Source of the DNA: Micromonospora sp. R77 | GTDB taxonomy: Bacteria; Actinomycetota; Actinomycetes; Mycobacteriales; Micromonosporaceae | Length of the DNA stretch: 64,000 nt | Assembly (NCBI RefSeq): GCF_022747945.1 | Contig: NZ_JALDST010000001.1 | Location: forward strand, 1,240,001 to 1,304,000 | Direction: 5' to 3' | Part shown: in pieces, positions 1 to 64,000 of the stretch | Layout of the letters: every line of letters starts with the position of its first letter | How positions within the stretch are numbered: the stretch's first letter is position 1 | Translations under genes and position numbers: made by a program | The notes under the pieces: model-generated | Told to the model about the DNA's origin: nothing | What the model saw: the letters and a program-made list of their open reading frames with translations, nothing else | The model's database searches: none

Positions 1-79
1 CGAGCCCGTCGACGGCGGTCACCGGGCCGAAGGTCTTGGTGAGTCCGGCCAACTCGACGGCCGGCGCCATGTTCGTCAT
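1..79 (-). CDS. ABC transporter ATP-binding protein, N-terminal fragment
   Basis: Only the first 26 codons are in the window; the gene runs off the left edge. Read on the minus strand from the ATG at 79, the peptide contains ELAGLTKTFGPVTAVDGL, the typical first strand and A-loop region of ABC-2 type ATPases (aromatic F of the KxFG motif). An AAGG sequence lies a few bases before the start. The Walker A motif would lie beyond the edge, so the exact subfamily cannot be told. A second ATG three codons in (MAP) could also be used. The family call rests on this short match only. Confidence 0.75.
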   Translation of the reverse strand, partial: MTNMAPAVELAGLTKTFGPVTAVDGL

Positions 80-150
80 GCCATTACCTTGCGGCGCGCG
101 GCGCTCCGCTCCCCGGAGCGCGCGTCACCTTCCGGCCATGACATTTGTCA

Positions 151-198
151 GCCCCCGCCGCCCCCGCCGCCCCCGCCGCCCCCGCCGCCCCCGCCGCC
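151..198. repeat. Tandem 9-bp GCCCCCGCC repeat
   Basis: Five perfect head-to-tail copies of GCCCCCGCC plus a partial sixth lie in the noncoding space between two minus-strand genes. It is simple-sequence DNA likely to vary in copy number by slippage. It directly abuts the palindromic element that starts at 199. Confidence 0.9.
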
Positions 199-268
199 GA
201 TCATGAAGTCGTGGTGGGTGGCGGGTCCGACCTGTCGGTCATAACGGGAGCCGAAAGTCCATGATCGA
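199..268. repeat. REP-like imperfect palindromic element, copy A
   Basis: The left arm GATCATGAAGTCGTGG and the right arm AAAGTCCATGATCGA are inverted with respect to each other around GATCATG. A second element with the same outline (GATCATGGAAGT ... ACTCCATGATCGA, about 70 bp) lies at 1276-1345 on the other side of the DUF559 gene. Both also carry a central CATAAC. This looks like a short dispersed intergenic repeat rather than a gene-specific operator; copy number in the genome is unknown from here. Confidence 0.6.
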
Positions 269-281
269 CGGCGTTGGCGGG

Positions 282-1142
282 TCAGCGGCGGGTGAGGAGG
301 GCGCGGAGATCGGTGGCGATGTGGGTGGGGCGGGTGTAGAGGTCGCGGTCGGTGTAGTGGCGCATGGTCCAGCCTTGGGAGGAGAGCCAGTTCATGCGGG
401 ATCGGTCGGCGCGCAGGCGGTCGCGGGTGAGGTGAGAGGCACCGTCGTACTCGATGCCGATCCGACGGCCCCGGTAGCCGAGGTCGAGCCGGTAGATCGG
501 CACGCCGAAGGCGTCAGGCACCCAGATCTGCGGCTCCGGCGCCGGCAGGCCAGCATCGATGATCAAGAGCCGGAGTTGGCTCTCCTGCCGGCACTCCGGC
601 CGCGGGTCGGCCAGGCGCACCAACTGGCGGGCCTGGCGGATGCCACGCAGCCGCGCATGCTTCCGCAGCTCCGAACGAAGGTCGTCCGGCCGGCACGCGC
701 CAGAGCGAAGGGCAAGGTCGATGATCGGCAGGGCGTCCGTCCGTCGCAGCCCGCGCGCGAGGTCTACCGCGCACCGGGCAGCCGGCGCCGTCGGCAGCCC
801 CGACAGGAGCACGGGCTCGCGCACCGGCAGTACGGACTCGTGTGCGATCACGCCGCTGATTCTGGGCACGATCGTGCCGGTCGGCACGATCACATGGACG
901 GCATCCTGGGGTACGTCGCCGAAGCCGTGCAACCGGGCAGCGGTGTGGAAACCCACCACCGCCTCCGGCGGCAGACGCAGCAGGATCGCCTTCAACTCGA
1001 CGAACCAGCCACTGGACTTGACATCGACATAGACGCCTCTGCTCACCCGCCGCAACCGCCCCGAGTCGACCCCGTGCCGAACCGCCGCCCGCGAGCAACC
1101 AGCGCTCACCAGATCCCGGTACGCCCACAGCTCTTCGGTCAT
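282..1142 (-). CDS. AbiEi-N-like / DUF559 domain protein
   Basis: The 286-residue protein has two parts. Residues about 1-60 resemble the winged-helix N-terminal domain of AbiEi-type antitoxins (RAAVRHGVDSGRLRRVSRGVY). Residues about 195-286 carry the DUF559/Vsr-like endonuclease-fold pattern, with YRLDLGYRGRRIGIEYDG, then H, and a C-terminal GW...R..D motif; the D and E of LDLGY...IEYDG would be the metal-binding residues. This two-domain form is common in actinobacteria, usually as a stand-alone gene of unknown role, and no toxin gene is adjacent. ATG start at 1142 with a weak CAGGA upstream. It is flanked on both sides by the same palindromic repeat. Nuclease activity is not proven. Confidence 0.8.
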   Translation of the reverse strand: MTEELWAYRDLVSAGCSRAAVRHGVDSGRLRRVSRGVYVDVKSSGWFVELKAILLRLPPEAVVGFHTAARLHGFGDVPQDAVHVIVPTGTIVPRISGVIAHESVLPVREPVLLSGLPTAPAARCAVDLARGLRRTDALPIIDLALRSGACRPDDLRSELRKHARLRGIRQARQLVRLADPRPECRQESQLRLLIIDAGLPAPEPQIWVPDAFGVPIYRLDLGYRGRRIGIEYDGASHLTRDRLRADRSRMNWLSSQGWTMRHYTDRDLYTRPTHIATDLRALLTRR

Positions 1143-1218
1143 GCCCGCAGATCCTGACCACCCCCACCAGATCCCCCAACCCCGCCACCCAGCCCTGTGG
1201 ACACCCCACCCTCCTGTG

Positions 1219-1273
1219 GAAAACCCCCACCCCCACCCCCACCCTGCTATATCCCCACCCCACCCCGACCCCG
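1219..1273. other. C-rich low-complexity intergenic tract
   Basis: A strongly strand-biased run of ACCCCC-type units sits in the 288-bp gap between the DUF559 gene and the DUF3103-like gene, just before palindromic element B. No ORF or terminator was recognised in it. The opposite strand is a G-rich run that could form quadruplex structure; that is inference only. Confidence 0.6.
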
Positions 1274-1275
1274 CC

Positions 1276-1345
1276 GATCATGGAAGTGTGGCGGCTCGCA
1301 AACCCCTCATAACTCATTTTCCGCACACCACGACTCCATGATCGA
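1276..1345. repeat. REP-like imperfect palindromic element, copy B
   Basis: The left arm GATCATGGAAGTGTGG and the right arm CCACGACTCCATGATCGA form an imperfect inverted repeat about 70 bp long. The arm sequence, length, central CATAAC and orientation match the element at 199-268, so the pair brackets the DUF559 gene. Confidence 0.6.
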
Positions 1346-1430
1346 TGAGGAAGCCAGGGCGGCGTCGGGCGGTCGCGCGCGTGTGGGAGGGGCGCCGGAA
1401 GCGTCCCTCCCTCGGGTGTCGGGAAGGGCG

Positions 1431-2552
1431 TCAGAGCTGTGACACCCAGTACGGGGAGACGTCCAGCCAGCCGTTGGCGCGCGCGCCGTACAGGCGGCCG
1501 CTGCTGGTGGTGCTCAGGGTGTACCAGGCGTCCACGAAGTCGGGGTCGTCGGTGTACCAGGAGGTCGGGATGGCGTCCAGGACCGCGTTGACCAGCGGCG
1601 TGTACGCGCCACCGTCCACGATCACCAGCAGCGCGTCGGCGATCGCCTTGACCAGCGACGCATAGTTGGTGTCCCCGTCGTCCTCCATCATCACCACGTC
1701 GGCCAGGTCGTACTTGTAGGCCGAGAAGTGCACCAGGAGCTGGTTCGGGTAGTAGGTCGTCCCGTCGTTGTCCAGGTACGGCATCTGCACCAGGTCGACC
1801 TTGGCCCTGCCGTCCAGCCCGAACCCGGCCACCACGTCGTAGATCTCGGCGGCGCCCTTGATCCAGGGCTCCTCGTCGTCGCTGAGCCGGACCGCGTCGA
1901 CCTTCGTGGCCCAGTAACCGGCCGAGGCGGTCGCTCCCTGAGTGGCGGCCCGGGCCGGGACGGCCTGGCCGATGCCCCGCGCGTCCAACTCCCGGCGCAT
2001 CACCGTCAGCCCGGCGGAGAGCGCCCGCTCGGCGTCCACCTCGACCACCAGCACCGGTCGGCGCGGCAGGCGGACCGCGTCCAGCAGCACGGTCCGGCCG
2101 GCCCGGTCGTAGGCCCGCACGCTCGTCACCGAGTCGTCGGTCGGGGCGGCGGCCACCAGCGGCGCCTCGCCACGGGCCAGGGCGGCCCGCATGTCCGGGT
2201 GGGCCAGCCGCAGCCGCAGCAGTGAACCGGTGCCGCTCGGTAGGCCCTTGGCGGTCAGCAGCCGCTGGTTGGCGGCCCGGAGGTCACCGGCGAGGCGACC
2301 CCCGGCGTCGGCGGTGAGCAGGTCGACGGGGCCGCTCGCGGCAGCGGTGCGCAGTCGCGCCACGGTGGACCGGTCGGCGACCGCCAGCCGGTGGGCCACC
2401 CCGTCGAGGACGGTGAACACCGGGCCGCCGGCGACGGCAGCCGGTGCGGACGCGACGGGCCCGGCGTACGCCGGACCGGTGACCGTCGCCGCCAGGGTGA
2501 CGGCCGCGACGCCGATCGACAGGGCGGCGTGCCGGAAGGTACGTGGGTTCAC
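1431..2552 (-). CDS. Secreted DUF3103-like protein
   Basis: The GTG at 2552 is chosen because GAGGAG lies five bases before it and a clean Sec signal peptide follows (N-RTF-R, hydrophobic LSIGVAAVTLAATVT, then AYA cleavage). This gives 373 residues instead of a longer, leaderless-looking extension. The mature part has a conserved-looking block, DDEEPWIKGAAEIY, PYLDNDGTTYYPNQ and VVMMEDDGDTNY, which resembles the acidic core of DUF3103 proteins. Their function is unknown; the DxDGDxN pattern suggests calcium binding. It is probably exported and acts outside the cell. Single gene, divergent from the flavoprotein at 2709. Confidence 0.7.
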   Translation of the reverse strand: MNPRTFRHAALSIGVAAVTLAATVTGPAYAGPVASAPAAVAGGPVFTVLDGVAHRLAVADRSTVARLRTAAASGPVDLLTADAGGRLAGDLRAANQRLLTAKGLPSGTGSLLRLRLAHPDMRAALARGEAPLVAAAPTDDSVTSVRAYDRAGRTVLLDAVRLPRRPVLVVEVDAERALSAGLTVMRRELDARGIGQAVPARAATQGATASAGYWATKVDAVRLSDDEEPWIKGAAEIYDVVAGFGLDGRAKVDLVQMPYLDNDGTTYYPNQLLVHFSAYKYDLADVVMMEDDGDTNYASLVKAIADALLVIVDGGAYTPLVNAVLDAIPTSWYTDDPDFVDAWYTLSTTSSGRLYGARANGWLDVSPYWVSQL

Positions 2553-2695
2553 GTGGGGCTCCTCTGCGCGTCCCGGCCACCGACTCATGGCGGTGACCGA
2601 GAGGTGGATGGCGACCCATACATGGATATCCGTCCATGAGATGGTCGTCAATGGCCTGCCCCTTCGGGGGACAGCCACCCAGGGGCCGGTCAACC

Positions 2696-2701
2696 TAGGC
2701 T
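2696..2701 (+). promoter_or_regulatory. -10 box for a leaderless transcript
   Basis: TAGGCT fits TANNNT and ends seven bases before the ATG at 2709, with no ribosome-binding site between. Transcription would therefore start at or next to the A of the start codon. No good -35 is visible. Confidence 0.5.
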
Positions 2702-2708
2702 GACGAAC

Positions 2709-3854
2709 ATGTCGTCCTCATCCCTCGTGGAATCGGTGGCCGCGCTGGCGAGGCAGGTCCGCACGGACGCCGCCGCCATCGAGCAGGCCGGTCGGCTGCC
2801 CGAGCCGCTTCTCGGCCGGCTGGCCGAGCTGGGCGTGTTCCGGCTCGCCGCGCCCCGGTCAGCCGGCGGACTGGAGGCCGACCCGCTGACCCTCTGTACG
2901 ATCGTGCACGACCTGGCCCGGGCCGACGGATCAGTCGGCTGGTGCGCGATGATCGCCGCCGCCACCAGCGTGACACTCGGCCATCTCGACGAACAGGTGG
3001 CCGCCGACCTGCTCGCCGACCCCGGGTTCCTGATCGCCGGGGTGGCCGCCCCGCTCGGCCGGGCCCGACCGGTGGACGACGGATACCGTCTCACCGGTCG
3101 GTGGGCGTTCGCCAGCGCCAGCCGGCACGCCACCTGGTTGGTGCTGGGCGCCGTGCTGGCCGGCGAGTCCGGGCCGGGCGGCCGGCCGGTTCTCCGGCAC
3201 CTCGTCGTGCCGGCGGCCGAGGTGTTGTCGCACGACACCTGGCAGGTCGCCGGGCTGCGCGCCACCGGCAGCGACGACGTGGAGGCACGAGACGTGCTAG
3301 TGCCGGCCAACCGGTCGTTCTCGCTGTTCGGGCCGGTGCCGCCGCGACCCGGGGCGCTCTACGCCTTCCCGGTCTTCAGCTACCTGTCGCTCGGGGTCGG
3401 TGCCGCCGCGCTCGGCATCGCCCGCGCCGCCGTGGACGAGATCGGCCGGCTGGCGCGGGAGAAGCCGATTCCCGGCCAGGGCGGCACGATCGCCGGCAGG
3501 CCGGCCGTCCGGACCGCGGTCGCCCGCGCCGAGATGCTGCTCGGCGGCGGCTGGCACCTGCTGCGGGCCACGGTGGCCGAGTGCTGGCAGACGGCACTCG
3601 CCGGCGACCCCGTCACCCTGGAGCAGCGGGCCCGGCTCCGACTGGCGGCGGCGAACGCGGCCGGTTCGGCCGCCGCCGCCGTGGACCTCGCCTACCAGGC
3701 GGGCGGCGGCACCTCGGTGTACGCGAGCAGCCCGTTGCAGCGGCACTTCCGCGACGTGCACGTCGCCACCCAGCACGCCATGGTCGGGCCGGACATCGTG
3801 GAGCTGGCCGGCGCGGTACTGCTCGGGCAGCAGGTGGACACGGCCCGGCTGTAG
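2709..3854 (+). CDS. Acyl-CoA dehydrogenase-fold flavoprotein (monooxygenase-like)
   Basis: The 381-residue protein has the full acyl-CoA dehydrogenase outline: an N-terminal helical domain (ELGVFRLAAPRSAGG), the DGSVGWCAMI segment, a middle beta domain (GRWAFASASRHATW) and a C-terminal helical domain of the Acyl-CoA_dh_2 type ending SPLQRHFRDVHVATQHAM. This subgroup includes flavin-dependent hydroxylases such as HsaA/HpaB-like group D enzymes and lacks the usual catalytic Glu context of true dehydrogenases, so a two-component monooxygenase is as likely as a dehydrogenase. The substrate is unknown; no flavin reductase gene is adjacent. The protein at 19795 is a paralogue with the same motifs. 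Confidence 0.8.
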   Translation: MSSSSLVESVAALARQVRTDAAAIEQAGRLPEPLLGRLAELGVFRLAAPRSAGGLEADPLTLCTIVHDLARADGSVGWCAMIAAATSVTLGHLDEQVAADLLADPGFLIAGVAAPLGRARPVDDGYRLTGRWAFASASRHATWLVLGAVLAGESGPGGRPVLRHLVVPAAEVLSHDTWQVAGLRATGSDDVEARDVLVPANRSFSLFGPVPPRPGALYAFPVFSYLSLGVGAAALGIARAAVDEIGRLAREKPIPGQGGTIAGRPAVRTAVARAEMLLGGGWHLLRATVAECWQTALAGDPVTLEQRARLRLAAANAAGSAAAAVDLAYQAGGGTSVYASSPLQRHFRDVHVATQHAMVGPDIVELAGAVLLGQQVDTARL

Positions 3855-3862
3855 CAGGGCGG

Positions 3863-4078
3863 TCAGGAAGCAGGGCGGCCCGCCGAGCGCCCTGGCGACT
3901 CGAGCGCCCCCGCCCTGCGGCGGGCCAGCAGGTCTTCGGTGATGAGCAGCCCGGCCGGGACGAAGCCCAGCAGGAAGCCGCTGGGGCCGATGAGCATCAC
4001 ACAGCCGGCCACCCAGCCACCCAGCATCCAGCCAGCGTAGGCGGGCGCACGCTCGCCGCGGCGCCCCAGCCGCGCCAC
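3863..4078 (-). CDS. Small membrane protein, unknown
   Basis: A 71-residue product starting at the GTG at 4078 (GGGGGAGG lies further upstream, so the start is uncertain). Residues about 13-46 are hydrophobic and Gly-rich (GWMLGGWVAGCVMLIGPSGF, then LLGFVPAGLLI), which would give one long or two short membrane spans, followed by a basic ARRR tail. It is the last gene of a minus-strand set with the two genes upstream (4141 and 4392) and converges on the flavoprotein gene with eight bases between them. No family recognised. Confidence 0.5.
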   Translation of the reverse strand: MARLGRRGERAPAYAGWMLGGWVAGCVMLIGPSGFLLGFVPAGLLITEDLLARRRAGALESPGRSAGRPAS

Positions 4079-4140
4079 CAGGAGGCCGCACCTCCCCCAC
4101 GAGAGCGAGCCCCTCCCCCACCGGGGACGTTGGAGCCTCC

Positions 4141-4395
4141 TCACCGCAGCCGGAACCGCCGGGAGCACTCGCCGTCGTGGTCGGGCCGCAGCAGACAGCG
4201 CTGCCCACCGGGCAGCAGCCGGTCGCAGAACACCCAGTGACGTACGTTCTGCTCGTCCTCCAGCGAGACGGTGGTGCCCCCCGGTTCGGTCTGCGGCAGG
4301 ACGTGCGTCCAGTGCGCCACCACCCGGGCGAGCCGCTGGGCGGAGACCAGGTCGCTGACGACCACGGGCAGGTGGATGACCCAGCGCTCGGTCAC
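4141..4395 (-). CDS. Small Cys-containing protein, unknown
   Basis: This 84-residue gene begins with a GTG that overlaps the stop of the DivIVA-domain gene upstream (GTGA), so the two are probably translationally coupled. The protein has a plausible beta-alpha start (WVIHLPVVVSDLVSAQRLARVV) and a C-terminal stretch with Cys and His residues (VFCDRLLPGGQRCLLRPDHDGEC) that could bind a metal. No family recognised. Its place between a DivIVA-domain gene and a small membrane protein suggests a common envelope- or pole-related role, but that is only context. Confidence 0.6.
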   Translation of the reverse strand: MTERWVIHLPVVVSDLVSAQRLARVVAHWTHVLPQTEPGGTTVSLEDEQNVRHWVFCDRLLPGGQRCLLRPDHDGECSRRFRLR

Positions 4396-4706
4396 CGTCC
4401 CTGACTCCGCTCGGCGCGGGTACGGGCCTGCTCGGACTGCCAGCGGCGCAACGCGTCCTTGATCCGGTCGGTCTCCCGCCGGCTTTGCGCGAGCGCGTCG
4501 TAGACGATCGCCAGATCGCCGGCGACCCAGTCGAGGAACTCCCGCACCTCCTGTGGGTCGAGTCCACGCCGGCCGAGCGGAGTGGGCCGGAACCATCGCT
4601 CGCGCACCTGCCAGGGGCGCAGCGGATGATAGGTCGCCGCGCGGTAGCAGGTCGGCCCGAGGACCGACCGTTGGCGACGCCGGGCACGCCGGAGGAAGAC
4701 GCGCAT
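4392..4706 (-). CDS. DivIVA-domain protein, short
   Basis: The ATG at 4706 (AGG seven bases before it) gives a 104-residue protein. After a basic N-terminus it has FRPTPLGRRGLDPQEVREFL, the DivIVA-domain signature in which the protein binds negatively curved membrane, followed by a helix (DWVAGDLAIVYDALAQSRRE) that should form a coiled coil. It lacks the long C-terminal coiled coil of true DivIVA/Wag31, so it is a small accessory member. It heads a three-gene minus-strand operon that diverges from the XRE regulator at 4980. Confidence 0.75.
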   Translation of the reverse strand: MRVFLRRARRRQRSVLGPTCYRAATYHPLRPWQVRERWFRPTPLGRRGLDPQEVREFLDWVAGDLAIVYDALAQSRRETDRIKDALRRWQSEQARTRAERSQGR

Positions 4707-4943
4707 GACAGGACCTGCCTCTCCGTCGAGATGGAAATGTGGAAGGGCGGGCCCGCCGGCCCGCCCGCACCGGCGGACCCACCCCGGCACCTGCCACCGC
4801 AGCCTTCATTCAGCAGTACGTCAGCAGGGCCAGTTGAGCAGGGCACGAAGGTGAGCACCCTCCGCTACTCATACGATCCGTGGCCTCACTCATCGTGCAT
4901 CGCATTGGGCTCTTTATGCAACTCCCGATTAGGGACTGTGTCG

Positions 4944-4972
4944 TTGCGAAGCGCGTCCGGTTACGTCAGACT
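4944..4972 (+). promoter_or_regulatory. Promoter of the XRE-DUF397 pair
   Basis: TTGCGA (4944-4949) and CAGACT (4967-4972) are 17 bases apart; the -10 ends seven bases before the ATG at 4980. This would give a leaderless mRNA. The surrounding 4890-4940 stretch is relatively AT-rich for this genome and also lies upstream of the divergent DivIVA operon. Confidence 0.5.
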
Positions 4973-4979
4973 GACGCCC

Positions 4980-5816
4980 ATGACTGGAAGTCCGACCGTC
5001 CGACGTCGCCGCCTGGCCGCCGCGCTCCGTCGCCTTCGCGAGCAGACCGGCATGACCGCCGACCAGGCCGCCAAGGAGGTGGGCATCTCGAAGTCGGCGA
5101 TCAGCCGCATCGAGAACGCCCAGGTCTCCGTCATGCCGCCGGTCGCCCGTGGGCTCCTCGAGCTGTACGGCGTCGAGGGAGACGAGGTCGACGCACTCGT
5201 CCAGGTGGCTCGGGACGCCCGCAAGCGCGGCTGGTGGCAGGCCTACGACGACGTGCTGCCGGACTGGTTCGAGGTCTACGTCGGACTGGAGGCCGAGGCC
5301 TCGGAGATCCGCGCCTTCCAGCCACAACTGATCCCCGGCCTGCTCCAGACGGCCGACTACGCCCGTGCGGTGATTCGTGCCGAGCATCCAGACGCGCCCA
5401 GCGAGGAGGTCGACCGACGGGTCGAGCTGCGGATGCGCCGCCAGGACACCGACACCCCGCCGAAGCTCTGGGTGGTGCTGGACGAGGCAGCCCTGCGGCG
5501 GCCGGTCGGCGGTGCCGAGGCGTTCCAGGCCCAGTTGCGGCGGCTGATCGAGGAGGCCGACCGACCGGGCCGGACCGTCCAGATCCTGACCTTCGGTGCC
5601 GGCGAGTACGGGTCCATGGGCAGTGCCTTCAGCGTGCTGACCTTCCCCGAGCCGGCCGATCCGGGGGTCGTCTACGTCGAAACCCGCGCGGGTAGCCTCT
5701 ATCTCGAAGGCCAACAGGTCAGGGAGTACAGCCGCGTCTTCGAGCACCTGGTCGCCACGGCGGCCGGCGCCCGCAAGTCGCGCGACCTGATCCAGGGGGC
5801 GATCGACGAGCTATGA
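4980..5816 (+). CDS. XRE-family regulator with DUF5753 domain
   Basis: This 278-residue protein starts at the ATG at 4980 (MTGSPTVRRRRLAAALRRLR). Residues about 10-65 form a helix-turn-helix (MTADQAAKEVGISKSAISRI) and the rest is the DUF5753 domain typical of Scr1-type actinobacterial regulators (AFQPQLIPGLLQTADYARAV, then VLDEAALRRPVGG and VVYVETRAGSLYLE). Such proteins are almost always followed by a DUF397 gene, as here (13 bases downstream), and the pair is thought to act in developmental control or as a regulator with a small partner or antagonist. Its target is not visible in the sequence. Confidence 0.92.
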   Translation: MTGSPTVRRRRLAAALRRLREQTGMTADQAAKEVGISKSAISRIENAQVSVMPPVARGLLELYGVEGDEVDALVQVARDARKRGWWQAYDDVLPDWFEVYVGLEAEASEIRAFQPQLIPGLLQTADYARAVIRAEHPDAPSEEVDRRVELRMRRQDTDTPPKLWVVLDEAALRRPVGGAEAFQAQLRRLIEEADRPGRTVQILTFGAGEYGSMGSAFSVLTFPEPADPGVVYVETRAGSLYLEGQQVREYSRVFEHLVATAAGARKSRDLIQGAIDEL

Positions 5817-5829
5817 GAGGACGGCGCGG

Positions 5830-6036
5830 GTGGAAGAGGTCAACCAGGCCCCGGTGACCTGGCGCAAGAGCACCCGCAGCAACGGCTCCGGCGACTGCGT
5901 CGAGGTCGCCGACAACCTCCCCGGCGTCGTCGGGCTGCGCGACAGCAAGAATCCGACCGGCCCTGTGTTGACCTTCGGGCCGAAGGCTTGGTCACTTTTC
6001 GTCGGGAGCGTCAAGCAGGGGACGCTCGGTCACTAG
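5830..6036 (+). CDS. DUF397 small protein, partner of the XRE regulator
   Basis: A 68-residue product from the GTG at 5830, with AGAGGA about eight bases upstream. It contains the family core WRKSTRSNGSGDCVEVAD, then VGLRDSKNPTGPVLTF and WSLFVGSVKQG. DUF397 proteins are small partners encoded next to XRE-DUF5753 regulators, as in this pair. A single Cys (GDCVEV) is the family landmark. Confidence 0.93.
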   Translation: MEEVNQAPVTWRKSTRSNGSGDCVEVADNLPGVVGLRDSKNPTGPVLTFGPKAWSLFVGSVKQGTLGH

Positions 6037-6174
6037 CATCCGGGGTCACTGGGCGTTAGCCCGTGCGTGGGACCGCGTCCAGATCGCGCTTCGGGCTCCT
6101 CGCGGTGTTGAATGTCTGATCATCGACCCTGATTCGGCCTGTGCAGCGACGTTTCTGGGTGGCAGCATTCGTGG

Positions 6175-7488
6175 GTGGCGTTCTCATCCTCTGTGGGCGG
6201 TCAACCGCCTGCACTGTCAACACCTGGGACCTATGAGGTCGAGTCAAGCTGGAAGCTCGCGGACCTGGTCAAGGATGCGGTTTTCCACAAGACAGGGCGC
6301 ATGGTGGACATCCGTCCGGTGCCCGAACTGGAGGATGAGCTAACTAGCCGCAGTGTCCGCCCTATGGAGTTGCTACTCGGTCTGGGCAAGACGACGAGCG
6401 CACTGCCGGGTCTTCATCAGGCAGGTGCAGCCGGGCTGCCCGGGCTTACCGCGCTCCGCACTGCCAGTCGCTGGGCCATCATCCGTTACCTGTGGGCGTT
6501 TGCGGAGGCTCGGCCGGATCTTAGGCTTTCGGCACTGACCAGTCAGGTCCGGAACCATCAGCGTTCGCTCTTCTCCGAGCACTTCGGGATCGCCATCGCC
6601 ACGGATCTGGTGGAGCAACTGATACTCACCGAGCCCGCCCGAGTGGTCGATGCGGACGCGGTGAACTACGACGCCGTCCTTGGTCCCGCAATGGAGGGCC
6701 TGGGCTCCCACAAGCCGGACTACTTCTGGTACAACATGCGCGGCAGAGACTTGACCGATGTTGTCGTGCTGGAAGCCAAGGGCAACAGTTCAGGACGACG
6801 GATGACCATCCTGCAACTGGCCCGTGGCGTGCAGCAGGTTCTTGTACCAAAGGCCGTCCCGGGTGCCAGCATGCGCCGGATCGTGATTGGTGCCTGCTTG
6901 GCTGGCCGGAGGATCAAGGGCTTTGCCTTGGAGGTCGGCGAGCCTGATGACGAAACCAGGGGAGAAATTGCGGCAGCCTTCGCCATGGAGGAAGCCGGGG
7001 TAAGGCCAGGCTACAACGAGCCTGAGAGCGGGGACTGGGTTTCGGAGGATGCCCTCGCCACGCCCGTCAGCCGCGACGAGGTGGTACGTGAGGCTCAAGA
7101 TCTCGATCGAGCGCGCCTTTTTGCCTTCGCTGGCTTACCCCCAGAACCAGCAGGGCCGCTGTTCGAAGCAGACCGTCAAGCCGCCAACGCGCTGGACATC
7201 GTTGATGTGGTTGATGTCAACGAGACCTCATTCCGGTGCGAGACCTCCCTGATCAACCTCGGTGGTCGTTACCTGAGCGTGCGGACAGGTGTAGCCGAAG
7301 GATTTCTCTCCATGTCCGGTGACACTGAGGCCGATTTTGAACGACGCCGCGCTCTTTACACGGAGGGCCGACCAGGGCGAAACTCCTACGCCTTCAGGGC
7401 AGGCCGGTCGCGGAGCCGACCTCAGGAGGAACTAAGCGTCGTGACCTCGGCGGACGGATGCATGCTCTCTCTGTCGATGCTTAACTAA
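6175..7488 (+). CDS. Putative PD-(D/E)XK nuclease-like protein, unknown family
   Basis: I do not recognise a named family for this 437-residue protein. Residues 181-202 read PD, then 17 residues, then a hydrophobic strand VVVLEAK, which fits the PD-(D/E)XK catalytic pattern (D182, E200, K202) of restriction-type endonucleases. The N-terminal 180 residues are mostly helical and the C-terminal 130 residues have beta-rich stretches. The start at GTG 6175 has no clear ribosome-binding site and is uncertain. Base composition is visibly less GC-rich than the neighbours, with TT/AT codons (TTT, CTT, ACT), which suggests horizontal gain. A hairpin follows the stop. A defence or DNA-modification role is inference. 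Confidence 0.6.
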   Translation: MAFSSSVGGQPPALSTPGTYEVESSWKLADLVKDAVFHKTGRMVDIRPVPELEDELTSRSVRPMELLLGLGKTTSALPGLHQAGAAGLPGLTALRTASRWAIIRYLWAFAEARPDLRLSALTSQVRNHQRSLFSEHFGIAIATDLVEQLILTEPARVVDADAVNYDAVLGPAMEGLGSHKPDYFWYNMRGRDLTDVVVLEAKGNSSGRRMTILQLARGVQQVLVPKAVPGASMRRIVIGACLAGRRIKGFALEVGEPDDETRGEIAAAFAMEEAGVRPGYNEPESGDWVSEDALATPVSRDEVVREAQDLDRARLFAFAGLPPEPAGPLFEADRQAANALDIVDVVDVNETSFRCETSLINLGGRYLSVRTGVAEGFLSMSGDTEADFERRRALYTEGRPGRNSYAFRAGRSRSRPQEELSVVTSADGCMLSLSMLN

Positions 7489-7502
7489 GCCAAGGGAAAG
7501 TT

Positions 7503-7517
7503 CGCCCCGCAGGGGCG
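7503..7517 (+). terminator. Short hairpin after the nuclease-like gene
   Basis: CGCCCC and GGGGCG form a 6-bp stem with a GCA loop, starting 15 bases after the stop at 7488. There is no T run, so it is a weak terminator at best. Confidence 0.35.
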
Positions 7518-7622
7518 CCGCCCATTCCAGGCCGGGAGCCACTCTGGCGATGGCTGAGGGCTCGACGCCGCCCGACTTCCGCGAGTGAATCACCCACTAG
7601 TCATATTGAGAGACACAACAGC

Positions 7623-7883
7623 ATGCACAGAGGGCAACTGAACCGTGATGCGCGGGCCGTGCCGGTCCAACTCGACAACCCATGGCCACCGGACGGGACA
7701 ATCGGCGTCGTCACTACAGGAGGGCGAACTTTCCATCGGAACACCGACTGTCCCGGCTACCGCCAGGGAGTACGGCAGGCGGAAGAGAAGGGCCGGACCA
7801 TCAACGAGGTCGAGGCCATCAGCGCCGCCGACGCTCGCCATCGCGGCAAGGGAGCCTGCCGACGCTGCTGGCCATCCACGTGA
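7623..7883 (+). CDS. Small Cys/His protein, possible zinc ribbon
   Basis: This 86-residue protein has an H-R-N-T-D-C motif (residues about 38-43) and a C-terminal CRRC, with the spacing expected for a small HC...CC zinc-binding fold (FHRNTDCPGY ... GACRRCWP). The start ATG at 7623 follows a GAGAG and a CATATT -10-like box at 7602-7607. It lies in the lower-GC patch with the nuclease-like gene upstream and an unknown gene downstream, so a shared accessory function is possible. Similar short HxxxxC...CxxC proteins occur beside restriction or phage-related genes, but no specific role can be assigned. Confidence 0.55.
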   Translation: MHRGQLNRDARAVPVQLDNPWPPDGTIGVVTTGGRTFHRNTDCPGYRQGVRQAEEKGRTINEVEAISAADARHRGKGACRRCWPST

Positions 7884-7961
7884 GGCCGATGCTTCAGCGG
7901 CTCGCAGATGGAGCAAAGTTCCCACTTCCGTCGACTCGAAAGCATCGATAGGTTCACTGGC

Positions 7962-8384
7962 ATGAGCGCCTCCCACGAATTCACGCCAGCGCAGGTGGAA
8001 GCGGCGATAAGGTTTGTGGTGCATAACGGCGCGGAAGATCGTGGTCAGACGATCTCCTACTCGCGAGTCTTCGATGCCGCCGGGCTGCCAGCGCCTCAGT
8101 ACCTCCACATGGGCGGCGAGTCGCACCTCGTCACAGAGTTCATGGCAGCGTTTCACCATTTGTGCGTCGACAAAGGCCTGCCGCCGCTGGACTCGCTGGT
8201 GGTGCACGTCGCTGGCCCACGTAAGAACTTTCCCGGTGCTGGGTACTTCCGGGTCAACCAACTCCCCGACCCCCTCGGCGAGAAAACGCGGGCCGTAGAT
8301 CAAGTGACCAGCACCCAGTTCTGGGAGAGGCAACGGGAGGCGTGCAGGTCGTGGGGCGTCCAGAGCCGACGAGGGAGGGTTTAG
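7962..8384 (+). CDS. Conserved-looking protein of unknown function
   Basis: The ATG at 7962 (AGG nine bases upstream, then MSASHEFTPAQVEAAIRFVV) gives 140 residues; an earlier in-frame ATG at 7908 lacks a ribosome-binding site. The sequence has a compact core (GQTISYSRVFDAAGLP, HHLCVDKGLPPLDSLVVHVA, PGAGYFRVN) that looks like a folded enzyme or binding domain, but I do not recognise the family. It follows the small Cys/His gene by about 80 bases in the same lower-GC patch and converges on the prolyl oligopeptidase gene. Confidence 0.55.
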   Translation: MSASHEFTPAQVEAAIRFVVHNGAEDRGQTISYSRVFDAAGLPAPQYLHMGGESHLVTEFMAAFHHLCVDKGLPPLDSLVVHVAGPRKNFPGAGYFRVNQLPDPLGEKTRAVDQVTSTQFWERQREACRSWGVQSRRGRV

Positions 8385-8436
8385 GACGTCGGCTCAGCGT
8401 GGCCTGCGCTTGCAGCACCTTCCAGTTCGGTCCCCG

Positions 8437-10518
8437 TCAGGTGCTGCGGCCGGCCCGCTCGGTCGCGTCCGGCGCAACCTGGCGCGGCAGGGCGCCGGCC
8501 TGTGCCAGCTTCTGCCACAGGAACTCCAGCGTGAGCGCCCAGACGAAGGCGCGCTGCTCGTTGTTGGCCGCCGCGCCGTGACCACCCTCGAGGTTCTCGT
8601 AGTACGACACGTCGTGGCCGTGCTCGCGCAGTCGGGCCGCCATCTTCCGGGCGTGCGCCGGGTGCACCCGGTCGTCGCGGGTCGAGGTGACCAGCAGGAC
8701 CGGCGGGTACGCCTCCCCACCGCGCACGTTGTGGTACGGCGAGTACTCCCGCAGGAAGGCCCAGTCCTCCGGCCGGTCGGGGTCGCCGTACTCGGCCATC
8801 CAGGAGGCGCCGGCCAGCAGCCGATGGTAGCGCCGCATGTCCAGCACGGGCACGTGCGCCACGACCGCGCCGAAGAGCGCCGGGTAGCGGGTGAGCATCA
8901 CTCCCATCAGCAGCCCGCCGTTGCTGCCGCCCTCGATGCCCAGCCGCTCGGGCGTGGTGATGCCGCGGGTCACCAGGTCGGCGGCGACCGCCGCGAAGTC
9001 CTCGTACGCCCGGGGTCGGTTCTCCCGCAGCGCGGCGCGGTGCCACCGGGGGCCGTACTCGCCGCCGCCCCGGATGTTCGCCACCACGTACGTGCCACCG
9101 CGGGCCAGCCAGCCCCGGCCGATGACCCCGCTGTAGTGCGGGGTCAGCGAGATCTCGTAGCCGCCGTACCCGTTCAGCAGGGTCGGCCCGGTCGCGCCGG
9201 GCTCCCCCGCCACGAAGTACGGCACCCGGGTGCCGTCGGCGGAGGTGGCGAAGAACTGGCGTACGGCCAGGCCGTCGGCCTCGAAGAACGCCGGCTGCCG
9301 CTTGAGCGTCTCGACCTCGCCGCCGATCTGCCCGAGCCGCAGCGTCGCCGGTTCCAGGAAACCCTCGGAGCTGAGCAGGTACGCGTCGTCGTGGTCCGGG
9401 TCGGTCTCGATGACCTCGCTGTGGTCGAACTCGGGTACCCCGGCCAGCGGCTCCCGGTGCCACTCGGCCCCGCCCGGGGTCAGCACCTCCAGCTTGCTCT
9501 TCACGTCGGCGAGGGTGGCGAGGATCAGCTTGTTCCGGGTCCAGACGTGCCCGCTCAGGGCCGTCCGCTCGTCAGGGCGGAACAGCACCGTCAACTCCCG
9601 TCCACCGGCGAGGAAGTCGTCGAAGCTGGCCGCCAGCAGCGCGCCCGCCGGATGGGTCACCCCGTCGACCGTCCACGGGGAACGCAGCCGGATCAGCAGC
9701 CACTCCCGGTGCGCGTCCCACCCGGCGTCCTCGGGGACGGCGAGCCGGATCCGCTCCCCCGCCCCGGTCAGCAGGTGGTTCTCGGTCCGGTAGAAGTCGA
9801 GGCTGCGGCCCACGAAGTCGCGCTCGAACCCGGGCGTCGGGTCGTGCGAGGCGTAGACGGCGACGTCGTCCGCCTGCCCCTCGTACACGATCTCGGCCGC
9901 CGTCAGGGGGGTGCCGCGCCGCCAGCGCCTGACCACGCGCGGATAGCCGGACGTGGTGAGCGAGCCGGGCCCGAAGTCGGTGCCGACGAAGATGTGGTCG
10001 ACGTCGATCCAGCAGACGTCGGTCTTCGCCTCGGGCAGCGTGAAGCCGTCCTCGACGAAGGCGCGGCGGTCCAGGTCGAACTCCCGCACCACGACGGCGT
10101 CGGCCCCGCCCCGGGAGAGGCTGACCAGGGCCCGGCGGTAGCCGGGGCGCAGCACGGTCACCGTCTGCCAGACCCAGTTCTCGCCCTCGGCGGCGGCGAG
10201 GGCGTCCACGTCGAGCAGCACGTCCCACTCGGGCTCCGGCCGCCGGTACTGCTCCAGGGTGGTCCGTCGCCAGATGCCGCGCGGGTGGGCCGCGTCGGTC
10301 CAGAAGTTGTACCAGAAGCCGTCCCCGCGCCAGCCCGGATAGGGAATCCGGTCGTCGGCGTCGAGCACCTGCCGGATCTCCGCGCGCAGGCCGGCGAAAC
10401 CCTCGCCGCCGGTCACCGCCGCGACGGTCGCCGCGTTGCGCTCCCGCACCCACCCGGCGGCGTCGCCACCGTCCAGGTCCTCCAGCCACAGGTACGGGTC
10501 GTCACCCTCGTCGCTCAC
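8437..10518 (-). CDS. Prolyl oligopeptidase family serine peptidase (S9A)
   Basis: The 693-residue protein has an N-terminal beta-propeller region (PYLWLEDLDGGDAAGWVRERN is the classic S9A start) and a C-terminal alpha/beta-hydrolase domain. The catalytic residues are S532 in GGSNGG, D615 in STRDDRVHP and H647 in EGGHGA. It would cleave short peptides after proline in the cytoplasm; no signal peptide is present. It starts at a GTG with no ribosome-binding site, but a GATAGT -10 box lies six bases upstream, so it is probably leaderless. Family length and motif order are complete. It stands alone, convergent with the unknown gene at 7962. Confidence 0.95.
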   Translation of the reverse strand: MSDEGDDPYLWLEDLDGGDAAGWVRERNAATVAAVTGGEGFAGLRAEIRQVLDADDRIPYPGWRGDGFWYNFWTDAAHPRGIWRRTTLEQYRRPEPEWDVLLDVDALAAAEGENWVWQTVTVLRPGYRRALVSLSRGGADAVVVREFDLDRRAFVEDGFTLPEAKTDVCWIDVDHIFVGTDFGPGSLTTSGYPRVVRRWRRGTPLTAAEIVYEGQADDVAVYASHDPTPGFERDFVGRSLDFYRTENHLLTGAGERIRLAVPEDAGWDAHREWLLIRLRSPWTVDGVTHPAGALLAASFDDFLAGGRELTVLFRPDERTALSGHVWTRNKLILATLADVKSKLEVLTPGGAEWHREPLAGVPEFDHSEVIETDPDHDDAYLLSSEGFLEPATLRLGQIGGEVETLKRQPAFFEADGLAVRQFFATSADGTRVPYFVAGEPGATGPTLLNGYGGYEISLTPHYSGVIGRGWLARGGTYVVANIRGGGEYGPRWHRAALRENRPRAYEDFAAVAADLVTRGITTPERLGIEGGSNGGLLMGVMLTRYPALFGAVVAHVPVLDMRRYHRLLAGASWMAEYGDPDRPEDWAFLREYSPYHNVRGGEAYPPVLLVTSTRDDRVHPAHARKMAARLREHGHDVSYYENLEGGHGAAANNEQRAFVWALTLEFLWQKLAQAGALPRQVAPDATERAGRST

Positions 10519-10524
10519 CTCGCC

Positions 10525-10530
10525 ACTATC
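10525..10530 (-). promoter_or_regulatory. -10 box for leaderless prolyl oligopeptidase transcript
   Basis: On the minus strand GATAGT lies six bases before the GTG start at 10518, which places transcription start on the start codon. The divergent toxin-antitoxin operator begins about 34 bp further out. Confidence 0.5.
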
Positions 10531-10563
10531 CCGGATGCGCGGCGCGAATTCACGCCCGGCCGT

Positions 10564-10589
10564 ATATCAACTGCCGCGACTTTTGATAT
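10564..10589. promoter_or_regulatory. Operator-like inverted repeat upstream of the toxin-antitoxin pair
   Basis: ATATCAA (10564-10570) and TTGATAT (10583-10589) are perfect inverted arms with a 12-base spacer, 25 bp before the ribosome-binding site of the antitoxin gene. TTGATAT also resembles a -10 box. An antitoxin-bound autoregulatory operator is the natural reading. Confidence 0.55.
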
Positions 10590-10628
10590 CGTCGGCTGAT
10601 AACGGACCAGGCTGAGGAGGCGTTGGAC

Positions 10629-10838
10629 GTGTCCCGGACCATCCTCGACGTCGATGACGAACTGCTCGCCGAGGCCGCGAAGATCTTCGGCACCACAACG
10701 AAGAAGGCCACCGTCAACGCCGCTCTCCAAGCCGCCGTCAACCGGGAGAAGCGGCGGGAGTTCGCCGACTGGCTCAAGAGCGGCGGCCTGCCCGACCTGA
10801 CCGATCCGGCCGAGGCGGCGGAGTCGGACGCCGCGTGA
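10629..10838 (+). CDS. VapB-like antitoxin
   Basis: This 69-residue protein (VSRTILDVDDELLAEAAKIF ...) has the short N-terminal strand plus helices of ribbon-helix-helix DNA-binding antitoxins of the VapB/DUF2191 type; TTTKKATVNAALQ is the second helix. The GTG at 10629 is preferred over the TTG six bases earlier because GAGGAGG sits eight bases before it. It overlaps the PIN toxin gene by 4 bp (GTGA). It should bind the inverted repeat at 10564-10589 and neutralise the toxin through its acidic C-terminal tail. Confidence 0.88.
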   Translation: MSRTILDVDDELLAEAAKIFGTTTKKATVNAALQAAVNREKRREFADWLKSGGLPDLTDPAEAAESDAA

Positions 10839-11254
10839 GCCGGGAGCGTTACCTGCTCGACAAGTCGGCACTCGCCCGCTGGCCGAAGCCGACCGTCGCG
10901 CCGGTCCTCGACGAACTGTCCGACCGTGGCCTGCTGGCGGTCTGCGGCGCGGTCGAGGTCGAGGTGATCCACAGCGCCCGGACGGCGAAAAACGCCCAGC
11001 GCGCCCGCTGGCTGTTACGCGGCTTCGACTGGTTGGCGATGCCCGACGACATCTGGGATCGGGCCATCGACGTCCAGGTGCAGGCTCTGCACAAGGGCAA
11101 CCATCGCGCCCTGTCCATGGCTGACCTGCTGATCGCCGCGACAGCCGAGCGGCACGGGGTCACGGTGCTGCACTACGACGGCGACTACGACATGATCACT
11201 GCGATCACCGGTCAGCCCACCACCTGGGTCGTCCCCGCCGGTACCGCTGACTGA
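10835..11254 (+). CDS. VapC-like PIN-domain toxin
   Basis: The 139-residue PIN-domain ribonuclease carries the four acidic positions expected of VapC: D in YLLDKSAL near the N-terminus, E in VEVEVI, D in SMADLLIAA and D in HYDGDYDMI. It overlaps the antitoxin stop (GTGA). VapC toxins cleave tRNA or rRNA when not bound by VapB. Nothing looks missing, so the module is probably functional. The specific RNA target cannot be read from sequence. Confidence 0.9.
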   Translation: MSRERYLLDKSALARWPKPTVAPVLDELSDRGLLAVCGAVEVEVIHSARTAKNAQRARWLLRGFDWLAMPDDIWDRAIDVQVQALHKGNHRALSMADLLIAATAERHGVTVLHYDGDYDMITAITGQPTTWVVPAGTAD

Positions 11255-11306
11255 CCAGTCCCTACGGCCCTGGCATGTCGGGGCGTGGCGCGGGTATGAC
11301 GAGGGC

Positions 11307-12449
11307 ATGAGGGCGAGCTTCCGGCTTGGCCGGATCGCGGGCGTACCGGTCGGGGTCAATTGGAGTGTCCTGGTCATCTTCCTGCTGATCGCCTGGGCGC
11401 TCGCCGCCAACCAGTTCCCCCGCGCCTACCCTGACCGGCCCACCTGGGCGTACGTGCTGGCCGGGCTGGCCGCCGCGGTGGTCTTCTTCCTCGGCCTGCT
11501 GGCCCACGAGGTGGCCCACGCGGTGGTCGCGAAGCGCAACGGCATCGGCGTCGAGGGGATCACGCTCTGGCTCTTCGGCGGTGTCTCCGAGCTGAAGGGC
11601 GAGGCCCGCGACCCGGGCGCGGAGCTGCGCATCGCCGGGATCGGGCCGCTGGTCAGCCTGATCATCGGGTTCTTCTTCGGCGGCATCGCGGTGCTGCTCA
11701 CCCTGGCCGGCGTGCACGGGCTGCTGCTGGGCTCGCTGGCCTGGCTGGCCGGCATCAACATCCTGCTCGCGGTCTTCAACGTCCTGCCCGCCGCCCCGCT
11801 GGACGGCGGGCGGCTGCTGCGCGCCGCCGTGTGGAAGGCGACCGGTGACCGGACGAAGGCGTCGGTGGTGGCGGCCCGGGCCGGCTGGGTGCTCGGCGCG
11901 CTGCTGATCGGGCTGGGACTGTGGCAGTTCATCGCCGGGGCCGGGGTGGGCGGGCTGTGGCTGGCGCTGATCGGCTGGTTCCTGATCGGCGCGGCCGGCA
12001 TGGAGGAGCGGCAGGCGCGGATGGGCAGCGCGCTGCGCGGCGTACGGGTCGCCGACGTGATGACCCCGCAGCCGCAGACCGCCTCCGGCGAGATGACCGT
12101 GGCGGACTTCGTCGACCACTACCTCTTCGCGTACCGGCACTCGGCGTTGCCGCTGACCGACGAGGGGCGGCCGGTCGGCCTGGTCACCCTGGACCGGGTG
12201 CGGGGCATCCCCGCCGACCGGCGGCCGTCGACCACCCTGGCGGAGGTCTCGTGCCGGGCCGAGGAGCTGGTGCTGGCCCGGCCCGACGAGTCGCTGAACG
12301 AGCTGCTGCCCCGGCTCAGCGAGTGCGCGGACGGCCGGGCGCTGGTGGTGGTCGACCAGCGGCTGGTCGGCATCGTGTCGCCGAGCGACATCAGCCGGGC
12401 GGTGCAGCGCGGCAGCCTCCGCGACCAGCTGGCCACCGACCGGCACTGA
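11307..12449 (+). CDS. Site-2 protease family membrane metalloprotease with CBS pair
   Basis: The 380-residue membrane protein has the S2P/M50 active site: HEVAH at residues 67-71 in a membrane helix and the third zinc ligand D166 in NVLPAAPLDGG. About six hydrophobic segments lie before residue 240. Residues about 248-375 form two CBS motifs (VADVMTPQPQTASGEMTVAD, then LVGIVSPSDISRAV), which sense adenosine nucleotides in other proteins. Such Rip3-like enzymes cut membrane-bound regulators, for example anti-sigma factors. No substrate is encoded nearby. Its stop is only 4 bp from that of the convergent alditol oxidase gene. Confidence 0.93.
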   Translation: MRASFRLGRIAGVPVGVNWSVLVIFLLIAWALAANQFPRAYPDRPTWAYVLAGLAAAVVFFLGLLAHEVAHAVVAKRNGIGVEGITLWLFGGVSELKGEARDPGAELRIAGIGPLVSLIIGFFFGGIAVLLTLAGVHGLLLGSLAWLAGINILLAVFNVLPAAPLDGGRLLRAAVWKATGDRTKASVVAARAGWVLGALLIGLGLWQFIAGAGVGGLWLALIGWFLIGAAGMEERQARMGSALRGVRVADVMTPQPQTASGEMTVADFVDHYLFAYRHSALPLTDEGRPVGLVTLDRVRGIPADRRPSTTLAEVSCRAEELVLARPDESLNELLPRLSECADGRALVVVDQRLVGIVSPSDISRAVQRGSLRDQLATDRH

Positions 12450-12453
12450 CCGG

Positions 12454-13698
12454 TCAGCGGGGGAAGTAGCGGTCCAGCTCCGCGGTGCGGAACTTCCCCA
12501 CCGGGTCGAGGTCGCGCAGCAGCGCCAGGAAGTCGCCGTGCCGGGGGTACGCGGCGGCCACCGCCGCCGGGTCCAGCCCGAAGACCTTGCCCCAGTGCGG
12601 GCGCGGGGCGTACGGGGCGAGGCGCTGCTCCACCTCGGCGACGACCGGGGCCACCGCCGCGCCGTCGCCGATCCAGGTGAAGTGGACGGCCAGGCTGTCC
12701 CGCCCGTGGTTGGGGCTCAGCCACAGCCCGTCGGCGGCGACCGTACGCAGCTCGCAGACCTGGAGCACCGCCGCGATCCGGTCGGCCACCGGGTCCAGGG
12801 CGGCCAGTGCCTCGCCCGCCACCTCCCGGGGCAGGTGGTATTCCGACTGGAGTTCGTCGCCGCTGCTCGGGGTGAAGCCGAGCCGGAAGTGCGGCAGCCG
12901 CTCGTGCCACGGCCCGGGCTCACCGAGCTGCGCGGTGCAGTTCTCCGCCGGCATCCCGGCCACCGGGTGGCAGGGACCGTGGGCGGGGGTGGTGCCGAGC
13001 CAGTCGGCCGGGGGCGGGGCCTGCTCGGCGCGCTGCTTGCGCCACACCTCCCGGATCCGCCCGGACCGCCAGTCGGTGAAGGCGCTGACGCTGTACGCCG
13101 AGGCGAAGGCCGCGTCGAGGTCGGCCCGGTCGAGGTCGAGCCGGACGTACTGCCGGATGTCGAAGGTCGGCACCACGTCGAGGGTGACCCGGGTCACCAC
13201 GCCCAGCGCGCCGAGGCTCACCACCATCCCGGCGAACCGGTCGTCGGTCCGGTCCACGGTCAGCAGCTCGCCGTCGGCGGTGACCAGTTCCAGGCCGGCG
13301 ACGGCGGTGGCCAGGTTGCCGGTGGCGTCGCCCGAGCCGTGGGTGCCGGTGGCGACCGCGCCGGCCACCGAGATGTGCGGCAGCGAGGCGAGGGCGGCCA
13401 GCGCGTACCCCTGGGTGTGCAGGCGGGTGGCGACGTCGCCGTAGCGCAGCCCGGCGGCGACGGTGACCGTGCCTCGGTCGGGGTCCAGCTCCACCACGGG
13501 CGGCAGCGCGGCGACGGAGACCAGGTCGCCGGTGGTGTCGCCGAGCCGGTTGAAGGAGTGCCCGGTGCCGACGGCCCGGACCCGGTCGCTGCCGGCGACG
13601 AGCCGGCGCAGCTCGTCGACGCCTGTCGGGGCGTGCCGACGGCGGGCGGCGTAGTGGATGTTGCCGGCCCAGTTCCGGGCGGCGGGGGTGTCGGTCAC
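12454..13698 (-). CDS. xyoA: Alditol oxidase (FAD-dependent)
   Basis: The 414-residue protein matches Streptomyces AldO over its whole length from memory of that sequence: NWAGNIHY start, GTGHSFN with the His that carries covalent FAD, SLPHISVAGAVATGTHGSG in the PP-loop, then PGPWHERLPHFRLGFTPSSG and RPHWGKVF near the C-terminus. It oxidises polyols such as xylitol and sorbitol at C1 to the aldose, releasing hydrogen peroxide. An alternative is a related sugar-lactone oxidase, but the C-terminal motifs favour AldO. It is a single gene with no signal peptide. Confidence 0.88.
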   Translation of the reverse strand: MTDTPAARNWAGNIHYAARRRHAPTGVDELRRLVAGSDRVRAVGTGHSFNRLGDTTGDLVSVAALPPVVELDPDRGTVTVAAGLRYGDVATRLHTQGYALAALASLPHISVAGAVATGTHGSGDATGNLATAVAGLELVTADGELLTVDRTDDRFAGMVVSLGALGVVTRVTLDVVPTFDIRQYVRLDLDRADLDAAFASAYSVSAFTDWRSGRIREVWRKQRAEQAPPPADWLGTTPAHGPCHPVAGMPAENCTAQLGEPGPWHERLPHFRLGFTPSSGDELQSEYHLPREVAGEALAALDPVADRIAAVLQVCELRTVAADGLWLSPNHGRDSLAVHFTWIGDGAAVAPVVAEVEQRLAPYAPRPHWGKVFGLDPAAVAAAYPRHGDFLALLRDLDPVGKFRTAELDRYFPR

Positions 13699-13789
13699 TC
13701 GGCTGACCTCCGGTCTCAGGCGGCGGCACGGGGTGGCGCCGGTCGATCGGCCACGGTTGCCCGGTGCGCCGGTGGGGAACCATACGCCG

Positions 13790-14128
13790 ATGAGCAGCTA
13801 TCGCGACCCCGCCCCGCGCGGCGACGTGTACCCGTCCGAGGAGGAGATCGACCCGACCGGGATGGGACCCGATCCGGCGTACCCCGGCGACCCGGTGCCC
13901 GCGCCGGTCCCGCCGCCCCGGGTCACCGACGGCGGGTCGCACTCGATCGTCACCCACCACCTGGACGGCTCCACCGAGGTGGTGACCGACCTGGACGGCG
14001 ACGGGATCGCCGACGTGGTGCAGATCGACGTGGACGGCGACGGCGTACCGGACATCACCTATCTGGACAGCGACCGGGACGGGCGGCTGGACACGGTGCT
14101 GCGCGCGCCCGGCCGCCCGACCCGCTGA
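13790..14128 (+). CDS. Small acidic protein with calcium-binding Dx[DN]xDG repeats
   Basis: The 112-residue product from the ATG at 13790 has a Pro-rich N-terminal half and a C-terminal half with three aspartate repeats: DLDGDGIADVV, DVDGDGVPDI and DSDRDGRLDTV. These resemble thrombospondin type-3 or EF-hand-like calcium loops. No signal peptide is visible, so the location is uncertain. It diverges from the alditol oxidase gene and its stop is 4 bp from the convergent LLM oxidoreductase gene. Role unknown. Confidence 0.75.
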   Translation: MSSYRDPAPRGDVYPSEEEIDPTGMGPDPAYPGDPVPAPVPPPRVTDGGSHSIVTHHLDGSTEVVTDLDGDGIADVVQIDVDGDGVPDITYLDSDRDGRLDTVLRAPGRPTR

Positions 14129-14131
14129 GCG

Positions 14132-15061
14132 CTAGAGCTGGGGCATGACCTCGGCGGCGACCAGTTCGACGTGGTCCAGGTCGGCCAGGTCGAGCACCTG
14201 GAGATAGACCCGTCCGCTGCCGATGGCGGCGTACCGGCCGAGCTTGTCGACGATCTCGGCGGGCGTGCCGGCCAGGCCGTTCTCCCGTAGCTCGGCCGGC
14301 TCCCGGCCGATCGCGGCGGCCCGCCGGGCGATCTCCGCCTCGTCGCGGCCGGCGCAGAGCACCAGCGCGTTGGACCAGACCAGCCCGGACGGGTCCCGGC
14401 CGGCCTCGGCGCAGGCGGCCTTCACCCGCTCGAACTGTGCCGCGGAGTCCGCCACCGAGGCGAACGGCAGGTTGAACTCGTCGGCCCAGCGGGCGGCCAG
14501 TCGCGGGGTCCGCTTCGGGCCCATGCCGCCGAGCAGGATCGGCGGCCGGGGCTGCTGGACCGGCTTGGGCAGCGCGGGCGAGTCGCTGACCGGGTAGTAC
14601 GTCCCGGCGAAGTCGAACGTCTGGCCGACCGGCGTCTCCCAGAGCCCGGTGATGACGGCGAGCTGCTCCTCCAGCCGGTCGAAGCGCTCCCCCAGTGCCG
14701 GGAACGGGATCCCGTACGCGCTGTGCTCCTCCGCGTACCAACCGGTGCCGATGCCCAGCTCGACCCGGCCCCCGCTCATCTGGTCGACCTGCGCGACGGT
14801 GATCGCGAGCGGGCCGGGCAGCCGGAAGGTGGCCGCGGTCATCAGGGTGCCCAGCCGGATCCGGGAGGTGTCCCGGGCCAGGCCGGCGAGGGTGGTCCAG
14901 GCGTCGGTCGGCCCCGGGTCGCCGCTCACCGAGCCCATCTTCAGGTAGTGGTCGGACCGGAAGAACGCGCCGTAACCGGCGTCCTCGGCGCAGCGGGCCA
15001 CGGCGAGCAGCTGGTCGTAGCTCGCGCCCTGCTGAGGTTCGGTGAAGATCCGCAGTTCCAT
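14132..15061 (-). CDS. LLM-class F420-dependent oxidoreductase
   Basis: The 309-residue protein from ATG 15061 is a luciferase-like TIM-barrel enzyme (MELRIFTEPQQGASYDQLL, GRVELGIGTGWYAEEHSAYG, PRPPILLGGMG). The early part and the GIGTGWYAEEH segment fit the F420-dependent group common in actinobacteria. It would use reduced or oxidised F420 to act on an unknown substrate. A TATGCT -10 box lies six bases before the start, so it is probably leaderless. Divergent from the ArsR gene at 15153. Confidence 0.88.
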   Translation of the reverse strand: MELRIFTEPQQGASYDQLLAVARCAEDAGYGAFFRSDHYLKMGSVSGDPGPTDAWTTLAGLARDTSRIRLGTLMTAATFRLPGPLAITVAQVDQMSGGRVELGIGTGWYAEEHSAYGIPFPALGERFDRLEEQLAVITGLWETPVGQTFDFAGTYYPVSDSPALPKPVQQPRPPILLGGMGPKRTPRLAARWADEFNLPFASVADSAAQFERVKAACAEAGRDPSGLVWSNALVLCAGRDEAEIARRAAAIGREPAELRENGLAGTPAEIVDKLGRYAAIGSGRVYLQVLDLADLDHVELVAAEVMPQL

Positions 15062-15067
15062 GCCCCG

Positions 15068-15073
15068 AGCATA
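15068..15073 (-). promoter_or_regulatory. -10 box for leaderless LLM oxidoreductase transcript
   Basis: TATGCT on the minus strand lies six bases before the ATG at 15061. No ribosome-binding site is present (CGGGGC only). Confidence 0.5.
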
Positions 15074-15116
15074 GGGAGGGGCCCCGGTCGTCGCCCGGCA
15101 CAACTCGTCGTATTTC

Positions 15117-15146
15117 TTGACGGGCATATGAGCGAAGAGGCATATT
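15117..15146 (+). promoter_or_regulatory. Promoter and repeat upstream of the ArsR gene
   Basis: TTGACG (15117-15122), an 18-base spacer and CATATT (15141-15146) form a good promoter whose transcript would begin at the GTG at 15153. GGCATAT occurs twice (15123-15129 and 15139-15145), 16 bases apart, covering the spacer and -10, as expected for ArsR autorepression. Confidence 0.6.
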
Positions 15147-15152
15147 GGGGTG

Positions 15153-15461
15153 GTGTCCGTCGACGCCTTCACCGTGCTGGCCGAGCCGACCCGGCGCCGC
15201 ATCCTGGAGCGGCTGCGCCGCGCCGAGAGCAGCGTCGGCGAGCTGGTCGACGCGCTGGGGATGAGCCAGCCGGCTGTCTCCAAGCACCTCAAGGTGCTCC
15301 GCGAGGCCGGCTTCGTCACCTGCCGCACCGCCGCCCAGCAGCGCATCTATCGCCTCGACGTCCGCCCGTTGCGGGCCGTCGACGACTGGCTCGGACCGTA
15401 CCGTCGGCTCTGGACCGACCACCTCGACGCCCTGGAGCGCCATCTCGACAGTCAGGAGTGA
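15153..15461 (+). CDS. ArsR-family winged-helix regulator
   Basis: The 102-residue protein (VSVDAFTVLAEPTRRRILER) has the ArsR-type helix-turn-helix AVSKHLKVLREAGFV. It lacks obvious Cys metal ligands beyond one Cys (TCRT), so it belongs to the non-metal group usually paired with an SRPBCC protein, which is the next gene one base downstream. The start is the second of two tandem GTGs; the promoter places transcription on it. It probably represses its own operon. Confidence 0.9.
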   Translation: MSVDAFTVLAEPTRRRILERLRRAESSVGELVDALGMSQPAVSKHLKVLREAGFVTCRTAAQQRIYRLDVRPLRAVDDWLGPYRRLWTDHLDALERHLDSQE

Positions 15462-15462
15462 C

Positions 15463-15996
15463 ATGGACCGCGACAGTTTCCGCCCCGGCCCGCTCGCCGA
15501 GGTCACCACCGAGCCGGGCTGGGACCTGGTCTTCGTCCGCGACCTGCGGCACCCGCCGGAGAAGGTGTGGGCGGCGCTGACCGAGCCGGACCAGCTGGCC
15601 CGGTGGGCTCCCTTCCTCGCCGGCCGCGACCTCGGCACGCCGGGCGACACCACGCTCAACACCGTCGACGGCGACCGGACCTCCGACCAGCCGGCGACCG
15701 TACGCCACGCCGCACGGCCGACGCTGCTGGAGTACACCTGGGGCGACGCCCTGCTGCGCTGGGAACTCGCCCCGGCGGGCGACGGCACCCGGCTGACCCT
15801 GCGGCAGCGGATCGGCGATCCGGGTCTCGCCCCGATGGTGGCCGCCGGCTGGCACCTCTGCCTCGACGTCGCCGACCACCTGCTCGCCGGCCACCCGGTC
15901 GGCCCGATCCGGGGCGCCGAGGCGAAGGAGTTCGGCTGGGCCGAGCTGCGCGACGCGTACGCCGAACGCCTGGACCGAGAGCCGCCCGCGCGCTGA
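15463..15996 (+). CDS. SRPBCC / AHSA1-like domain protein
   Basis: The 177-residue product has the START-like AHSA1 fold signature (VFVRDLRHPPEKVWAALTEP, LARWAPFLAGRDLG, TLLEYTWGDALLRWELAPAG). It follows the ArsR gene with a one-base gap, the usual actinobacterial ArsR-SRPBCC operon. Such proteins bind hydrophobic ligands or act as Hsp90-cochaperone-like modules; the ligand here is unknown. Confidence 0.9.
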   Translation: MDRDSFRPGPLAEVTTEPGWDLVFVRDLRHPPEKVWAALTEPDQLARWAPFLAGRDLGTPGDTTLNTVDGDRTSDQPATVRHAARPTLLEYTWGDALLRWELAPAGDGTRLTLRQRIGDPGLAPMVAAGWHLCLDVADHLLAGHPVGPIRGAEAKEFGWAELRDAYAERLDREPPAR

Positions 15997-16019
15997 CCGG
16001 CGGACCGCCCGCCCGGCGG

Positions 16020-16673
16020 TCAGGGCTGGCCGAGGCCCGCCTCCCGGGCCCGGACGATGGCCTGGCTCCGGTCGGCGACCTGGAGCTTGGTGAGCACGTT
16101 GGACAGGTGGTTGCGGACCGTCTTCGGGCTCAACGTCAACCGGCGGGCGATCACCAGGTTGCTCAACCCCTGCGCGACCAGGTCCAGCACCTCCCGCTCG
16201 CGGTCGGTCAGCTCGGGGAAGGGCGTCGCCCCGAGCCCCCGCGCACCGGACAGGAAGCTCACCGCCCGGCTGGCGATCAGCGGGCCGAGCAGCACCTCAC
16301 CGTTGGCGACCGCGCGCACCGCCCGTTCCACCTCGGCCGGCGCGGCGCCCTTGAGCAGATAGCCGCGCGCGCCGGCCCGCAGCGCCGCGAACACCCAGTC
16401 GTCGTCGTCCAGCATGGTCACCACCAGCACCCCGATCCCCGGGTGCCCGGCGACGATCTCCCGGGTCGCCTCGACGCCGGAGCGTCCGCCCAAGTGCAGA
16501 TCCATGATGATCACGTCCGGCCGGTGCAGGGCGGCCACCCGCAGCGCGCCGTCCGCGTCGGCCGCCTCACCGACCACCACCAGGCCGGGGGTGGAGGCGA
16601 GCAGCGCGGTCATGCCCAGCCGGAACACCGGATGGTCGTCGACCACCGCCACCCGGATCGGCTCGCCGCTCAC
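16020..16673 (-). CDS. NarL/FixJ-family response regulator
   Basis: From the GTG at 16673, which overlaps the kinase stop (GTGA), the 217-residue protein has a receiver domain (VAVVDDHPVFRLGM; phospho-acceptor D in VIIMDLHLGG; K in YLLKGAAP) and a C-terminal LuxR-type helix-turn-helix (LTDREREVLDLVAQGLSNLV). It should be phosphorylated by the adjacent histidine kinase and act as a transcription factor. The kinase reading frame is broken, so signalling may be lost if the break is real. Confidence 0.93.
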   Translation of the reverse strand: MSGEPIRVAVVDDHPVFRLGMTALLASTPGLVVVGEAADADGALRVAALHRPDVIIMDLHLGGRSGVEATREIVAGHPGIGVLVVTMLDDDDWVFAALRAGARGYLLKGAAPAEVERAVRAVANGEVLLGPLIASRAVSFLSGARGLGATPFPELTDREREVLDLVAQGLSNLVIARRLTLSPKTVRNHLSNVLTKLQVADRSQAIVRAREAGLGQP

Positions 16674-18797
16674 GACCCCACCCCCACCGACCCGGCCGGC
16701 GCCGGCACGGTCGACGCCACAGGCACTTCCGGCAGCGGGTCGGGCGGCAGCCGGTCCGCGGGCACCCGGACGACGACCGCCGTGCCGCCGTCCGCACCGG
16801 GCCCGACCAGGCACCCCCCGCCGATCCCCTCGGCCCGTTCCCGCATCGACTGCATCCCCACCCCGGCGGGGGTTCCCGCCGGCACTCCTCGACCGTCGTC
16901 CACCACCCGTACGACGAGACCCTCCGGGCCCCGGTCCACGCTCACCCGGCAGGTCACCGCGCCGGAGTGCCGCTGCGCGTTGCGTACCGCCTCGGAGACG
17001 ATGCCGTAGAGCGCCGTGGCGACCGGTTCGGGCAGCGCCAGCGGTACCGCCGCCACCTCGACGGCCAGCCCGGAGGTGGCGTAGCGGTGGGCCAGCTCGT
17101 GCAGCGCCGGGGCCAGGCCGCGCTCGCCGAGCACCGGCGGGAGCAGGCCCCGCGCCAGGTCCCGGACGTGCTCGACCCGCTGGTCGGTCTCCGCCCGCAG
17201 CCGGTCCAACAGCTGCCCGGCCGCCTCGGGGTCCACGGTCAGCAGGTTACGGGCCGCTTGGAGGCCGAGCGCCACCCCGGCCAGCGCCGGGCCGAGCCCG
17301 TCGTGCAGGTCACGGCGCAGCTTGCGGCGCTCCTCCTCGCGCGCCTGCGCCAGCCCCGCGAGGCGGCGAGCGCCCGACCGGTGACGTCGCCAGGCCGGCC
17401 GCCGAGGAGACCAGCGGCACCAGATCCACCAGCGCCGCCCGGGTACGCCCGTCCAGCCGCTCCCCGGCCCGCGCCCAGGCGACCAGCCGACCCACCTCCC
17501 GCTCCCCCCACCGCAGCGGCAGCACCAGCGGCGCCCCCACCGGCCCGGTCGGGGCGCGGTGGGCGGTGCCCGGCTCCGGGCCGTCCAGCTCGATGTCGCA
17601 GCCGCCGAGCCGGAGCAGGTCGGTGAGGCTCTGCGCCACCCCGGTGAGCACGTCGGCGGGGTCCTCGGCGGCGCTGATCCGGTGCCCGACCCCGCGTACC
17701 ACGCCGAGCGGCTCGACGGCCGCGCCATGGATCAGCCGGTCGACGCCCCGTTGCACCCGGGCCCGCACGGGATGGATACCGATCGCCACCACGGCGGTGA
17801 CCAGCACCCCGGGCACGGCCGGCGTCGACGGCAGCAGCGCGTCCAGCACGCTCACCCCGAGCACGTAAGCGGCGACCAGCAGGAACGTCAGCAGGAACCA
17901 GACCAGCGTACGGCGGACCGCGATCTCGATGCCCCAGAGCCGTTGCCGGAGCACGACGGCCAGCACCGCCGCCGGGAAGAACGCCTGCGAGGCGAGCATC
18001 GCGGTCGGGGCGAGCCAGTCGGGGACGTGCCGGGCCCAGTCGGCGGGGAAGCCGACCGGCGCGAAGCTCAACGCCAGCAGCGCGGTGCCGACCGCCAACC
18101 AGCCCAGCCCGATCCGTTCGGCCGCCGGACCGGTCCGCCAGCGGCGGGCCACCCCGGCGGCGGCCAGCAGCCCGAGCACCGGCACCGCCAGGAACAGCAC
18201 CGGCTCGGTCCGCACCACGAACTCCGCCCAGGCCGCGCTCTCGACGGCCAGCGGCGCCCCGGACGGGCGGGCCGGGGTGCCGGGCCAGGTCAGGTGGTAC
18301 GTCTCGATCACCGCGACCAGCAGCGCACCCGCCCCGACCGCCACCCGGGCGGGGACGGGCAGCCGCCCCTCCCGGACCAGCCAGGGCAGCACCACGATGA
18401 GCGAGAGCATGCCCGGGATCCAGCCCCAGTGCCGGGCCGTGGTGAGCAGGCCGAGGTGCGGCAGGTCGGGGTGCACGGTGAGCAGGTCGGCGTACTGGGC
18501 GCCGAGGGCGGAGAGCCCACCGCCGACGCCGGTGGCGGCGAGCAGCCACGCCACCGGGTGCCCCCGGCGCAGCAGGACCAGCCAGGCGACCGCGCCGTAG
18601 ACCGCGCAGTCGGTGAGGTCGACGAGGAAGTAGAGCTGCGACAGGCCCCACGGCCGGCGGGCCAGGAACCAGCAGGTCACCGTACCGGTGAGCAGCAGCG
18701 CGCAGGCGACGGCGACCAGCCGGGCGGCGACCGGGCGGCGACGGTCGCCGCCGGTCACCGCCCGGCCCGGTGCCACCGTGGTCGGGTCGGCGGGCAT
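16670..18797 (-). pseudogene. Histidine kinase (HisKA_3 type), frameshifted
   Basis: The N-terminal half reads from ATG 18797 with about eight membrane segments and a cytosolic linker down to the residues SSAAGLATS (near 17390). The kinase core is in another frame: REEERRKLRRDLHDGLGPAL (H-box) and an HATPase domain ending at 16670 (GIVSEAVRNAQRHSG, DDGRGVP). Between them a short piece of the third frame (GRALAASRG) fits the expected sequence. Two single missing bases, or one extra base, in a GC-rich stretch around 17360-17395 would explain it. Without the fix the membrane half ends out of frame after 495 residues. It follows the membrane protein at 18822 by 24 bp and overlaps the response regulator. 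It could be a real null allele or a sequence error. Confidence 0.75.
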
Positions 18798-18821
18798 GGC
18801 CTGATCCTGGCAGCCGGCGGG

Positions 18822-19520
18822 TCAGTTGCCGAGACCCCGCCGTTCCAGCGCGAATGTCAGTCCGGCGACACTCGCCCAGAGCGCGGCCGGCGCGAGCGCC
18901 AGGTATTGCAGCGGCACCACCTGGGTGACCCCGATCAGCAGCGCCATCAGCAGGCTGAACCCGGCGAGCCACCGGCTGACCGAACGGCGGCGCAAACCGG
19001 CGACGGCGACGGCCCCGGCGCTGAGCCCGGTGCCGGCCCACACCCACGGAAAGGTGCCGTAGCCGGTCGCCAGCGCCGCCACCGTGTCCGGGTCGGTCTC
19101 CGACAGGTGCAGCAGGTCCCAGTACAGCTCGGTGGAGACCCCGCCGCCGACCAGCAGCAGCGCCGCCGTCAGCAACAGGCCCCCGGCTGCGGCCTCCGGC
19201 AGCAGGGCGCCGGCCGGCTCCCGCGCGGCCAGCCGCCGCCGCAGCCCGGCCGCGAAGACCGCCAGGCAGCCGGCGGCCAGGGTGGACAGCACCTGGAAGA
19301 CCCAGACGTACGCCTCCCGGCCGTCCATCGCCGCGACGTAGCGGGCGTTGTCGGCGATGAGCGAGCGGTCCACACTGGTCAGCTCCGGATTGAGCTGGAA
19401 CAGGGCGATGCCGGTGAGCCCCGCCACTGCTCCGGCGACCGCCCAGGCACGCCTCCGGCGGACGGCCGGGACAGGCGTGGCGGTGGTGGCGTCGAACGTG
19501 GCGCTGGTCGGCACGGACAT
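18822..19520 (-). CDS. Membrane protein, unknown
   Basis: The ATG at 19520 has a strong ribosome-binding site (AGGAGG). The 232-residue protein has about six hydrophobic segments (AWAVAGAVAGLTGIALFQL, AGCLAVFAAGL, GGLLLTAALLLVGGG, and others) and no recognisable catalytic motif. It lies 24 bp upstream of the frameshifted kinase in the same direction, so the three genes probably form one operon in which this protein might be linked to signal sensing. No family assigned. Confidence 0.75.
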   Translation of the reverse strand: MSVPTSATFDATTATPVPAVRRRRAWAVAGAVAGLTGIALFQLNPELTSVDRSLIADNARYVAAMDGREAYVWVFQVLSTLAAGCLAVFAAGLRRRLAAREPAGALLPEAAAGGLLLTAALLLVGGGVSTELYWDLLHLSETDPDTVAALATGYGTFPWVWAGTGLSAGAVAVAGLRRRSVSRWLAGFSLLMALLIGVTQVVPLQYLALAPAALWASVAGLTFALERRGLGN

Positions 19521-19544
19521 GGGTTCCTCCTGGGAAAGAGGGCA

Positions 19545-19585
19545 CGGCGAACCGGCGAGGACCGGAACGGCGAACCGGCGAGGAC
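19545..19585. repeat. Short direct repeat CGGCGAACCGGCGAGGAC, two copies
   Basis: The 18-bp unit occurs at 19545-19562 and 19568-19585 (period 23), followed by degenerate versions. It lies in the 274-bp gap between the membrane-protein gene and the flavoprotein gene, which otherwise holds only GC-rich low-complexity sequence. Confidence 0.7.
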
Positions 19586-19794
19586 GGGCACGGCGGAACG
19601 CCGCGAGGCGAAGCGTCGCCGTCCCGGCGTCCCGGGCGCATGGTGCGGGGCGTCCCGGCCACCCGGGCGGTCGTGCCGGCATCGGCCGGTCGGCCTCCGG
19701 CGCGCGTCCCGACCGGTCGGTGCCGGTGTCCCTGGCGACCGGGACGGTGGGCCCCGCACCGTCGGGGTCACCACGCCGACCGGGAGGACCTCCG

Positions 19795-20964
19795 ATGGAC
19801 GACCAGCACCGCACCGACCTGCTCCACGCCGTACGCGAACTCACGCCGGAGCTGACCGCGCGGGCCGCGGAGATCGAGCGGGCCCGGGACCTGCCGGCCG
19901 ACCTGCTCGACCGGCTCCGCGCGGCCGGCTGCTTCCGGATGTTCGTCCCGCGCAGCCACGGCGGGTACGAGGCGGACCTGCGCACCGGCCTGACCGTGCT
20001 GGAGACCCTCGCCCGGGCCGACGGCGCGACCGGCTGGACGGTGATGATCGGCGCGGAGACCCCGCACCTGCTGGCGATGCTCTCCCGGGAACGCTTCGAC
20101 AAGATCTACGCCGCCGGGCCGGACGTCGTGGTGGCCGGCGGCTTCGCCCCGCAGGGGCGGGCGGAACTGGCCGACGGCGGCTACCAGGTCAGCGGCCGGT
20201 GGGCCTTCGCCAGCGGTTCCCGGCACGCCGACTGGATCTTCGGCAACTGCCTGCTCACCTGGGACGGCCAGCCGTTGCCCGGGTCCGCCGGCCGGCCGCC
20301 GGAGACCCGCTCGATGCTCTTCCCGGCCGACCGGGTGACCGTGCCGGACACCTGGCACGCGCTCGGCCTGCGCGGCACCGGCAGCCACGACGTGCTGATC
20401 GAGCCGACGTTCTGCCCGGCCGAGGAGAGCTTCGACCTGTTCGCCGGCACGCCGTGCGTCCCCGGCCCCGGGTTCGTCGCGCCGCTGGTGCAGTTCGTGC
20501 TGCACCTCGGAGCGGTCGCGGTCGGCATCGCGCAGGGCGCGCTGGACGACCTGACCGCCCTGCTCGGCGACGGGCGCCAGCGCCTGTACGCCCGGCAGCC
20601 GCTGGCCGACTCGCCCGCGTTCCGGATCCAGCTCGGCCGAGCCGACCTCGACGTCCGGGCCGCCCGGGCCCTGGTGCACGCCCTCGCCGACGAGCTCTGG
20701 GCGGCCTGCGCGGACGACCCGGCGGCGGTCGCCCGGCTGCACCCCACCATCTCCGCGTCGCTGCCCCGGGTGACCGAACTGGCCGTCGCCGCCGTCGACA
20801 CCTGCTACCGGGCGGCCGGCGGCGGCGCGGCCCGCGACGACTCGCCCGTCCAGCGCCGGTTCCGGGACATCCACACCTTCGCGCAGCACGCCGCGGCGGC
20901 CGAGGGCTGGCTCGGCAACAACGGGGCCGCGCTGCTGGGGCGCCCGGTGGAACTCGCGTACTGA
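19795..20964 (+). CDS. Acyl-CoA dehydrogenase-fold flavoprotein, paralogue
   Basis: The 389-residue protein from ATG 19795 (GGGAGGA upstream) shares with the protein at 2709 the motifs RMFVPRSHGGYEA, ADGATGWTVMIGAE, GRWAFASGSRHADW, LRGTGSHDV and RRFRDIHTFAQHA. It is of the flavin-dependent group D monooxygenase or dehydrogenase type, with a complete N-terminal, middle and C-terminal domain. It stands alone; no partner reductase is nearby. The substrate is unknown. Confidence 0.8.
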   Translation: MDDQHRTDLLHAVRELTPELTARAAEIERARDLPADLLDRLRAAGCFRMFVPRSHGGYEADLRTGLTVLETLARADGATGWTVMIGAETPHLLAMLSRERFDKIYAAGPDVVVAGGFAPQGRAELADGGYQVSGRWAFASGSRHADWIFGNCLLTWDGQPLPGSAGRPPETRSMLFPADRVTVPDTWHALGLRGTGSHDVLIEPTFCPAEESFDLFAGTPCVPGPGFVAPLVQFVLHLGAVAVGIAQGALDDLTALLGDGRQRLYARQPLADSPAFRIQLGRADLDVRAARALVHALADELWAACADDPAAVARLHPTISASLPRVTELAVAAVDTCYRAAGGGAARDDSPVQRRFRDIHTFAQHAAAAEGWLGNNGAALLGRPVELAY

Positions 20965-21043
20965 CCCCCGCGCCGTTCGGGGCGCGGGGCACCATGGGCC
21001 GGTCGCGGGAACTACGCTGTGCCGCACTGTGGAAGGGGTGCTC

Positions 21044-21835
21044 GTGCGAGATCGGGTGTGGCAGGTCGCGATGCTGCTGCTGGGCGCAGTGCTGCTGGGC
21101 ACGGTCGGCCTGAGCGTCGGCTCCTGGTACGGCGGCCGCGGTGCCGCACCGATGAGCTACGAACAGGCTCAGCGCGCGGCGACGGAACTGCTCCCCGCGG
21201 CCCGGCCCAACGGCTCGGTCGACGTGCACGCCTTCCGGTACGGCGTCTTCCTGGCCGCCGACGACTTCGGCTCCCGTTACACGCAGTTCCACTACGGCGA
21301 CCGTGCCGACTGCACACTCTCGGACCAGCTCCGCCGTAACGCCGAAGCGCGGGGCTGGCCGGGCCGCCGAGGCGAGCCGGGCGACCCGTGCGACGGCCGG
21401 CGGGTCGAGGTGGACGGTCTGCTGGTCACGCTCACCCACCGGCCGACCGGGTCGACGTTGCACGTCACGCCGGCCCCGCCGGACGGATTCCTCACCATCA
21501 CGCTCACCGGCACTCTGCTGGGTGCCGCCGCCGGTGCCGGGCTGTTGTGGCTGGCGGCGCGGCGGCGGCCACCCGTACCCCGGCTGGTGGGCACGCTGGT
21601 GACGGTCGCCCTGCTCCCGGGGGCGGCCCTCACCTGGACGGATCTGGCCACGAACGGGCTCGTCGAGCCGGTGTGGCCGATCTGGCGGTCATTCCTCCTG
21701 CTCGCGCCGCTGTGCCTCGTGCTGCTGCTGACCGGGTTGCTGGTGCTCACCCGGCGACGGCAGCCGACCGACTCCGCCACCGACGAGACGGCTGTGGCCG
21801 CCGCACCCGGGCCGAGCGCCAGGAGCAGCGGCTGA
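21044..21835 (+). CDS. Membrane protein with extracytoplasmic domain, unknown
   Basis: The GTG at 21044 with GGAAGGGG five bases before it is preferred over the GTG at 21029; it gives 263 residues. One N-terminal membrane segment (WQVAMLLLGAVLLGTVGLSV) is followed by about 110 residues with two Cys (DCTLSDQL, GDPCDGRRVEV), then three more hydrophobic segments and a short polar tail. Topology therefore predicts an external domain between helices 1 and 2 stabilised by a disulfide. No family recognised. Confidence 0.7.
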   Translation: MRDRVWQVAMLLLGAVLLGTVGLSVGSWYGGRGAAPMSYEQAQRAATELLPAARPNGSVDVHAFRYGVFLAADDFGSRYTQFHYGDRADCTLSDQLRRNAEARGWPGRRGEPGDPCDGRRVEVDGLLVTLTHRPTGSTLHVTPAPPDGFLTITLTGTLLGAAAGAGLLWLAARRRPPVPRLVGTLVTVALLPGAALTWTDLATNGLVEPVWPIWRSFLLLAPLCLVLLLTGLLVLTRRRQPTDSATDETAVAAAPGPSARSSG

Positions 21836-21898
21836 GGGCCGGAGTCGTCCGGGCCGACACCACAGGACCTACGCGACGCTGCGGCCGATGGGCCCGAG

Positions 21899-22097
21899 TC
21901 AGCGGTTCGCCACGCCGGGACAGGTTTCGACTGCCCCGGTTCCGCTGCACCAGAAGGCGGCCGTCCTCCACCCAGATGATTTCGCCGGAACTAACGAGGA
22001 CCGGTTGGTTCAGGACGAAGTGCTGCCAACGATCGACCAGTGTGAGGCGGTCAGCCCGCTCACGGTGGACCGGTCGACCCGTCCTAGCGGCACCCAT
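21899..22097 (-). pseudogene. Frameshifted copy of a small duplicated gene
   Basis: Read from ATG 22097 this aligns with the 66-residue gene at 36297-36497: RPVHRERADRLTLVDRWQHF, then VLNQPVLVSSGEIIWVEDGR, then LLVQR. After LLVQR the frame shifts; the matching end (PGVANR and TGA at 21899) is in another frame, and the length is 199 bp versus 201 bp. Read straight on, the frame stays open to 21747 with an unrelated tail that overlaps the neighbouring membrane-protein gene. So it is a degenerate paralogue or contains a small sequence error. Function unknown. Confidence 0.55.
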
Positions 22098-22155
22098 GAA
22101 CGACAGCGTACGAGTGGGGAGGGCTTCCCACCCACGGCGTGGTGAGGGTGCCGCG

Positions 22156-25100
22156 TCAAGCCCCGGCCGGCGTGGGTGCGGCCGCTCGCTGGACGACTTC
22201 CTCCGTGGTCAGCGGACTACGAGGATGGTGGGTCAAGCACATCGCGGCCTGCATCTTCACGAATCGGGCACCCTCCACCCCGGTGTAGAACTGTCCCGTA
22301 CGCATCTTGCCGACATCCGGGATGTCGGTACCCTTCGCCCTGGCGACCTCACGGGCTGCCTCGATCTGCACCGGCGCGGTCAGCAGACCGAAGAGCTGGG
22401 TGGCCGCGTTGCCAGGGATCTGGTTGTGCAACGCCTTCGGCGCCTGGGTGGCGAAAACCAGGCCCAGCCCGTATTTGCGGGCCTGGGAGGTCAACGCCAA
22501 GGTGCTCTGGGTGCAGGCGGTGACAGCGCCGGAGGGAGCGAGAGTCTGCGCCTCGTCCATCACGAAGAGCCCACCAAGTGGCCGATCCCCGGCGGGATGA
22601 CGCTTGATCCAGGTGAACAGGGCGAGCTGCAGCTGGTTGACGAAACTCTGCCGCTGGTGGTCCTCGGGCAGCCCCACGAAGCTGATCACGGACACCCGGG
22701 CGCGTCGACCGGGACCCGGGGTAAACAGTTCCCCGGGGTCGACGGGAGTACCGACGCCGCCGAACAACGGATCGTTGATCAGTGCGGCCTTGAGCAGTTG
22801 CGACATGGCCGCCCCCAGCTTGGGTGCGCTGTCGATCTGGCTCACCCCGTCCGGCAGGTCGTTGAGCACCTCGGTGAACTCGCGAAGGTCGTTGGCACCG
22901 GTGCGCGCGTAGCTGATCAACGCCTCCCGCAGCACGGCCCGCCCCAGTCGCGCCTTGTCCGTGCCACCGTCCACCCGCGCGTGCGGGGCGAGCGTGGCGA
23001 CGGCAGCGTTCACCGCGGCGGTGAACCCGTCCGGATCGTCGAGCACCTCGGCGAACCTGGGTAGCGGCTGGAAGGTGAGTGGTCGGCCGCTCTGCCGCCC
23101 CGGCGTCCAGATGACGACGTCGGTGCCGGAGAGGTACGCCTCGGCCAGGCGGCTGTCGTCCGGCCCCCATCCCTGCGGCGCCGCCGGCCACGCCTCGCCC
23201 AGCCGGGCCAGGTCGTTGTTCGGGTCGAGCACGATAGCCGAGACTCCGCGCAGCGCGCACTCCTCGACCAGGCGACGGATCAGGACGGTCTTGCCCGAGC
23301 CGGACCCGGCGAAGATGACCGTGTGCCGGCGCAGTACCTCGAGATCGATCCGCAGGGGGTCCGGCCGTCCGGCAACGGTTCCGAGCGGCATCGACGAAGG
23401 ATCGATCCCCGCGACCGGCTGCGCGCTCACGACGGGCACCGCCGGTCCGGCCCCCGGCGAAATAGCGGGGGGGCGCGGATCGGTGGTACCGGGCCTCGGC
23501 GGAATCGGGGCACCCTCGGTCACCGTCGCCAACGACGCCTGGGGCGGGACGGCCGACCTCGGCTCCGGCCGCGGCGGGCCACCCGGTCGCCGTGTCGGCT
23601 CGGCCGCGTCGGACCGCCCGCCCAGCGCCTCCCTGAGGAAGGTGATCTCCGAAGCTGGTCGCCGGTCGGCGAACCACGGGCGCAGGGTCTCGAGCCCGTA
23701 GTGGTGGACGAGCTGTTCGAGGGCGGCCAGTCGACGGATGTCGGCGGCGGAGAAGGGCAGCGTCCGGCCGCCAGCCCGCTCGAACGCCTCCAGCACTTCA
23801 CGGGTACGAGCGCCGGCAGACCATGGCGTGCTGCGCAACAGGAACAGCCGACGCTTGGCGACTCCCTCGGTGAGCCCGGCGGTGGTGACGGCGTTGCGGA
23901 TCCGGTTGAGCGCGGCGATGTGATGAGGCGCGGAAACCGCCCGGAACGACCAGTGCTCTTCGTCCTCGCTCTCCTCGTCGAGGCTGTGTCGCAGTCGCGC
24001 GTGCAGGGCCGGCTTTCCGCCGACGGGGAGGGGGTCGAGGCTGAAGGCGTCGATGGCGCTTCCCTGCTCTGCTATCCAGGCGGTCAGCCCGGCTCGCAGC
24101 AGTGAAGGAACCGTCCCGTCCTCGGCCTGGGGAAGGACGGCGAGCTCGGGATCCGCACGGTCGACAAGTTCGGCATATCTGGCGTCGATCTTGTTCAGCT
24201 GGTCCTGCGAGCTGCTGGCTGCCGCCGTGCCGACCGTTGAGGTCGACTCGGCCACAAAGGCCGAGGGGTCGGCGGTGGCGTGCAGCAGGTGCCGGAGTTC
24301 GCGTACCTCGTCGGCCGCGAGGCACGCTCGGACGTGCGTGTCGATCCGGCGGAGCAGTTCGCGAGGGGTGAAGCCGACCACCTCGTCGAACGCCGACGGG
24401 TGAACGGGCCAGGTCGGGTAAGGCGGCTGGAACCCGAGTTCGTCGAAGATCACGGCGAACCGCTTCTCGACCAGCTCCCGTCCCACCGCGGTGGCGGGGA
24501 TCTCCTTGAGCGGGGCCGCTTCACGGAACCGGTCCTGGACCGTGTCGGTGGCCTGTTCCTTGACGTTCTGCCAGGTCTGCGGGAGGCAGGACACGACGGA
24601 CAACGACCGCCTGGTGGTCTCCCGCAACGCCATCAGCCCACTGGCCACCTGCTCCAGCAGCAGTGACGTCTGCCAGTCGGTCTCGCCCCGGACATCCTGG
24701 TTGGTCGCCTTCACGGACTGGGCCACCATCAGGTCGATCTGATCGACCGCGATCACCGTCGGGCCGACCATCGCCAGCAGTCGGGACGCATCACGGACCA
24801 CCTCCTGCGGGGCCCGCCGGCTGCGCCGCAGGCCCCACCCGGCCCGGGTTCCCGGCTCCTCTTCGTCACTGGAGCAGAGGAAGTCGTAGCCGACGTCCTG
24901 CATCGCGGGATCCTCGGCGGCGTAGAGCACGAGCGCTCGGGCCGTGTCCTGGCACTCGGTTCCGATCTGGCGATTCGCCTTGCGGACCAGGTCGATGAAG
25001 GCGTCGAGTGCGGGGCGGGTGAGCTCACTATCCCCGGTGACCGCCCGGCGGACCGACCGTGGGGCACCGACCAGGTCCGCCAGCAGGCGCAGGAACGTCC

Positions 25101-25470
25101 GCAGTTGCGTCGTCCCGTCCGGCATGGGCCGGGCGAAGTCCGCCAACATCGACATGGCGGTGCTGTGCCAGAACGCCCGCGCCTCCAGCAGCGCGACCAG
25201 GAAGAAGAACCCACCGCGCCGGTGCACCTCCTGGCGCACCGTGCCGAGGAGGTGGGTCTTGCCGGTGCCCCGCTGGCCGAGTACGGCGACGCCCACCGGA
25301 CTGGAGTCGGCGCTGCCGTCCGCCTCCAGGAAGCTGTCCAGCACCGTCCTGACGACATCGTGGTGCAGGCCTTCGACATGGAACGGGGCCGGCTTCCAGA
25401 CGTCGTCCGGAGTGGGGGCCCAGTTGAACCTCAGCGCGGCCAGGGCACGCCGCTCCTCGTCACCGATCAT
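22156..25470 (-). CDS. Two-ATPase protein: AAA/STAND-like plus HerA/FtsK-like
   Basis: This 1104-residue protein has two P-loop modules. The first has Walker A GQRGTGKT at 65-72 and a Walker B-like TVIAVDQIDL at about 238-247, and resembles AAA/STAND-type ATPases. After a Pro-rich linker (about 620-700) the second has Walker A GSGSGKT at about 722, IVLDPNND, Walker B LFVMDEAQTL at about 968-977 and VFATQAPKAL (sensor or arginine-finger region), the pattern of HerA/VirB4/FtsK-type DNA motors (DUF87-like). It overlaps the upstream winged-helix gene by 4 bp (ATGA), so the two are co-translated. A DNA-translocating motor coupled to a regulatory ATPase is likely; a defence role is inferred from the divergent trypsin-STAND-WD40 locus. 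Not a family I can name. Confidence 0.85.
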   Translation of the reverse strand: MIGDEERRALAALRFNWAPTPDDVWKPAPFHVEGLHHDVVRTVLDSFLEADGSADSSPVGVAVLGQRGTGKTHLLGTVRQEVHRRGGFFFLVALLEARAFWHSTAMSMLADFARPMPDGTTQLRTFLRLLADLVGAPRSVRRAVTGDSELTRPALDAFIDLVRKANRQIGTECQDTARALVLYAAEDPAMQDVGYDFLCSSDEEEPGTRAGWGLRRSRRAPQEVVRDASRLLAMVGPTVIAVDQIDLMVAQSVKATNQDVRGETDWQTSLLLEQVASGLMALRETTRRSLSVVSCLPQTWQNVKEQATDTVQDRFREAAPLKEIPATAVGRELVEKRFAVIFDELGFQPPYPTWPVHPSAFDEVVGFTPRELLRRIDTHVRACLAADEVRELRHLLHATADPSAFVAESTSTVGTAAASSSQDQLNKIDARYAELVDRADPELAVLPQAEDGTVPSLLRAGLTAWIAEQGSAIDAFSLDPLPVGGKPALHARLRHSLDEESEDEEHWSFRAVSAPHHIAALNRIRNAVTTAGLTEGVAKRRLFLLRSTPWSAGARTREVLEAFERAGGRTLPFSAADIRRLAALEQLVHHYGLETLRPWFADRRPASEITFLREALGGRSDAAEPTRRPGGPPRPEPRSAVPPQASLATVTEGAPIPPRPGTTDPRPPAISPGAGPAVPVVSAQPVAGIDPSSMPLGTVAGRPDPLRIDLEVLRRHTVIFAGSGSGKTVLIRRLVEECALRGVSAIVLDPNNDLARLGEAWPAAPQGWGPDDSRLAEAYLSGTDVVIWTPGRQSGRPLTFQPLPRFAEVLDDPDGFTAAVNAAVATLAPHARVDGGTDKARLGRAVLREALISYARTGANDLREFTEVLNDLPDGVSQIDSAPKLGAAMSQLLKAALINDPLFGGVGTPVDPGELFTPGPGRRARVSVISFVGLPEDHQRQSFVNQLQLALFTWIKRHPAGDRPLGGLFVMDEAQTLAPSGAVTACTQSTLALTSQARKYGLGLVFATQAPKALHNQIPGNAATQLFGLLTAPVQIEAAREVARAKGTDIPDVGKMRTGQFYTGVEGARFVKMQAAMCLTHHPRSPLTTEEVVQRAAAPTPAGA

Positions 25471-26138
25471 GACGAGATGGCGATGAGGTGCTTGTCCTGG
25501 TTGCCGATGCTGACTGCGGCGGCCCGCTCCTCCGGCCGGAGCACCTTCTGGTTCGATTCGGGCACCAGGTGCACGTTCCGCTCCCGGTTCAACTCCACCA
25601 GGGCGGCGTCGACCTCGGCACGCGACAGGTCGTCGAGGGCCGACCGCAGGTCGGACAGCATGACGTAGTCACCGGGCGCAGCAGCCAGTTCCCGGTACGT
25701 CTGGCGTACCCGCGCGACCGGGTCGGCCTGCCGGTCCGGTGCGGGGTCGGACGCCGGCGCTGCGGTCACCGCCGAGACGACGTCGCCACCGGTGATTCGC
25801 AACCGGAACAGGTCGTCGGCGCGGGTGCCCGAGTGGTCGATCAACCGGCGCAGGAAGTCCAGTGCGACGTAGAGCGTGCCGCCGGCAGCCCCGGCGCGCT
25901 TCGGCGGCTCCGCTCCCAGTTCCTCGGCGGCCCGCTTCCATCCCTCGTCGGTCAACTCCAGGGTGATGGGCTTCTCGGCGACCTCGATGAGGCCGAGGGA
26001 TTGCAGCCGGCGCCGATGGTCGGGCTTCATGCTGATCCCCACCACATTGGTGAAATATGTCTGCGGCAGCGGCGTTGCCTTGATCATGAGGGTGACGAGA
26101 ATGCACCGGTCAACGAGCGTGAGTTCCTTTTCCGGCAT
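25467..26138 (-). CDS. Winged-helix-like protein, partner of the two-ATPase gene
   Basis: The 223-residue protein starts at ATG 26138 with AAGGAG seven bases upstream. Residues about 1-70 (VDRCILVTLMIKATPLPQTY, then GISMKPDHRRRLQSLGLI and ITLELTDEGWKRAAEEL) look like a winged helix-turn-helix. The C-terminal part (YVMLSDLRSALDDLSRAEVD, AALVELNRERNVHLV) looks like a second winged helix. It overlaps the two-ATPase gene by 4 bp, so it probably acts with it as a DNA-binding or targeting subunit or as the operon regulator. No family recognised. Confidence 0.7.
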   Translation of the reverse strand: MPEKELTLVDRCILVTLMIKATPLPQTYFTNVVGISMKPDHRRRLQSLGLIEVAEKPITLELTDEGWKRAAEELGAEPPKRAGAAGGTLYVALDFLRRLIDHSGTRADDLFRLRITGGDVVSAVTAAPASDPAPDRQADPVARVRQTYRELAAAPGDYVMLSDLRSALDDLSRAEVDAALVELNRERNVHLVPESNQKVLRPEERAAAVSIGNQDKHLIAISS

Positions 26139-26506
26139 GCGGATGCTCCTTAGCGGCGCGCTCCCTCATCACGTTCCGGTGATGACCGAAGCCTCGAAGG
26201 GTGGCCGTGCTCCAGGCAACGGGGCGCCCCGTCGCCGGGCCGATTCTGCCGACGCCGACCGGCGAGCGCAAGGTCACCAATCGGGCTGCAGAAAAACGAC
26301 AGCACAGTAGAGTCGATCTTCCCAGGTCCTGCTTGGACGGCAGCGCGGAAATGCCCGAGCGGCACGATCCGGAGTGAACGAACGACGCACCGTTGCCAAA
26401 CATCGGTGGCAGGAGGCAGCATGGTTGACCGGCGCGAGGCAGGTCGGCCATTTCGGCACCGGACTCTCACGCACCCCCTTTCCGCGAATCCGTCACGGAG
26501 GCGACC
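26139..26506. promoter_or_regulatory. Divergent intergenic region of the conflict locus
   Basis: This 368-bp gap separates the winged-helix/two-ATPase operon (left) from the Trypco1/trypsin-STAND-WD40 operon (right), so both promoters should lie here. It is more AT-rich around 26280-26330 than the flanks (GCAGAAAAACGACAGC, then CAGTAGAGT). I could not identify a convincing -35/-10 pair or palindrome. No gene is supported in it. Confidence 0.5.
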
Positions 26507-26836
26507 GTGCAGCCCGAGGTGGTCCGTTACCAGGTCGACGAACAGACGGTCGCGCTGATCGAGGTGGAACCGCCCGCCGGTTTCCAGCCCGCCGGGGTCG
26601 GCGACGTCGCCGGCTGGGTACGGGAGTCCGCCGCGCCTGTGGTGGCTGCCGCGAAGGAACTGCTCGAAGAGGTGAAGACGGTCGCCCCGGACGCCGTCGA
26701 GGTGAAGTTCGGGGTCAAAGCCACCGGGACCGCGAGCTGGGTGGTGGCCAAGGCGACCGCCGAGGCCAACTTTGAGGTCACGCTGCACTGGAACGCCGCC
26801 GGCTCGGACGAGCGCGACACGAGGCAGGGGCGTTGA
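26507..26836 (+). CDS. Trypco1 (CU044_2847-family) protein
   Basis: From the GTG at 26507 (ACGGAGG five to seven bases upstream) this 109-residue protein reads VQPEVVRYQVDEQTVALIEV ... VKFGVKATGTASWVVAKATA ... FEVTLHWN. The beta-rich half with VKFGVKATG and a terminal ...TLHW strand matches the trypsin-co-occurring domain 1 family, small proteins encoded beside trypsin-like peptidase/NTPase genes in predicted bacterial conflict systems. Here it lies 15 bp before the trypsin-STAND-WD40 gene. It is likely a partner, substrate or regulator of that protease; which one is unknown. Confidence 0.8.
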   Translation: MQPEVVRYQVDEQTVALIEVEPPAGFQPAGVGDVAGWVRESAAPVVAAAKELLEEVKTVAPDAVEVKFGVKATGTASWVVAKATAEANFEVTLHWNAAGSDERDTRQGR

Positions 26837-26851
26837 CGGACGGGACGGCCG

Positions 26852-29800
26852 GTGACCTCAGCTCCTGACGACAGCCCCTGGGCGGTCGCACTCCATCGGG
26901 GTAACCAGCACGCACCGGTCGGCACCGGCGTGGTCATCGACACGAGCCTGATCCTCACCTGCCACCACGTGGCGTTCGCCGCTGACGGCACCCTGCACGA
27001 CGACCTCTCGGTCGCCTTTCCGCGGGCCCCCAAGGTCAAGTACTTCGATCGGCGCAAGATCCGGCAGTGCCTGCACAACGGGATGCGGGCCGCGCACGTC
27101 GACCTGGTCGTGCTGGAACTCGTCGAGCCGGTGCCGGCGACGGTCGCACCGGCCCGACTGCGCTGCCTGGAGCCCGGGCCGCTGCTCGGCCGCCCCGTCT
27201 GGGCGTACGGCTATCCGGCCGCGGTTGACGGCGGCACGTCGGCCACCGGCACCCTCACCGACATCGGCGGCTGGGGACGCGTCATGATCGACAGCGGTAC
27301 CGGCGGCACGCTGAGCAAGGGCTTCAGCGGCGGTGCGGTCTGGTCGCCGGAATACCAGGCTGTGGTCGGTGTCGTCGTCACCGCCGACGGGCAGGGCAAG
27401 GGGCAGGCGGTGACCCTCCACTACGCCGACGAGCAACTCCCCGAGATGAAGCTGAGGATGCTCTCCGCGTGGCGGGTTGAGGACGCCGACGACACCGCCC
27501 TCTCTGCCTGGGGTTGGACGCTGAGCACCGACGGTGAGGCCGGGCGCCACTGGTTGCCCCGCGCCCGGGGCGTGGCGGTCGACACCGAGGGCGGGGCTCG
27601 GTTCCGCGGCCGGACCACCGCACTCCAGCAAATCGTGGACTGGATCGACGGGACGGCACCGGTCACCCGGCCACTGATCGTCACCGGATCCCCCGGTGTG
27701 GGCAAGTCCGCGGCCCTCGGCCGGATCGTGACCACCGCCGACCGGCAAATTCGGGCGACCCTGCCGGACGATGACGTCGCCGTACGGGCCACCGTCGGCT
27801 CGGTCTCGTGTGCCGTGCATGCCAAGGGCAAGACCGCCATCGAGGTGGCGACGGAGATCGCCCGCGCCGTCGCCGTCGACCTGCCTGCCGCACCGGCCGA
27901 CCTGATGCCGGCCGTACGCGAGCGACTGGAGCGACGGCCCACCCGCTTCGCGCTGATCATCGACGCGCTGGACGAGGCCGCCGACCCCGGCCAGGCGCGA
28001 AGCGTCATCACCGACATCCTGCTGCCTTTGGCCCGAGATTGCGGCCGGTACGGGGTCCGGGTCGTGGTCGGCACCCGACGTTCCGACGATCGCGGCGACC
28101 TGATCGCCTGCTTCGGCGCGGACGCCGAGCTGATCGATCTGGACACGCCCGAATACTTCGCCGAGTCCGATCTCGTCAACTATGCCCAGGCGACCTTGCA
28201 GCTGCTCGGCGCCGAGCGCCCGACCAACCCGTACACCGATCCCCGGAGCGCCGCGCCGCTCGCCCGGCGCATCGCCGCGTTGGCGAAGGGGAACTTCCTC
28301 GTCGCCGGTCTCGTCGCGCGGGCGCACGCGCTGCGGGACATCGAGCCGGTCGATCCGGCCCTGGTGTCGTTCACCGCCACCGTGGCGCACGCACTGGACG
28401 CGTACCTCGCCGGGTTGCCGGCGGCCGGCTCGACCTCCGCCCGGCTGGCGCTAACCGCTCTGGCGTACGCCGAGACACCGGGTCTGCCGCTGGGTCTGTG
28501 GCACGCCGCGGTGACGGCCCTGGGCGGGACGGTGACCGAGGCCGAACTCGGCGGCTTCGCACGGACCTCGGCGGCGAACTTCCTGGTCGAGACGGGCGGC
28601 GGCGCGCAGCCGGCGTACCGGTTGTTCCACCAGGCCCTCAACGACGCGTTGCTGGCGGACCGGGACGTACGATCATCGCGCCGGGACGACCAGCACCGGC
28701 TGGTGTCGGCCTGGACCGAGCCGGTCGCCGCCGCCGGTTGGGCCGACGCCCCCGACTACCTGCTGCGGTCGCTTCCGCAGCACGCCGCCCGGGCCGGGCT
28801 CGTCGAGCGGCTGCTCGTCGATGAGGACTACCTGCGGCACGCGCACCTGGACCGGCTGCTCACCGTGGTGGACTCGACACCGGCACCGATGGCGCCCCTG
28901 CCGCTGGCCAGGGCCCGGCTGCTGCAACGTACGCCGCTGGCGGTGTCGGCAGAACCGGCCGAACGAGCCGCACTCTTCTCGGTCGTCGACCGCCTCGACG
29001 GCCTGCACAGCGGGATCGTGGCGGACGCCGCACCGTACCGGGCCCGGTGGGCGCACTCCCCGCCGCGGCAGGAACGCAGCGTGCTCGACGGGCACTCGCA
29101 GGCCGTCTACGACGTCGCCGCCGTCGAGATCGACGGCCGCCGGTTGCTCGCCTCCGCCGGTGACGACGGTACCGTCCGGCTCTGGGACCCGTTGACCAAT
29201 CAGGCCGAGCAGGTCTTCACCTGCCACGACGACACGATCCGCAGCGTGTGCGCGGTGCGTACCGGCGCCGGCAAGGTGCTGATCGCCACCGCCAGCCACG
29301 ACGGCACGGTCGGGCTGTGGGATCCACAGACCGGCCACCGACGGCACGAGCTGCGAGGACACCACGACTGGGTACGCAACGTCTGCGCCATTCCACTGCC
29401 GACCGGCGACCTGCTCGCCTCGGCGGGCGACGACCGCAGGGTACGGGTGTGGGACCCGGTCACCGGCACCCAGCAGTACGAGTTGATCGCGCACGCCGGT
29501 TGGGTCACGGCCGTGACGTACGTGCCGGCCGGCGGCCGCCACCTGCTGGCTTCCACCGGTTACGACGGCGTGATCCACATCTGGGAGCCCACCGCCACGG
29601 GTCGACCCGCGCTGACCCTTACCGGTCACGTGGGCTGGGTCACCACTCTCTGTGCGGTCCGTACACCCGACGGCATGCTGCTCGCCTCGGCGGGTTACGA
29701 CGGCACCGTCCGGCTCTGGGACCCGCTGACCGGCCGACCGGTCCGGAGCCTGGAGACCGGTGGTCCGATAACCGATCTCTGCACGGTCGACGTCGGCGAC

Positions 29801-30922
29801 GGTTGCCTGTTGGCCTCCACCGGCGAGGACGGGCTGATCCGGCTGTGGGAGGTGCCGAGCTGGGCGATCCGGCCGAGCCTGCGGGGGCACGCGGCCTGGA
29901 TCCGTGCGGTGTGCGAACTGCGGACGTCGGCGGGCCGGATGCTTGCCACCGCGGGAGACGACGGCACGGTGCGGTTGTGGGACCCGGCCGGCGGCCAACC
30001 GGACACGGTCGCCGAGCACGACAGGTTTGGACCGGTGGACGCGCTCTGCCGGGTCCCCGGCGAGCAGCCGACGGTGGCCTCGGGCGGCGCCGATGGTCAG
30101 GTACGGTTCTGGGACGTCGACACCGGCGCGCGACTGCCGGTGGAGTTCAAGACGGACGGCTGCGTGAGCGCGATGTGCGCGATCGCTGACGCCGAGGAGT
30201 CGCTGGTGCTCACCACCGGCGACACCGATGTGGTCCAGACGTGGGACGCCCGGGACGGCTACCCGGTGCGGCAGATGCTCGGCCACTACGCCCCGGTCGC
30301 GGCGGTCTGCCCCATCATCGTCCACGGGGAGACCCTGATCGCGTCGGCCGGCGACGACCAGGTCATCCGGGTGTGGGACCCACACACCGGCGTCGTACGA
30401 CAGGTCCTGCTCGGGCACGTGACCCGCGCCTGGGTGACCGCACTGGCCACGGTCGCCTGCTCCGGCTTCGAAGCGCTCGCCTCCGCGGACAAGAGCGGCA
30501 CGGTGATGCTGTGGGTCGGTGGCGACACCCCACTCTGGACCCAGCACGGCCACCAGGACGCGGTGACCGCCCTTTGCGGTGTCACGGTGGCCGGCCGGCC
30601 GGCGGTGGTGTCGGCCAGCGCGGACCACGCGATCCGGATGTGGGACGCCGAGCAGGGTCAGCCGGTTCGGTGGTTCATCGGGCACCGGGGGCCGGTCACC
30701 GGACTGAGCCTGGTGAGGAGCGGGCCCCGGACCCTGCTCGCCTCGACGAGCCGGGACCGTACGGTACGGCTCTGGGACCTGGTGAGCGGACGATTGGTAC
30801 GGACCATCCCGGTCTACCATCCGGCGCTCACTTGCTGCACTGTCGGCGACACCCTACTGGTGGGTCTGGACCAGGGCCTGCTGGCTCTAACGATCGCGGA
30901 GTGGGACGGTAGCTTCCGCTAG
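26852..30922 (+). CDS. Trypsin-STAND NTPase-WD40 repeat protein
   Basis: This 1356-residue protein starts at GTG 26852. Residues about 10-200 are a trypsin-like protease: H39 in ILTCHHV, D84 in HVDLVVLEL and S159 in GFSGGAVW form the triad. Residues about 270-700 are a STAND/NACHT-type NTPase: Walker A GSPGVGKS at 279-286 and LIIDALDEA at 368-376, followed by helical repeats. From about 740 to the end there are 13-14 WD40 blades (VRLWDP, VGLWDP, VRVWDP, IRMWDA and so on), enough for two seven-blade propellers. No signal peptide, so cytoplasmic. In such conflict proteins the propellers are thought to sense a ligand, the NTPase to oligomerise and the protease to act as effector. All key residues are intact. 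A long hairpin terminator follows. Confidence 0.93.
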   Translation: MTSAPDDSPWAVALHRGNQHAPVGTGVVIDTSLILTCHHVAFAADGTLHDDLSVAFPRAPKVKYFDRRKIRQCLHNGMRAAHVDLVVLELVEPVPATVAPARLRCLEPGPLLGRPVWAYGYPAAVDGGTSATGTLTDIGGWGRVMIDSGTGGTLSKGFSGGAVWSPEYQAVVGVVVTADGQGKGQAVTLHYADEQLPEMKLRMLSAWRVEDADDTALSAWGWTLSTDGEAGRHWLPRARGVAVDTEGGARFRGRTTALQQIVDWIDGTAPVTRPLIVTGSPGVGKSAALGRIVTTADRQIRATLPDDDVAVRATVGSVSCAVHAKGKTAIEVATEIARAVAVDLPAAPADLMPAVRERLERRPTRFALIIDALDEAADPGQARSVITDILLPLARDCGRYGVRVVVGTRRSDDRGDLIACFGADAELIDLDTPEYFAESDLVNYAQATLQLLGAERPTNPYTDPRSAAPLARRIAALAKGNFLVAGLVARAHALRDIEPVDPALVSFTATVAHALDAYLAGLPAAGSTSARLALTALAYAETPGLPLGLWHAAVTALGGTVTEAELGGFARTSAANFLVETGGGAQPAYRLFHQALNDALLADRDVRSSRRDDQHRLVSAWTEPVAAAGWADAPDYLLRSLPQHAARAGLVERLLVDEDYLRHAHLDRLLTVVDSTPAPMAPLPLARARLLQRTPLAVSAEPAERAALFSVVDRLDGLHSGIVADAAPYRARWAHSPPRQERSVLDGHSQAVYDVAAVEIDGRRLLASAGDDGTVRLWDPLTNQAEQVFTCHDDTIRSVCAVRTGAGKVLIATASHDGTVGLWDPQTGHRRHELRGHHDWVRNVCAIPLPTGDLLASAGDDRRVRVWDPVTGTQQYELIAHAGWVTAVTYVPAGGRHLLASTGYDGVIHIWEPTATGRPALTLTGHVGWVTTLCAVRTPDGMLLASAGYDGTVRLWDPLTGRPVRSLETGGPITDLCTVDVGDGCLLASTGEDGLIRLWEVPSWAIRPSLRGHAAWIRAVCELRTSAGRMLATAGDDGTVRLWDPAGGQPDTVAEHDRFGPVDALCRVPGEQPTVASGGADGQVRFWDVDTGARLPVEFKTDGCVSAMCAIADAEESLVLTTGDTDVVQTWDARDGYPVRQMLGHYAPVAAVCPIIVHGETLIASAGDDQVIRVWDPHTGVVRQVLLGHVTRAWVTALATVACSGFEALASADKSGTVMLWVGGDTPLWTQHGHQDAVTALCGVTVAGRPAVVSASADHAIRMWDAEQGQPVRWFIGHRGPVTGLSLVRSGPRTLLASTSRDRTVRLWDLVSGRLVRTIPVYHPALTCCTVGDTLLVGLDQGLLALTIAEWDGSFR

Positions 30923-30938
30923 TGACGCTTCGACCGCA

Positions 30939-30966
30939 GCCGGTTCCGGCGGTTGGCGGAACCGGC
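30939..30966 (+). terminator. Terminator of the trypsin-STAND-WD40 operon
   Basis: GCCGGTTCCG and CGGAACCGGC form a perfect 10-bp stem with an 8-base loop, starting 17 bp after the stop at 30922. There is no T run, which is common for actinobacterial terminators. Confidence 0.7.
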
Positions 30967-31047
30967 CGGACAGCCGGCCAACAAAGTTCAGAAACCCGAC
31001 CGGCGGCCAGTGACCTTGCGCTGGTTCGCCTGCGGGGCCAGCGAACC

Positions 31048-31058
31048 TGAAACTTTCG
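31048..31058. promoter_or_regulatory. Upstream CGAAA-type operator, imperfect
   Basis: TGAAACTTTCG differs at one end from the CGAAA-N-TTTCG palindrome found at 31293. It lies about 190 bp upstream of the xylanase promoter, so it could bind the same regulator and allow looping, or be chance. Confidence 0.35.
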
Positions 31059-31173
31059 GAGTTCATACCGAAGTCTGATCTTCCGGTCCGCTGAAACCCT
31101 GCCGGCCCGGGGGCTCCCCATCCGACTGTCGCTCGCCCGGCGCAACCCCTGCCCGTATCGATATGTGGCGTGA

Positions 31174-33885
<2,712 letters not shown>

Positions 33886-33953
33886 CGGTCCTGACGTCCG
33901 TCGGTCCTACGCTCGATCGGTAGGCGTCGGCACGGCGGTCAGGATGAGATTCG

Positions 33954-33994
33954 GGTACGGGCGGGCTCGGTGCCACACCGGGCCCGCCCGTACC
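33954..33994. terminator. Bidirectional terminator
   Basis: GGTACGGGCGGGC and GCCCGCCCGTACC form a perfect 13-bp stem with a 15-base loop. It lies between the xylanase stop (33885) and the convergent SnoaL-like gene (ends 34006), so it can serve both. Confidence 0.8.
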
Positions 33995-34005
33995 ACGTTC
34001 GACGG

Positions 34006-34482
34006 TCAGGACATGTCCGGAGCCGGGCTCAGCGCGGCGGCCAGGGCCGGCAGGCGGCCGAACGCGCGGGCGGCGGCGACGTGGTCGGCGTAGTCCCGGG
34101 ACTCGACGATCTCGCCGTCCCGGACCCGGACCACGAAGATGCAGGGCAGACTGAAGGCCCGGCCGTCGATCACGCCGGCGTACCGGAACTCGAAGATCAC
34201 CACTTCGGGGTCCGCTGTGGCGTGCACACGGTCGTCGACGACGTCGAAGCTCTCCACCCCGGCCGGCGGCCCGCCGGCGGCGAAGTGCTCCCGCAGGCTC
34301 GCCCGGCTGCGCAGCGGTGTGTCGCCCAGCGGGTGGAACGGGTGGCGCACGTCGGTGCGTTCGGCGTAGCAGGCGGCCAGCCCGTCGAGCTGTGCCGCCT
34401 CCTCCGCAGCGGTGAGTCCGCCGCGCATCAGACGGCAGACGCCGGCGGTCACGGCACGAGCGGTCTCCTCGGGCGTACGCAT
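34006..34482 (-). CDS. NTF2/SnoaL-like protein
   Basis: From ATG 34482 (AGGAG six bases before) the 158-residue protein has the cone-shaped NTF2/SnoaL-like pattern: a helical start, YAERTDVRHPFHPLG, then beta strands VVIFEFRYAGVIDGR and FVVRVRDGEIVESRDYADH. The typical central Asp/His residues are present. Enzymatic role is unknown. It diverges from the TetR gene at 34552, with tandem operator-like sites between, so it is probably a target of that repressor. Confidence 0.8.
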   Translation of the reverse strand: MRTPEETARAVTAGVCRLMRGGLTAAEEAAQLDGLAACYAERTDVRHPFHPLGDTPLRSRASLREHFAAGGPPAGVESFDVVDDRVHATADPEVVIFEFRYAGVIDGRAFSLPCIFVVRVRDGEIVESRDYADHVAAARAFGRLPALAAALSPAPDMS

Positions 34483-34492
34483 GGGCAGCTCC

Positions 34493-34541
34493 TAACGAAG
34501 TCTGGACTCCGTTTAGCGTATCGAAGTGCAGGCTCCGGTTA
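34493..34541. promoter_or_regulatory. Tandem TetR operator-like sites
   Basis: Two similar 20-bp sequences start at 34496 and 34522 (CGAAGTCTGGACTCCGTTTA and CGAAGTGCAGGCTCCGGTTA, 15 of 20 identical). The first is nearly palindromic: TAACGAAGTC against GACTCCGTTTA. The second overlaps the TAAAGT -10 box (34540-34545) of the TetR gene. They sit in the 69-bp gap between the two divergent genes. Confidence 0.6.
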
Positions 34542-34551
34542 AAGTGGCGTC

Positions 34552-35088
34552 ATGCGTCAGGATGCTCGGGAGAACCGTGAGCGCATCCTCGCGGCCGCTG
34601 ACCGGGTCTTCGGCGCCCAGGGCGAGGCCGGCTCCACCGAGGAGGTGGCGCGGCTGGCCGGGGTCGGCATCGCCACCGTCTTCCGGCACTTCCCGACCAA
34701 GGAGGCGCTGATCGAGGCCGCGCTGGTGCGGCACTTCACCGGCCTGCTCGACCAGACCCGGACCGCAACCGCCGCGCCGGACCCGGCGACGGCGTTCTCC
34801 GCGCTGGTCCGCGACATGATCGAACGCGGCGCGAGCAAACTGACCCTGGCCTCGATGCTGGGCGAGCCGCCACCGGCCGTCGTGACCGTGGCGGGCGAGC
34901 TGAAGGCCGCCGTCGCCACGGCGCTCCGGCGCGCCCAGGCCGCCGGAGCGGTCCGGGCGGACGTCGACGTCGAGGAGATCTACCTGCTGATCCGGGGCCT
35001 GGCGCAGACCACCGCGGCGGCGCCGGTCTCCCCGGCGGTGCTCGATCGCGCCATCGACGTCATCCTGACCGGCTTCGCCACGCGATAG
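34552..35088 (+). CDS. TetR-family repressor
   Basis: The 178-residue protein (MRQDARENRERILAAADRVF) has the TetR helix-turn-helix TEEVARLAGVGIATVFRHFP and a helical ligand-binding C-terminal domain. The ATG has no ribosome-binding site but a TAAAGT -10 box six bases upstream, so it is probably leaderless. It likely represses itself and the divergent SnoaL-like gene through the sites at 34493-34541. The ligand is unknown. Confidence 0.93.
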   Translation: MRQDARENRERILAAADRVFGAQGEAGSTEEVARLAGVGIATVFRHFPTKEALIEAALVRHFTGLLDQTRTATAAPDPATAFSALVRDMIERGASKLTLASMLGEPPPAVVTVAGELKAAVATALRRAQAAGAVRADVDVEEIYLLIRGLAQTTAAAPVSPAVLDRAIDVILTGFATR

Positions 35089-35207
35089 CCGCTGCCCCGC
35101 GCTCAGCACGGATGCCCGGCGCTCCACTTCGGCTGCGGGCGACGGTTCGGGCGGCGATGATTGGTCAGCCGAACGGCGGTGGCCGTTCCCAGCGTGAGGA
35201 GTGTGCC

Positions 35208-35534
35208 GTGGCGAAGTTCGTGACCATCGGGTACGGCGACCAGGCCGGCTACGAGCGTACCGAGGCGAGCGTGCGGGACGCGGCGCACGCGCATGACGAC
35301 CGGCTACGCCGGGACGGGGTCGAGATGGGCCGCGCCGGCCGACCCGTGCAGGTCCGTAACCACGACGCGGCCGGCGTGACCACGCAGGACGGACCTTTCC
35401 TCTCCTCCGCGCTCCCCCTGGCCGGGTTCGCCGTCATCGAGGCCGCGACGCTGGCCGAGGCGGTCGAGATCGTGTCGCGTACGCCCTGCGCCGTCGCGCA
35501 CGGCGTGGTCGAGGTCTGGCCGCTGGAGGAGTAG
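35208..35534 (+). CDS. YCII-related domain protein
   Basis: From GTG 35208 (GTGAGGAG upstream) the 108-residue protein has the YCII-like/DGPF fold: VAKFVTIGYGDQAGYERTEA at the start, GVTTQDGPFLSSALPLAGFA in the middle (the DGPF motif) and VEVWPLEE at the end. Such proteins form small dimeric alpha-beta barrels; the function is usually unknown, often near RNA polymerase sigma factors or oxidoreductases. The nearest neighbours here are a TetR regulator and a hypothetical gene. Confidence 0.85.
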   Translation: MAKFVTIGYGDQAGYERTEASVRDAAHAHDDRLRRDGVEMGRAGRPVQVRNHDAAGVTTQDGPFLSSALPLAGFAVIEAATLAEAVEIVSRTPCAVAHGVVEVWPLEE

Positions 35535-35572
35535 CCATAGGCGCAGTGCCGGCCGGCAGCGGGGCCCGTGGT

Positions 35573-36226
35573 TCAGCACCCGGCCCGGCGCAGCCGACCG
35601 GCGATCTCAACGCCCAGGCCGATGAGCTGGTCCAGCGCCGGTGCCGAACACCACCAGCCCTGGGCCCGCAGGTCCAGGCCGTCCTGGTGCAGCCAGACCG
35701 ATCCCAGCCGGGCGGGACGCTCGTCGCCCGGCCCCCACCACGCGGTGGGCCACCTGTTGAACCAGGGGGCGAGGCCCGGGTCGAGCACCCCGCGCGGATC
35801 GCGCACCGTCCAGTCGGGGCCGAGGACGCCGGGCGGGATCGCGCCGGCCGGAGCGGCTGCCGTCCGTCCGCCGGCCCGCCGGTTGCGGAACCCGCTCCAC
35901 GCCATGAACGCCCCGGCCAGCAGGAACCCGACCGCACCGCCCTCGACGTCGCCGAGGCCGGCTGCGCTCTCCTCGACCGCACGACTCACCACCAGTTGCC
36001 GGGTCGCGTCGTCGGCGTCGGCCCGCAGGTCGGCGCAGCGCCAGCGGATCTCCGCCGGATCCTCGCCGGAGGCCGGGGTCAGCGTCACCGACCAGCTCAG
36101 GCCCGGCGGGCCGCCACGGAGCCGCCACCGGGACCCGGCGCCGCCCTCCAGCAGGGCACCCCGGTGGGCCGCGACCTCGGTGATGAACCCCTGTTCGTGC
36201 CAGCGGTACTTCGACATCACTCCCAC
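35573..36226 (-). CDS. Hypothetical protein, Trp-rich
   Basis: The 217-residue protein has a beta-rich N-terminal half (SRWRLRGGPPGLSWSVTLTP, AEIRWRCADLR) and a Trp-rich C-terminal part (WWGPGDERPARLGSVWLHQDG, LDLRAQGWWCSAPALDQLI) resembling a small PH-like or Trp-rich domain. No membrane segment except a weak one (GGAVGFLLAGAFMAW). No family recognised. The start may instead be the ATG three codons in (36217); neither has a clear ribosome-binding site. Confidence 0.6.
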   Translation of the reverse strand: MGVMSKYRWHEQGFITEVAAHRGALLEGGAGSRWRLRGGPPGLSWSVTLTPASGEDPAEIRWRCADLRADADDATRQLVVSRAVEESAAGLGDVEGGAVGFLLAGAFMAWSGFRNRRAGGRTAAAPAGAIPPGVLGPDWTVRDPRGVLDPGLAPWFNRWPTAWWGPGDERPARLGSVWLHQDGLDLRAQGWWCSAPALDQLIGLGVEIAGRLRRAGC

Positions 36227-36296
36227 CGCCCTGCTCGTGTCCGGTCCTCGGACCGTGCCCCACCCGGCGTCCGACTGCTGCTTCCTCGCCGGGCGT

Positions 36297-36497
36297 TCAG
36301 CGGTTCACGCTGCCGGGAAAAGTGGCCACCACCCCGGCGGCCCGCTGCACCAGCAGGTGGCCGTCCTCGACCCAGATGGTCTCGCCGGGACGCACGAGGA
36401 CCGGCTGGTGCAGGACGAAGTGCTGCCATCGGTCGACCAGGGTGAGGCGGTCGGCCTGTTCACGGTGGACCGGTCGACGTCTGCTCGCTGGGGCCAC
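36297..36497 (-). CDS. Small conserved protein, intact copy of a duplicated gene
   Basis: The GTG at 36497 gives 66 residues (VAPASRRRPVHREQADRLTL ... QPVLVRPGETIWVEDGHL ... LLVQRAAGVVATFPGSVNR). A TTGTCG-N17-GATGCT promoter ends six bases before the GTG, so a leaderless transcript is likely. A homologous but frameshifted copy lies at 21899-22097, with start codons at the same alignment position. Preservation of the coding sense in one copy supports a real protein; no family recognised. Confidence 0.6.
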   Translation of the reverse strand: MAPASRRRPVHREQADRLTLVDRWQHFVLHQPVLVRPGETIWVEDGHLLVQRAAGVVATFPGSVNR

Positions 36498-36503
36498 GGC
36501 TAC

Positions 36504-36532
36504 AGCATCGGCTCGATGTCGACGAGCGACAA
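36504..36532 (-). promoter_or_regulatory. Promoter of the 66-residue gene
   Basis: On the minus strand TTGTCG (36532-36527), a 17-base spacer and GATGCT (36509-36504) are followed after six bases by the GTG at 36497. Confidence 0.5.
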
Positions 36533-36630
36533 GGGCTGACCGCCTGCGGATCAGCAGAGGATCCGGCTGGCCGGCCAGCAGGCGACGCCCGAGGCCGCAC
36601 CGGCGCACCAAGATCAGCTAGCCTCGCCGG

Positions 36631-37437
36631 ATGTCGAACCCTCCGGACCCCACCTTCGAGCCCGGCCTGGACGCCTGGCGTGACTGGCAGGAAGCGCCGT
36701 GGGGCCGCCTGCGGTACGCGCAGGCCGAGGCGAACCTGGCCCGACACCTACCCGCCGCACCGGCGCGGATCCTCGACCTGGCCGGTGGCGACGGCGCCGA
36801 CGCCGTCCGGCTGGCCGGACTGGGACATCACGTCACGATCGTCGATAACACCCCCGGCATGCTGGCCGCCGCCCGCTCGCGCTTCGCCGAGGCCGGGCTC
36901 GCCGATCGCGTACGCCTCGTCGAGGCCGACGTGACCGCGACGCCCGCCCACCTCGGCGGTGACGCGTACGACGTGGTGCTCTGCCACAACCTGATCCAGT
37001 ACCTGTCCGATCCGGCCGCCATGATCGCCACCGCGCGCCGCGCCGTCCGTCTCGGTGGGTCGGTCTCGGTGATGGCGATCAACCCGGCCTCGGAGCCGCT
37101 GTTCCGGGCGACCCGCGACCTGGACCCGGCGGCGGCGCTGGCCGCCCTGGACGCGGACGAGGCGATGGGTCGCACGTTCGGCATCACCGTGCGGCACTGG
37201 CCGGCCGAGCGGGTGGCGCAGTGGCTGACCGACAGCGACTGCCGGCTGGTCGGGCACTACGGCATCCGGGCGGTCAACGACTACGTACGCGACAACGAGC
37301 GCAAGCAGGATCCCGAGTTCTTCGACGCCCTGCTCCGCCTGGAGCTGGCGCTGTCCGACCGGATGCCCTATCCGCTGATCGCCCGCTTCTACCACCTGAT
37401 CGCCGAAGCCCGGCACGACGGCCCGGGACGCGGCTGA
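36631..37437 (+). CDS. SAM-dependent methyltransferase
   Basis: The 268-residue class I methyltransferase has the SAM-binding motif LDLAGGDGADAVRLAGLG, D in VDNTPGMLAAARSRF and motif IV DVVLCHNLIQYL. The full-length resemblance is to CmoM-type enzymes, which methylate wobble cmo5U, but this assignment is tentative. A TAGCCT -10 box lies six bases before the ATG, so the mRNA is probably leaderless. It stands alone. Confidence 0.88.
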   Translation: MSNPPDPTFEPGLDAWRDWQEAPWGRLRYAQAEANLARHLPAAPARILDLAGGDGADAVRLAGLGHHVTIVDNTPGMLAAARSRFAEAGLADRVRLVEADVTATPAHLGGDAYDVVLCHNLIQYLSDPAAMIATARRAVRLGGSVSVMAINPASEPLFRATRDLDPAAALAALDADEAMGRTFGITVRHWPAERVAQWLTDSDCRLVGHYGIRAVNDYVRDNERKQDPEFFDALLRLELALSDRMPYPLIARFYHLIAEARHDGPGRG

Positions 37438-37522
37438 ACGTGGTGGGTCCGTGCGAACGGCACCGTCACGATCGCCGGCGATCCGCTGCCGATGAGTTTG
37501 CCCAGCTCATCGGAGGCATCGG

Positions 37523-37557
37523 TGACGACAGCGGGCCGAGTTGGCTAAGCTGTTAGC
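37523..37557 (+). promoter_or_regulatory. Promoter and operator of the Phd-PIN pair
   Basis: TGACGA (37523-37528) and TAAGCT (37546-37551) are 17 bases apart. GCTAA (37544-37548) and TTAGC (37553-37557) form a 14-bp inverted repeat overlapping the -10, as expected for antitoxin autorepression. AAGGAGGT follows at 37563. Confidence 0.55.
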
Positions 37558-37576
37558 TAAACAAGGAGGTCGGATG

Positions 37577-37831
37577 ATGTCGGCTGAAGCCGTGCACTAC
37601 AACATGCATGACGCCAAGACCCACCTGTCGCGCATCATCGAGCGAGTGGAACGCGGCGAAGAGATCATCATCGACCGGGCGGGCACCCCGGTGGCGAAGG
37701 TGGTGCCGCTCGTGCGGCGGGCCAACCGCACCGCAGTCGGCTCCCTCGCCGGGCAACTGGACCTCTCCGGCGATTGGGACTCCCCCGAGACCAACGCCGA
37801 GATCGCCGCTGACTTCGGCATCGGCGCATGA
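37577..37831 (+). CDS. Phd/YefM-family antitoxin
   Basis: The 84-residue protein (MSAEAVHYNMHDAKTHLSRI, then GEEIIIDRAGTPVAKVVPL) is a typical Phd/YefM antitoxin: the N-terminal DNA-binding half is followed by an acidic tail. The ATG at 37577 is six bases after AAGGAGGT; the ATG at 37574 is also possible. It overlaps the PIN-domain gene by 4 bp (ATGA). Probably binds the inverted repeat at 37544-37557. Confidence 0.92.
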   Translation: MSAEAVHYNMHDAKTHLSRIIERVERGEEIIIDRAGTPVAKVVPLVRRANRTAVGSLAGQLDLSGDWDSPETNAEIAADFGIGA

Positions 37832-38202
37832 CCCTGCTGCTGGACACCCACGTCGCGCTCTGGGCCATCACTGGTGATGCGACCCTCGGCACCGAGTTCC
37901 TCGATCAGCTACGCCACGACCCGGACATCTTCCTTTCCCCGGTCAGCCTGTGGGAGATCACCATCAAACAGAGTGCAGGGAAGCTTGCCGGGCCCCCGGA
38001 CCTCGCCGAGCGGGTAAGGGAGATGGGCTTCCGGGAACTTCCGGTCACCCATGTCCACGCCATCGCCGCCGGCCGCCTGCCGCCCCACCACCGTGATCCC
38101 TTCGACCGCATGCTCGTGGCACAGGCGATCACCGAGAGTCTGACCCTGGCCACCCGCGACGCGTCGATGGCGCTGTACGACGTGGACGTCCTCAAGGTGT
38201 GA
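37828..38202 (+). CDS. VapC-like PIN-domain toxin
   Basis: The 124-residue PIN-domain protein (MTLLLDTHVALWAITGD) has D6 of the LLLDTHVALW motif, SLWEITIK, a RDPFDRMLVAQAITE motif and a C-terminal LATRDASMALYDV strand. This matches the type II toxin VapC family linked to Phd-type antitoxins. The ATG overlaps the antitoxin stop. It is a ribonuclease; the RNA target is unknown. Confidence 0.92.
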   Translation: MTLLLDTHVALWAITGDATLGTEFLDQLRHDPDIFLSPVSLWEITIKQSAGKLAGPPDLAERVREMGFRELPVTHVHAIAAGRLPPHHRDPFDRMLVAQAITESLTLATRDASMALYDVDVLKV

Positions 38203-38366
38203 TCAGGCACGCTCGTTCCGGCGCGCCCGCAGGCCGGTCCGGTCTGTTCCCGCGCACAGCAACGGGCCGGGCCCCGTGGTGGGAGCCCGGCCCGCTGGCC
38301 GTGGTGATGAACACCAGGGCCGCCCGCCAGGGGCCGCTGTCCGGGCTGTCCGGGCACAATCGGGCG

Positions 38367-39221
38367 GTGGAACATCACGAGTTCGGTGCCGCGGTGCGCC
38401 AGTTGCGGGAGAGCACGGCGCCAACGGCTGTCGGGCTGACGATCGGCCGTCGGCGGGTGCAAGGGTTGCGGCGGGAGGAGCTCGGCGAGCTCGCGGGGAT
38501 GTCCGCGGACTACGTACGCCGATTGGAGCAAGGGCGCAGCCATCCGTCGGCCGGGGTGGTGAACGCCATCGCCCGTGCGTTACGGATCGGGCGGGCGGAG
38601 TACGAGCGGCTCTGCGCGCTGGCCGGGTACGCCGCCGCGGACGGGCAGGTGCCGAACGACGTCGGTCCGGGTGCGATGCGGCTGCTGGAGCGGTTCACGG
38701 ACACTCCGATGTTCGTCTCCGACGCGGCGATGAATCTCGTCGCCGTGAACAGTGCGTTCATGGCCCTGGGGCACTGGGATCTCACCGGGGACCCGTGGGA
38801 GTGGAACATCGCCTGGCGTACGTTCTGTGATCCCTTCAACGGCTTCAAGCAGTCCGCGGCGGACGCGACCGATCATGAGGCGATCCTCGCCGCCCAACTG
38901 AAGAGCGCGCTGTTGCGCTACCCCGCCGACGCGTCGCTTGCCGCGCTGGTGGACGAGATGCGGAGCCGAAGCCGCCTGTTCGACACCTTGTGGCGCGCGC
39001 CGCGACCGGTGGCGGCCTACGAGAGCAGTGCGGAGTTCATTCATCCGGACGGCGGCGCCGTCACGCTCGTCGGCAGCATGCTCGCCATCCCGGGCGACGA
39101 CTTGGCGGCTCTGATGCTCACCGCGGCGCCGGGCTCGGCCGATGCGGCGCGGCTCGCGGAGATCGTCGGCGGCGCCGGGGAACCGACCATCGTCAAGGTG
39201 GGCCAGCCCGGCCCAGGTTAA
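38367..39221 (+). CDS. XRE-family regulator with MmyB-like ligand domain
   Basis: From GTG 38367 the 284-residue protein has an N-terminal helix-turn-helix (RRREVQ-type start seen as RRRVQGLRREELGELAGMSADYV) and a C-terminal MmyB-like PAS-related domain (FTDTPMFVSDAAMNLVAVNS, GDPWEWNIAWRTF, YESSAEFIHPDGG). Such regulators control adjacent oxidoreductases. A CACAAT -10 box lies six bases before the GTG, so the mRNA is probably leaderless. The gene precedes the oxidoreductase operon at 39297 and probably regulates it. Confidence 0.88.
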   Translation: MEHHEFGAAVRQLRESTAPTAVGLTIGRRRVQGLRREELGELAGMSADYVRRLEQGRSHPSAGVVNAIARALRIGRAEYERLCALAGYAAADGQVPNDVGPGAMRLLERFTDTPMFVSDAAMNLVAVNSAFMALGHWDLTGDPWEWNIAWRTFCDPFNGFKQSAADATDHEAILAAQLKSALLRYPADASLAALVDEMRSRSRLFDTLWRAPRPVAAYESSAEFIHPDGGAVTLVGSMLAIPGDDLAALMLTAAPGSADAARLAEIVGGAGEPTIVKVGQPGPG

Positions 39222-39244
39222 CCGCGCTGAATCCTGCGAAGTTG

Positions 39245-39256
39245 GGTGACGTCACC
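39245..39256. promoter_or_regulatory. 12-bp palindrome before the oxidoreductase operon
   Basis: GGTGACGTCACC is perfectly palindromic. It lies 24 bp after the XRE gene and 40 bp before the ATG of the NADP-dependent oxidoreductase, so it is a candidate operator. Confidence 0.5.
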
Positions 39257-39296
39257 AGCAACACGCTGACGGCACTCACCGAAAGCAGGTTCAGCA

Positions 39297-40241
39297 ATGA
39301 AGGCAGTTCGTTTCCACGAGTTCGGCGGTCCCGAGGTCCTGCGGTACGAGGACGTCGAGCAGCCCACCCCCGGCACCGGTCAGGTCCGGATCCGCGTCGC
39401 CGCGACCTCGTTCAACGGCGTCGACGGCAACATCCGCGCGGGCTACATGCAGGGCCCGATCCCGGTCGAGCTCCCGCACACCCCCGGCCTCGACGTCGCC
39501 GGCACGGTCGACGCGCTCGGTGACGACGTGGACGACATCGCGGTCGGCGACCGGGTCGTCGGGTTCCTGCCGATGACGGGGACCGGGGCGGCCGCGGAGT
39601 ACGTGATCGCGCCGGCGGAGATTCTGACGGGGGCACCCAGGAACATCCCGCTGGCCGACTCGGCCGCGTTCCCGCTGGTGGGCTTGACCGCGTGGCAGGC
39701 GCTGTTCGACCACGGCAAGCTGACCGCCGGTCAGCGGGTGCTGATCAACGGCGCCGGCGGGGCGGTCGGCGGATACGCGGTGCAACTGGCCAAGGAGGTC
39801 CGTGCCCAGGTGATCGCGACGGCCAGCCCGCGCAGCGCCGAGCGGGTCAAGGCCGCCGGCGCCGACGAGGTGATCGACCACACCACCACCGCCGTGACCG
39901 CGGCGGTGACCGAGCCGGTCGACCTCGTACTCAACCTCGCGCCGGTCACCCCGGAGCAGCTGGCCGCGCTGGTCACGCTGATCCGTGACGGCGGCACCCT
40001 CGTCAACACCACCGTCTGGATGCCCGCCCCTTCCGACGAGGTGCGCAGCGTGCGTGGCATCGACTTGTTTGTCCGCAGCGACGCCGACCAACTCGCCGAC
40101 CTGGCCGCCCGCGTCAGCACCGGTGAGTTGCGCGTCGACGTCGCCCACCGGGTGGCGCTGGCCGATCTGCCCGCACTCCACGCCCAAGCCGGCGCGGGCG
40201 AGCTGCTGGGCAAGACCGTCGTCCTCGCCCCCACCGCCTGA
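39297..40241 (+). CDS. NADP-dependent oxidoreductase (zinc-free MDR/quinone reductase type)
   Basis: The 314-residue protein has the MDR fold: MKAVRFHEFGGPEVLRYEDV, the NAD(P) motif VLINGAGGAVGGYAVQLAK (the AXXGXXG type), then TASPRSAERVKAAGADEVID and IRDGGTLVNTT. Zinc ligands are absent, so it belongs with quinone or enone reductases. It is the first of three close genes (gaps of 42 and 15 bp) with an alpha/beta hydrolase and an ene-reductase, all likely co-transcribed. Confidence 0.9.
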   Translation: MKAVRFHEFGGPEVLRYEDVEQPTPGTGQVRIRVAATSFNGVDGNIRAGYMQGPIPVELPHTPGLDVAGTVDALGDDVDDIAVGDRVVGFLPMTGTGAAAEYVIAPAEILTGAPRNIPLADSAAFPLVGLTAWQALFDHGKLTAGQRVLINGAGGAVGGYAVQLAKEVRAQVIATASPRSAERVKAAGADEVIDHTTTAVTAAVTEPVDLVLNLAPVTPEQLAALVTLIRDGGTLVNTTVWMPAPSDEVRSVRGIDLFVRSDADQLADLAARVSTGELRVDVAHRVALADLPALHAQAGAGELLGKTVVLAPTA

Positions 40242-40283
40242 CACATCCCGGCAGAACCTGACCCACCCCCAGGAGAAACAGTC

Positions 40284-41234
40284 ATGTCTTTGTCTTTGGA
40301 TCCCGAGATCGCCGCGGCGCTGGCCCCGATGGCCGGGGCGATGGCCGAAGCCGCACCACCGGCGGTGGGCGACATCGAGGGGCGTCGCGCCTGGTGGGAA
40401 CCGATCATCGGTGCCGCGAGCAACGCCCAGCCCATTCCTGCCGATGTCACGATGACCGACCACACCGTGACCACCGCCGATGGCGCGCAGATCACGGTGC
40501 GCTGGTACGTCAAGGACGGCGTGACGCCGGGCTCGGCCGTGGTCTTCTTCCACGGCGGCGGATACATCTTCGGTCACATCGACCTGTTCGACGGTCCGGT
40601 CGCCCGTTACGTGTCGGCTTCCGGCGTGCCGATGCTGTCGGTGGAGTACCGCCGCGCGCCCGAGTTCCCGTTTCCGACGCCACTCGAGGATGCCTACACC
40701 GCGCTGCGCTGGCTACACGATCACGCTCCCGAACTGGGCGTGGACCGCGACCGGATCGGGGTGATGGGCGACAGCGCCGGCGGCGGTATGGCGGCGGCGC
40801 TGACGATCCTGACCCGCGAGCGTGGCGGCCCGAAGATCGCCCACCAACTGCTGCTCATGCCGATGCTCGATGACCGCCCCACCGCAGCCGATCCCTACAT
40901 CGAGCCGTACGTGTTGTGGTCCTACGACGACAGCCGTACCGCGTGGCCGGCGCTACTCGGCGAGGCTGCCGGCGGACCAGATGTCCCGCCCACCGCCGCT
41001 CCGGCCCGGCTCGACGACGCCACCGGCCTGCCGCCGGCCTACATCGAGGTGGGCCAGCTCGACGTCTTCCGCGACGAGGACCTCGCGTACGCGGCCGAAC
41101 TCAGCCGCGCGGGCGTCCCGGTCGAGTTTCACCTGCACCCCGGCGCCCCACACGAGTTCGACTCGATCGCTTTCGCGTCCGACGTCGCTCGACGCGCCAT
41201 CGCCGACCGCGTCCGCGTCCTCACGTCGCTCTAG
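40284..41234 (+). CDS. Alpha/beta hydrolase, HSL-type esterase
   Basis: The 316-residue hydrolase has the oxyanion-hole motif HGGGYIFGH, the nucleophile elbow GDSAGGGMA, the acid in YIEVGQLDVFRDEDL (D) and the catalytic H in PGAPHEFD. This is the hormone-sensitive-lipase (family IV) esterase pattern. It lies between an MDR reductase and an ene-reductase in one operon; short-chain ester substrates are likely. Confidence 0.92.
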   Translation: MSLSLDPEIAAALAPMAGAMAEAAPPAVGDIEGRRAWWEPIIGAASNAQPIPADVTMTDHTVTTADGAQITVRWYVKDGVTPGSAVVFFHGGGYIFGHIDLFDGPVARYVSASGVPMLSVEYRRAPEFPFPTPLEDAYTALRWLHDHAPELGVDRDRIGVMGDSAGGGMAAALTILTRERGGPKIAHQLLLMPMLDDRPTAADPYIEPYVLWSYDDSRTAWPALLGEAAGGPDVPPTAAPARLDDATGLPPAYIEVGQLDVFRDEDLAYAAELSRAGVPVEFHLHPGAPHEFDSIAFASDVARRAIADRVRVLTSL

Positions 41235-41249
41235 AACCGAGGTCTTCTG

Positions 41250-42332
41250 ATGAACACTCTCTGGACTCCCACCACTGTCGGATCCATCGAGCTCCCGCAC
41301 CGTCTCGCCATGGCGCCGATGACCCGTGACCGGTCCCGGGCCGACGGCGTCCCCACCGGTCTCAACCGCGAGTACTACCGCCAGCGCGCCTCGATGGCCC
41401 TGATCATCACCGAGGGCACCCAGCCTTCCGCCGACGGGCAGGGCTACCTGCTGACCCCGGGCATCTACACCGAGGCGCACATCGCGGGCTGGCAGGAGGT
41501 GACCAAAGCGGTGCACGCCGCCGGCGGGCGCATCGTCGTCCAGCTCATGCACACCGGTCGCATCTCCCACCCCGACAACACGCCGCACGGCCGGCAGCCC
41601 GTCGCGCCGTCGGCCCTCCAGCCCAAGGGCGCGATGTTCACCGCATCCGGCCTGCAGGACATGCCCACCCCACGGGCACTGGACACCGACGAGGTCGCCG
41701 GGGTCGTCGGAGAGTTCCGCCACGCGGCCTCAGCGGCAATCGCCGCCGGCTTCGACGGCGTGGAGATCCACGGCGCCAACGGCTACCTCGTCCACCAGTT
41801 CCTCGCCGGCAACACCAACTACCGCGCCGACCGGTACGGCGGCTCGATCTCCAACCGGATCCGGTTCGCAGTCGAGGTCGCGTCGGCGGTGGCCGACGAG
41901 ATCGGTCCCGAGCGCACGGGCATCCGCCTCTCGCCGGGCAACCCGTACAACGACATCGTGGAGAACGACACCCACGCGGTGTACCCGACGCTGATCGCTG
42001 CCCTGGCTCCGCTGAACCTCGCCTACCTGCACCTGATGCACGCCGGCGACGACGAACTGCTGCGCGCACTCCGCCGGGCCTGGCCGACGGCCGTGCTCCT
42101 CAATCGCGCGGGTGCCGGCATCAACGCCCGCGTCGCCGATCTCGACGCAGGACTGGCTGACATCATCACCGTCGGGACGATGGCGCTGGCAAACCCCGAC
42201 CTGCCCGCTCGCCTCCGCGCCAGCGCACCGCTCAACGAACCGGACCCGGCCACCTTCTACGGTGGTGACCACCACGGTTACACCGACTACCCCACGCTGG
42301 AAGACCCGCCCTCTAGCGAAGACGCCGCTTGA
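41250..42332 (+). CDS. Old yellow enzyme-type alkene reductase
   Basis: The 360-residue FMN enzyme has the OYE motifs [41 protein letters not shown] and [12 protein letters not shown], with the H-xx-N substrate-binding pair (HGAN). It reduces activated alkenes with NAD(P)H. A start at ATG 41250 follows the hydrolase stop by 15 bp. The operon with the quinone reductase suggests handling of reactive enones, which is inference. Confidence 0.92.
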
Positions 42333-42366
42333 GGTACGGATTCCGGATTTCCCGGTCACGTGCCGT

Positions 42367-42443
42367 TGGTGGGGCGGGCGGGACTCGAACCCGCGACCGA
42401 GGGATTATGAGTCCCCTGCTCTAACCCGCTGAGCTACCGCCCC
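42367..42443 (-). tRNA. tRNA-Met (CAT), elongator type
   Basis: On the minus strand the cloverleaf folds: acceptor GGGGCGG with CCGCCCC, D-arm GCTC/GAGC, anticodon arm GGGGA-CTCATAA-TCCCT and T-arm GCGGG-TTCGAGT-CCCGC. The anticodon is CAT and CCA is encoded. CAT could also belong to tRNA-Ile2 (lysidine-modified); I prefer elongator Met from the overall pattern. Confidence 0.9.
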
Positions 42444-42505
42444 GCTACCGCGCCGGATCGTAACCCGCCCGGTCGATCTTCGACCACCACCGGAACGGCG
42501 GTCTC

Positions 42506-44209
42506 TCAGCGCCTCCGCCGCCGCACCAGCACGATGGGCAACGCGAGGATAACAGTGAGCAGCCAGCCGAAGACGACCATGCCCCACAGCATGCCGTCGT
42601 CCGGGTCCGACTCCTCGGCAAGGAGCATGCCGAGGGTCAGCAGCAGGCTGAGCCCACCGACGGCGAGGGCGGCGAGACCGCTGACCACCATCAGCGGGAT
42701 CTCCCACCCGGCGCGCTTCACCGGCTCGGGACGCTGCGCCGGCCGGGGCCGGTTGCCGCCCGCGTACGGCTGGGGGATCTTCTCCGGCGGGCGGGCCGGC
42801 ATGGGCACCCGCCGGTCGGCGGCGACCTGCTGGTCGATGACGCCGATGGCGCCGGGGTGCAGGTCGAACAGGGTGGGCTCGATGTGCATGGCGATGGCGT
42901 CGTTGCCGATCAGCCGGCGGGCGCCGTCGGGCCAGGCGAGCATGGCGGCGCACTCGGCGTACCGGACGGTGAGCGGGCCGCCGGGGCCGACGTAGCTGAC
43001 CCCGTCGAGGCCGACCCGCAGTTCGCCGTCGCCCTGCCGTTCCCGGTAGGCGGTGCCGGTGACGGTGTGGGTGGAGCGGGTGGGTGCCTCGACGAAGCCG
43101 GCCCAGTCGGCGGTGTGCCCCTCGGGGACCATGAGCAGCGCGCTGGCGGTGACCTCGCGGGTGACCTCGTGCAGGTCGGCGAGGGTGACGGCCTTCAGCT
43201 CGCCGCGCAGCTCGTCGACGGTGAGGCTGCGCTCGCCGGTGAGCAGGTTCAGCGCGCAGCCGGGCAACCGGTCGGCGTCCGCCTCGGCGGAGGCCAGCGA
43301 GTCCTCCCGCTTGGCCACCGCGGCGTCCAGGTCGGCCTGTTCGATCCGGCCGACCCGCAGCTTGGCCAGCACGTCGACGAAGCCGCCGAGCAGGGCGTCC
43401 TGCTTCTCCGGCAGCGCGTCGGCGAGGGCGCGGAGGGTGGCGTGGCCGTCGCCGCGCGGCTGGTAGCCGGTGTTGATGGCGTAGGAGACGCCGTCCTCCT
43501 GGCGCAGCGTGCGGTAGAGCTCGCGTTCCAGCACCCCGGCGAAGACGCTCGCGGCGGTGCGGCGCCGCACGACGGCGTCCAGCACCACGGCCCGCGAGCC
43601 GTTGACGAAGTACGCGGGCGTGTGCGGCAGCGCCGACGACGCGGCCGGCACGGGCCGGCGTACGCCGCTGGGCAGCGCCAGGCGCAGGCCGGCCGGCACC
43701 CGGTCGCCGGCGATCCACAGTACGGCGTTCTCCCGGGTGAACCACTGCGCCGCCCACCAGCGCAGGTCGTGCTCGGTGAGCGCGTTGAGCCCGAACTCGG
43801 CATAGCTGGGCAGCCCGTGGTCGCGGGCGCCGTGCCGCCACAGCGGGATGTCACCGATGGTCGAGTTGCCCCGGCTGGACCACTCGGTCCGCAGGATCTC
43901 CTTCTCCACTTCCAGCCGGGCCATCGGCAGGTCGTGGATGGTGCGGCAGACGGTGCCGAGGAAGCCGGCGACGTCCGACTCGGAGCCCTGCATGTAGAAG
44001 GAGGTGAAGGTCGGCGCGGTGGCGCCGTTGAAGTGGTGGTCGGCCAGGCCGAGCGGGGCGAGGGCCAGGTGTTCCAGCAGGTGGGTGATGCCGCTGCGGG
44101 CCAGCGTCTCGTCGGCGATGCCGACCCGGAAGGTGAGGCCGGCCCGCATCGGCCCGGCGGTGGGGGCGAGCAGCGTGGGCACGCCGTCGACGTCGAGCCG
44201 GCGGATCAT
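42506..44209 (-). CDS. M16-family metallopeptidase with C-terminal membrane anchor
   Basis: From ATG 44209 the 567-residue protein has the inverted zinc motif HLLEH (in SGITHLLEHLALAPLG) and distal Glu in the VEKEILRTEW segment, the mark of pitrilysin/insulinase-type peptidases. The C-terminal end has two hydrophobic segments (PLMVVSGLAALAVGGLSLLL, LWGMVVFGWLLTVILALPIV) and a basic tail. It overlaps the gene at 44206 by 4 bp (ATGA). The membrane location suggests processing of peptides at the membrane; the substrate is unknown. Confidence 0.85.
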   Translation of the reverse strand: MIRRLDVDGVPTLLAPTAGPMRAGLTFRVGIADETLARSGITHLLEHLALAPLGLADHHFNGATAPTFTSFYMQGSESDVAGFLGTVCRTIHDLPMARLEVEKEILRTEWSSRGNSTIGDIPLWRHGARDHGLPSYAEFGLNALTEHDLRWWAAQWFTRENAVLWIAGDRVPAGLRLALPSGVRRPVPAASSALPHTPAYFVNGSRAVVLDAVVRRRTAASVFAGVLERELYRTLRQEDGVSYAINTGYQPRGDGHATLRALADALPEKQDALLGGFVDVLAKLRVGRIEQADLDAAVAKREDSLASAEADADRLPGCALNLLTGERSLTVDELRGELKAVTLADLHEVTREVTASALLMVPEGHTADWAGFVEAPTRSTHTVTGTAYRERQGDGELRVGLDGVSYVGPGGPLTVRYAECAAMLAWPDGARRLIGNDAIAMHIEPTLFDLHPGAIGVIDQQVAADRRVPMPARPPEKIPQPYAGGNRPRPAQRPEPVKRAGWEIPLMVVSGLAALAVGGLSLLLTLGMLLAEESDPDDGMLWGMVVFGWLLTVILALPIVLVRRRRR

Positions 44210-45153
44210 CGGGGGCCACCCTTCGCGTACGCCTCGGCGCGGAACTTGTCGAGCGTGCTGGTCCCGTTGAGGTAGGACCAGGGGTATTCGCTGCCCAGGT
44301 GTCCCAGGGCGGCGAACTGGGCGGCGGCGGCGGGCCACTGGTCGAGCAGCCCGAACCAGAGGGCGAAGACGGAGCGGGTGGACACCCAGCCGGGTTCGTG
44401 CCGGAAGTGCGGGTGCAGCACGGAGCGCTGCGCGGCGGTCCAGATGTCCTGGGCGACCCGCGGGTCCCGCACGTACGCGGCCCGCTCCCCCTCGGTGTCG
44501 AAGTCGAAGTACCGCTCGAAGTGCGCGTCGGCGAGCAGGACGGCGTTCTGCGCGCCCTCGGGGGCGGCCAGCATGCGTTCCCGGGCGAAGGTGAAGACGG
44601 CGTCCCAGCTGCCGCTCCACTTGGGGCAGAGCTGCTGGAGCAGGTTGGACTGCCCGCGTAGATCGTGCGGCGCGTACCGGGCCAGCCGGTCGTAGCGGCG
44701 GCGGGTCTCGGCCTGGCCCAGTTGCAGGCCCCGCGCGGTGGTCAGTCGCTCCTGCCAGGCGAGGACGTTGCCGGGTTCGCGGGCGCAGACGTCGATGAGG
44801 ATCTGTTCGGCCCGTCGCAGGTGGTCGTGGAGCTGGTCGAACTGCTCGCGGCTGACGTGTTCGGCGCGCAGGCTGGTACGGATCTTCCAGCCCTCGGCGA
44901 CCAGGTGGGCGGCGAGCATGGTGGCGGCGACCGTGTCACCGGGCCGGTGGGCCAGCACCGCGCGCAGGAAGTCGCCGACCCCGTCGACGTCGTCCGCGGC
45001 GTCGGCCAGGAGCGACCGGCCGGCCCAGTCGCGGGGGTCGAGCAGCTGCCGTACCCGGGTCCAGTCCCGCGCGGCGAGCGCGGCGCGCATGTCGTCGACC
45101 TCGGGGAACGCGGCGGCCGGGTCGAAGTCGATCGCCGGGAGGGGTACGGGCAT
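44206..45153 (-). CDS. Helical repeat protein, unknown, coupled to the M16 peptidase
   Basis: The ATG at 45153 (MPVPLPAIDFDPAAAFPEVD) is preferred because a TATGAT -10 box lies seven bases before it, so the ATG at 45165 would be inside the promoter. The 315-residue protein is almost all alpha-helical with many Leu/Ala-rich helices (LRRAEQILIDVCAREPGNVL, AWQERLTTARGLQLGQAETR), possibly TPR-like. It overlaps the M16 gene by 4 bp, so the two proteins probably work together. No family recognised. Confidence 0.75.
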   Translation of the reverse strand: MPVPLPAIDFDPAAAFPEVDDMRAALAARDWTRVRQLLDPRDWAGRSLLADAADDVDGVGDFLRAVLAHRPGDTVAATMLAAHLVAEGWKIRTSLRAEHVSREQFDQLHDHLRRAEQILIDVCAREPGNVLAWQERLTTARGLQLGQAETRRRYDRLARYAPHDLRGQSNLLQQLCPKWSGSWDAVFTFARERMLAAPEGAQNAVLLADAHFERYFDFDTEGERAAYVRDPRVAQDIWTAAQRSVLHPHFRHEPGWVSTRSVFALWFGLLDQWPAAAAQFAALGHLGSEYPWSYLNGTSTLDKFRAEAYAKGGPR

Positions 45154-45218
45154 GGCGGCGATCATAAGTGATCAACAGTGGGGTGCGGGTCCCCCGTCCA
45201 GCCGGTACGCCACCCTCC

Positions 45219-46456
45219 CTAGCTGGACCGCAGCGCCGCCAGGACGGCGCCGGCGGTGCGCCAGCCGCTGGCGAGCGCCCCCTGGATCGACGGACTGTCG
45301 CGGTGGTCACCGGCGACGAAGAGCCCGTCGCCGAGCGCGACCGGTTTGCGCAGCCGTCCCTGCGGGGGCGGGGCGGCGGGCAGCGCGTCCGGGATCGTCA
45401 CGGTGGTCAGGTGGGTCCAGTCCGCGGTGGACCGTCCGTAGAGGCGGGCCAGCTCGCGGCGGACGGCCGGCTCGGGCGGGGCCTGGGGTCCGACCGCGGA
45501 GGTGGCCACCAGGTGCCGCCCGGCCGGCGCGTACGTCGGCGCGGCGTTGCTGAGCACGACGGTGTTGGCGACGACTTCCCGCCGGTCGCCGTCGACCAGC
45601 AGGATCGGCTCGGCCAGCGGCGGGGTGTCGGTGGCGTGGTACCAGGTCGTGTAGCTGTGCATGCGTACCCGGGAGAGCCGGGGCAGCAGGTCGGCCGCGG
45701 CCGGCGGGTCGACGGCGACCACGACGGCCCGGCAGGCGAGGTCGCCGGCCTGGGTGCGGACCCGGCCCGGCGCGACCTCGGCGACCGGGGTGTCCAGGTC
45801 GATCAGGTCGGCGGGCAGCGGGGCGGCGACGGCCGCCGGCAGCGCGGCCATGCCCTGTGCGGGCAGGCCGATCCGGCCCCGGGCGAAGGAGCGCAGCACC
45901 ATCGCCAGCACGTGGCTGGAGGTCTCCAGCTCGCGGTCGATGAAGACGCCGGAGAGGAACGGGCGCAGCAGCTCCTCGATGATGGCGTCGGAGAGGCCGG
46001 CCCGGCGCAGCGCGGCCTCGCTGGTGGTCTCCTTCGCGTCGAGCAGCCGGCCGACGGGCAGGTGGCGCAGCCGGTGGCGAGCGCGGCGAAGCGCAGCCGG
46101 TCGGCCAGCGAGCCGACCCGGGCGGCGGCGGTGCGGGGCGCGCCGGCCGGTTCGCGCAGCGGGTTGACCAGCCGGTCGAGCCGGTCGCCGCGGCGGACCA
46201 GCACGCCGGAGGTGAAGAAACCCAGGTCGAGGATGTCCAGGTCGAGCAGGGTGCCGAGCCGGGGGTAGGCGGTGTTGAGCACCTGGAAGCCGCGGTCCAG
46301 CAGATAGCCGTCGACCTGGTCGGTGGCGACCCGGCCGCCGAGCCGGTCGCCGGCCTCCAGCAGCCGCCAGGGCACGCCGGCGCGGTGCAGCCGGCGGGCG
46401 GCGGCGAGGCCGGCCAGGCCGCCGCCGACGATCACCACGTCGGTCTCAGCGAGCAC
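45219..46456 (-). pseudogene. FAD-dependent amine-oxidase-like oxidoreductase, frameshifted
   Basis: From GTG 46456 the N-terminal half has the FAD motif DVVIVGGGLAGLAAARRL and GGRVATDQVDGYLLDRGFQV. Near 46074 the frame breaks: the text reads RFAALATGCATCP, whereas one extra base gives RFAALATRLRHLPVGRLLD and then runs on in the second frame (FIDRELETSS ... ALGDGLFVAGDHRDSPSIQG) to 45219. So a single base is missing in a GC-rich stretch. The start overlaps the MMPL gene stop by 11 bp, so they form one operon. It could be a true pseudogene or a base-calling error. Confidence 0.8.
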
Positions 46457-48593
46457 GGTCGGCCTCCGCGCCGGTCCGGTCCCCGTCGCGGGTCGTCCGG
46501 GACAGCCGGCTGGGCCACCACACCTTCGGCCCGATGTCGTACGCCAGGGCGGGCACCAGCAGCGACCGGACGATGATCGTGTCGAGCAGCACCCCGACGG
46601 CGACCGCCACGCCCAGCTCGACCAGCACCACCAGCGGCAGTACGGCGAGCGCGGAGAAGGTCGCGGCGAGCACGATGCCGGCGGAGGTGATGACCCCGCC
46701 GGTGACGGCGAGTCCGGCGAGCACCCCGGCCCGGGTGCCGCGTTTCACCGATTCCTCGCGCACCCGGCTCATCAGGAAGATGTTGTAGTCGATGCCGAGG
46801 GCGACCAGGAAGACGAAGGCGAAGAGCGGGAACGACTGGTCGACGCCGGGGAAGTCCAGCAGGTACTTGAAGATCAGCGCGCAGAGGCCGAGCGTGGCCA
46901 GGAACGACAGCACCACGGTGGCGATGAGCAGCAGCGGGGCGAGCAGGGCACGCAGCAGCAGCGCCAGGATGACCGCGATGACCAGCAGCACCACCGGGAT
47001 GATGACGTTGCGGTCCCGGGTGGAGGCGTCGGCGGTGTCCACGTTGATCGCGCTGAACCCGCCGACCACCGACTCGGAGCCGGGCACCTTGTGCACGGCC
47101 TCACGCAGGTCACGGATGGTCCGTTCGGCGCCGTTGCTGTCGGGCGGGTCGGCGAGCGTGGCCTGCAGCTGCACCCGCCCGTCGACCACCTTGGGCGGGG
47201 CGTTGGGGTCGGGCGGACCGGCCTGGCCCTGCTGCGGGGTGAGCGGACGGACGGAGGAGACGCCGGGCACCTGCTGAGCCACCTGGGCGACCTGCCGGGC
47301 GGTCTGCTCGGTGGTGAAGATGGTGGCCGGGCTGCCGGTGCCGGCCGGGTAGTGCCGGGCGATCGCCTCCTGGCCGGCCACCGAGTCGGTGCGGTTGGTG
47401 AACAGGTCGGACTGGCCGAGGGTGGTGGCGCCGAGCTGGGTGACGCCGATGGCGAGGGCGGCCAGCCCGACGGCGGTGACCAGCCACACGGTCCGGGCCC
47501 GCCGGGCGACGAAGGCGGCGATCCGGCTCCAGATGCCGTGCTCGGTCTGCGGGTCGGCCTCGTCGTGGCGGGGCCGGCGCGGCCAGAACGCCCACCGTCC
47601 GCCGAGGACCAGCAGGGCGGGCAGGAAGGTGAGCATCACCAGCAGCGTGGCGGCGATGCCGACGGCGGCGACCGGGCCGAGCGCCCGGTTGGAGTTGAGG
47701 CTGGACAGCAGCAGGCAGAGCAGGCTGACGATGACGGTGGCACCGGAGGCGACGATGGCCGGCGCGGCGCCCTTCCAGGCGGTCCGCATGGCGTCCCAGG
47801 GGCGTTCGTGCCGGTGCAGTTCCTCCCGGTAACGGGCGATCAGCAGCAGCGCGTAGTCGGTGCCGGCGCCGAAGACCAGCACGGTGAGGATGCCCTGCGC
47901 CTGCCCGTTGAGCTTGATCACGTCGTTCTTCGCCAGGAAGTAGACGAAGACCGACGCCAGCGAGTAGGACATGCCGGCGGCGAGCAGCGGGAACACCCAG
48001 AGCACCGGGCTGCGGTAGACGATCAGCAGGATGATCAGCACCACGACCAGGGTGACCAGCAGCAGCGGGCCGTCGATGGCGGTGAAGACCTCGATCAGGT
48101 CGGCGAGCAGCCCGGCCGGTCCGGCCACGTCCACGGTGAGTCCGTCGCGGTCGCTGCCGGCGATCTCGCGGAGCCGGTCGACGACCTGTCGGATCTGTTC
48201 GCCCTCCGCGCTGTCGATCGGGACGACGACCTGCACGGCCTGCCGGTCCTGGCTGACGATCGGCGGCGACAGCGGGGTGACCACCCCGGGCACCTGGGCG
48301 AACCGGGCGGCGTCGGCCTGCACCCGCTGCTGGTCGGCGGGCGTGATGCCGGAGCGGCGCTCGTAGACGACGAGGGCGGGGGTGGTCTCCTTCTCCACGA
48401 AGCCGGCGGAGAGGTTCTGCGCGCGGGTGGCCTCGGCGTCGGCGGGCAGGAAGGAGGCGTTGTCGTTGGTGGCGACGTCGCCCAACTTGCCCGAGTACGG
48501 TCCCGCGATGCCGCCCACGATCAGCCAGCCCAGCACGATCGCCACCGCGATCAGCGTGGCAGTCCAGCGGCCCCGTCCTCCGGCCATCTTCAC
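46446..48593 (-). CDS. MMPL-family transporter (RND type)
   Basis: The 715-residue protein has two repeats of membrane helices: one hydrophobic N-terminal span, an extracytoplasmic loop, then six spans, repeated after about residue 365. Motifs GAGTDYALLLIARYREE and ALGIDYNIFLMSRVREE carry the conserved GXXXDY pairs that relay protons in MMPL proteins. It probably exports lipids or hydrophobic molecules. The downstream gene, a flavin oxidoreductase, overlaps it. Start at GTG 48593 or ATG 48587. Confidence 0.93.
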   Translation of the reverse strand: MKMAGGRGRWTATLIAVAIVLGWLIVGGIAGPYSGKLGDVATNDNASFLPADAEATRAQNLSAGFVEKETTPALVVYERRSGITPADQQRVQADAARFAQVPGVVTPLSPPIVSQDRQAVQVVVPIDSAEGEQIRQVVDRLREIAGSDRDGLTVDVAGPAGLLADLIEVFTAIDGPLLLVTLVVVLIILLIVYRSPVLWVFPLLAAGMSYSLASVFVYFLAKNDVIKLNGQAQGILTVLVFGAGTDYALLLIARYREELHRHERPWDAMRTAWKGAAPAIVASGATVIVSLLCLLLSSLNSNRALGPVAAVGIAATLLVMLTFLPALLVLGGRWAFWPRRPRHDEADPQTEHGIWSRIAAFVARRARTVWLVTAVGLAALAIGVTQLGATTLGQSDLFTNRTDSVAGQEAIARHYPAGTGSPATIFTTEQTARQVAQVAQQVPGVSSVRPLTPQQGQAGPPDPNAPPKVVDGRVQLQATLADPPDSNGAERTIRDLREAVHKVPGSESVVGGFSAINVDTADASTRDRNVIIPVVLLVIAVILALLLRALLAPLLLIATVVLSFLATLGLCALIFKYLLDFPGVDQSFPLFAFVFLVALGIDYNIFLMSRVREESVKRGTRAGVLAGLAVTGGVITSAGIVLAATFSALAVLPLVVLVELGVAVAVGVLLDTIIVRSLLVPALAYDIGPKVWWPSRLSRTTRDGDRTGAEADRAR

Positions 48594-48720
48594 CCACCCC
48601 TGAGAAATCGACGCACCAATCGACGCAGCGGGAAGTCTAGGTCGACATCGACCATCCTGCCGGGCGAGGGGACACTCCGGGCGGAAAACGGCCGGCGAGG
48701 ACGGACGGGCACAACGAGAA

Positions 48721-48748
48721 GCGCCCGCCGGCAGGGGCCGACGGGCGC
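48721..48748 (-). terminator. Intrinsic terminator of the tRNA-Asn gene
   Basis: GCGCCCGCCGGC and GCCGACGGGCGC form a 12-base stem (one mismatch) with an AGGG loop. On the minus strand it is followed by TTCTCGTTGT. It lies 14 bp downstream of tRNA-Asn. Confidence 0.75.
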
Positions 48749-48762
48749 GCTGTGGAGCTGAG

Positions 48763-48835
48763 CTCCCCCGATTGGACTCGAACCAATAACCTGCCGGTTA
48801 ACAGCCGGCTGCTCTGCCAATTGAGCTACAGGGGA
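48763..48835 (-). tRNA. tRNA-Asn (GTT)
   Basis: Minus-strand cloverleaf: acceptor TCCCCTG with CGGGGGA, D-arm GCTC/GAGC, anticodon arm GCCGG-CTGTTAA-CCGGC and T-arm ATTGG-TTCGAGT-CCAAT. The anticodon is GTT, so it is tRNA-Asn. CCA is not encoded. Confidence 0.95.
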
Positions 48836-49097
48836 TCGTGCACCGCCCCGACCGGCGGATCTCTCCGCGCCGTGGCGACGGGACAAGAGTACAGGACGGT
48901 GGGGGGTGGCGCGCCAGGGGGTTACCGCATCGCCGACCGGTCTGTTCCGTCCCCCGATTACGGACAATTCGTCATCTCGGCGCAGGGAGGCATGAGCGCG
49001 GAGCAGGATGGGTAGTTAGCCGTCGACAGAGAACGTAGGCGCGAGTAGGCCGCTCCCGATCGGGAACGGCAGCGCGTCAGGTACGAGAGGAGCCGCC

Positions 49098-49502
49098 ATG
49101 CGCGGAAAGATCATGTTTCTTGGCGGGCTGGCTGCGGGATTCGTCCTGGGCGCCCGTGCCGGTCGGGAGAAGTACGAGGAGCTGGTGGTCCGGGGCCGCA
49201 AGGTGCTCGACCACCCGACCGTCCAGGAGGCGGCGGGGGTCGCGCAGGCCCAGGCCAACCGGCTCTACAGCGAGGGCAAGGACAAGCTGGGCCAGACCAA
49301 GCTCGGCGAGAAGCTGAACACCGGCAACGGCAGCCGGGAGCTGACCGAGGCCGACAAGCCCTTCGCCGGCACCCCGGCCACCGTAGGCGCCAAGGCCGGC
49401 TCGTCCAGCACGGGCTCGACCGCTTCGACCACCGGCTCGTCGGCGACGACGACCCCGCGGCCGAAGCCGTCCGGCACGGGCACCAACAACAGCACGCTCT
49501 GA
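49098..49502 (+). CDS. YtxH-like small membrane-anchored protein
   Basis: From ATG 49098 (GAGGAG upstream) the 134-residue protein begins MRGKIMFLGGLAAGFVLGARAG, a short hydrophobic segment with the GxxxGxxxG pattern of YtxH-like proteins, then a helix (KYEELVVRGRKVLDHPTVQE) and a long Ser/Thr/Gly-rich tail. It probably lies at the membrane with an unstructured tail. A perfect hairpin terminator follows. Function unknown. Confidence 0.75.
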   Translation: MRGKIMFLGGLAAGFVLGARAGREKYEELVVRGRKVLDHPTVQEAAGVAQAQANRLYSEGKDKLGQTKLGEKLNTGNGSRELTEADKPFAGTPATVGAKAGSSSTGSTASTTGSSATTTPRPKPSGTGTNNSTL

Positions 49503-49514
49503 TCCGTACGACCG

Positions 49515-49547
49515 AGCGGGCCGGCACCTCCGGGTGACCGGCCCGCT
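49515..49547. terminator. Bidirectional terminator
   Basis: AGCGGGCCGG and CCGGCCCGCT form a perfect 10-bp stem with a 13-base loop between the YtxH-like gene and the convergent ABC permease gene. Confidence 0.8.
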
Positions 49548-49576
49548 GTCGTGTGCCCTGCCGACCGCGACGTGCC

Positions 49577-50404
49577 TCAGGCGTCGCGGCGGGAGAGCAG
49601 CACGGTGGCGGTGCCCAGGAGCAGCACCAGCCAGCCGACGAAGACGGCCAGACCCGCGCCCGGGGAGAGCAGGTCCGGGCTGGACGAGATCGACATGAAC
49701 GCCTGCCCGGCGTTCGACGGCAGGTACGGCGAGATGGTGTCCGACCAGCTCTCCGGCAGCAGCGACACCACCCCGGGAATCACCAGCAGCAGCGCCACCA
49801 CGCTGGTCAGCGCGCCGGCCGTGTTGCGCAGCAGCGCGCCCAGCGCCATCCCGAGCACGCCGACCCCGGTCAGGTAACCGGCGGTGCCGAGCACCGCGCG
49901 CAGCACCCCGTCGTCGCCGAGGGAGATGCCCTTGTCGCCGAGGACGGCCTGCCCGCCGAGGAAGGTCAGCAGCACGGTCGGCACCAGCACGGCCAGCGAG
50001 ACGCCGGCCAGCACGGCCACCTTGCCGGCGAGCACCGGCCAGCGCCTCGGCACGGCGGCCAGCGAGGAGCGGATCATGCCGGTGGAGTACTCCCCCGCCA
50101 CCAGCAGGACGCCGAGCGTGCCGATGAGCAACTGGGCCAGGTTGACCCCGCCGAGGCTGGCGCCGAGCGGGTCCAGCGAGGACGGGCCGCCGGGCGGTGC
50201 CGGGGTGCCCGGCTCGATGGTGGCGTCGGACAGGAACGCCGAGAAGCCGAGCCCCAGGGCGACGAAGACGACCACCGTGGCGGCCAGCATGATCAACGAC
50301 GAGCGGAGCGAACGGAACTTGATCCACTCGGCGCGCGTCACCCGCCACCAGGTGACCCGCGCGTCGGCGGGAACGGTGGTGGCGGGAACGGTGCTGGCGG
50401 TCAT
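49577..50404 (-). CDS. ABC-2 type transporter permease
   Basis: The 275-residue protein has about six hydrophobic segments (SSLIMLAATVVVFVALGLGF, LAQLLIGTLGVLLVAGEYST, and others) and the ABC-2 permease marker AGEYSTGMIRSSLAAVPRR. It overlaps the ATPase gene by 4 bp (50401-50404), so the two form an exporter of the bacitracin- or daunorubicin-resistance type. The next two genes upstream are a two-component system, which could control this exporter; this is a common arrangement. Confidence 0.92.
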   Translation of the reverse strand: MTASTVPATTVPADARVTWWRVTRAEWIKFRSLRSSLIMLAATVVVFVALGLGFSAFLSDATIEPGTPAPPGGPSSLDPLGASLGGVNLAQLLIGTLGVLLVAGEYSTGMIRSSLAAVPRRWPVLAGKVAVLAGVSLAVLVPTVLLTFLGGQAVLGDKGISLGDDGVLRAVLGTAGYLTGVGVLGMALGALLRNTAGALTSVVALLLVIPGVVSLLPESWSDTISPYLPSNAGQAFMSISSSPDLLSPGAGLAVFVGWLVLLLGTATVLLSRRDA

Positions 50405-51339
50405 CGGGTGCTCCTTCCGGCGGGTACGGGCCCGGCGAGGTCACCGGAGTATTCGACGGCGTCCCGCGTCATGGTCATGAACGCCTCCTCCAGGGAGGCC
50501 TCGGTGGCGGTCAGCTCGTGCAGGGTGAGACCGGCCCCGGCGGCCCGGTCGCCGATCTGCTCGCGGCTCAGCCCGGTCACCTCCAGCAGGCCCGGCTCGC
50601 TTGAGGTGACCGTCACGTCCGCGCCGACCAGCAGCTCACGCAGCGTCCCGGCCTGCGGCGAGCGGACCCGGACGCCTGTCCGGGACGCCTGCCGGGTGAA
50701 CTCGGCCAGGGAGACGTCGGCGATCAGCCGGCCCCGACCGACCACGATCAGGTGCTCGGCGGTCTGCGCCATCTCGCTCATCAGGTGCGACGAGACGAAG
50801 ACCGTCCGCCCCTCGGCGGCGAGCCCGCGCAGCAGCCCTCGGATCCACCGGATGCCGTCCGGGTCGAGGCCGTTGACCGGCTCGTCGAGCATCACCACCG
50901 TCGGGTCGCCGAGCAGCGCGGCGGCGATGCCGAGCCGCTGACCCATGCCGAGGGAGAAGCCACCGGCCCGCTTGCCGGCCACCTCGTGCAGGCCGACCAG
51001 GTCGATCACCTCGTCGACCCGGCGGCGGCCGATGCCGTGGGTGGCCGCCATGGCGAGCAGGTGGTTACGGGCCGACCGACCGGTGTGCACCGCCTTCGCC
51101 TCCAGCAGCGCGCCGATCTCGCGCAGCGGGGCCGGGTGGTCGGCGTACCGGCGGCCGTTGACGGTCACCGTGCCGGAGGTCGGGGCGTCCAGGCCGAGGA
51201 CCATCCGCATGGTGGTGGACTTGCCGGCGCCGTTCGGGCCCAGGAAGCCGGTGACGATCCCCGGCCTCACCCGGAAGGTCAGGTCGTCGACGGCGAGCCG
51301 GTCGCCGTAGCGCTTGCTCAGGTGCGTCACGTCAATCAT
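50401..51339 (-). CDS. ABC transporter ATP-binding protein
   Basis: From ATG 51339 the 312-residue ATPase has Walker A GPNGAGKST, Q-loop-like GALLEAKAVH, signature FSLGMGQRLG, Walker B VVMLDEPVNGLDPDG and the switch H in SSHLMSEM. The C-terminal part after about residue 210 is the usual variable domain. It is paired with the permease at 49577. Substrate unknown; drug or peptide export is typical for this type. Confidence 0.93.
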   Translation of the reverse strand: MIDVTHLSKRYGDRLAVDDLTFRVRPGIVTGFLGPNGAGKSTTMRMVLGLDAPTSGTVTVNGRRYADHPAPLREIGALLEAKAVHTGRSARNHLLAMAATHGIGRRRVDEVIDLVGLHEVAGKRAGGFSLGMGQRLGIAAALLGDPTVVMLDEPVNGLDPDGIRWIRGLLRGLAAEGRTVFVSSHLMSEMAQTAEHLIVVGRGRLIADVSLAEFTRQASRTGVRVRSPQAGTLRELLVGADVTVTSSEPGLLEVTGLSREQIGDRAAGAGLTLHELTATEASLEEAFMTMTRDAVEYSGDLAGPVPAGRSTR

Positions 51340-51483
51340 GGGCCCAACGGTGGCCCGCGTAGCCGGCCCGCCGCGTCGGCCGGTCGCGGACACCTGCGCG
51401 TACCGCGCCCGCGGTACGCGCACGCCCCCGCTACCGCAGCCGTCGCGGCCGGCCCACCCGCCGGTCCGCGCCGAGCGGCCGGG

Positions 51484-52164
51484 TCAGCGCGCCGGGGGCT
51501 CGCCGACCCGGACCAACCCGCTCTGGTACGCCACGACGACGAGCTGGGCCCGGTCCCGGGCGCCCAGCTTCATCATCGCCCGGTTGACGTGCGTCTTCGC
51601 GGTCAGCGGGGAGACCACCAGCCGCTCGGCGATCTGCTCGTTCGACAGTCCGGCGGCGACCAGGGTCACCACCTCACGCTCCCGCTCGGTGAGCACCCGC
51701 ACCTGCTCCGGGGTGGCCCGCGGGTCCGGCTCCGGCTGGGCCAGGAACCGGGCGATCAGCCCCCGGGTGGCCTTCGGCGACAGCAGCGCCTCCCCCGCCG
51801 CGACGGTACGGATCGCGTCGAGCAGCTCGGCCGGTTCCACCCCCTTGCCGAGGAAGCCGCTGGCCCCGGCGCGCAGCGCCTGGAAGACGTACTCGTCGAC
51901 CTCGAAGGTGGTCAGGATCAGCACCCGTACGCCGGCCAGGTCCTCGTCGGCGGTGATCTCGGCGGTGGCGGCCAGCCCGTCCAGCTCGGGCATCCGGATG
52001 TCCATCAGCACCACGTCGGCGCGGAGGCTGCGGGCCCGTTCGACGGCCTCCCGGCCGGTGGCCGCCTCACCGACCACGGTCAGGTCGGGCGCGGAGTCGA
52101 TGAGCACCCGGAATCCGGCCCGCAGCAGCTTCTGGTCGTCGGCGAGCAGCACCCGGACGGTCAT
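51484..52164 (-). CDS. NarL/FixJ-family response regulator
   Basis: From ATG 52164 the 226-residue protein has a receiver domain (VLLADDQKLLRAGFRVLI, phospho-acceptor in VVLMDIRMPELDG, K in SGFLGKGVEP) and a LuxR-type helix-turn-helix (LTEREREVVTLVAAGLSNEQ). It overlaps the kinase gene by 4 bp (ATGA). Here the pair is intact, unlike the one at 16-19 kb. It probably controls the ABC transporter downstream, by position. Confidence 0.95.
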   Translation of the reverse strand: MTVRVLLADDQKLLRAGFRVLIDSAPDLTVVGEAATGREAVERARSLRADVVLMDIRMPELDGLAATAEITADEDLAGVRVLILTTFEVDEYVFQALRAGASGFLGKGVEPAELLDAIRTVAAGEALLSPKATRGLIARFLAQPEPDPRATPEQVRVLTEREREVVTLVAAGLSNEQIAERLVVSPLTAKTHVNRAMMKLGARDRAQLVVVAYQSGLVRVGEPPAR

Positions 52165-53345
52165 GCGGCCTCCTCCTCGGGGGCGGGCAGCTCGGCCCGG
52201 ACCAGCCAGCCGCCCTCCGGTCGCGGCCCGGCCGAGAACGCGCCACCCACCGTCTCGGCCCGCTCCCGCATGCCGACCAGTCCCAGCCCGGCACCGGGGC
52301 CGGCGGCGTCGGCCGGCCGGGGCGGGCCGTCGTCGCGTACCTCGATGGTGACGCCGTCGGGGTCGTAGCGCAGGCGGACCGCGACGGCCGCACCCGGCGC
52401 GTGCTTGTGCGCGTTGGTCAGCGACTCCTGGATGATCCGGTACGCGGCCACGTCGACGGCGCTCGGCAGCGGCCGGGGCTGCCCGGCGACGGTCCAGCGC
52501 ACCGGCTGCCCGGTGCTGAAGCCCTCCACCAGCGCGTCGAGCCGGTTGAGGCTGGGCGCCGGCTCGGTCGGCGCGTCGGTCTCGTCGTCGCGCCGCAGCA
52601 CCCCCAGCAGGGTGGCCAGCTCGTCGAGGACGGTCCGGCTGGCCGAGCGGACGTGCCCGAGCGCCTCCTGCGCCGCGTCGGGCTGCTCGCGCAGCAGGTG
52701 CCCGGCCACCCCGGCCTGCACGTTGATCAGCGCGATGTGGTGGGCGACCACGTCGTGCAGCTCCCGGGCGATGCGCAGCCGCTCCTCGGCGACCCGACGG
52801 CCGGCCTCCTCCTCCCGGGTCTGCTCGGCCCGCCGGGCCCGTTCCTCCAGCACCGCCACGTACGCCCGCCGGCTGCGCACCGCGTCGCCGACGGCGACCG
52901 CGACACCGAACCAGAGCAGCAGCACCACCACGGCCGGGTCGTACCACGACACGTCGAGCGTGGCCGCTCCCGCGGCGCCGAGCAGGAGGGCACTCGCCGC
53001 ACCGGCCGCGACGCCGGTGCGCCGGTCGGTGCGGGTGGCGACGGTGTACGCGGCGATCCCCACCGTGAGCACGAAGGGGCCGCGTGCCTGGTGGCCGAGA
53101 AGGGCGAGCACGACGGCGGCGAGCGTCGCACCGAGCACCGGCAGCGGGTACCGGCGGCGCACCGCCAGCGCGGCGCAGCCGATCAGGACGAGCAGCACCG
53201 CGCCGAGGCTGAGCGGGTCCCGGGGCGGCCCGCCGGGCGGGTTCACCGGCAGCAGGCTGACCGCGAAGAGAACCGTGGCCAGCAGCGCGTCGGCAACCGT
53301 CGGGTGCGTCCGCGCGACCCGACGCCAGTCCGCGAGGCGTCCCAT
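52161..53345 (-). CDS. HisKA_3-type sensor histidine kinase
   Basis: The 394-residue kinase has four to five N-terminal hydrophobic segments (DALLATVLFAVSLLPV, LGAVLLVLIGCAALAV), a coiled stretch, the H-box RLRIARELHDVVAHHIALIN, and an HATPase domain (AAYRIIQESLTNAHKHAPG, VRDDGPPR, GLVGMRERAETVGGAF). It overlaps the response regulator by 4 bp. The signal is unknown. It begins at ATG 53345, just downstream of the disturbed polyprenyl synthetase gene. Confidence 0.95.
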   Translation of the reverse strand: MGRLADWRRVARTHPTVADALLATVLFAVSLLPVNPPGGPPRDPLSLGAVLLVLIGCAALAVRRRYPLPVLGATLAAVVLALLGHQARGPFVLTVGIAAYTVATRTDRRTGVAAGAASALLLGAAGAATLDVSWYDPAVVVLLLWFGVAVAVGDAVRSRRAYVAVLEERARRAEQTREEEAGRRVAEERLRIARELHDVVAHHIALINVQAGVAGHLLREQPDAAQEALGHVRSASRTVLDELATLLGVLRRDDETDAPTEPAPSLNRLDALVEGFSTGQPVRWTVAGQPRPLPSAVDVAAYRIIQESLTNAHKHAPGAAVAVRLRYDPDGVTIEVRDDGPPRPADAAGPGAGLGLVGMRERAETVGGAFSAGPRPEGGWLVRAELPAPEEEAA

Positions 53346-53415
53346 GCGGCCAAGGTACGGCAGCCGGCCGGGGCGGGACCGGGCGCGTCCCGGGGTCGGG
53401 CCGGCGTCGGTGCTG

Positions 53416-54516
53416 CCGGTGCACCGCGCGGGCCGCCAACCCGGCCAGCGCCGATCGCGCCGGCTCCGTCACCGGCAGCCGGTCCAGCGCGGCCAGGCCA
53501 TCGCGGCGCGTACCCCGATCATCTGCTCGACCCGCCGGCGAAGCGCCGGTCGCCTCGATGACCCGGCGCAGCTCGGCGGCGTCCGCCCCGGCCAACGCCG
53601 GGTCGCCGACGAGGTCCCGCAGCCGGGCGGACTGGGCCGGGTCCGCGGCGGCCCGGGTCAACGCCAGCAGCACCGTGGGCTTCCCCTCGCGCAGGTCGTC
53701 CAGGTTCGACTTGCCGGTCACGGCGGGGTCGCCGAAGACGCCGAGCAGGTCGTCGCGGAGTTGGAAGGCGTCGCCGAGCGGATCACCGAACTCCGCCAGC
53801 GCGCGCAGGGCGACCCGGTCCGCACCCGCCAGCGCGGCCCCGATCTGCAGCGGTCGGGTCACCGTGTAGCGGGCGGACTTCATCCGGATCACCGTCAGCG
53901 CGGTCCCCACCGCACCGTCACCGGCCGCGCCGTCGCCGTCGGCGCTCGCGGCGCGTACGTCCAGGTACTCCCCCGCGATCACCTCGGCGCGCATCAGCGC
54001 GAAGACCCCGTACCCCCGGCGCACCTGCTCGGCGGGGAGCCCGCAGCCGTGGAACATCCGGTCCGACCAGATCGCGCAGAGGTCCCCGCAGAGCAGCGCG
54101 GTGTTCCGCCCGTACGCCTCCGGGTCGCCCCGCCAGGACGACCGGACGTGCAGGTCGGTGAAGAGCCGGTGCACCGACGGCTCGCCGCGCCGGTGATCGC
54201 TGCGGTCGATGATGTCGTCGTGGATCAGCGCGAACGCGTGGAACAGCTCCAACGCCGCCGCGGCCACCACGATCGGGCTGCCGTCCGGGGCGCCGCAGCC
54301 ACGCCAACCCCAGTAGCAGAAGAGAGGCCGCAGCCGCTTCCCCCCGGTCAGCACGAACCGGTGCAGGACGGCGAGCACCGCCCCCGGCACCTCGACCGGC
54401 CCGCCCGGCACGTCGACCGACCGGCCGGGCCCCTGACGGTCGAGGAAGGCGGCCAGTTCGGCGTCGAACCGGGTGCGCAGCGCGGCCGGATCGGTCGGTG
54501 CGACGGTGACGGTCAT
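53416..54516 (-). pseudogene. Polyprenyl (geranylgeranyl-type) diphosphate synthase with disturbed frame
   Basis: From ATG 54516 the protein has the prenyltransferase motifs: GGKRLRPLFCYWGW, FARM DDIID (IHDDIIDRSDHRRGEPSVHR), MKSARYTV and SARM DDLLG (FQLRDDLLGVFGD). Near 53540 an extra base shifts the frame: the expected RRRVEQMIGVR lies in another frame, and the read-through gives SPAGRADDRGTR. Two further bases near 53505 restore it (DGLAALDRLPVTEPARSALA). No stop follows in this frame before the downstream kinase gene, so the end is uncertain. Either sequencing errors or a recently damaged gene. An intact protein would elongate isoprenyl diphosphates for carotenoids or quinones. Confidence 0.7.
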
Positions 54517-54707
54517 CGGGTGGCCCCGACGCGCGCCGCCTCCGGGTCGGGACAGTTTCCGAGCCGGTCGGCATCCATGGTTGACCATACCCCGGGGCCG
54601 GCCGGTGGACCCGGTGCGGCCCGGTCCGGTGCACCGCAGGACCCCGACGCCGGACAGCCGTCCGCCCCGCAGCGGACGCGGCGGGGCGGACGGGCGACGG
54701 TACGCGG

Positions 54708-55781
54708 TCAGCGACGGGCGTTGCGCTTCTTCTTGAGCTTGCGGTCGTCGCGCAGCTCGACGTACGGCTCCTCCTCGACCGGGTGCCCGGCCTCGATCGC
54801 CCGGCCGCGTTCCAGTTCGGCGTCGAACTCCGCGCCGAGCAGGATGGCGATGTTGCTCAGCCAGAGCCAGACCAGGAAGACGATCACGCCGGCCAGCGCG
54901 CCGTAGGTCTTGTTGTACGAGGCGAAGTTGCTGACGTAGAGGGCGAAGAGACCGGAGATCACCAGCCAGATCACCACGGCGAGGATGCCGCCCGGGCTGA
55001 CCCAGCGGAACCCGCCGTGCCGGGCGTTCGGCGACGCCCAGTAGAGGATGGCGAACATCAGGCTGACCAGGATCAGCAGCACCGGCCACTTGGCAATGTT
55101 CCACACCGTCAGCGCGGTCGAGCCCAACCCGATCACGCTGCCGACCTGCTCGGCCAGGCCGCCGGTGAAGACCACGATCACCGCGGCCGCCAGCAGCAGC
55201 ACACCGACCAGTGCGGTCACGCCCAGCCGGATCGGCAGGGTCTTCCAGATCGGCCGTCCCTCCGGCACGTCGTAGATCGAGTTGGAGGCGCGCATGAAGG
55301 CGGCGATGTAGCCGGAGGCCGACCAGAAGGCGGCGAGCACACCGATGATCGCGGCGATGCTGGCGAGGCCGCCCGAGGCGCCCGCCTGGTCGATCGCCGC
55401 CTGGATGATCTTCTTGATGCTGTCGTCGGGCACCACCTGGTTGACGGTGTCCTTGACGCCTTCGGTGGCACTGGTGCCGAGCAGGCCGAGCACGGAGATC
55501 AGCACCAGCATGCCCGGGAAGATCGACAGCACGCCGTAGTAGGTGAGGGCGGCGGCCCAGTCGGTCAGGCTGTCGTCCTGGAACTCCTTGACCGTGCGCT
55601 TCAGCGCCGCCTTCCAGCCGCTGCCCGGCAGCTCGGTCGGGCTGTCCGGCCCCTCGTCCGGCCCGACCGGTCCGCGGTTGCGCCCGCGACCGGCCGGCAG
55701 GTGCGCCCGGTCCCGGGTCTCGACCGCGCCGGATGGGTCCCGGTCGGGCCCGGTGCGGGCGGAAGTCTCGTCGGAGGCCAT
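54708..55781 (-). CDS. YihY/BrkB-family membrane protein
   Basis: The ATG at 55781 follows GGAGGGG and gives 357 residues; an upstream in-frame ATG at 55844 is less likely. A charged N-terminal stretch is followed by six hydrophobic segments with the family motifs DWAAALTYYGVLSIFPGML, AAFWSASGYIAAFM, WRWVSPGG-type loop (FRWVSPGGILAVVIWLV) and NFASYNKTYGALAGVIVFL. It ends with a Lys/Arg-rich tail. The old ribonuclease BN label for this family is not supported. Function unknown, usually membrane related. Confidence 0.93.
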   Translation of the reverse strand: MASDETSARTGPDRDPSGAVETRDRAHLPAGRGRNRGPVGPDEGPDSPTELPGSGWKAALKRTVKEFQDDSLTDWAAALTYYGVLSIFPGMLVLISVLGLLGTSATEGVKDTVNQVVPDDSIKKIIQAAIDQAGASGGLASIAAIIGVLAAFWSASGYIAAFMRASNSIYDVPEGRPIWKTLPIRLGVTALVGVLLLAAAVIVVFTGGLAEQVGSVIGLGSTALTVWNIAKWPVLLILVSLMFAILYWASPNARHGGFRWVSPGGILAVVIWLVISGLFALYVSNFASYNKTYGALAGVIVFLVWLWLSNIAILLGAEFDAELERGRAIEAGHPVEEEPYVELRDDRKLKKKRNARR

Positions 55782-55844
55782 CGCCCCTCCCTCGTCATCG
55801 TCGTCACCCCTGGACATGCCCCGGGCGAGCCGACGGATAACCAC

Positions 55845-56654
55845 CTACTTGTAGAGCAGCCGCCCCATCCGTCGGCCGGCCACCACGAGACCGAACGCCG
55901 TCATGAGCAGCAGGTATGCCACGTCGATCAGCCACGACCAGTCGGCCACGCCGACCGAGACGCCGCGGATCAGGTGCACCGAGCGGTAGAGCGGGCTCGC
56001 CTCGACCATCCAGCGCAGCAGCGCCGGGTAGGCCTGGGCCGGGACGAAGGTGCCGGAGAAGAGGAAGAGGGTGAACTGGGCCGAGCCCATCAGGTCGAAG
56101 TCCTGCCAGCTGCGCATGAAGGTGGCGACCGCCATGCCGAGCGCGCCGAAGGCGAAGCCGACCAGCACCGCCGCCGGGAACGCGGTCAGCGCCCGCCCCG
56201 CGCTGGTCAGGTCCATGGCGACCATCACCACCAGGAACGCCGCCGAGTAGAGACTGCCCCGGATCATCGCCCAGCCCAGCTCACCGAGGGCGATCTCGAA
56301 CGGCTGCACCGGGGTGGCGATGACCCCGTCGTACAGCTTCATGTACTTCATCTTCCCGAAGAAGTTGAAGGTGGTCTCCGCCAGCGCGCCGGTCATCGCC
56401 GACGACGCCAGCATCGCCGGGGCCACGAATGCGGCGTACGAGACGAGCTGACCGCCGGGAAGGGCGAGGTCGCCGACCAGCGCACCCACCCCGACGCCGA
56501 TGGAGAAGAGATAGAGCACCGGCTCCAGGAAGCCGGAGATGAACACCAGCCAGTACGCGCTGCGCAGCGACGTGAAGTTGCGCTCGGCCACCGAGGCCGA
56601 CCGCCGGGGCGCCCCCTCGAAGCTGACCAGCCGGGGCAGGACGAGACCGACCAC
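55845..56654 (-). CDS. ABC-2 transporter permease (NodJ-like)
   Basis: The 269-residue permease starts at GTG 56654 (GGGAGGGG upstream). It has six hydrophobic segments and the ABC-2 pattern (YWLVFISGFLEPVLYLFSIG, FNFFGKMKYMKLYDGVIATP, GTFVPAQAYPALLRW). It lies 12 bp downstream of a similar permease, so both probably belong to one exporter. No ATPase lies beside them; the one at 62551 on the same strand is the best candidate, separated by about 5 kb of unrelated genes. Confidence 0.9.
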   Translation of the reverse strand: MVGLVLPRLVSFEGAPRRSASVAERNFTSLRSAYWLVFISGFLEPVLYLFSIGVGVGALVGDLALPGGQLVSYAAFVAPAMLASSAMTGALAETTFNFFGKMKYMKLYDGVIATPVQPFEIALGELGWAMIRGSLYSAAFLVVMVAMDLTSAGRALTAFPAAVLVGFAFGALGMAVATFMRSWQDFDLMGSAQFTLFLFSGTFVPAQAYPALLRWMVEASPLYRSVHLIRGVSVGVADWSWLIDVAYLLLMTAFGLVVAGRRMGRLLYK

Positions 56655-56666
56655 GACACCCCTCCC

Positions 56667-57461
56667 CTAGACGACGAGCGTGCGACGGAACACGTGCCGG
56701 GCCAGCAGCCAGCCGGCCGCGGCCCAGGCGGTGAGATAGAGCAGGTGCCCGACGACCGACCACTGCGGCGGCACCCCGAGCGCCGCCGCCCGGCACAGGT
56801 CGACCCCGTGCCAGAGCGGGGTCGCCCAGGCCAGCCAGCGCAGCCCTGTCGGCAGCGACTCGACCGGGAAGAACACCCCGGCGAAGAGCGTCATCGGGAT
56901 GACCGCGAAGCGGAACAGCAGAGCCAGATAGCTGTCGCTGGGCACCCAGGCGCTGAACGCGAAGGTGGGCAGGGTCACCGCGACGGTGAGCAGCAGCACC
57001 ACCGGCAGGGCGACCATCGCCCACGGCGAGCGCAGCGCCCCGAACAACGCCGTCACCACCAGGAACGCGACCGTGCTGGTGAGCACCCGGAACAGCACAA
57101 AGGCGAGGTGACCGCCCACGATGTCGCCGACCCGGAGCGGGGCCGCGGCCTGCGCGAAGTAGGTCTTGATCCAGCGCACGTTGCTGTGCACCGGCCAGGT
57201 CGCCTCGCCGATCGCCACCTGCAGCGCCGTCGAGGCGAGCAGGCCGGGCACCAGCCAGTCGAGGTAGCGCACACCGCCGACGCCCTGGTCCACGTAGGCG
57301 CCGACACCGAGCCCGAAGCCGAGCACGGTGAGCACCGGCAACAGGAACGACGAGAAGACGCTCGCCCGCCAGGTGCGCCGGTAGCCGGTCAGGTAGTGCG
57401 CGAGCACCGCCAGCGCCGGCACCCGGGGCAGCGCCGGCCGGGTCCGCTCCGCCACGCTCAT
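56667..57461 (-). CDS. ABC-2 transporter permease
   Basis: From ATG 57461 (GGGAGGGC upstream) the 264-residue permease has six hydrophobic segments and the pattern ASVFSSFLLPVLTVLGFGLG, HSNVRWIKTYFAQAAAPLR, GVFFPVESLPTGLRWLAWAT. It resembles the neighbour at 55845 in outline (NodJ/DrrB-like). The two would form a heterodimeric membrane channel. Homologous operons usually start with the ATPase, which here seems displaced to 62551. Confidence 0.9.
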   Translation of the reverse strand: MSVAERTRPALPRVPALAVLAHYLTGYRRTWRASVFSSFLLPVLTVLGFGLGVGAYVDQGVGGVRYLDWLVPGLLASTALQVAIGEATWPVHSNVRWIKTYFAQAAAPLRVGDIVGGHLAFVLFRVLTSTVAFLVVTALFGALRSPWAMVALPVVLLLTVAVTLPTFAFSAWVPSDSYLALLFRFAVIPMTLFAGVFFPVESLPTGLRWLAWATPLWHGVDLCRAAALGVPPQWSVVGHLLYLTAWAAAGWLLARHVFRRTLVV

Positions 57462-57689
57462 CTCGCCCTCCCCCGCTCCGCGCCCACTCCGGCCTTCCTA
57501 CCCAAGGGGTACGACAAGGCCGGCGGCCACCCTACGGCCGGCGCCCCGGTCGTGTCGCCACGGTTTCCACCGCCTGCGCCGACGGCGACCGGTCGGCGGG
57601 GGCGTTGCTGTCGGACGGTCGTACTAGCCTCGGGCTGACTCCGGGCAGCCGACCGGTTGCGGAGCGCGGAGAGCAGCAGGGGGGCGAGC

Positions 57690-57904
57690 ATGAGCGACAC
57701 CGAACCGCAGACCGCTGACGGGAAGGTGCTCTGGCACTTCACCATGTCACTGGACGGTTTCGTGGCGGGGCCCGGCACGAGATGGACTGGATGACCGGCA
57801 TCTCGGTCCGGCCGGGCCTGATCGACGAGTACGTCCCCCGGCACGACGGCACCGCTCCGCAGGGGCTGACCGAGCGCTTCGTGACCTGGGCCAGCGCCCG
57901 GTGA
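57690..57904 (+). pseudogene. Dihydrofolate reductase-family (RibD-C) fragment
   Basis: The ATG at 57690 starts MSDTEPQTADGKVLWHFTMS then LDGFVAGPG, the typical N-terminus of DHFR/RibD-C family reductases. It then runs to a stop (RWTG). In the other frame the homologous continuation EMDWMTGISVRPGLIDEYV follows, but it then ends within 26 residues (TERFVTWASAR, TGA at 57902). So the gene has a frameshift after residue 29 and lacks the main catalytic part. It is a remnant. Confidence 0.75.
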
Positions 57905-58092
57905 TCCGTCCATGCCGCAGCAGCCGGGACACCGGGTGCCGGCGGGACCGCCGGGTGTGAGCGGCGAGGGAGTCGCCGTCCGGTCGTTACCGATCCGACA
58001 CCCGGCAATCGCGCTATCGATGTCTGTCACTGCGAGTGTCCGGTCCCGACGCGAACCATCGCGTCGCACACCGGGTACCTCGGAGGCCAACA

Positions 58093-59829
58093 GTGCGTCG
58101 TCCCCGTCCCGTTCCGCTGCTGGCAGCGGGGCTCCTGCTCGCGGCCACCGCCGCGCTCGTCACCCCGCCCGCAGCGTCCGCCGCCGTGGCGGACGCGCCG
58201 CACTGCTCGACCGCCGGCACCTGGCGGCAGGGCGAGTTCAACATCTACTGGTTCGACGTGGAGCAGGGCGACTCGCAGCTCATCGTCGGCCCGACCGGCC
58301 GGACCATGCTGGTCGACCTCGGTGAGACGGCCTTCAACTCCACCACGAACACCAACGCGACGAAGGTGGCCGCGCAGATCCGCGCCGTCTGCGGAATCGC
58401 GGCGGGCCCGGTGCACCTGGACTACGTGCTGGCCTCCCACCACCACCTCGACCACATCGGATACGCAGCCAACCCCAACGACACCACGAAGTACGGCAAC
58501 GGCCTGTACCAGCTGCTCGCCCCGACCGCGAGTGGCGGTCTCGGCTTCACCGTCGGCGCCCTCTACGACCACGACGGCGGGGTCTGGTCGGACGCCAACG
58601 GCGACGGTGACTGCGACCCGGGCACCTCCACCACGCCGAGCAACGAGGTCGCCTACCACAACGCGGGCACCACCTCGACCACCGCCGTCCGCTGGATGTG
58701 CTGGCTGTACGGCCCCGCGGCGCAGGCCGACCGGGCGAACATCGCCGGCAAGGTCCAGCGGATCACCAACAGCACCGCCTGGCCCACTTTCGACCTCGGC
58801 ACCGGGGTCACCTCGGCCGTGGTCGAGGCGAACGGCAAGGACATCAAGCAGGCCGACGGGGTGACCACGGTCAGCGGCAACCACACGGCCGACGCCAGCC
58901 CACCCAGCGAGAACGACTACTCGATCGGCGTCCGCACGGCCTTCGGGCCGTTCGTCTACGCCACCGCCGGGGACAGCGACGGCGAGTGGACGACCAGCGC
59001 CAACGGCTACACCTACAACAACATCGAGGCGCTGCTCGCCACGAAGATGGGCGCGGTCAACGCGCTGCGGGCCAACCACCACGGTTCGGCGCACTCGTCG
59101 TCCGACACCTATCTGAAGGCGACCACCCCCCAGGTCGGCTTCATCTCCTGCGGAGCGAACTCCTACGGCCACCCGGGTAACCGGACCCTGGACGCGTTCC
59201 GGGCGGTCGGCGCGGACATCTACCTCGCCAACGACCCGTGCGACACCACCGACACCACCGGCGCGGCGATCGACTACTCCGGCACCTTCAACCACGACGG
59301 CACCGTGCACCTGTTCACTACCGGCGGCGGCACCGGTTTCACCGTCACGTACGACGCGGGCAGCCGTACCTACACCACCCGGACCGGCGGCGGCACCGGC
59401 GGAACCGGCGGGGACCCGACGAAGGTGAAGGTCAACGAGGTGCTGATGGCCCCGTCCGGCACCGGCTCGGAGTGGGTGGAGCTCTACAACCCGACCACCT
59501 CGCCCGTCGACCTCGGCGGCCTGTACGTGGACGACGTGGCCGGTGGCGGCGGCTCGCCCCGGCAGATCCCGGCCGGCACCACCATCCCGGCCGGTGGGCG
59601 CTGGGTGATGGACATCCCGAGCGGCTTCCTGAACAACACGGGCGCCGAGTCGGTCCGGTTCCTGAAGATCGCCGGCGGCGTGGAGACGGTCTACGACACC
59701 TACTCCTGGTCGCTCGGCTCCACCCAGTACGACAAGGTCTTCCATCGTGCCGGTGACGGTGGCACCTGGTGCGGCACCATCTCCGCCGCCGTCACGAAGG
59801 GCACCGCCAACCCCACCACCTGCCCGTGA
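58093..59829 (+). CDS. Secreted metallo-beta-lactamase-fold hydrolase with lamin-tail domain
   Basis: From GTG 58093 (CGGAGG upstream) the 578-residue protein has a signal peptide (VPLLAAGLLLAATAALV, cleaved near ASA). Residues about 45-430 are an MBL-fold domain of the ComEC/Rec2 type: IYWFDVEQGDSQLIVGP, zinc motif SHHHLDHIG, then YATAGDSDGEW and ANHHGSAHSSS. After a Gly/Thr linker comes a lamin-tail domain (VKVNEVLMAPSGTGSEWVEL, YNPTTSPVDLGGLYVDD). Such proteins may be extracellular nucleases or phosphodiesterases; the lamin-tail domain may bind a surface or DNA. It is coupled to the gene at 59826 by GTGA overlap. Confidence 0.9.
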   Translation: MRRPRPVPLLAAGLLLAATAALVTPPAASAAVADAPHCSTAGTWRQGEFNIYWFDVEQGDSQLIVGPTGRTMLVDLGETAFNSTTNTNATKVAAQIRAVCGIAAGPVHLDYVLASHHHLDHIGYAANPNDTTKYGNGLYQLLAPTASGGLGFTVGALYDHDGGVWSDANGDGDCDPGTSTTPSNEVAYHNAGTTSTTAVRWMCWLYGPAAQADRANIAGKVQRITNSTAWPTFDLGTGVTSAVVEANGKDIKQADGVTTVSGNHTADASPPSENDYSIGVRTAFGPFVYATAGDSDGEWTTSANGYTYNNIEALLATKMGAVNALRANHHGSAHSSSDTYLKATTPQVGFISCGANSYGHPGNRTLDAFRAVGADIYLANDPCDTTDTTGAAIDYSGTFNHDGTVHLFTTGGGTGFTVTYDAGSRTYTTRTGGGTGGTGGDPTKVKVNEVLMAPSGTGSEWVELYNPTTSPVDLGGLYVDDVAGGGGSPRQIPAGTTIPAGGRWVMDIPSGFLNNTGAESVRFLKIAGGVETVYDTYSWSLGSTQYDKVFHRAGDGGTWCGTISAAVTKGTANPTTCP

Positions 59830-60404
59830 CGCCCCGGAAGAAGGGCACGCTGGCCGGCGCGGCTCTGCTGCTGGCCCTCGCCGGCACGACGGCGGGCATC
59901 GGCGGCGGGGCGGCCTCCGCGCGGCCGGGACCGGTCGCCACCGGGGACGGCCGGCTGGTCCTGGTCAGCGGGCGGGACGACCACGGCTTGCTCGCCGACG
60001 AGCGGGTGACCCTGCGGGACCGACCGGCGGCCGACGGGACCGGGACGGGACGGGTGCCGGACGGCACCCTCGCCCGGGTGGAGGAGGTACGCGGCACCTG
60101 GCTGCGGATCCGGACCGTGGAGGGGCCACCGACGCGGGGCTGGCTGGACGACTTCTTCCTGCGGGGCGGGGTGCACCTGGTGGGTCCGCCGCCGACCTGC
60201 TCGGTGCCGTTCGACGGCGGGACGCTGCCGGCGGGCGAGCAGGCGGTCGTGCTCGACCTGCGGGCGGCCCGGGTCAAGGTGCGGATCAACCGCACCGGGG
60301 CGACGGACTGGGTGGACCGGACCGTGGTCCGGGAGATCCCGCCCGACCGGTGCGCGCCGATCGGCCGGGACGAGCCCGTCGGCGACCACGAGCACCACCA
60401 CTGA
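59826..60404 (+). CDS. Secreted SH3-like protein, coupled to the MBL-fold gene
   Basis: The GTG at 59826 overlaps the stop of the MBL gene. The 192-residue product has a signal peptide (GTLAGAALLLALAGTTAGIG), a region with the outline of a bacterial SH3 domain (VTLRDRPAADGTGTGRVPDG, VRGTWLRIRTVEG, RGWLDDFFLR), one Cys pair (CSVPF ... RCAPIG) and a C-terminal HEHHH tail that could bind metal. It probably acts outside the cell with the MBL protein. No specific family named. Confidence 0.8.
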   Translation: MTPRKKGTLAGAALLLALAGTTAGIGGGAASARPGPVATGDGRLVLVSGRDDHGLLADERVTLRDRPAADGTGTGRVPDGTLARVEEVRGTWLRIRTVEGPPTRGWLDDFFLRGGVHLVGPPPTCSVPFDGGTLPAGEQAVVLDLRAARVKVRINRTGATDWVDRTVVREIPPDRCAPIGRDEPVGDHEHHH

Positions 60405-60567
60405 CCGCGCGGCCGGCCCGGCGCCGCTGGCGCCGGCCCGGTGCCCGGCCCCCGTCGCTGCGGCACGGTGGCGCCATCGGAACGACCGAGAACCACGCGG
60501 GGGTCGGTGAACCATGCCGCATCACGGAGCGTCACCATCTCCGCGCCCGCCCGGCAGCGGTTCCATT

Positions 60568-60641
60568 CCCTTTGCTCTGCAGCCTTCCACGCAGCAGACA
60601 CCCAGCGTGGACTGCTGCGTATAGGGCTGCAGAGCAAAGGG
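60568..60641. repeat. 74-bp long palindrome (nested hairpin)
   Basis: CCCTTTGCTCTGCAGCC (60568-60584) and its exact reverse complement (60625-60641) form a 17-bp perfect outer stem. Inside, ACGCAGCAG (60589-60597) and CTGCTGCGT (60612-60620) form a second 9-bp stem around a 14-base loop. This is noncoding and looks like a REP/MITE-type mobile element; related sequences can be searched elsewhere. It begins 164 bp after the SH3-like gene, so it is not positioned as its terminator, though it could still stop transcription. Confidence 0.85.
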
Positions 60642-61090
60642 GACAGTGGGTGGTATGGCCGACGGGCGGGGGCTCGGCGCAAAAGACCAGCTCATCGGCA
60701 TTTTCAAGGCCCAACTGATCGGGAGAGGCCGGTGAGCCGGCGATCGCCCGTCGCTACTCTACGTGGCATAGCTCCGAACAGCCCGGGACATCACGCTCGG
60801 TCAGCAGCGGAACAGGAGTCGATCAGCCAACGGCAGGTCGGCGGTGCCGTGCCGTCAGCGGTCGGGGCGTTGCAGCGGCGATCCGGAGGCATCAGGAGTG
60901 GCGGGTGGCCGCCACGGCCGGGCGGACAGCGGCGGGCCGCAGCCGCAGCTGGGCGGACAGCGGCGAACGGCAGCGGCAGGCGGGCAGACAGCGGCAGGCC
61001 GGCGGACATCGGCAGCGACGGGAGGGCAGAGGGAGGGTGGGATCGGCGCCACAGCGACCGTGGCCGATACCGACCGGCATGCGCCCGCAA
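60642..61090. other. GC-rich degenerate-repeat intergenic region
   Basis: Between the 74-bp palindrome and the 28-bp tandem repeat no gene is supported on either strand. Around 60905-61025 the sequence repeats short units such as GCGGACAGCGGC and GGCAGCGGCAGGC without fixed period; open frames there are artefacts of high GC. The short gap 60405-60567 before the palindrome is also empty. Confidence 0.6.
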
Positions 61091-61202
61091 CGGGACGCGT
61101 GCCGGGGTGCGCCGGCAACGGGACGCGTGCCGGGGTGCGCCGGCAACGGGACGCGTGCCGGGGTGCGCCGGCAACGGGACGCGTGCCGGGGTGCACCGGC
61201 AC
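61091..61202. repeat. 28-bp tandem repeat, four copies
   Basis: The unit (starts CGGGACGCGTGCCGGGG and ends TGCGCCGGCAA) is repeated four times at 61091, 61119, 61147 and 61175; the last copy is altered at its end. There are no spacers, so it is a minisatellite and not a CRISPR array. It ends about 40 bp before the IS110-type element. Confidence 0.9.
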
Positions 61203-61242
61203 ATCGGACCCGCGCCGGACGGCGGGCGACGGTGCGGTGGAT

Positions 61243-62415
61243 GCTCCTATGGATGTCAAGGGGTGTGGAGAGCGGCGAAGTCGGCGAGGAGGGCGGTGTG
61301 GATCTCGCGGACGACGTATCGCTTGAGGCACCGCATGATCTCTTTCTTGCCGAGGCCTTGTTTGGTGCGTTTGTCGACGTAGGTGCGGGTGCGCAGGTCG
61401 TAGCGCATCCGGCTGAGCACGATGGTGTGCAGGGCGTTGTTCGCGGCTCTGTCACCGCCGCGGTTGAGGCGGTGGCGGTTGGTGCGTCCGCTGCTGGCGG
61501 GTATCGGGGCGACGCCGCAGAGGTGGGCCAGGGCTGCTTCGGAGCGGAGCCGGTCGGGGTTGTCGCCGGCGGTGGTCAGCAGTTGCCCCGCGACCTCCGG
61601 TCCTGCGCCGAACAGGCGGCTCAGGGCCGGTGCGGTCCGGGCAACGGCGGGGCGTATCCGTCGATCGGCGTGGGCGATCTCGGCGTTGAGCGCGGTGATC
61701 CGGGCGGCGATCGAGGCGAGAGCGGCGTTCGTGGCGTGGACCGGGTCGGTGAGTGCGGACTCATCGACCCGGAGATCGACGCATCGTTGGACGAGCGCGG
61801 GACCGGTGAGGCCGGCCAGATCCTCCCTCAGTGTGTCCGGCGCGGAGGTAATGAGGCCGTGGAGCTGGTTGAGGGCTGCGGTGCGGGCCTTGACCGCGCC
61901 GCAGCGGGCCACCCGCAGGACACGGATCGCCTCGACCGGCCCGGTGCGGGTCTTCGGGACGCCAGTGGCCTGCCCCGACAGGGCCGCGCGGGCGGCGGCG
62001 AGGGCATCGATCGGGTCGGACTTGCCCTTACTCCGACGGGTCTTGCGGTCAGGGCGGTCGATCTCGATGACGGTGATGCCCGACGCGCTCAGGTGACGTG
62101 CCAGGCCAGCGCCGTAGGCGCCGGTGCCCTCCACCCCGACCTTGACCACCCGGCCGAAGGTGCGCAGCCAGCGCAGCAACTGCTGATATCCGGCTGCGGT
62201 GGCCGGGAACTGCTGATCACCGAGCACCCGACCCGCCTGGTCGACCGCAGCGGCGTGATGAGTCTTGCCGTGGGTATCAACCCCACCCGTGACCTGGCGC
62301 TTCTTGGCTGTCATCCTGGAACCGTCGTCCCTTTCGCTTGCACCGACAGGGTCGGCACGCACTCGCCGGGACGGGCGGACAGGACAGTGACGGGGCCTCT
62401 TGCACAGGCTCCTAT
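61243..62415 (-). mobile_element. IS110-family insertion sequence
   Basis: The element contains one transposase gene on the minus strand (61256-62314). GCTCCTAT occurs at both presumed ends (61243-61250 and 62408-62415) and includes a CT, the core dinucleotide of IS110-type insertion. Terminal inverted repeats are absent, as expected for this family. The noncoding left end (62315-62415) is where a bridge RNA would be encoded. The boundaries are inferred from this repeat alone. Confidence 0.65.
61256..62314 (-). CDS. IS110-family transposase (DEDD recombinase)
   Basis: From ATG 62314 the 352-residue protein has the RuvC-like DEDD residues D13 (GGVDTHGKTHHAA), E62 (KVGVEGTGAYG) and D100/D103 (RKTRRSKGKSDPIDALAAA). 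The C-terminal Transposase_20 domain has the catalytic Ser region GVAPIPASSGRTNRHRLNRG and NNALHTIVLSRMRYD. The protein is intact and may be active. IS110 transposases use a bridge RNA to pair donor and target DNA. Confidence 0.95.
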   Translation of the reverse strand: MTAKKRQVTGGVDTHGKTHHAAAVDQAGRVLGDQQFPATAAGYQQLLRWLRTFGRVVKVGVEGTGAYGAGLARHLSASGITVIEIDRPDRKTRRSKGKSDPIDALAAARAALSGQATGVPKTRTGPVEAIRVLRVARCGAVKARTAALNQLHGLITSAPDTLREDLAGLTGPALVQRCVDLRVDESALTDPVHATNAALASIAARITALNAEIAHADRRIRPAVARTAPALSRLFGAGPEVAGQLLTTAGDNPDRLRSEAALAHLCGVAPIPASSGRTNRHRLNRGGDRAANNALHTIVLSRMRYDLRTRTYVDKRTKQGLGKKEIMRCLKRYVVREIHTALLADFAALHTP

Positions 62416-62550
62416 CAGGTCACGACGCCCCTGCCAGTGACGTGCAGGACGGGGTCACCCGGAACCGGTCGACGAATCCACAGCAGGACAGCATCGTCGG
62501 TCAGTCGGTGAGTCAGACCAGACCGGGTGACCCCACCTACATCCTCACTG
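62315..62550. other. Noncoding left end of the IS110 element and flank
   Basis: The 236-bp gap between the transposase start and the ABC ATPase stop holds no gene. Hairpin-like segments include CCGAC-AGG-GTCGG near 62368. A bridge RNA would be transcribed toward the transposase from the part inside the element (62315-62415), but this is shorter than the bridge RNAs known to me (about 180 bases), so the true left end may be farther out. No promoter was identified. Confidence 0.4.
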
Positions 62551-63483
62551 TCAGTCGACCAGGGTGCGGCCGGTGAGGTGCAGGAAGACGTCTTCCAGGC
62601 TGCTGCGTCGGACCAGCACTCCGGCCGGGACCAGACCGCGCGCGGTGACCTGGTCGACGGCGGCGTCGCCGTCGGAGACGTAGAGCAGGACGCGGTCGGG
62701 CAGCACCTCGACCCGCTCGCCCAGGCCGTCGAGCTTGCCGGCGAAGGGCTCCTGCGACTCGGCGGCGAAGCGCAGCTCCACCACCTCGCGGGTGGAGTGC
62801 TCCTCGATCAGCGCCCGGGGCGAGCCCTCGGCGACGATCCGGCCGCCGTCCATCACCACGAGACGGTCGCAGAGCTGCTCGGCCTCGTCCATGTAGTGCG
62901 TGGTGAGCACCAGCGTGACGCCCTGCTGCTTGAGTCGGAACAACCGCTCCCAGACCAGATGGCGGGCCTGCGGGTCGAGCCCGGTGGTCGGCTCGTCGAG
63001 CAGCACGATCTCGGGATTGTTGACCAGCGATCTCGCGATCGTCAGACGGCGCTTCATGCCGCCGGAGAGCGGCTCGACCTTGCTGTCGGCCCGCTCGGCG
63101 AGCTGGACGAAGTCGAGCAGCTCGGCGGCGCGCTCCCGCGCCACCCGGCGCGGAATGCCGAAGTAGCGCGCGTAGGTGGTGAGGTTCTCCCGGACGGTCA
63201 GCTCGGGGTCGAGGTTGTCCAGCTGGGGGCAGACGCCCAGCCGGGCCCGGATGGCGGTGCCCTCGCGCACCGGGTCCATGCCGAGGATGCGCAGCTCACC
63301 ACCGGTGGGCGGCGAGATGCACCCGATCATCCGCATGGTGGAGGACTTGCCTGCGCCGTTCGGGCCGAGAAAGCCGAACGCCTCGCCGGGCCGCACCTCG
63401 ACGTCGATGCCGTCGACGGCGGTGAAGTCGCCGAACCGCTTCACCAGCCCCCGCGCCCGGATGAGTGGTTGCGCTGTGGTCAC
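62551..63483 (-). CDS. ABC transporter ATP-binding protein (NodI-like)
   Basis: The 310-residue ATPase has Walker A GPNGAGKSST, Q-loop CPQLDNLD, signature EPLSGGMKRRLTIARSL, Walker B EIVLLDEPTTGLDPQ and H in LTTHYMDEAEQL. The sequence is of the NodI/DrrA exporter type. The GTG start at 63483 follows a TAGGGT -10 box by six bases, so leaderless. Its likely partners are the two ABC-2 permeases at 55845-57461, now separated by an inserted block. Confidence 0.93.
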   Translation of the reverse strand: MTTAQPLIRARGLVKRFGDFTAVDGIDVEVRPGEAFGFLGPNGAGKSSTMRMIGCISPPTGGELRILGMDPVREGTAIRARLGVCPQLDNLDPELTVRENLTTYARYFGIPRRVARERAAELLDFVQLAERADSKVEPLSGGMKRRLTIARSLVNNPEIVLLDEPTTGLDPQARHLVWERLFRLKQQGVTLVLTTHYMDEAEQLCDRLVVMDGGRIVAEGSPRALIEEHSTREVVELRFAAESQEPFAGKLDGLGERVEVLPDRVLLYVSDGDAAVDQVTARGLVPAGVLVRRSSLEDVFLHLTGRTLVD

Positions 63484-63489
63484 CGACCG

Positions 63490-63495
63490 ACCCTA
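63490..63495 (-). promoter_or_regulatory. -10 box for leaderless ABC ATPase transcript
   Basis: TAGGGT on the minus strand lies six bases before the GTG at 63483. The -35 is not obvious. Confidence 0.45.
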
Positions 63496-63778
63496 ACCGG
63501 GGGCACCGACACCATCGACCGATAAACCCGGGACCTGCGGCGGCATCTCCACTACGCAGAGCTATCACGGTTACGCATCGTGATCTGCGGTCCGGCCGCC
63601 GGGCCGTCCCGTCACGACTGATTGCCGTGGGGCAAGCGCCCCCATAGTGGACAGATCGTTTTCGGACGCCGCCGAAACGGCCACAGCCGCTCGGCAACAC
63701 CCGCAAATATAGTGAAAATTGTTTCAGTATTGCCGTGCGCTGAGTAGTTGAGGACACATTTCCGTGACTTAGCGGAAT

Positions 63779-63792
63779 CATTGCCGGCAATG
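63779..63792. promoter_or_regulatory. 14-bp perfect palindrome, candidate operator
   Basis: CATTGCCGGCAATG is an exact palindrome in an unusually AT-rich stretch (about 63700-63800) of the 346-bp gap between the divergent ABC ATPase and the last gene. It lies 24 bp before the TATCGT -10 box, next to the -35 position, so it could bind a regulator of the right-hand gene. Confidence 0.55.
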
Positions 63793-63815
63793 TTCCATGG
63801 CGTACCTGATTCGCG

Positions 63816-63821
63816 TATCGT
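63816..63821 (+). promoter_or_regulatory. -10 box for the last, partial gene
   Basis: TATCGT lies eight bases before the GTG at 63830, with a possible -35 TTCCAT at 63793-63798 (17-base spacer). No ribosome-binding site is present. Confidence 0.45.
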
Positions 63822-63829
63822 GCCCCCTC

Positions 63830-64000
63830 GTGTCATCCGTTCGGAACGGCCCCTCGGTGCCGCTGCCACCCGAGGACGAGGCGGTCGCCGACCCGTCCTG
63901 GGCCGACGACGGGCCCAGCCACCCGCACCACGACCCTCGCGAACTCGCCGCCCGTTTCGAGGACGAGAAACCGGGGCGCACGCTCTCCGGGCCGGTCGGG
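63830..64000 (+). CDS. Partial gene at right edge, possibly transporter N-terminus
   Basis: Only 57 codons are in the window, from GTG 63830 (VSSVRNGPSVPLPPEDEAVA ... DPRELAARFEDEKPGRTLSG). It has an acidic, Pro-rich start and then an amphipathic stretch, a pattern seen before the first membrane span of TRAP-type fused permeases, but this resemblance is weak. Codon use (G/C in third positions) supports it as coding. The rest lies beyond the window. Confidence 0.5.
   Translation, partial: MSSVRNGPSVPLPPEDEAVADPSWADDGPSHPHHDPRELAARFEDEKPGRTLSGPVG

Follow-up and report, generated by a model that had tools for sequence, protein, structure and literature searches.

In HerA/FtsK capture systems, a HerA/FtsK ATPase is found together with an Orc/CDC6- or STAND-like ATPase, wHTH proteins and a nuclease, a combination proposed to intercept invader DNA (PMC10853773); an inactive REase inserted between the AAA and wHTH parts counts among the features of these systems, and a related seven-part HerA/FtsK capture system is found in PMC12839542. 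Trypco1/trypsin conflict systems have VMAP and MoxR-vWA partners (PMC7159879). In DUF4297-HerA, a HerA ATPase and an effector enzyme form an anti-phage complex (PMC11291478), and the CARD-NLR-like LypABC of Caulobacter, which combines a peptidase with a STAND/NLR-like ATPase, is toxic when overproduced (PMC13236601). Statements made here about these five sources refer to the available part of each.

The locus discussed here resides in the window, i.e., a 64,000-nucleotide stretch of DNA from Micromonospora sp. R77, where the ORF map shows four genes in two divergent operons. The left operon, on the reverse strand, encodes a fusion of an AAA ATPase and a HerA/FtsK ATPase (AAA-HerA; 1104 aa, 22156..25470), recognized from PF01935, PADLOC mad8/HerA and motifs, and a small partner (223 aa, 25467..26138), assigned from its ORF and neighbourhood and labelled wHTH for its putative fold; an ATGA overlap joins the two genes. 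The right operon, on the forward strand, encodes a Trypco1 protein with a GTG start (109 aa, 26507..26836; PF19493, 8.6e-18; NF041216, 4.7e-18) and, 15 bp further on, a trypsin-NACHT/STAND-WD40 protein (1356 aa, 26852..30922) defined by its domain matches. The four genes and the 368-bp gap between the operons were all found at the positions given in the initial annotation, which had suggested that the locus is one system. We give roughly even credence to a sequence-based reading of this kind, in which the locus would act against invaders as a single system composed of two coupled arms, i.e., a HerA-capture complex whose nuclease output has been exchanged for a Trypco1-linked STAND protease.

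An alignment of the divergent control region (26139..26506) from 18 of the 26 Trypco1-bearing loci revealed conserved blocks, where CCGATTCTGC (26240..26249) and GCAAG (26268-26272) are identical in all 18 intergenic regions; these blocks may constitute a promoter or operator. A Pfam scan of nine flanking proteins identified no defence gene, i.e., the window lies outside any obvious defence island, which counts against the anti-invader reading. The gene flanking the locus on the left, considered for an empty-site test of mobility, occurs in just 9 of the 61 genomes of the genus.

In the AAA-HerA protein, HerA/DUF87 (PF01935) is matched above the Pfam cut-off (2.1e-10), PADLOC mad8 is matched at residues 708-1076 (3.8e-19) and PADLOC HerA at 3.2e-09; the profile is matched weakly by PDB chains of HerA (best 1.9e-06). 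The predicted HerA/FtsK ATPase domain has intact motifs, i.e., the P-loop GSGSGKT (residues 722-728; 23287..23307, reverse strand), seen by eye and in alignments, and the Walker B region DEAQ (residues 972-975; 22546..22557, reverse strand), which is invariant in alignment A1, while in A4 the D, E and A are invariant and the Q nearly so. Named models for the N-terminal AAA ATPase remain below their cut-offs (AAA_16, 25.5 bits vs 32.6; nSTAND5, 23.5 vs 34; ORC-CDC6-like, 14.9 vs 27). Here, the P-loop GQRGTGKT (residues 65-72; 25255..25278, reverse strand) was identified by eye, as was a Walker B-like DQID (residues 243-246), and residues G65, G68, G70, K71 and T72 as well as D243, Q244 and D246 do not vary in either A1 (23 rows) or A4 (25 rows). 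The small partner has no match in Pfam, NCBIfam or PADLOC, and a few of its relatives are named MarR family in the source annotation; profile matches to calmodulin in the PDB (best 3.7e-04) were judged to be due to chance.

The trypsin-like domain of the right-hand protein (residues 4-184; 26861..27403; Trypsin_2, 1.8e-10; Trypsin, 4.7e-07) is followed by a region that matches AAA_22 (3.5e-08) and, at 26.3 bits, falls just below the NACHT cut-off of 26.7. Its P-loop lysine K285 (27704..27706) was located in an alignment of 47 rows, where the position is K in 46 and the remaining row (L075) is unaligned owing to a wrongly chosen frame. The WD40 repeats (residues 744-1325; 29081..30826; PF00400, 2.3e-74, 11 stretches) have outer limits taken from other propeller models. 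One relative gives a weak match to Avs1b (NCBIfam). All coordinates in this paragraph are on the forward strand. The domains named in the initial annotation, i.e., an AAA ATPase and a HerA motor on the left, Trypco1 and trypsin-STAND-WD40 on the right, were recovered, the AAA ATPase by its invariant P-loop.

That the two halves should be adjacent in relatives, as expected for a single system, could be addressed in a set of 75 loci, a non-random sample taken mostly from the top of a 200-genome match list plus two other searches, with several genomes giving two loci; the set excludes two duplicate loci (L003, L005) as well as nine pieces (L105-L113) that are extensions or were cut. The genome searches scored part of the first-look candidates, 15 per genome in one and 7 in another. 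The small-protein gene adjoins the AAA-HerA gene in 74 of the 75 loci, and in 33 it is divergent from a trypsin-NACHT-WD40 gene, with Trypco1 present in 26 of these 33. A divergent Trypco1 match at 308-409 bp accompanies at least 23 of the 84 tabulated small-protein matches, among these the best 19. Seen from the right, all 25 trypsin-STAND-WD40 places at ≥60% identity in 200 family genomes adjoin the left pair, one of them at a contig end where only the start of the small-protein gene is visible. The pairing exceeds chance, and the adjacency bears out what the initial annotation had posed as a decisive comparison.

The same survey reveals each half without the other. Of 80 right-half places found, 44 of the 45 at ≥44% identity were examined (G078 left out, as were 35 places at ≤42% identity), and 13 loci have no left pair. 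Conversely, the left pair occurs without a recognized nuclease or protease in 4 of the 75 loci and in two of four strong matches from another family. These cases speak against the one-system reading and favour a model that we regard as rather unlikely, in which the halves are independent defence units under one divergent control region, namely a HerA-capture unit lacking its nuclease and a Trypco1/trypsin-NACHT-WD40 suicide unit acting on its own, and stay adjacent owing to co-regulation or by chance. The conserved intergenic blocks also favour this model. Against it stand the conservation of both ATPases and the presence of the left pair or, at one contig end, of its small-protein gene at every right-half place at ≥60% identity, as well as the distribution of a further partner gene.

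This partner is a DUF559-type nuclease gene, which precedes the left pair in 38 of the 75 loci as judged by a profile built from eight proteins, three of which were checked for Pfam DUF559; we take the DUF559 nuclease to be of PD-(D/E)XK type. The occurrence of the left pair with such a gene is in line with independent units, but the profile matches in none of the 33 paired loci, including that of the window, an absence that independent neighbours would leave unexplained. A nuclease-type gene and a protease gene are never found together in the 75 loci. Nonomuraea as well as plasmids of Tsukamurella and Methylobacterium also have a DUF559-type gene, the small-protein gene and the AAA-HerA gene in this order. 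The left module, which the initial annotation could not name, is now placed, because its frequent DUF559-type neighbour fits the HerA/FtsK-capture theme in the available part of PMC10853773.

In 11 of the 38 nuclease-bearing loci, csb1 and then csb2 follow, i.e., the left pair stands at the head of type I-G CRISPR-Cas genes; cas3, cas8g, cas4/1, cas2 and repeat arrays were verified in sampled loci, and 13 csb1 places that are not behind a left pair were found, of which 11 were fetched. The possibility that AAA-HerA substitutes for Cas8 in these loci was ruled out, since Cas8g (PADLOC PDLC01374, 3.6e-91 in L109) is encoded between cas3 and cas4/1. In one locus, an AIPR gene is found beside the left pair.

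In trees of either half, the linked members fall into a single group. The protease-linked AAA-HerA proteins form one group of 32 rows (SH-aLRT 99) in a 71-row tree from which four loci were omitted (L073 and L090, which are short, L114 and L119), and one group of 11 rows (support 100/99) in a second tree composed of 35 of these 71 rows and 8 new ones. In the trypsin-NACHT tree, 34 linked and 13 unlinked proteins separate with support 100/99. Distances of the two proteins are correlated (0.918, n=32; none of 999 permutations as high), where these are raw distances that include shared species history. In the second tree the root is taken by the Methylobacterium plasmid relative, and because this distant relative has the nuclease order, the protease most likely took over the place of the nuclease in a single swap, as far as the trees indicate. 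The pairing of motor and protease apparently arose once, in soil actinobacteria. Of 17 columns that are conserved in protease-linked and rare in nuclease-linked AAA-HerA proteins, 14 are located before residue 600, a weak hint of partner-specific residues. Adjacency, grouping and the 25 adjoining places support a single system, as initially proposed, but not as a general rule, since the left module often occurs with no protease and right halves are also found alone; the pairing represents a special case that is derived.

Residues H39 and S159, initially proposed to be catalytic, align at catalytic positions of the trypsin-like domain, with D84 as the third member of the triad. In the window, the Trypco1 gene adjoins this intact trypsin-domain gene, the arrangement that characterizes a conflict module. 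Among the proteins with Trypco1, 35 of 36 have an intact triad, the 36th being split over two frames, compared with 1 of 11 without. In seven paired loci trypsin residues or the entire domain are lost and Trypco1 was not found, with the NACHT lysine retained, i.e., proteolysis is not always the output, and killing by the protease, as first suggested, does not describe the whole function. That the pairing persists here is not expected for two independent units. It would be compatible with the trypsin-NACHT-WD40 protein guarding and regulating the AAA-HerA complex instead of serving as its effector; it would sense the state of the motor complex and, where proteolysis has been retained, trim one of the components, for example the small partner. 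We consider this role improbable, because Trypco1 is kept in 26 of the 33 paired loci together with the triad residues (one in two frames).

As to carriage by viruses, searches of IMG/VR (two peptide patterns) and, at E 1e-10, of 50,697 phage records identified no relative. The alternative that the left pair is a DNA translocase of housekeeping or mobile-element type, uninvolved in defence and with coincidental neighbours, would fit a small protein matched in 122 of 200 family genomes (15 first-look candidates scored per genome) and the four loci with neither partner, one with ordinary neighbours (two genes scanned), but is very improbable given the patchy occurrence (8 of 13 genus genomes in a first sample), partners that include a nuclease-type gene, CRISPR-Cas genes, an AIPR gene and a STAND protease, and relatives on plasmids of other lineages, among them an alphaproteobacterium.

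In the two-armed system that we favour, the AAA-HerA protein and its co-translated small partner would form a HerA/FtsK-capture complex that engages invader DNA and that, in many relatives, would work with a co-translated DUF559 nuclease. In the window lineage, the nuclease would have been lost and the divergent Trypco1 and trypsin-NACHT-WD40 proteins would have become the output. Upon meeting invader DNA, the capture complex would signal, presumably through physical contact, to the NACHT-WD40 switch; together with Trypco1, a dedicated co-factor or brake, this switch would release the trypsin-like protease to stop the infected cell, possibly by cell death, and thereby provide defence. The specific order, i.e., capture by the double-ATPase motor, then the NLR-like switch, then the protease, with Trypco1 as an obligate brake or activator, is proposed more tentatively, at somewhat less than even confidence.

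The grouping and exclusion described above suggest that a DNA-motor module is able to change effector class, from a nuclease to a STAND protease, with its core retained, and that this change was then maintained through large sequence divergence. It becomes testable whether a HerA-type motor triggers an NLR-like protease, what role is played by Trypco1, whose occurrence parallels that of the catalytic triad, and for what reason some type I-G CRISPR-Cas loci begin with this motor-nuclease operon. If the proposal is correct, one four-gene locus unites two branches of bacterial immunity, DNA-motor and NLR-protease, and Trypco1 gains a function.

Among known systems, the HerA half of AAA-HerA resembles MADS mad8 (PADLOC PDLC04140), which is matched by all 25 aligned relatives, but a PADLOC scan of the four proteins of the locus identified no further mad gene. 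As described in the available parts of the sources, DUF4297-HerA and HerA-Sir2 are two-protein systems with a nuclease or NADase effector and, unlike the locus here, have no second ATPase or protease, and LypABC has neither a HerA arm nor Trypco1 (PMC13236601). The Trypco1/trypsin conflict systems, in the available part of PMC7159879, share the N-terminal trypsin-like domain in a larger protein and the Trypco1 neighbour, but differ from this locus in its NACHT and WD40 domains and its HerA partner; MoxR and vWA partners, which belong to the ternary system, are absent from the nine flanking proteins (Pfam). The available parts of PMC10853773 and PMC12839542 do not mention "trypsin", nor that of PMC10853773 "DUF559". 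Compared with the HerA/FtsK capture systems as presented there, the window lineage has both ATPases in one chain and, in place of an active REase nuclease, a Trypco1/trypsin-NACHT-WD40 output; with a HerA/FtsK ATPase, as in those systems, a fused second ATPase and a small partner that may correspond to their Orc/CDC6- or STAND-like ATPase and wHTH protein, and a nuclease-type gene in 38 of 75 relatives, the window locus is a derived variant of HerA/FtsK capture rather than a full member.

In the window, two operons diverge from start codons 368 bp apart, an arrangement that was claimed in the initial annotation and in which all four genes were confirmed. The minus-strand pair, composed of the genes for a 1104-residue protein (22156-25470) and a 223-residue small protein (25467-26138), has an ATGA overlap, and 15 bp separate the plus-strand genes for Trypco1 (26507-26836; domain match 8.6e-18) and a trypsin-NACHT-WD40 protein (26852-30922). 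The 1104-residue protein (AAA-HerA) contains a HerA/DUF87 domain (2.1e-10), and its HerA half matches the PADLOC mad8 model (3.8e-19), as do all 25 aligned relatives. Its N-terminus is an AAA ATPase, which named models match only below their own cut-offs and in which the P-loop residues are invariant across alignments of 23 and 25 relatives. None of the models in Pfam, NCBIfam and PADLOC matches the small protein, for which “wHTH” is used as a label rather than as a fold assignment. The host genome is 7.14 Mb, and the nearest named relatives of the proteins are found in Micromonosporaceae. The product of the adjoining gene (31237-33885) is an ordinary enzyme that combines GH10, ricin-B lectin and GH62 domains.

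The same 200 genomes of the family yielded matches to the small protein in 122 and to Trypco1 in 123. Among the matches listed, Trypco1 is divergent at 308-409 bp from at least 23 of the 84 small-protein matches tabulated, which is a lower bound, and a divergent Trypco1 accompanies all of the best 19. Stretches of about 13-21 kb around matches (individual loci carry L-numbers) were scanned with a profile of each gene; once two duplicates had been set aside, along with nine pieces that were extensions or cut, 75 loci remained, including the window. The AAA-HerA gene adjoins that of the small protein in 74 of these. The adjacency of the two operons, taken in the initial annotation as a sign of one system, recurs in 33 loci, where the trypsin-NACHT-WD40 gene is divergent from the left pair (26 with Trypco1, 7 without). 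In another 38, the upstream gene of the same strand matches a DUF559-type profile, and four loci have neither gene; these shares reflect sampling largely from the top of the match list and are not frequencies in nature. The two partners occur together in none of the 75 loci.

In the reverse direction, a 510-residue query (residues 227-736 of the trypsin-NACHT-WD40 protein) found 80 places in 59 of the 200 genomes. All 25 places with at least 60% identity adjoin the left pair, one of them represented by only the start of the small gene at a contig end. At 44% identity or more there are 45 places, i.e., 31 linked, 13 unlinked and one (G078) outside the count, which means that the right half also occurs alone. 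In two unlinked loci (L143, L144) Trypco1 is divergent from the trypsin-NACHT-WD40 gene rather than in front of it.

The four genes constitute a conserved unit that was apparently formed once. The 32 protease-linked AAA-HerA proteins form one group in a quick tree of 71 (SH-aLRT 99) with one partner change (0/500 shuffles as low), and the 34 linked trypsin-NACHT proteins form one group in a tree of 47 (100/99). For 32 loci, pairwise distances among the AAA-HerA proteins and among the trypsin-NACHT proteins show a correlation of 0.918 (0/999 permutations as high), a value that still contains shared species history.

A DUF559-type gene followed by those of the small protein and AAA-HerA is also found in Nonomuraea (57% identity) and on plasmids of Tsukamurella (45%) and Methylobacterium aquaticum (36%). 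A phylum sample of 396 genomes gave small-protein matches in 10 (six strong, all in the same taxonomic order), and the plasmid search shows a wider range for the left module. In an enlarged tree with distant rows and four loci of another family, the protease-linked group remains single (11 rows, 100/99), and midpoint rooting puts the root on the Methylobacterium branch, which is very long, such that polarity depends on one distant row and gene order. The simplest account of these sequences would be an ancestral nuclease order followed by a single replacement. Two of the four added loci have a nuclease-type profile match and two do not, and such a gene may therefore be missing or unrecognised elsewhere too. 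In Tsukamurella tyrosinosolvens (L167, NZ_LR134464.1, a record labelled plasmid), rpsQ and rplN of a ribosomal-protein gene cluster flank a stretch that contains the left module, a DUF559 gene, a VapB/PIN pair and a DEAD-box helicase.

The upstream genes carry DUF559 in the three scanned (9.7e-12 to 8.2e-10), which we take to be a PD-(D/E)XK-type domain. In 11 loci (L077-L079, L082-L084, L086, L087, L089, L090, L095; extended: L105-L110) the nuclease-type gene, small protein and AAA-HerA head type I-G CRISPR-Cas genes, with csb1 and csb2 following the left pair. PADLOC verified cas3 (three loci), cas4/1 (two), cas2 (one) and cas8g (one) in sampled loci, and repeat arrays were present in 4/4 regions searched (the largest family listed has from 25 to 92 copies). 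Among the 200 genomes, csb1 occurs at 24 places in 21, and the left pair precedes 11; nine of 11 other places examined gave no left-pair match, and in one an AAA-HerA remnant precedes csb1. The eleventh, L155, in which the left pair and csb1 are separated by a Cmr4 (type III-B) gene and others, is possibly a mixed CRISPR island. AIPR may be another partner, found directly downstream of AAA-HerA in L116 (13644-15362; 1.7e-40; weak MzaE match), where the left pair has neither nuclease-type nor protease partner.

The catalytic residues H39, D84 and S159 were compared over 47 trypsin-NACHT proteins. With Trypco1 present, 35/36 have all three, and in the 36th (L066) the assembled sequence carries them in two separate frames; with Trypco1 absent, the triad is complete in 1/11 (L146). 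The values from Fisher's test, 2e-9 or 2e-8 according to the scoring of L066, are too optimistic because the rows are related. Losses map to about five places on the trypsin-NACHT tree (L068-L073 together, L004, L141, L148, L152), and the trypsin domain is unalignable in L068 and L152. A permissive search of the eleven loci for Trypco1 yielded nothing convincing (best E 0.12). The NACHT lysine (K285) is retained in 46/46 rows aligned there. As Trypco1 tracks the triad, it seems from these sequences to belong to the predicted protease activity, and pairing with the left half persists where it is absent, as in L004 and L068-L073, which remain paired without catalytic residues or Trypco1.

The divergent region of 18 loci contains an unchanged 10-mer, CCGATTCTGC, and other conserved blocks; both operons are likely under shared regulation.

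The genomic company of the locus makes defense against invaders its likely role, and we infer a signalling route within it. No HerA/trypsin-protease pairing was found in titles and abstract openings, which cover the subscription literature thinly; the word “trypsin” is absent from the text of PMC10853773 and PMC12839542, and the accessible part of PMC12669027 does not mention HerA. Other papers define Trypco1 (PMC7159879), describe DUF4297-HerA as an anti-phage complex (PMC11291478) and a peptidase/ATPase CARD-NLR-like system (PMC13236601), discuss trypsin-like effectors of related conflict systems (PMC8195603, PMC10907252) and report unusual I-U loci in actinomycetes (PMC4223832, PMC12231136). 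HerA/FtsK capture systems, as presented in PMC10853773, combine HerA with Orc/CDC6 ATPases, wHTH proteins and REases; the proposal there is that they intercept invader DNA. The nuclease-bearing relatives of the left pair fit this description, and the locus is apparently a HerA-capture core in which a Trypco1-linked STAND protease took the place of the nuclease partner.
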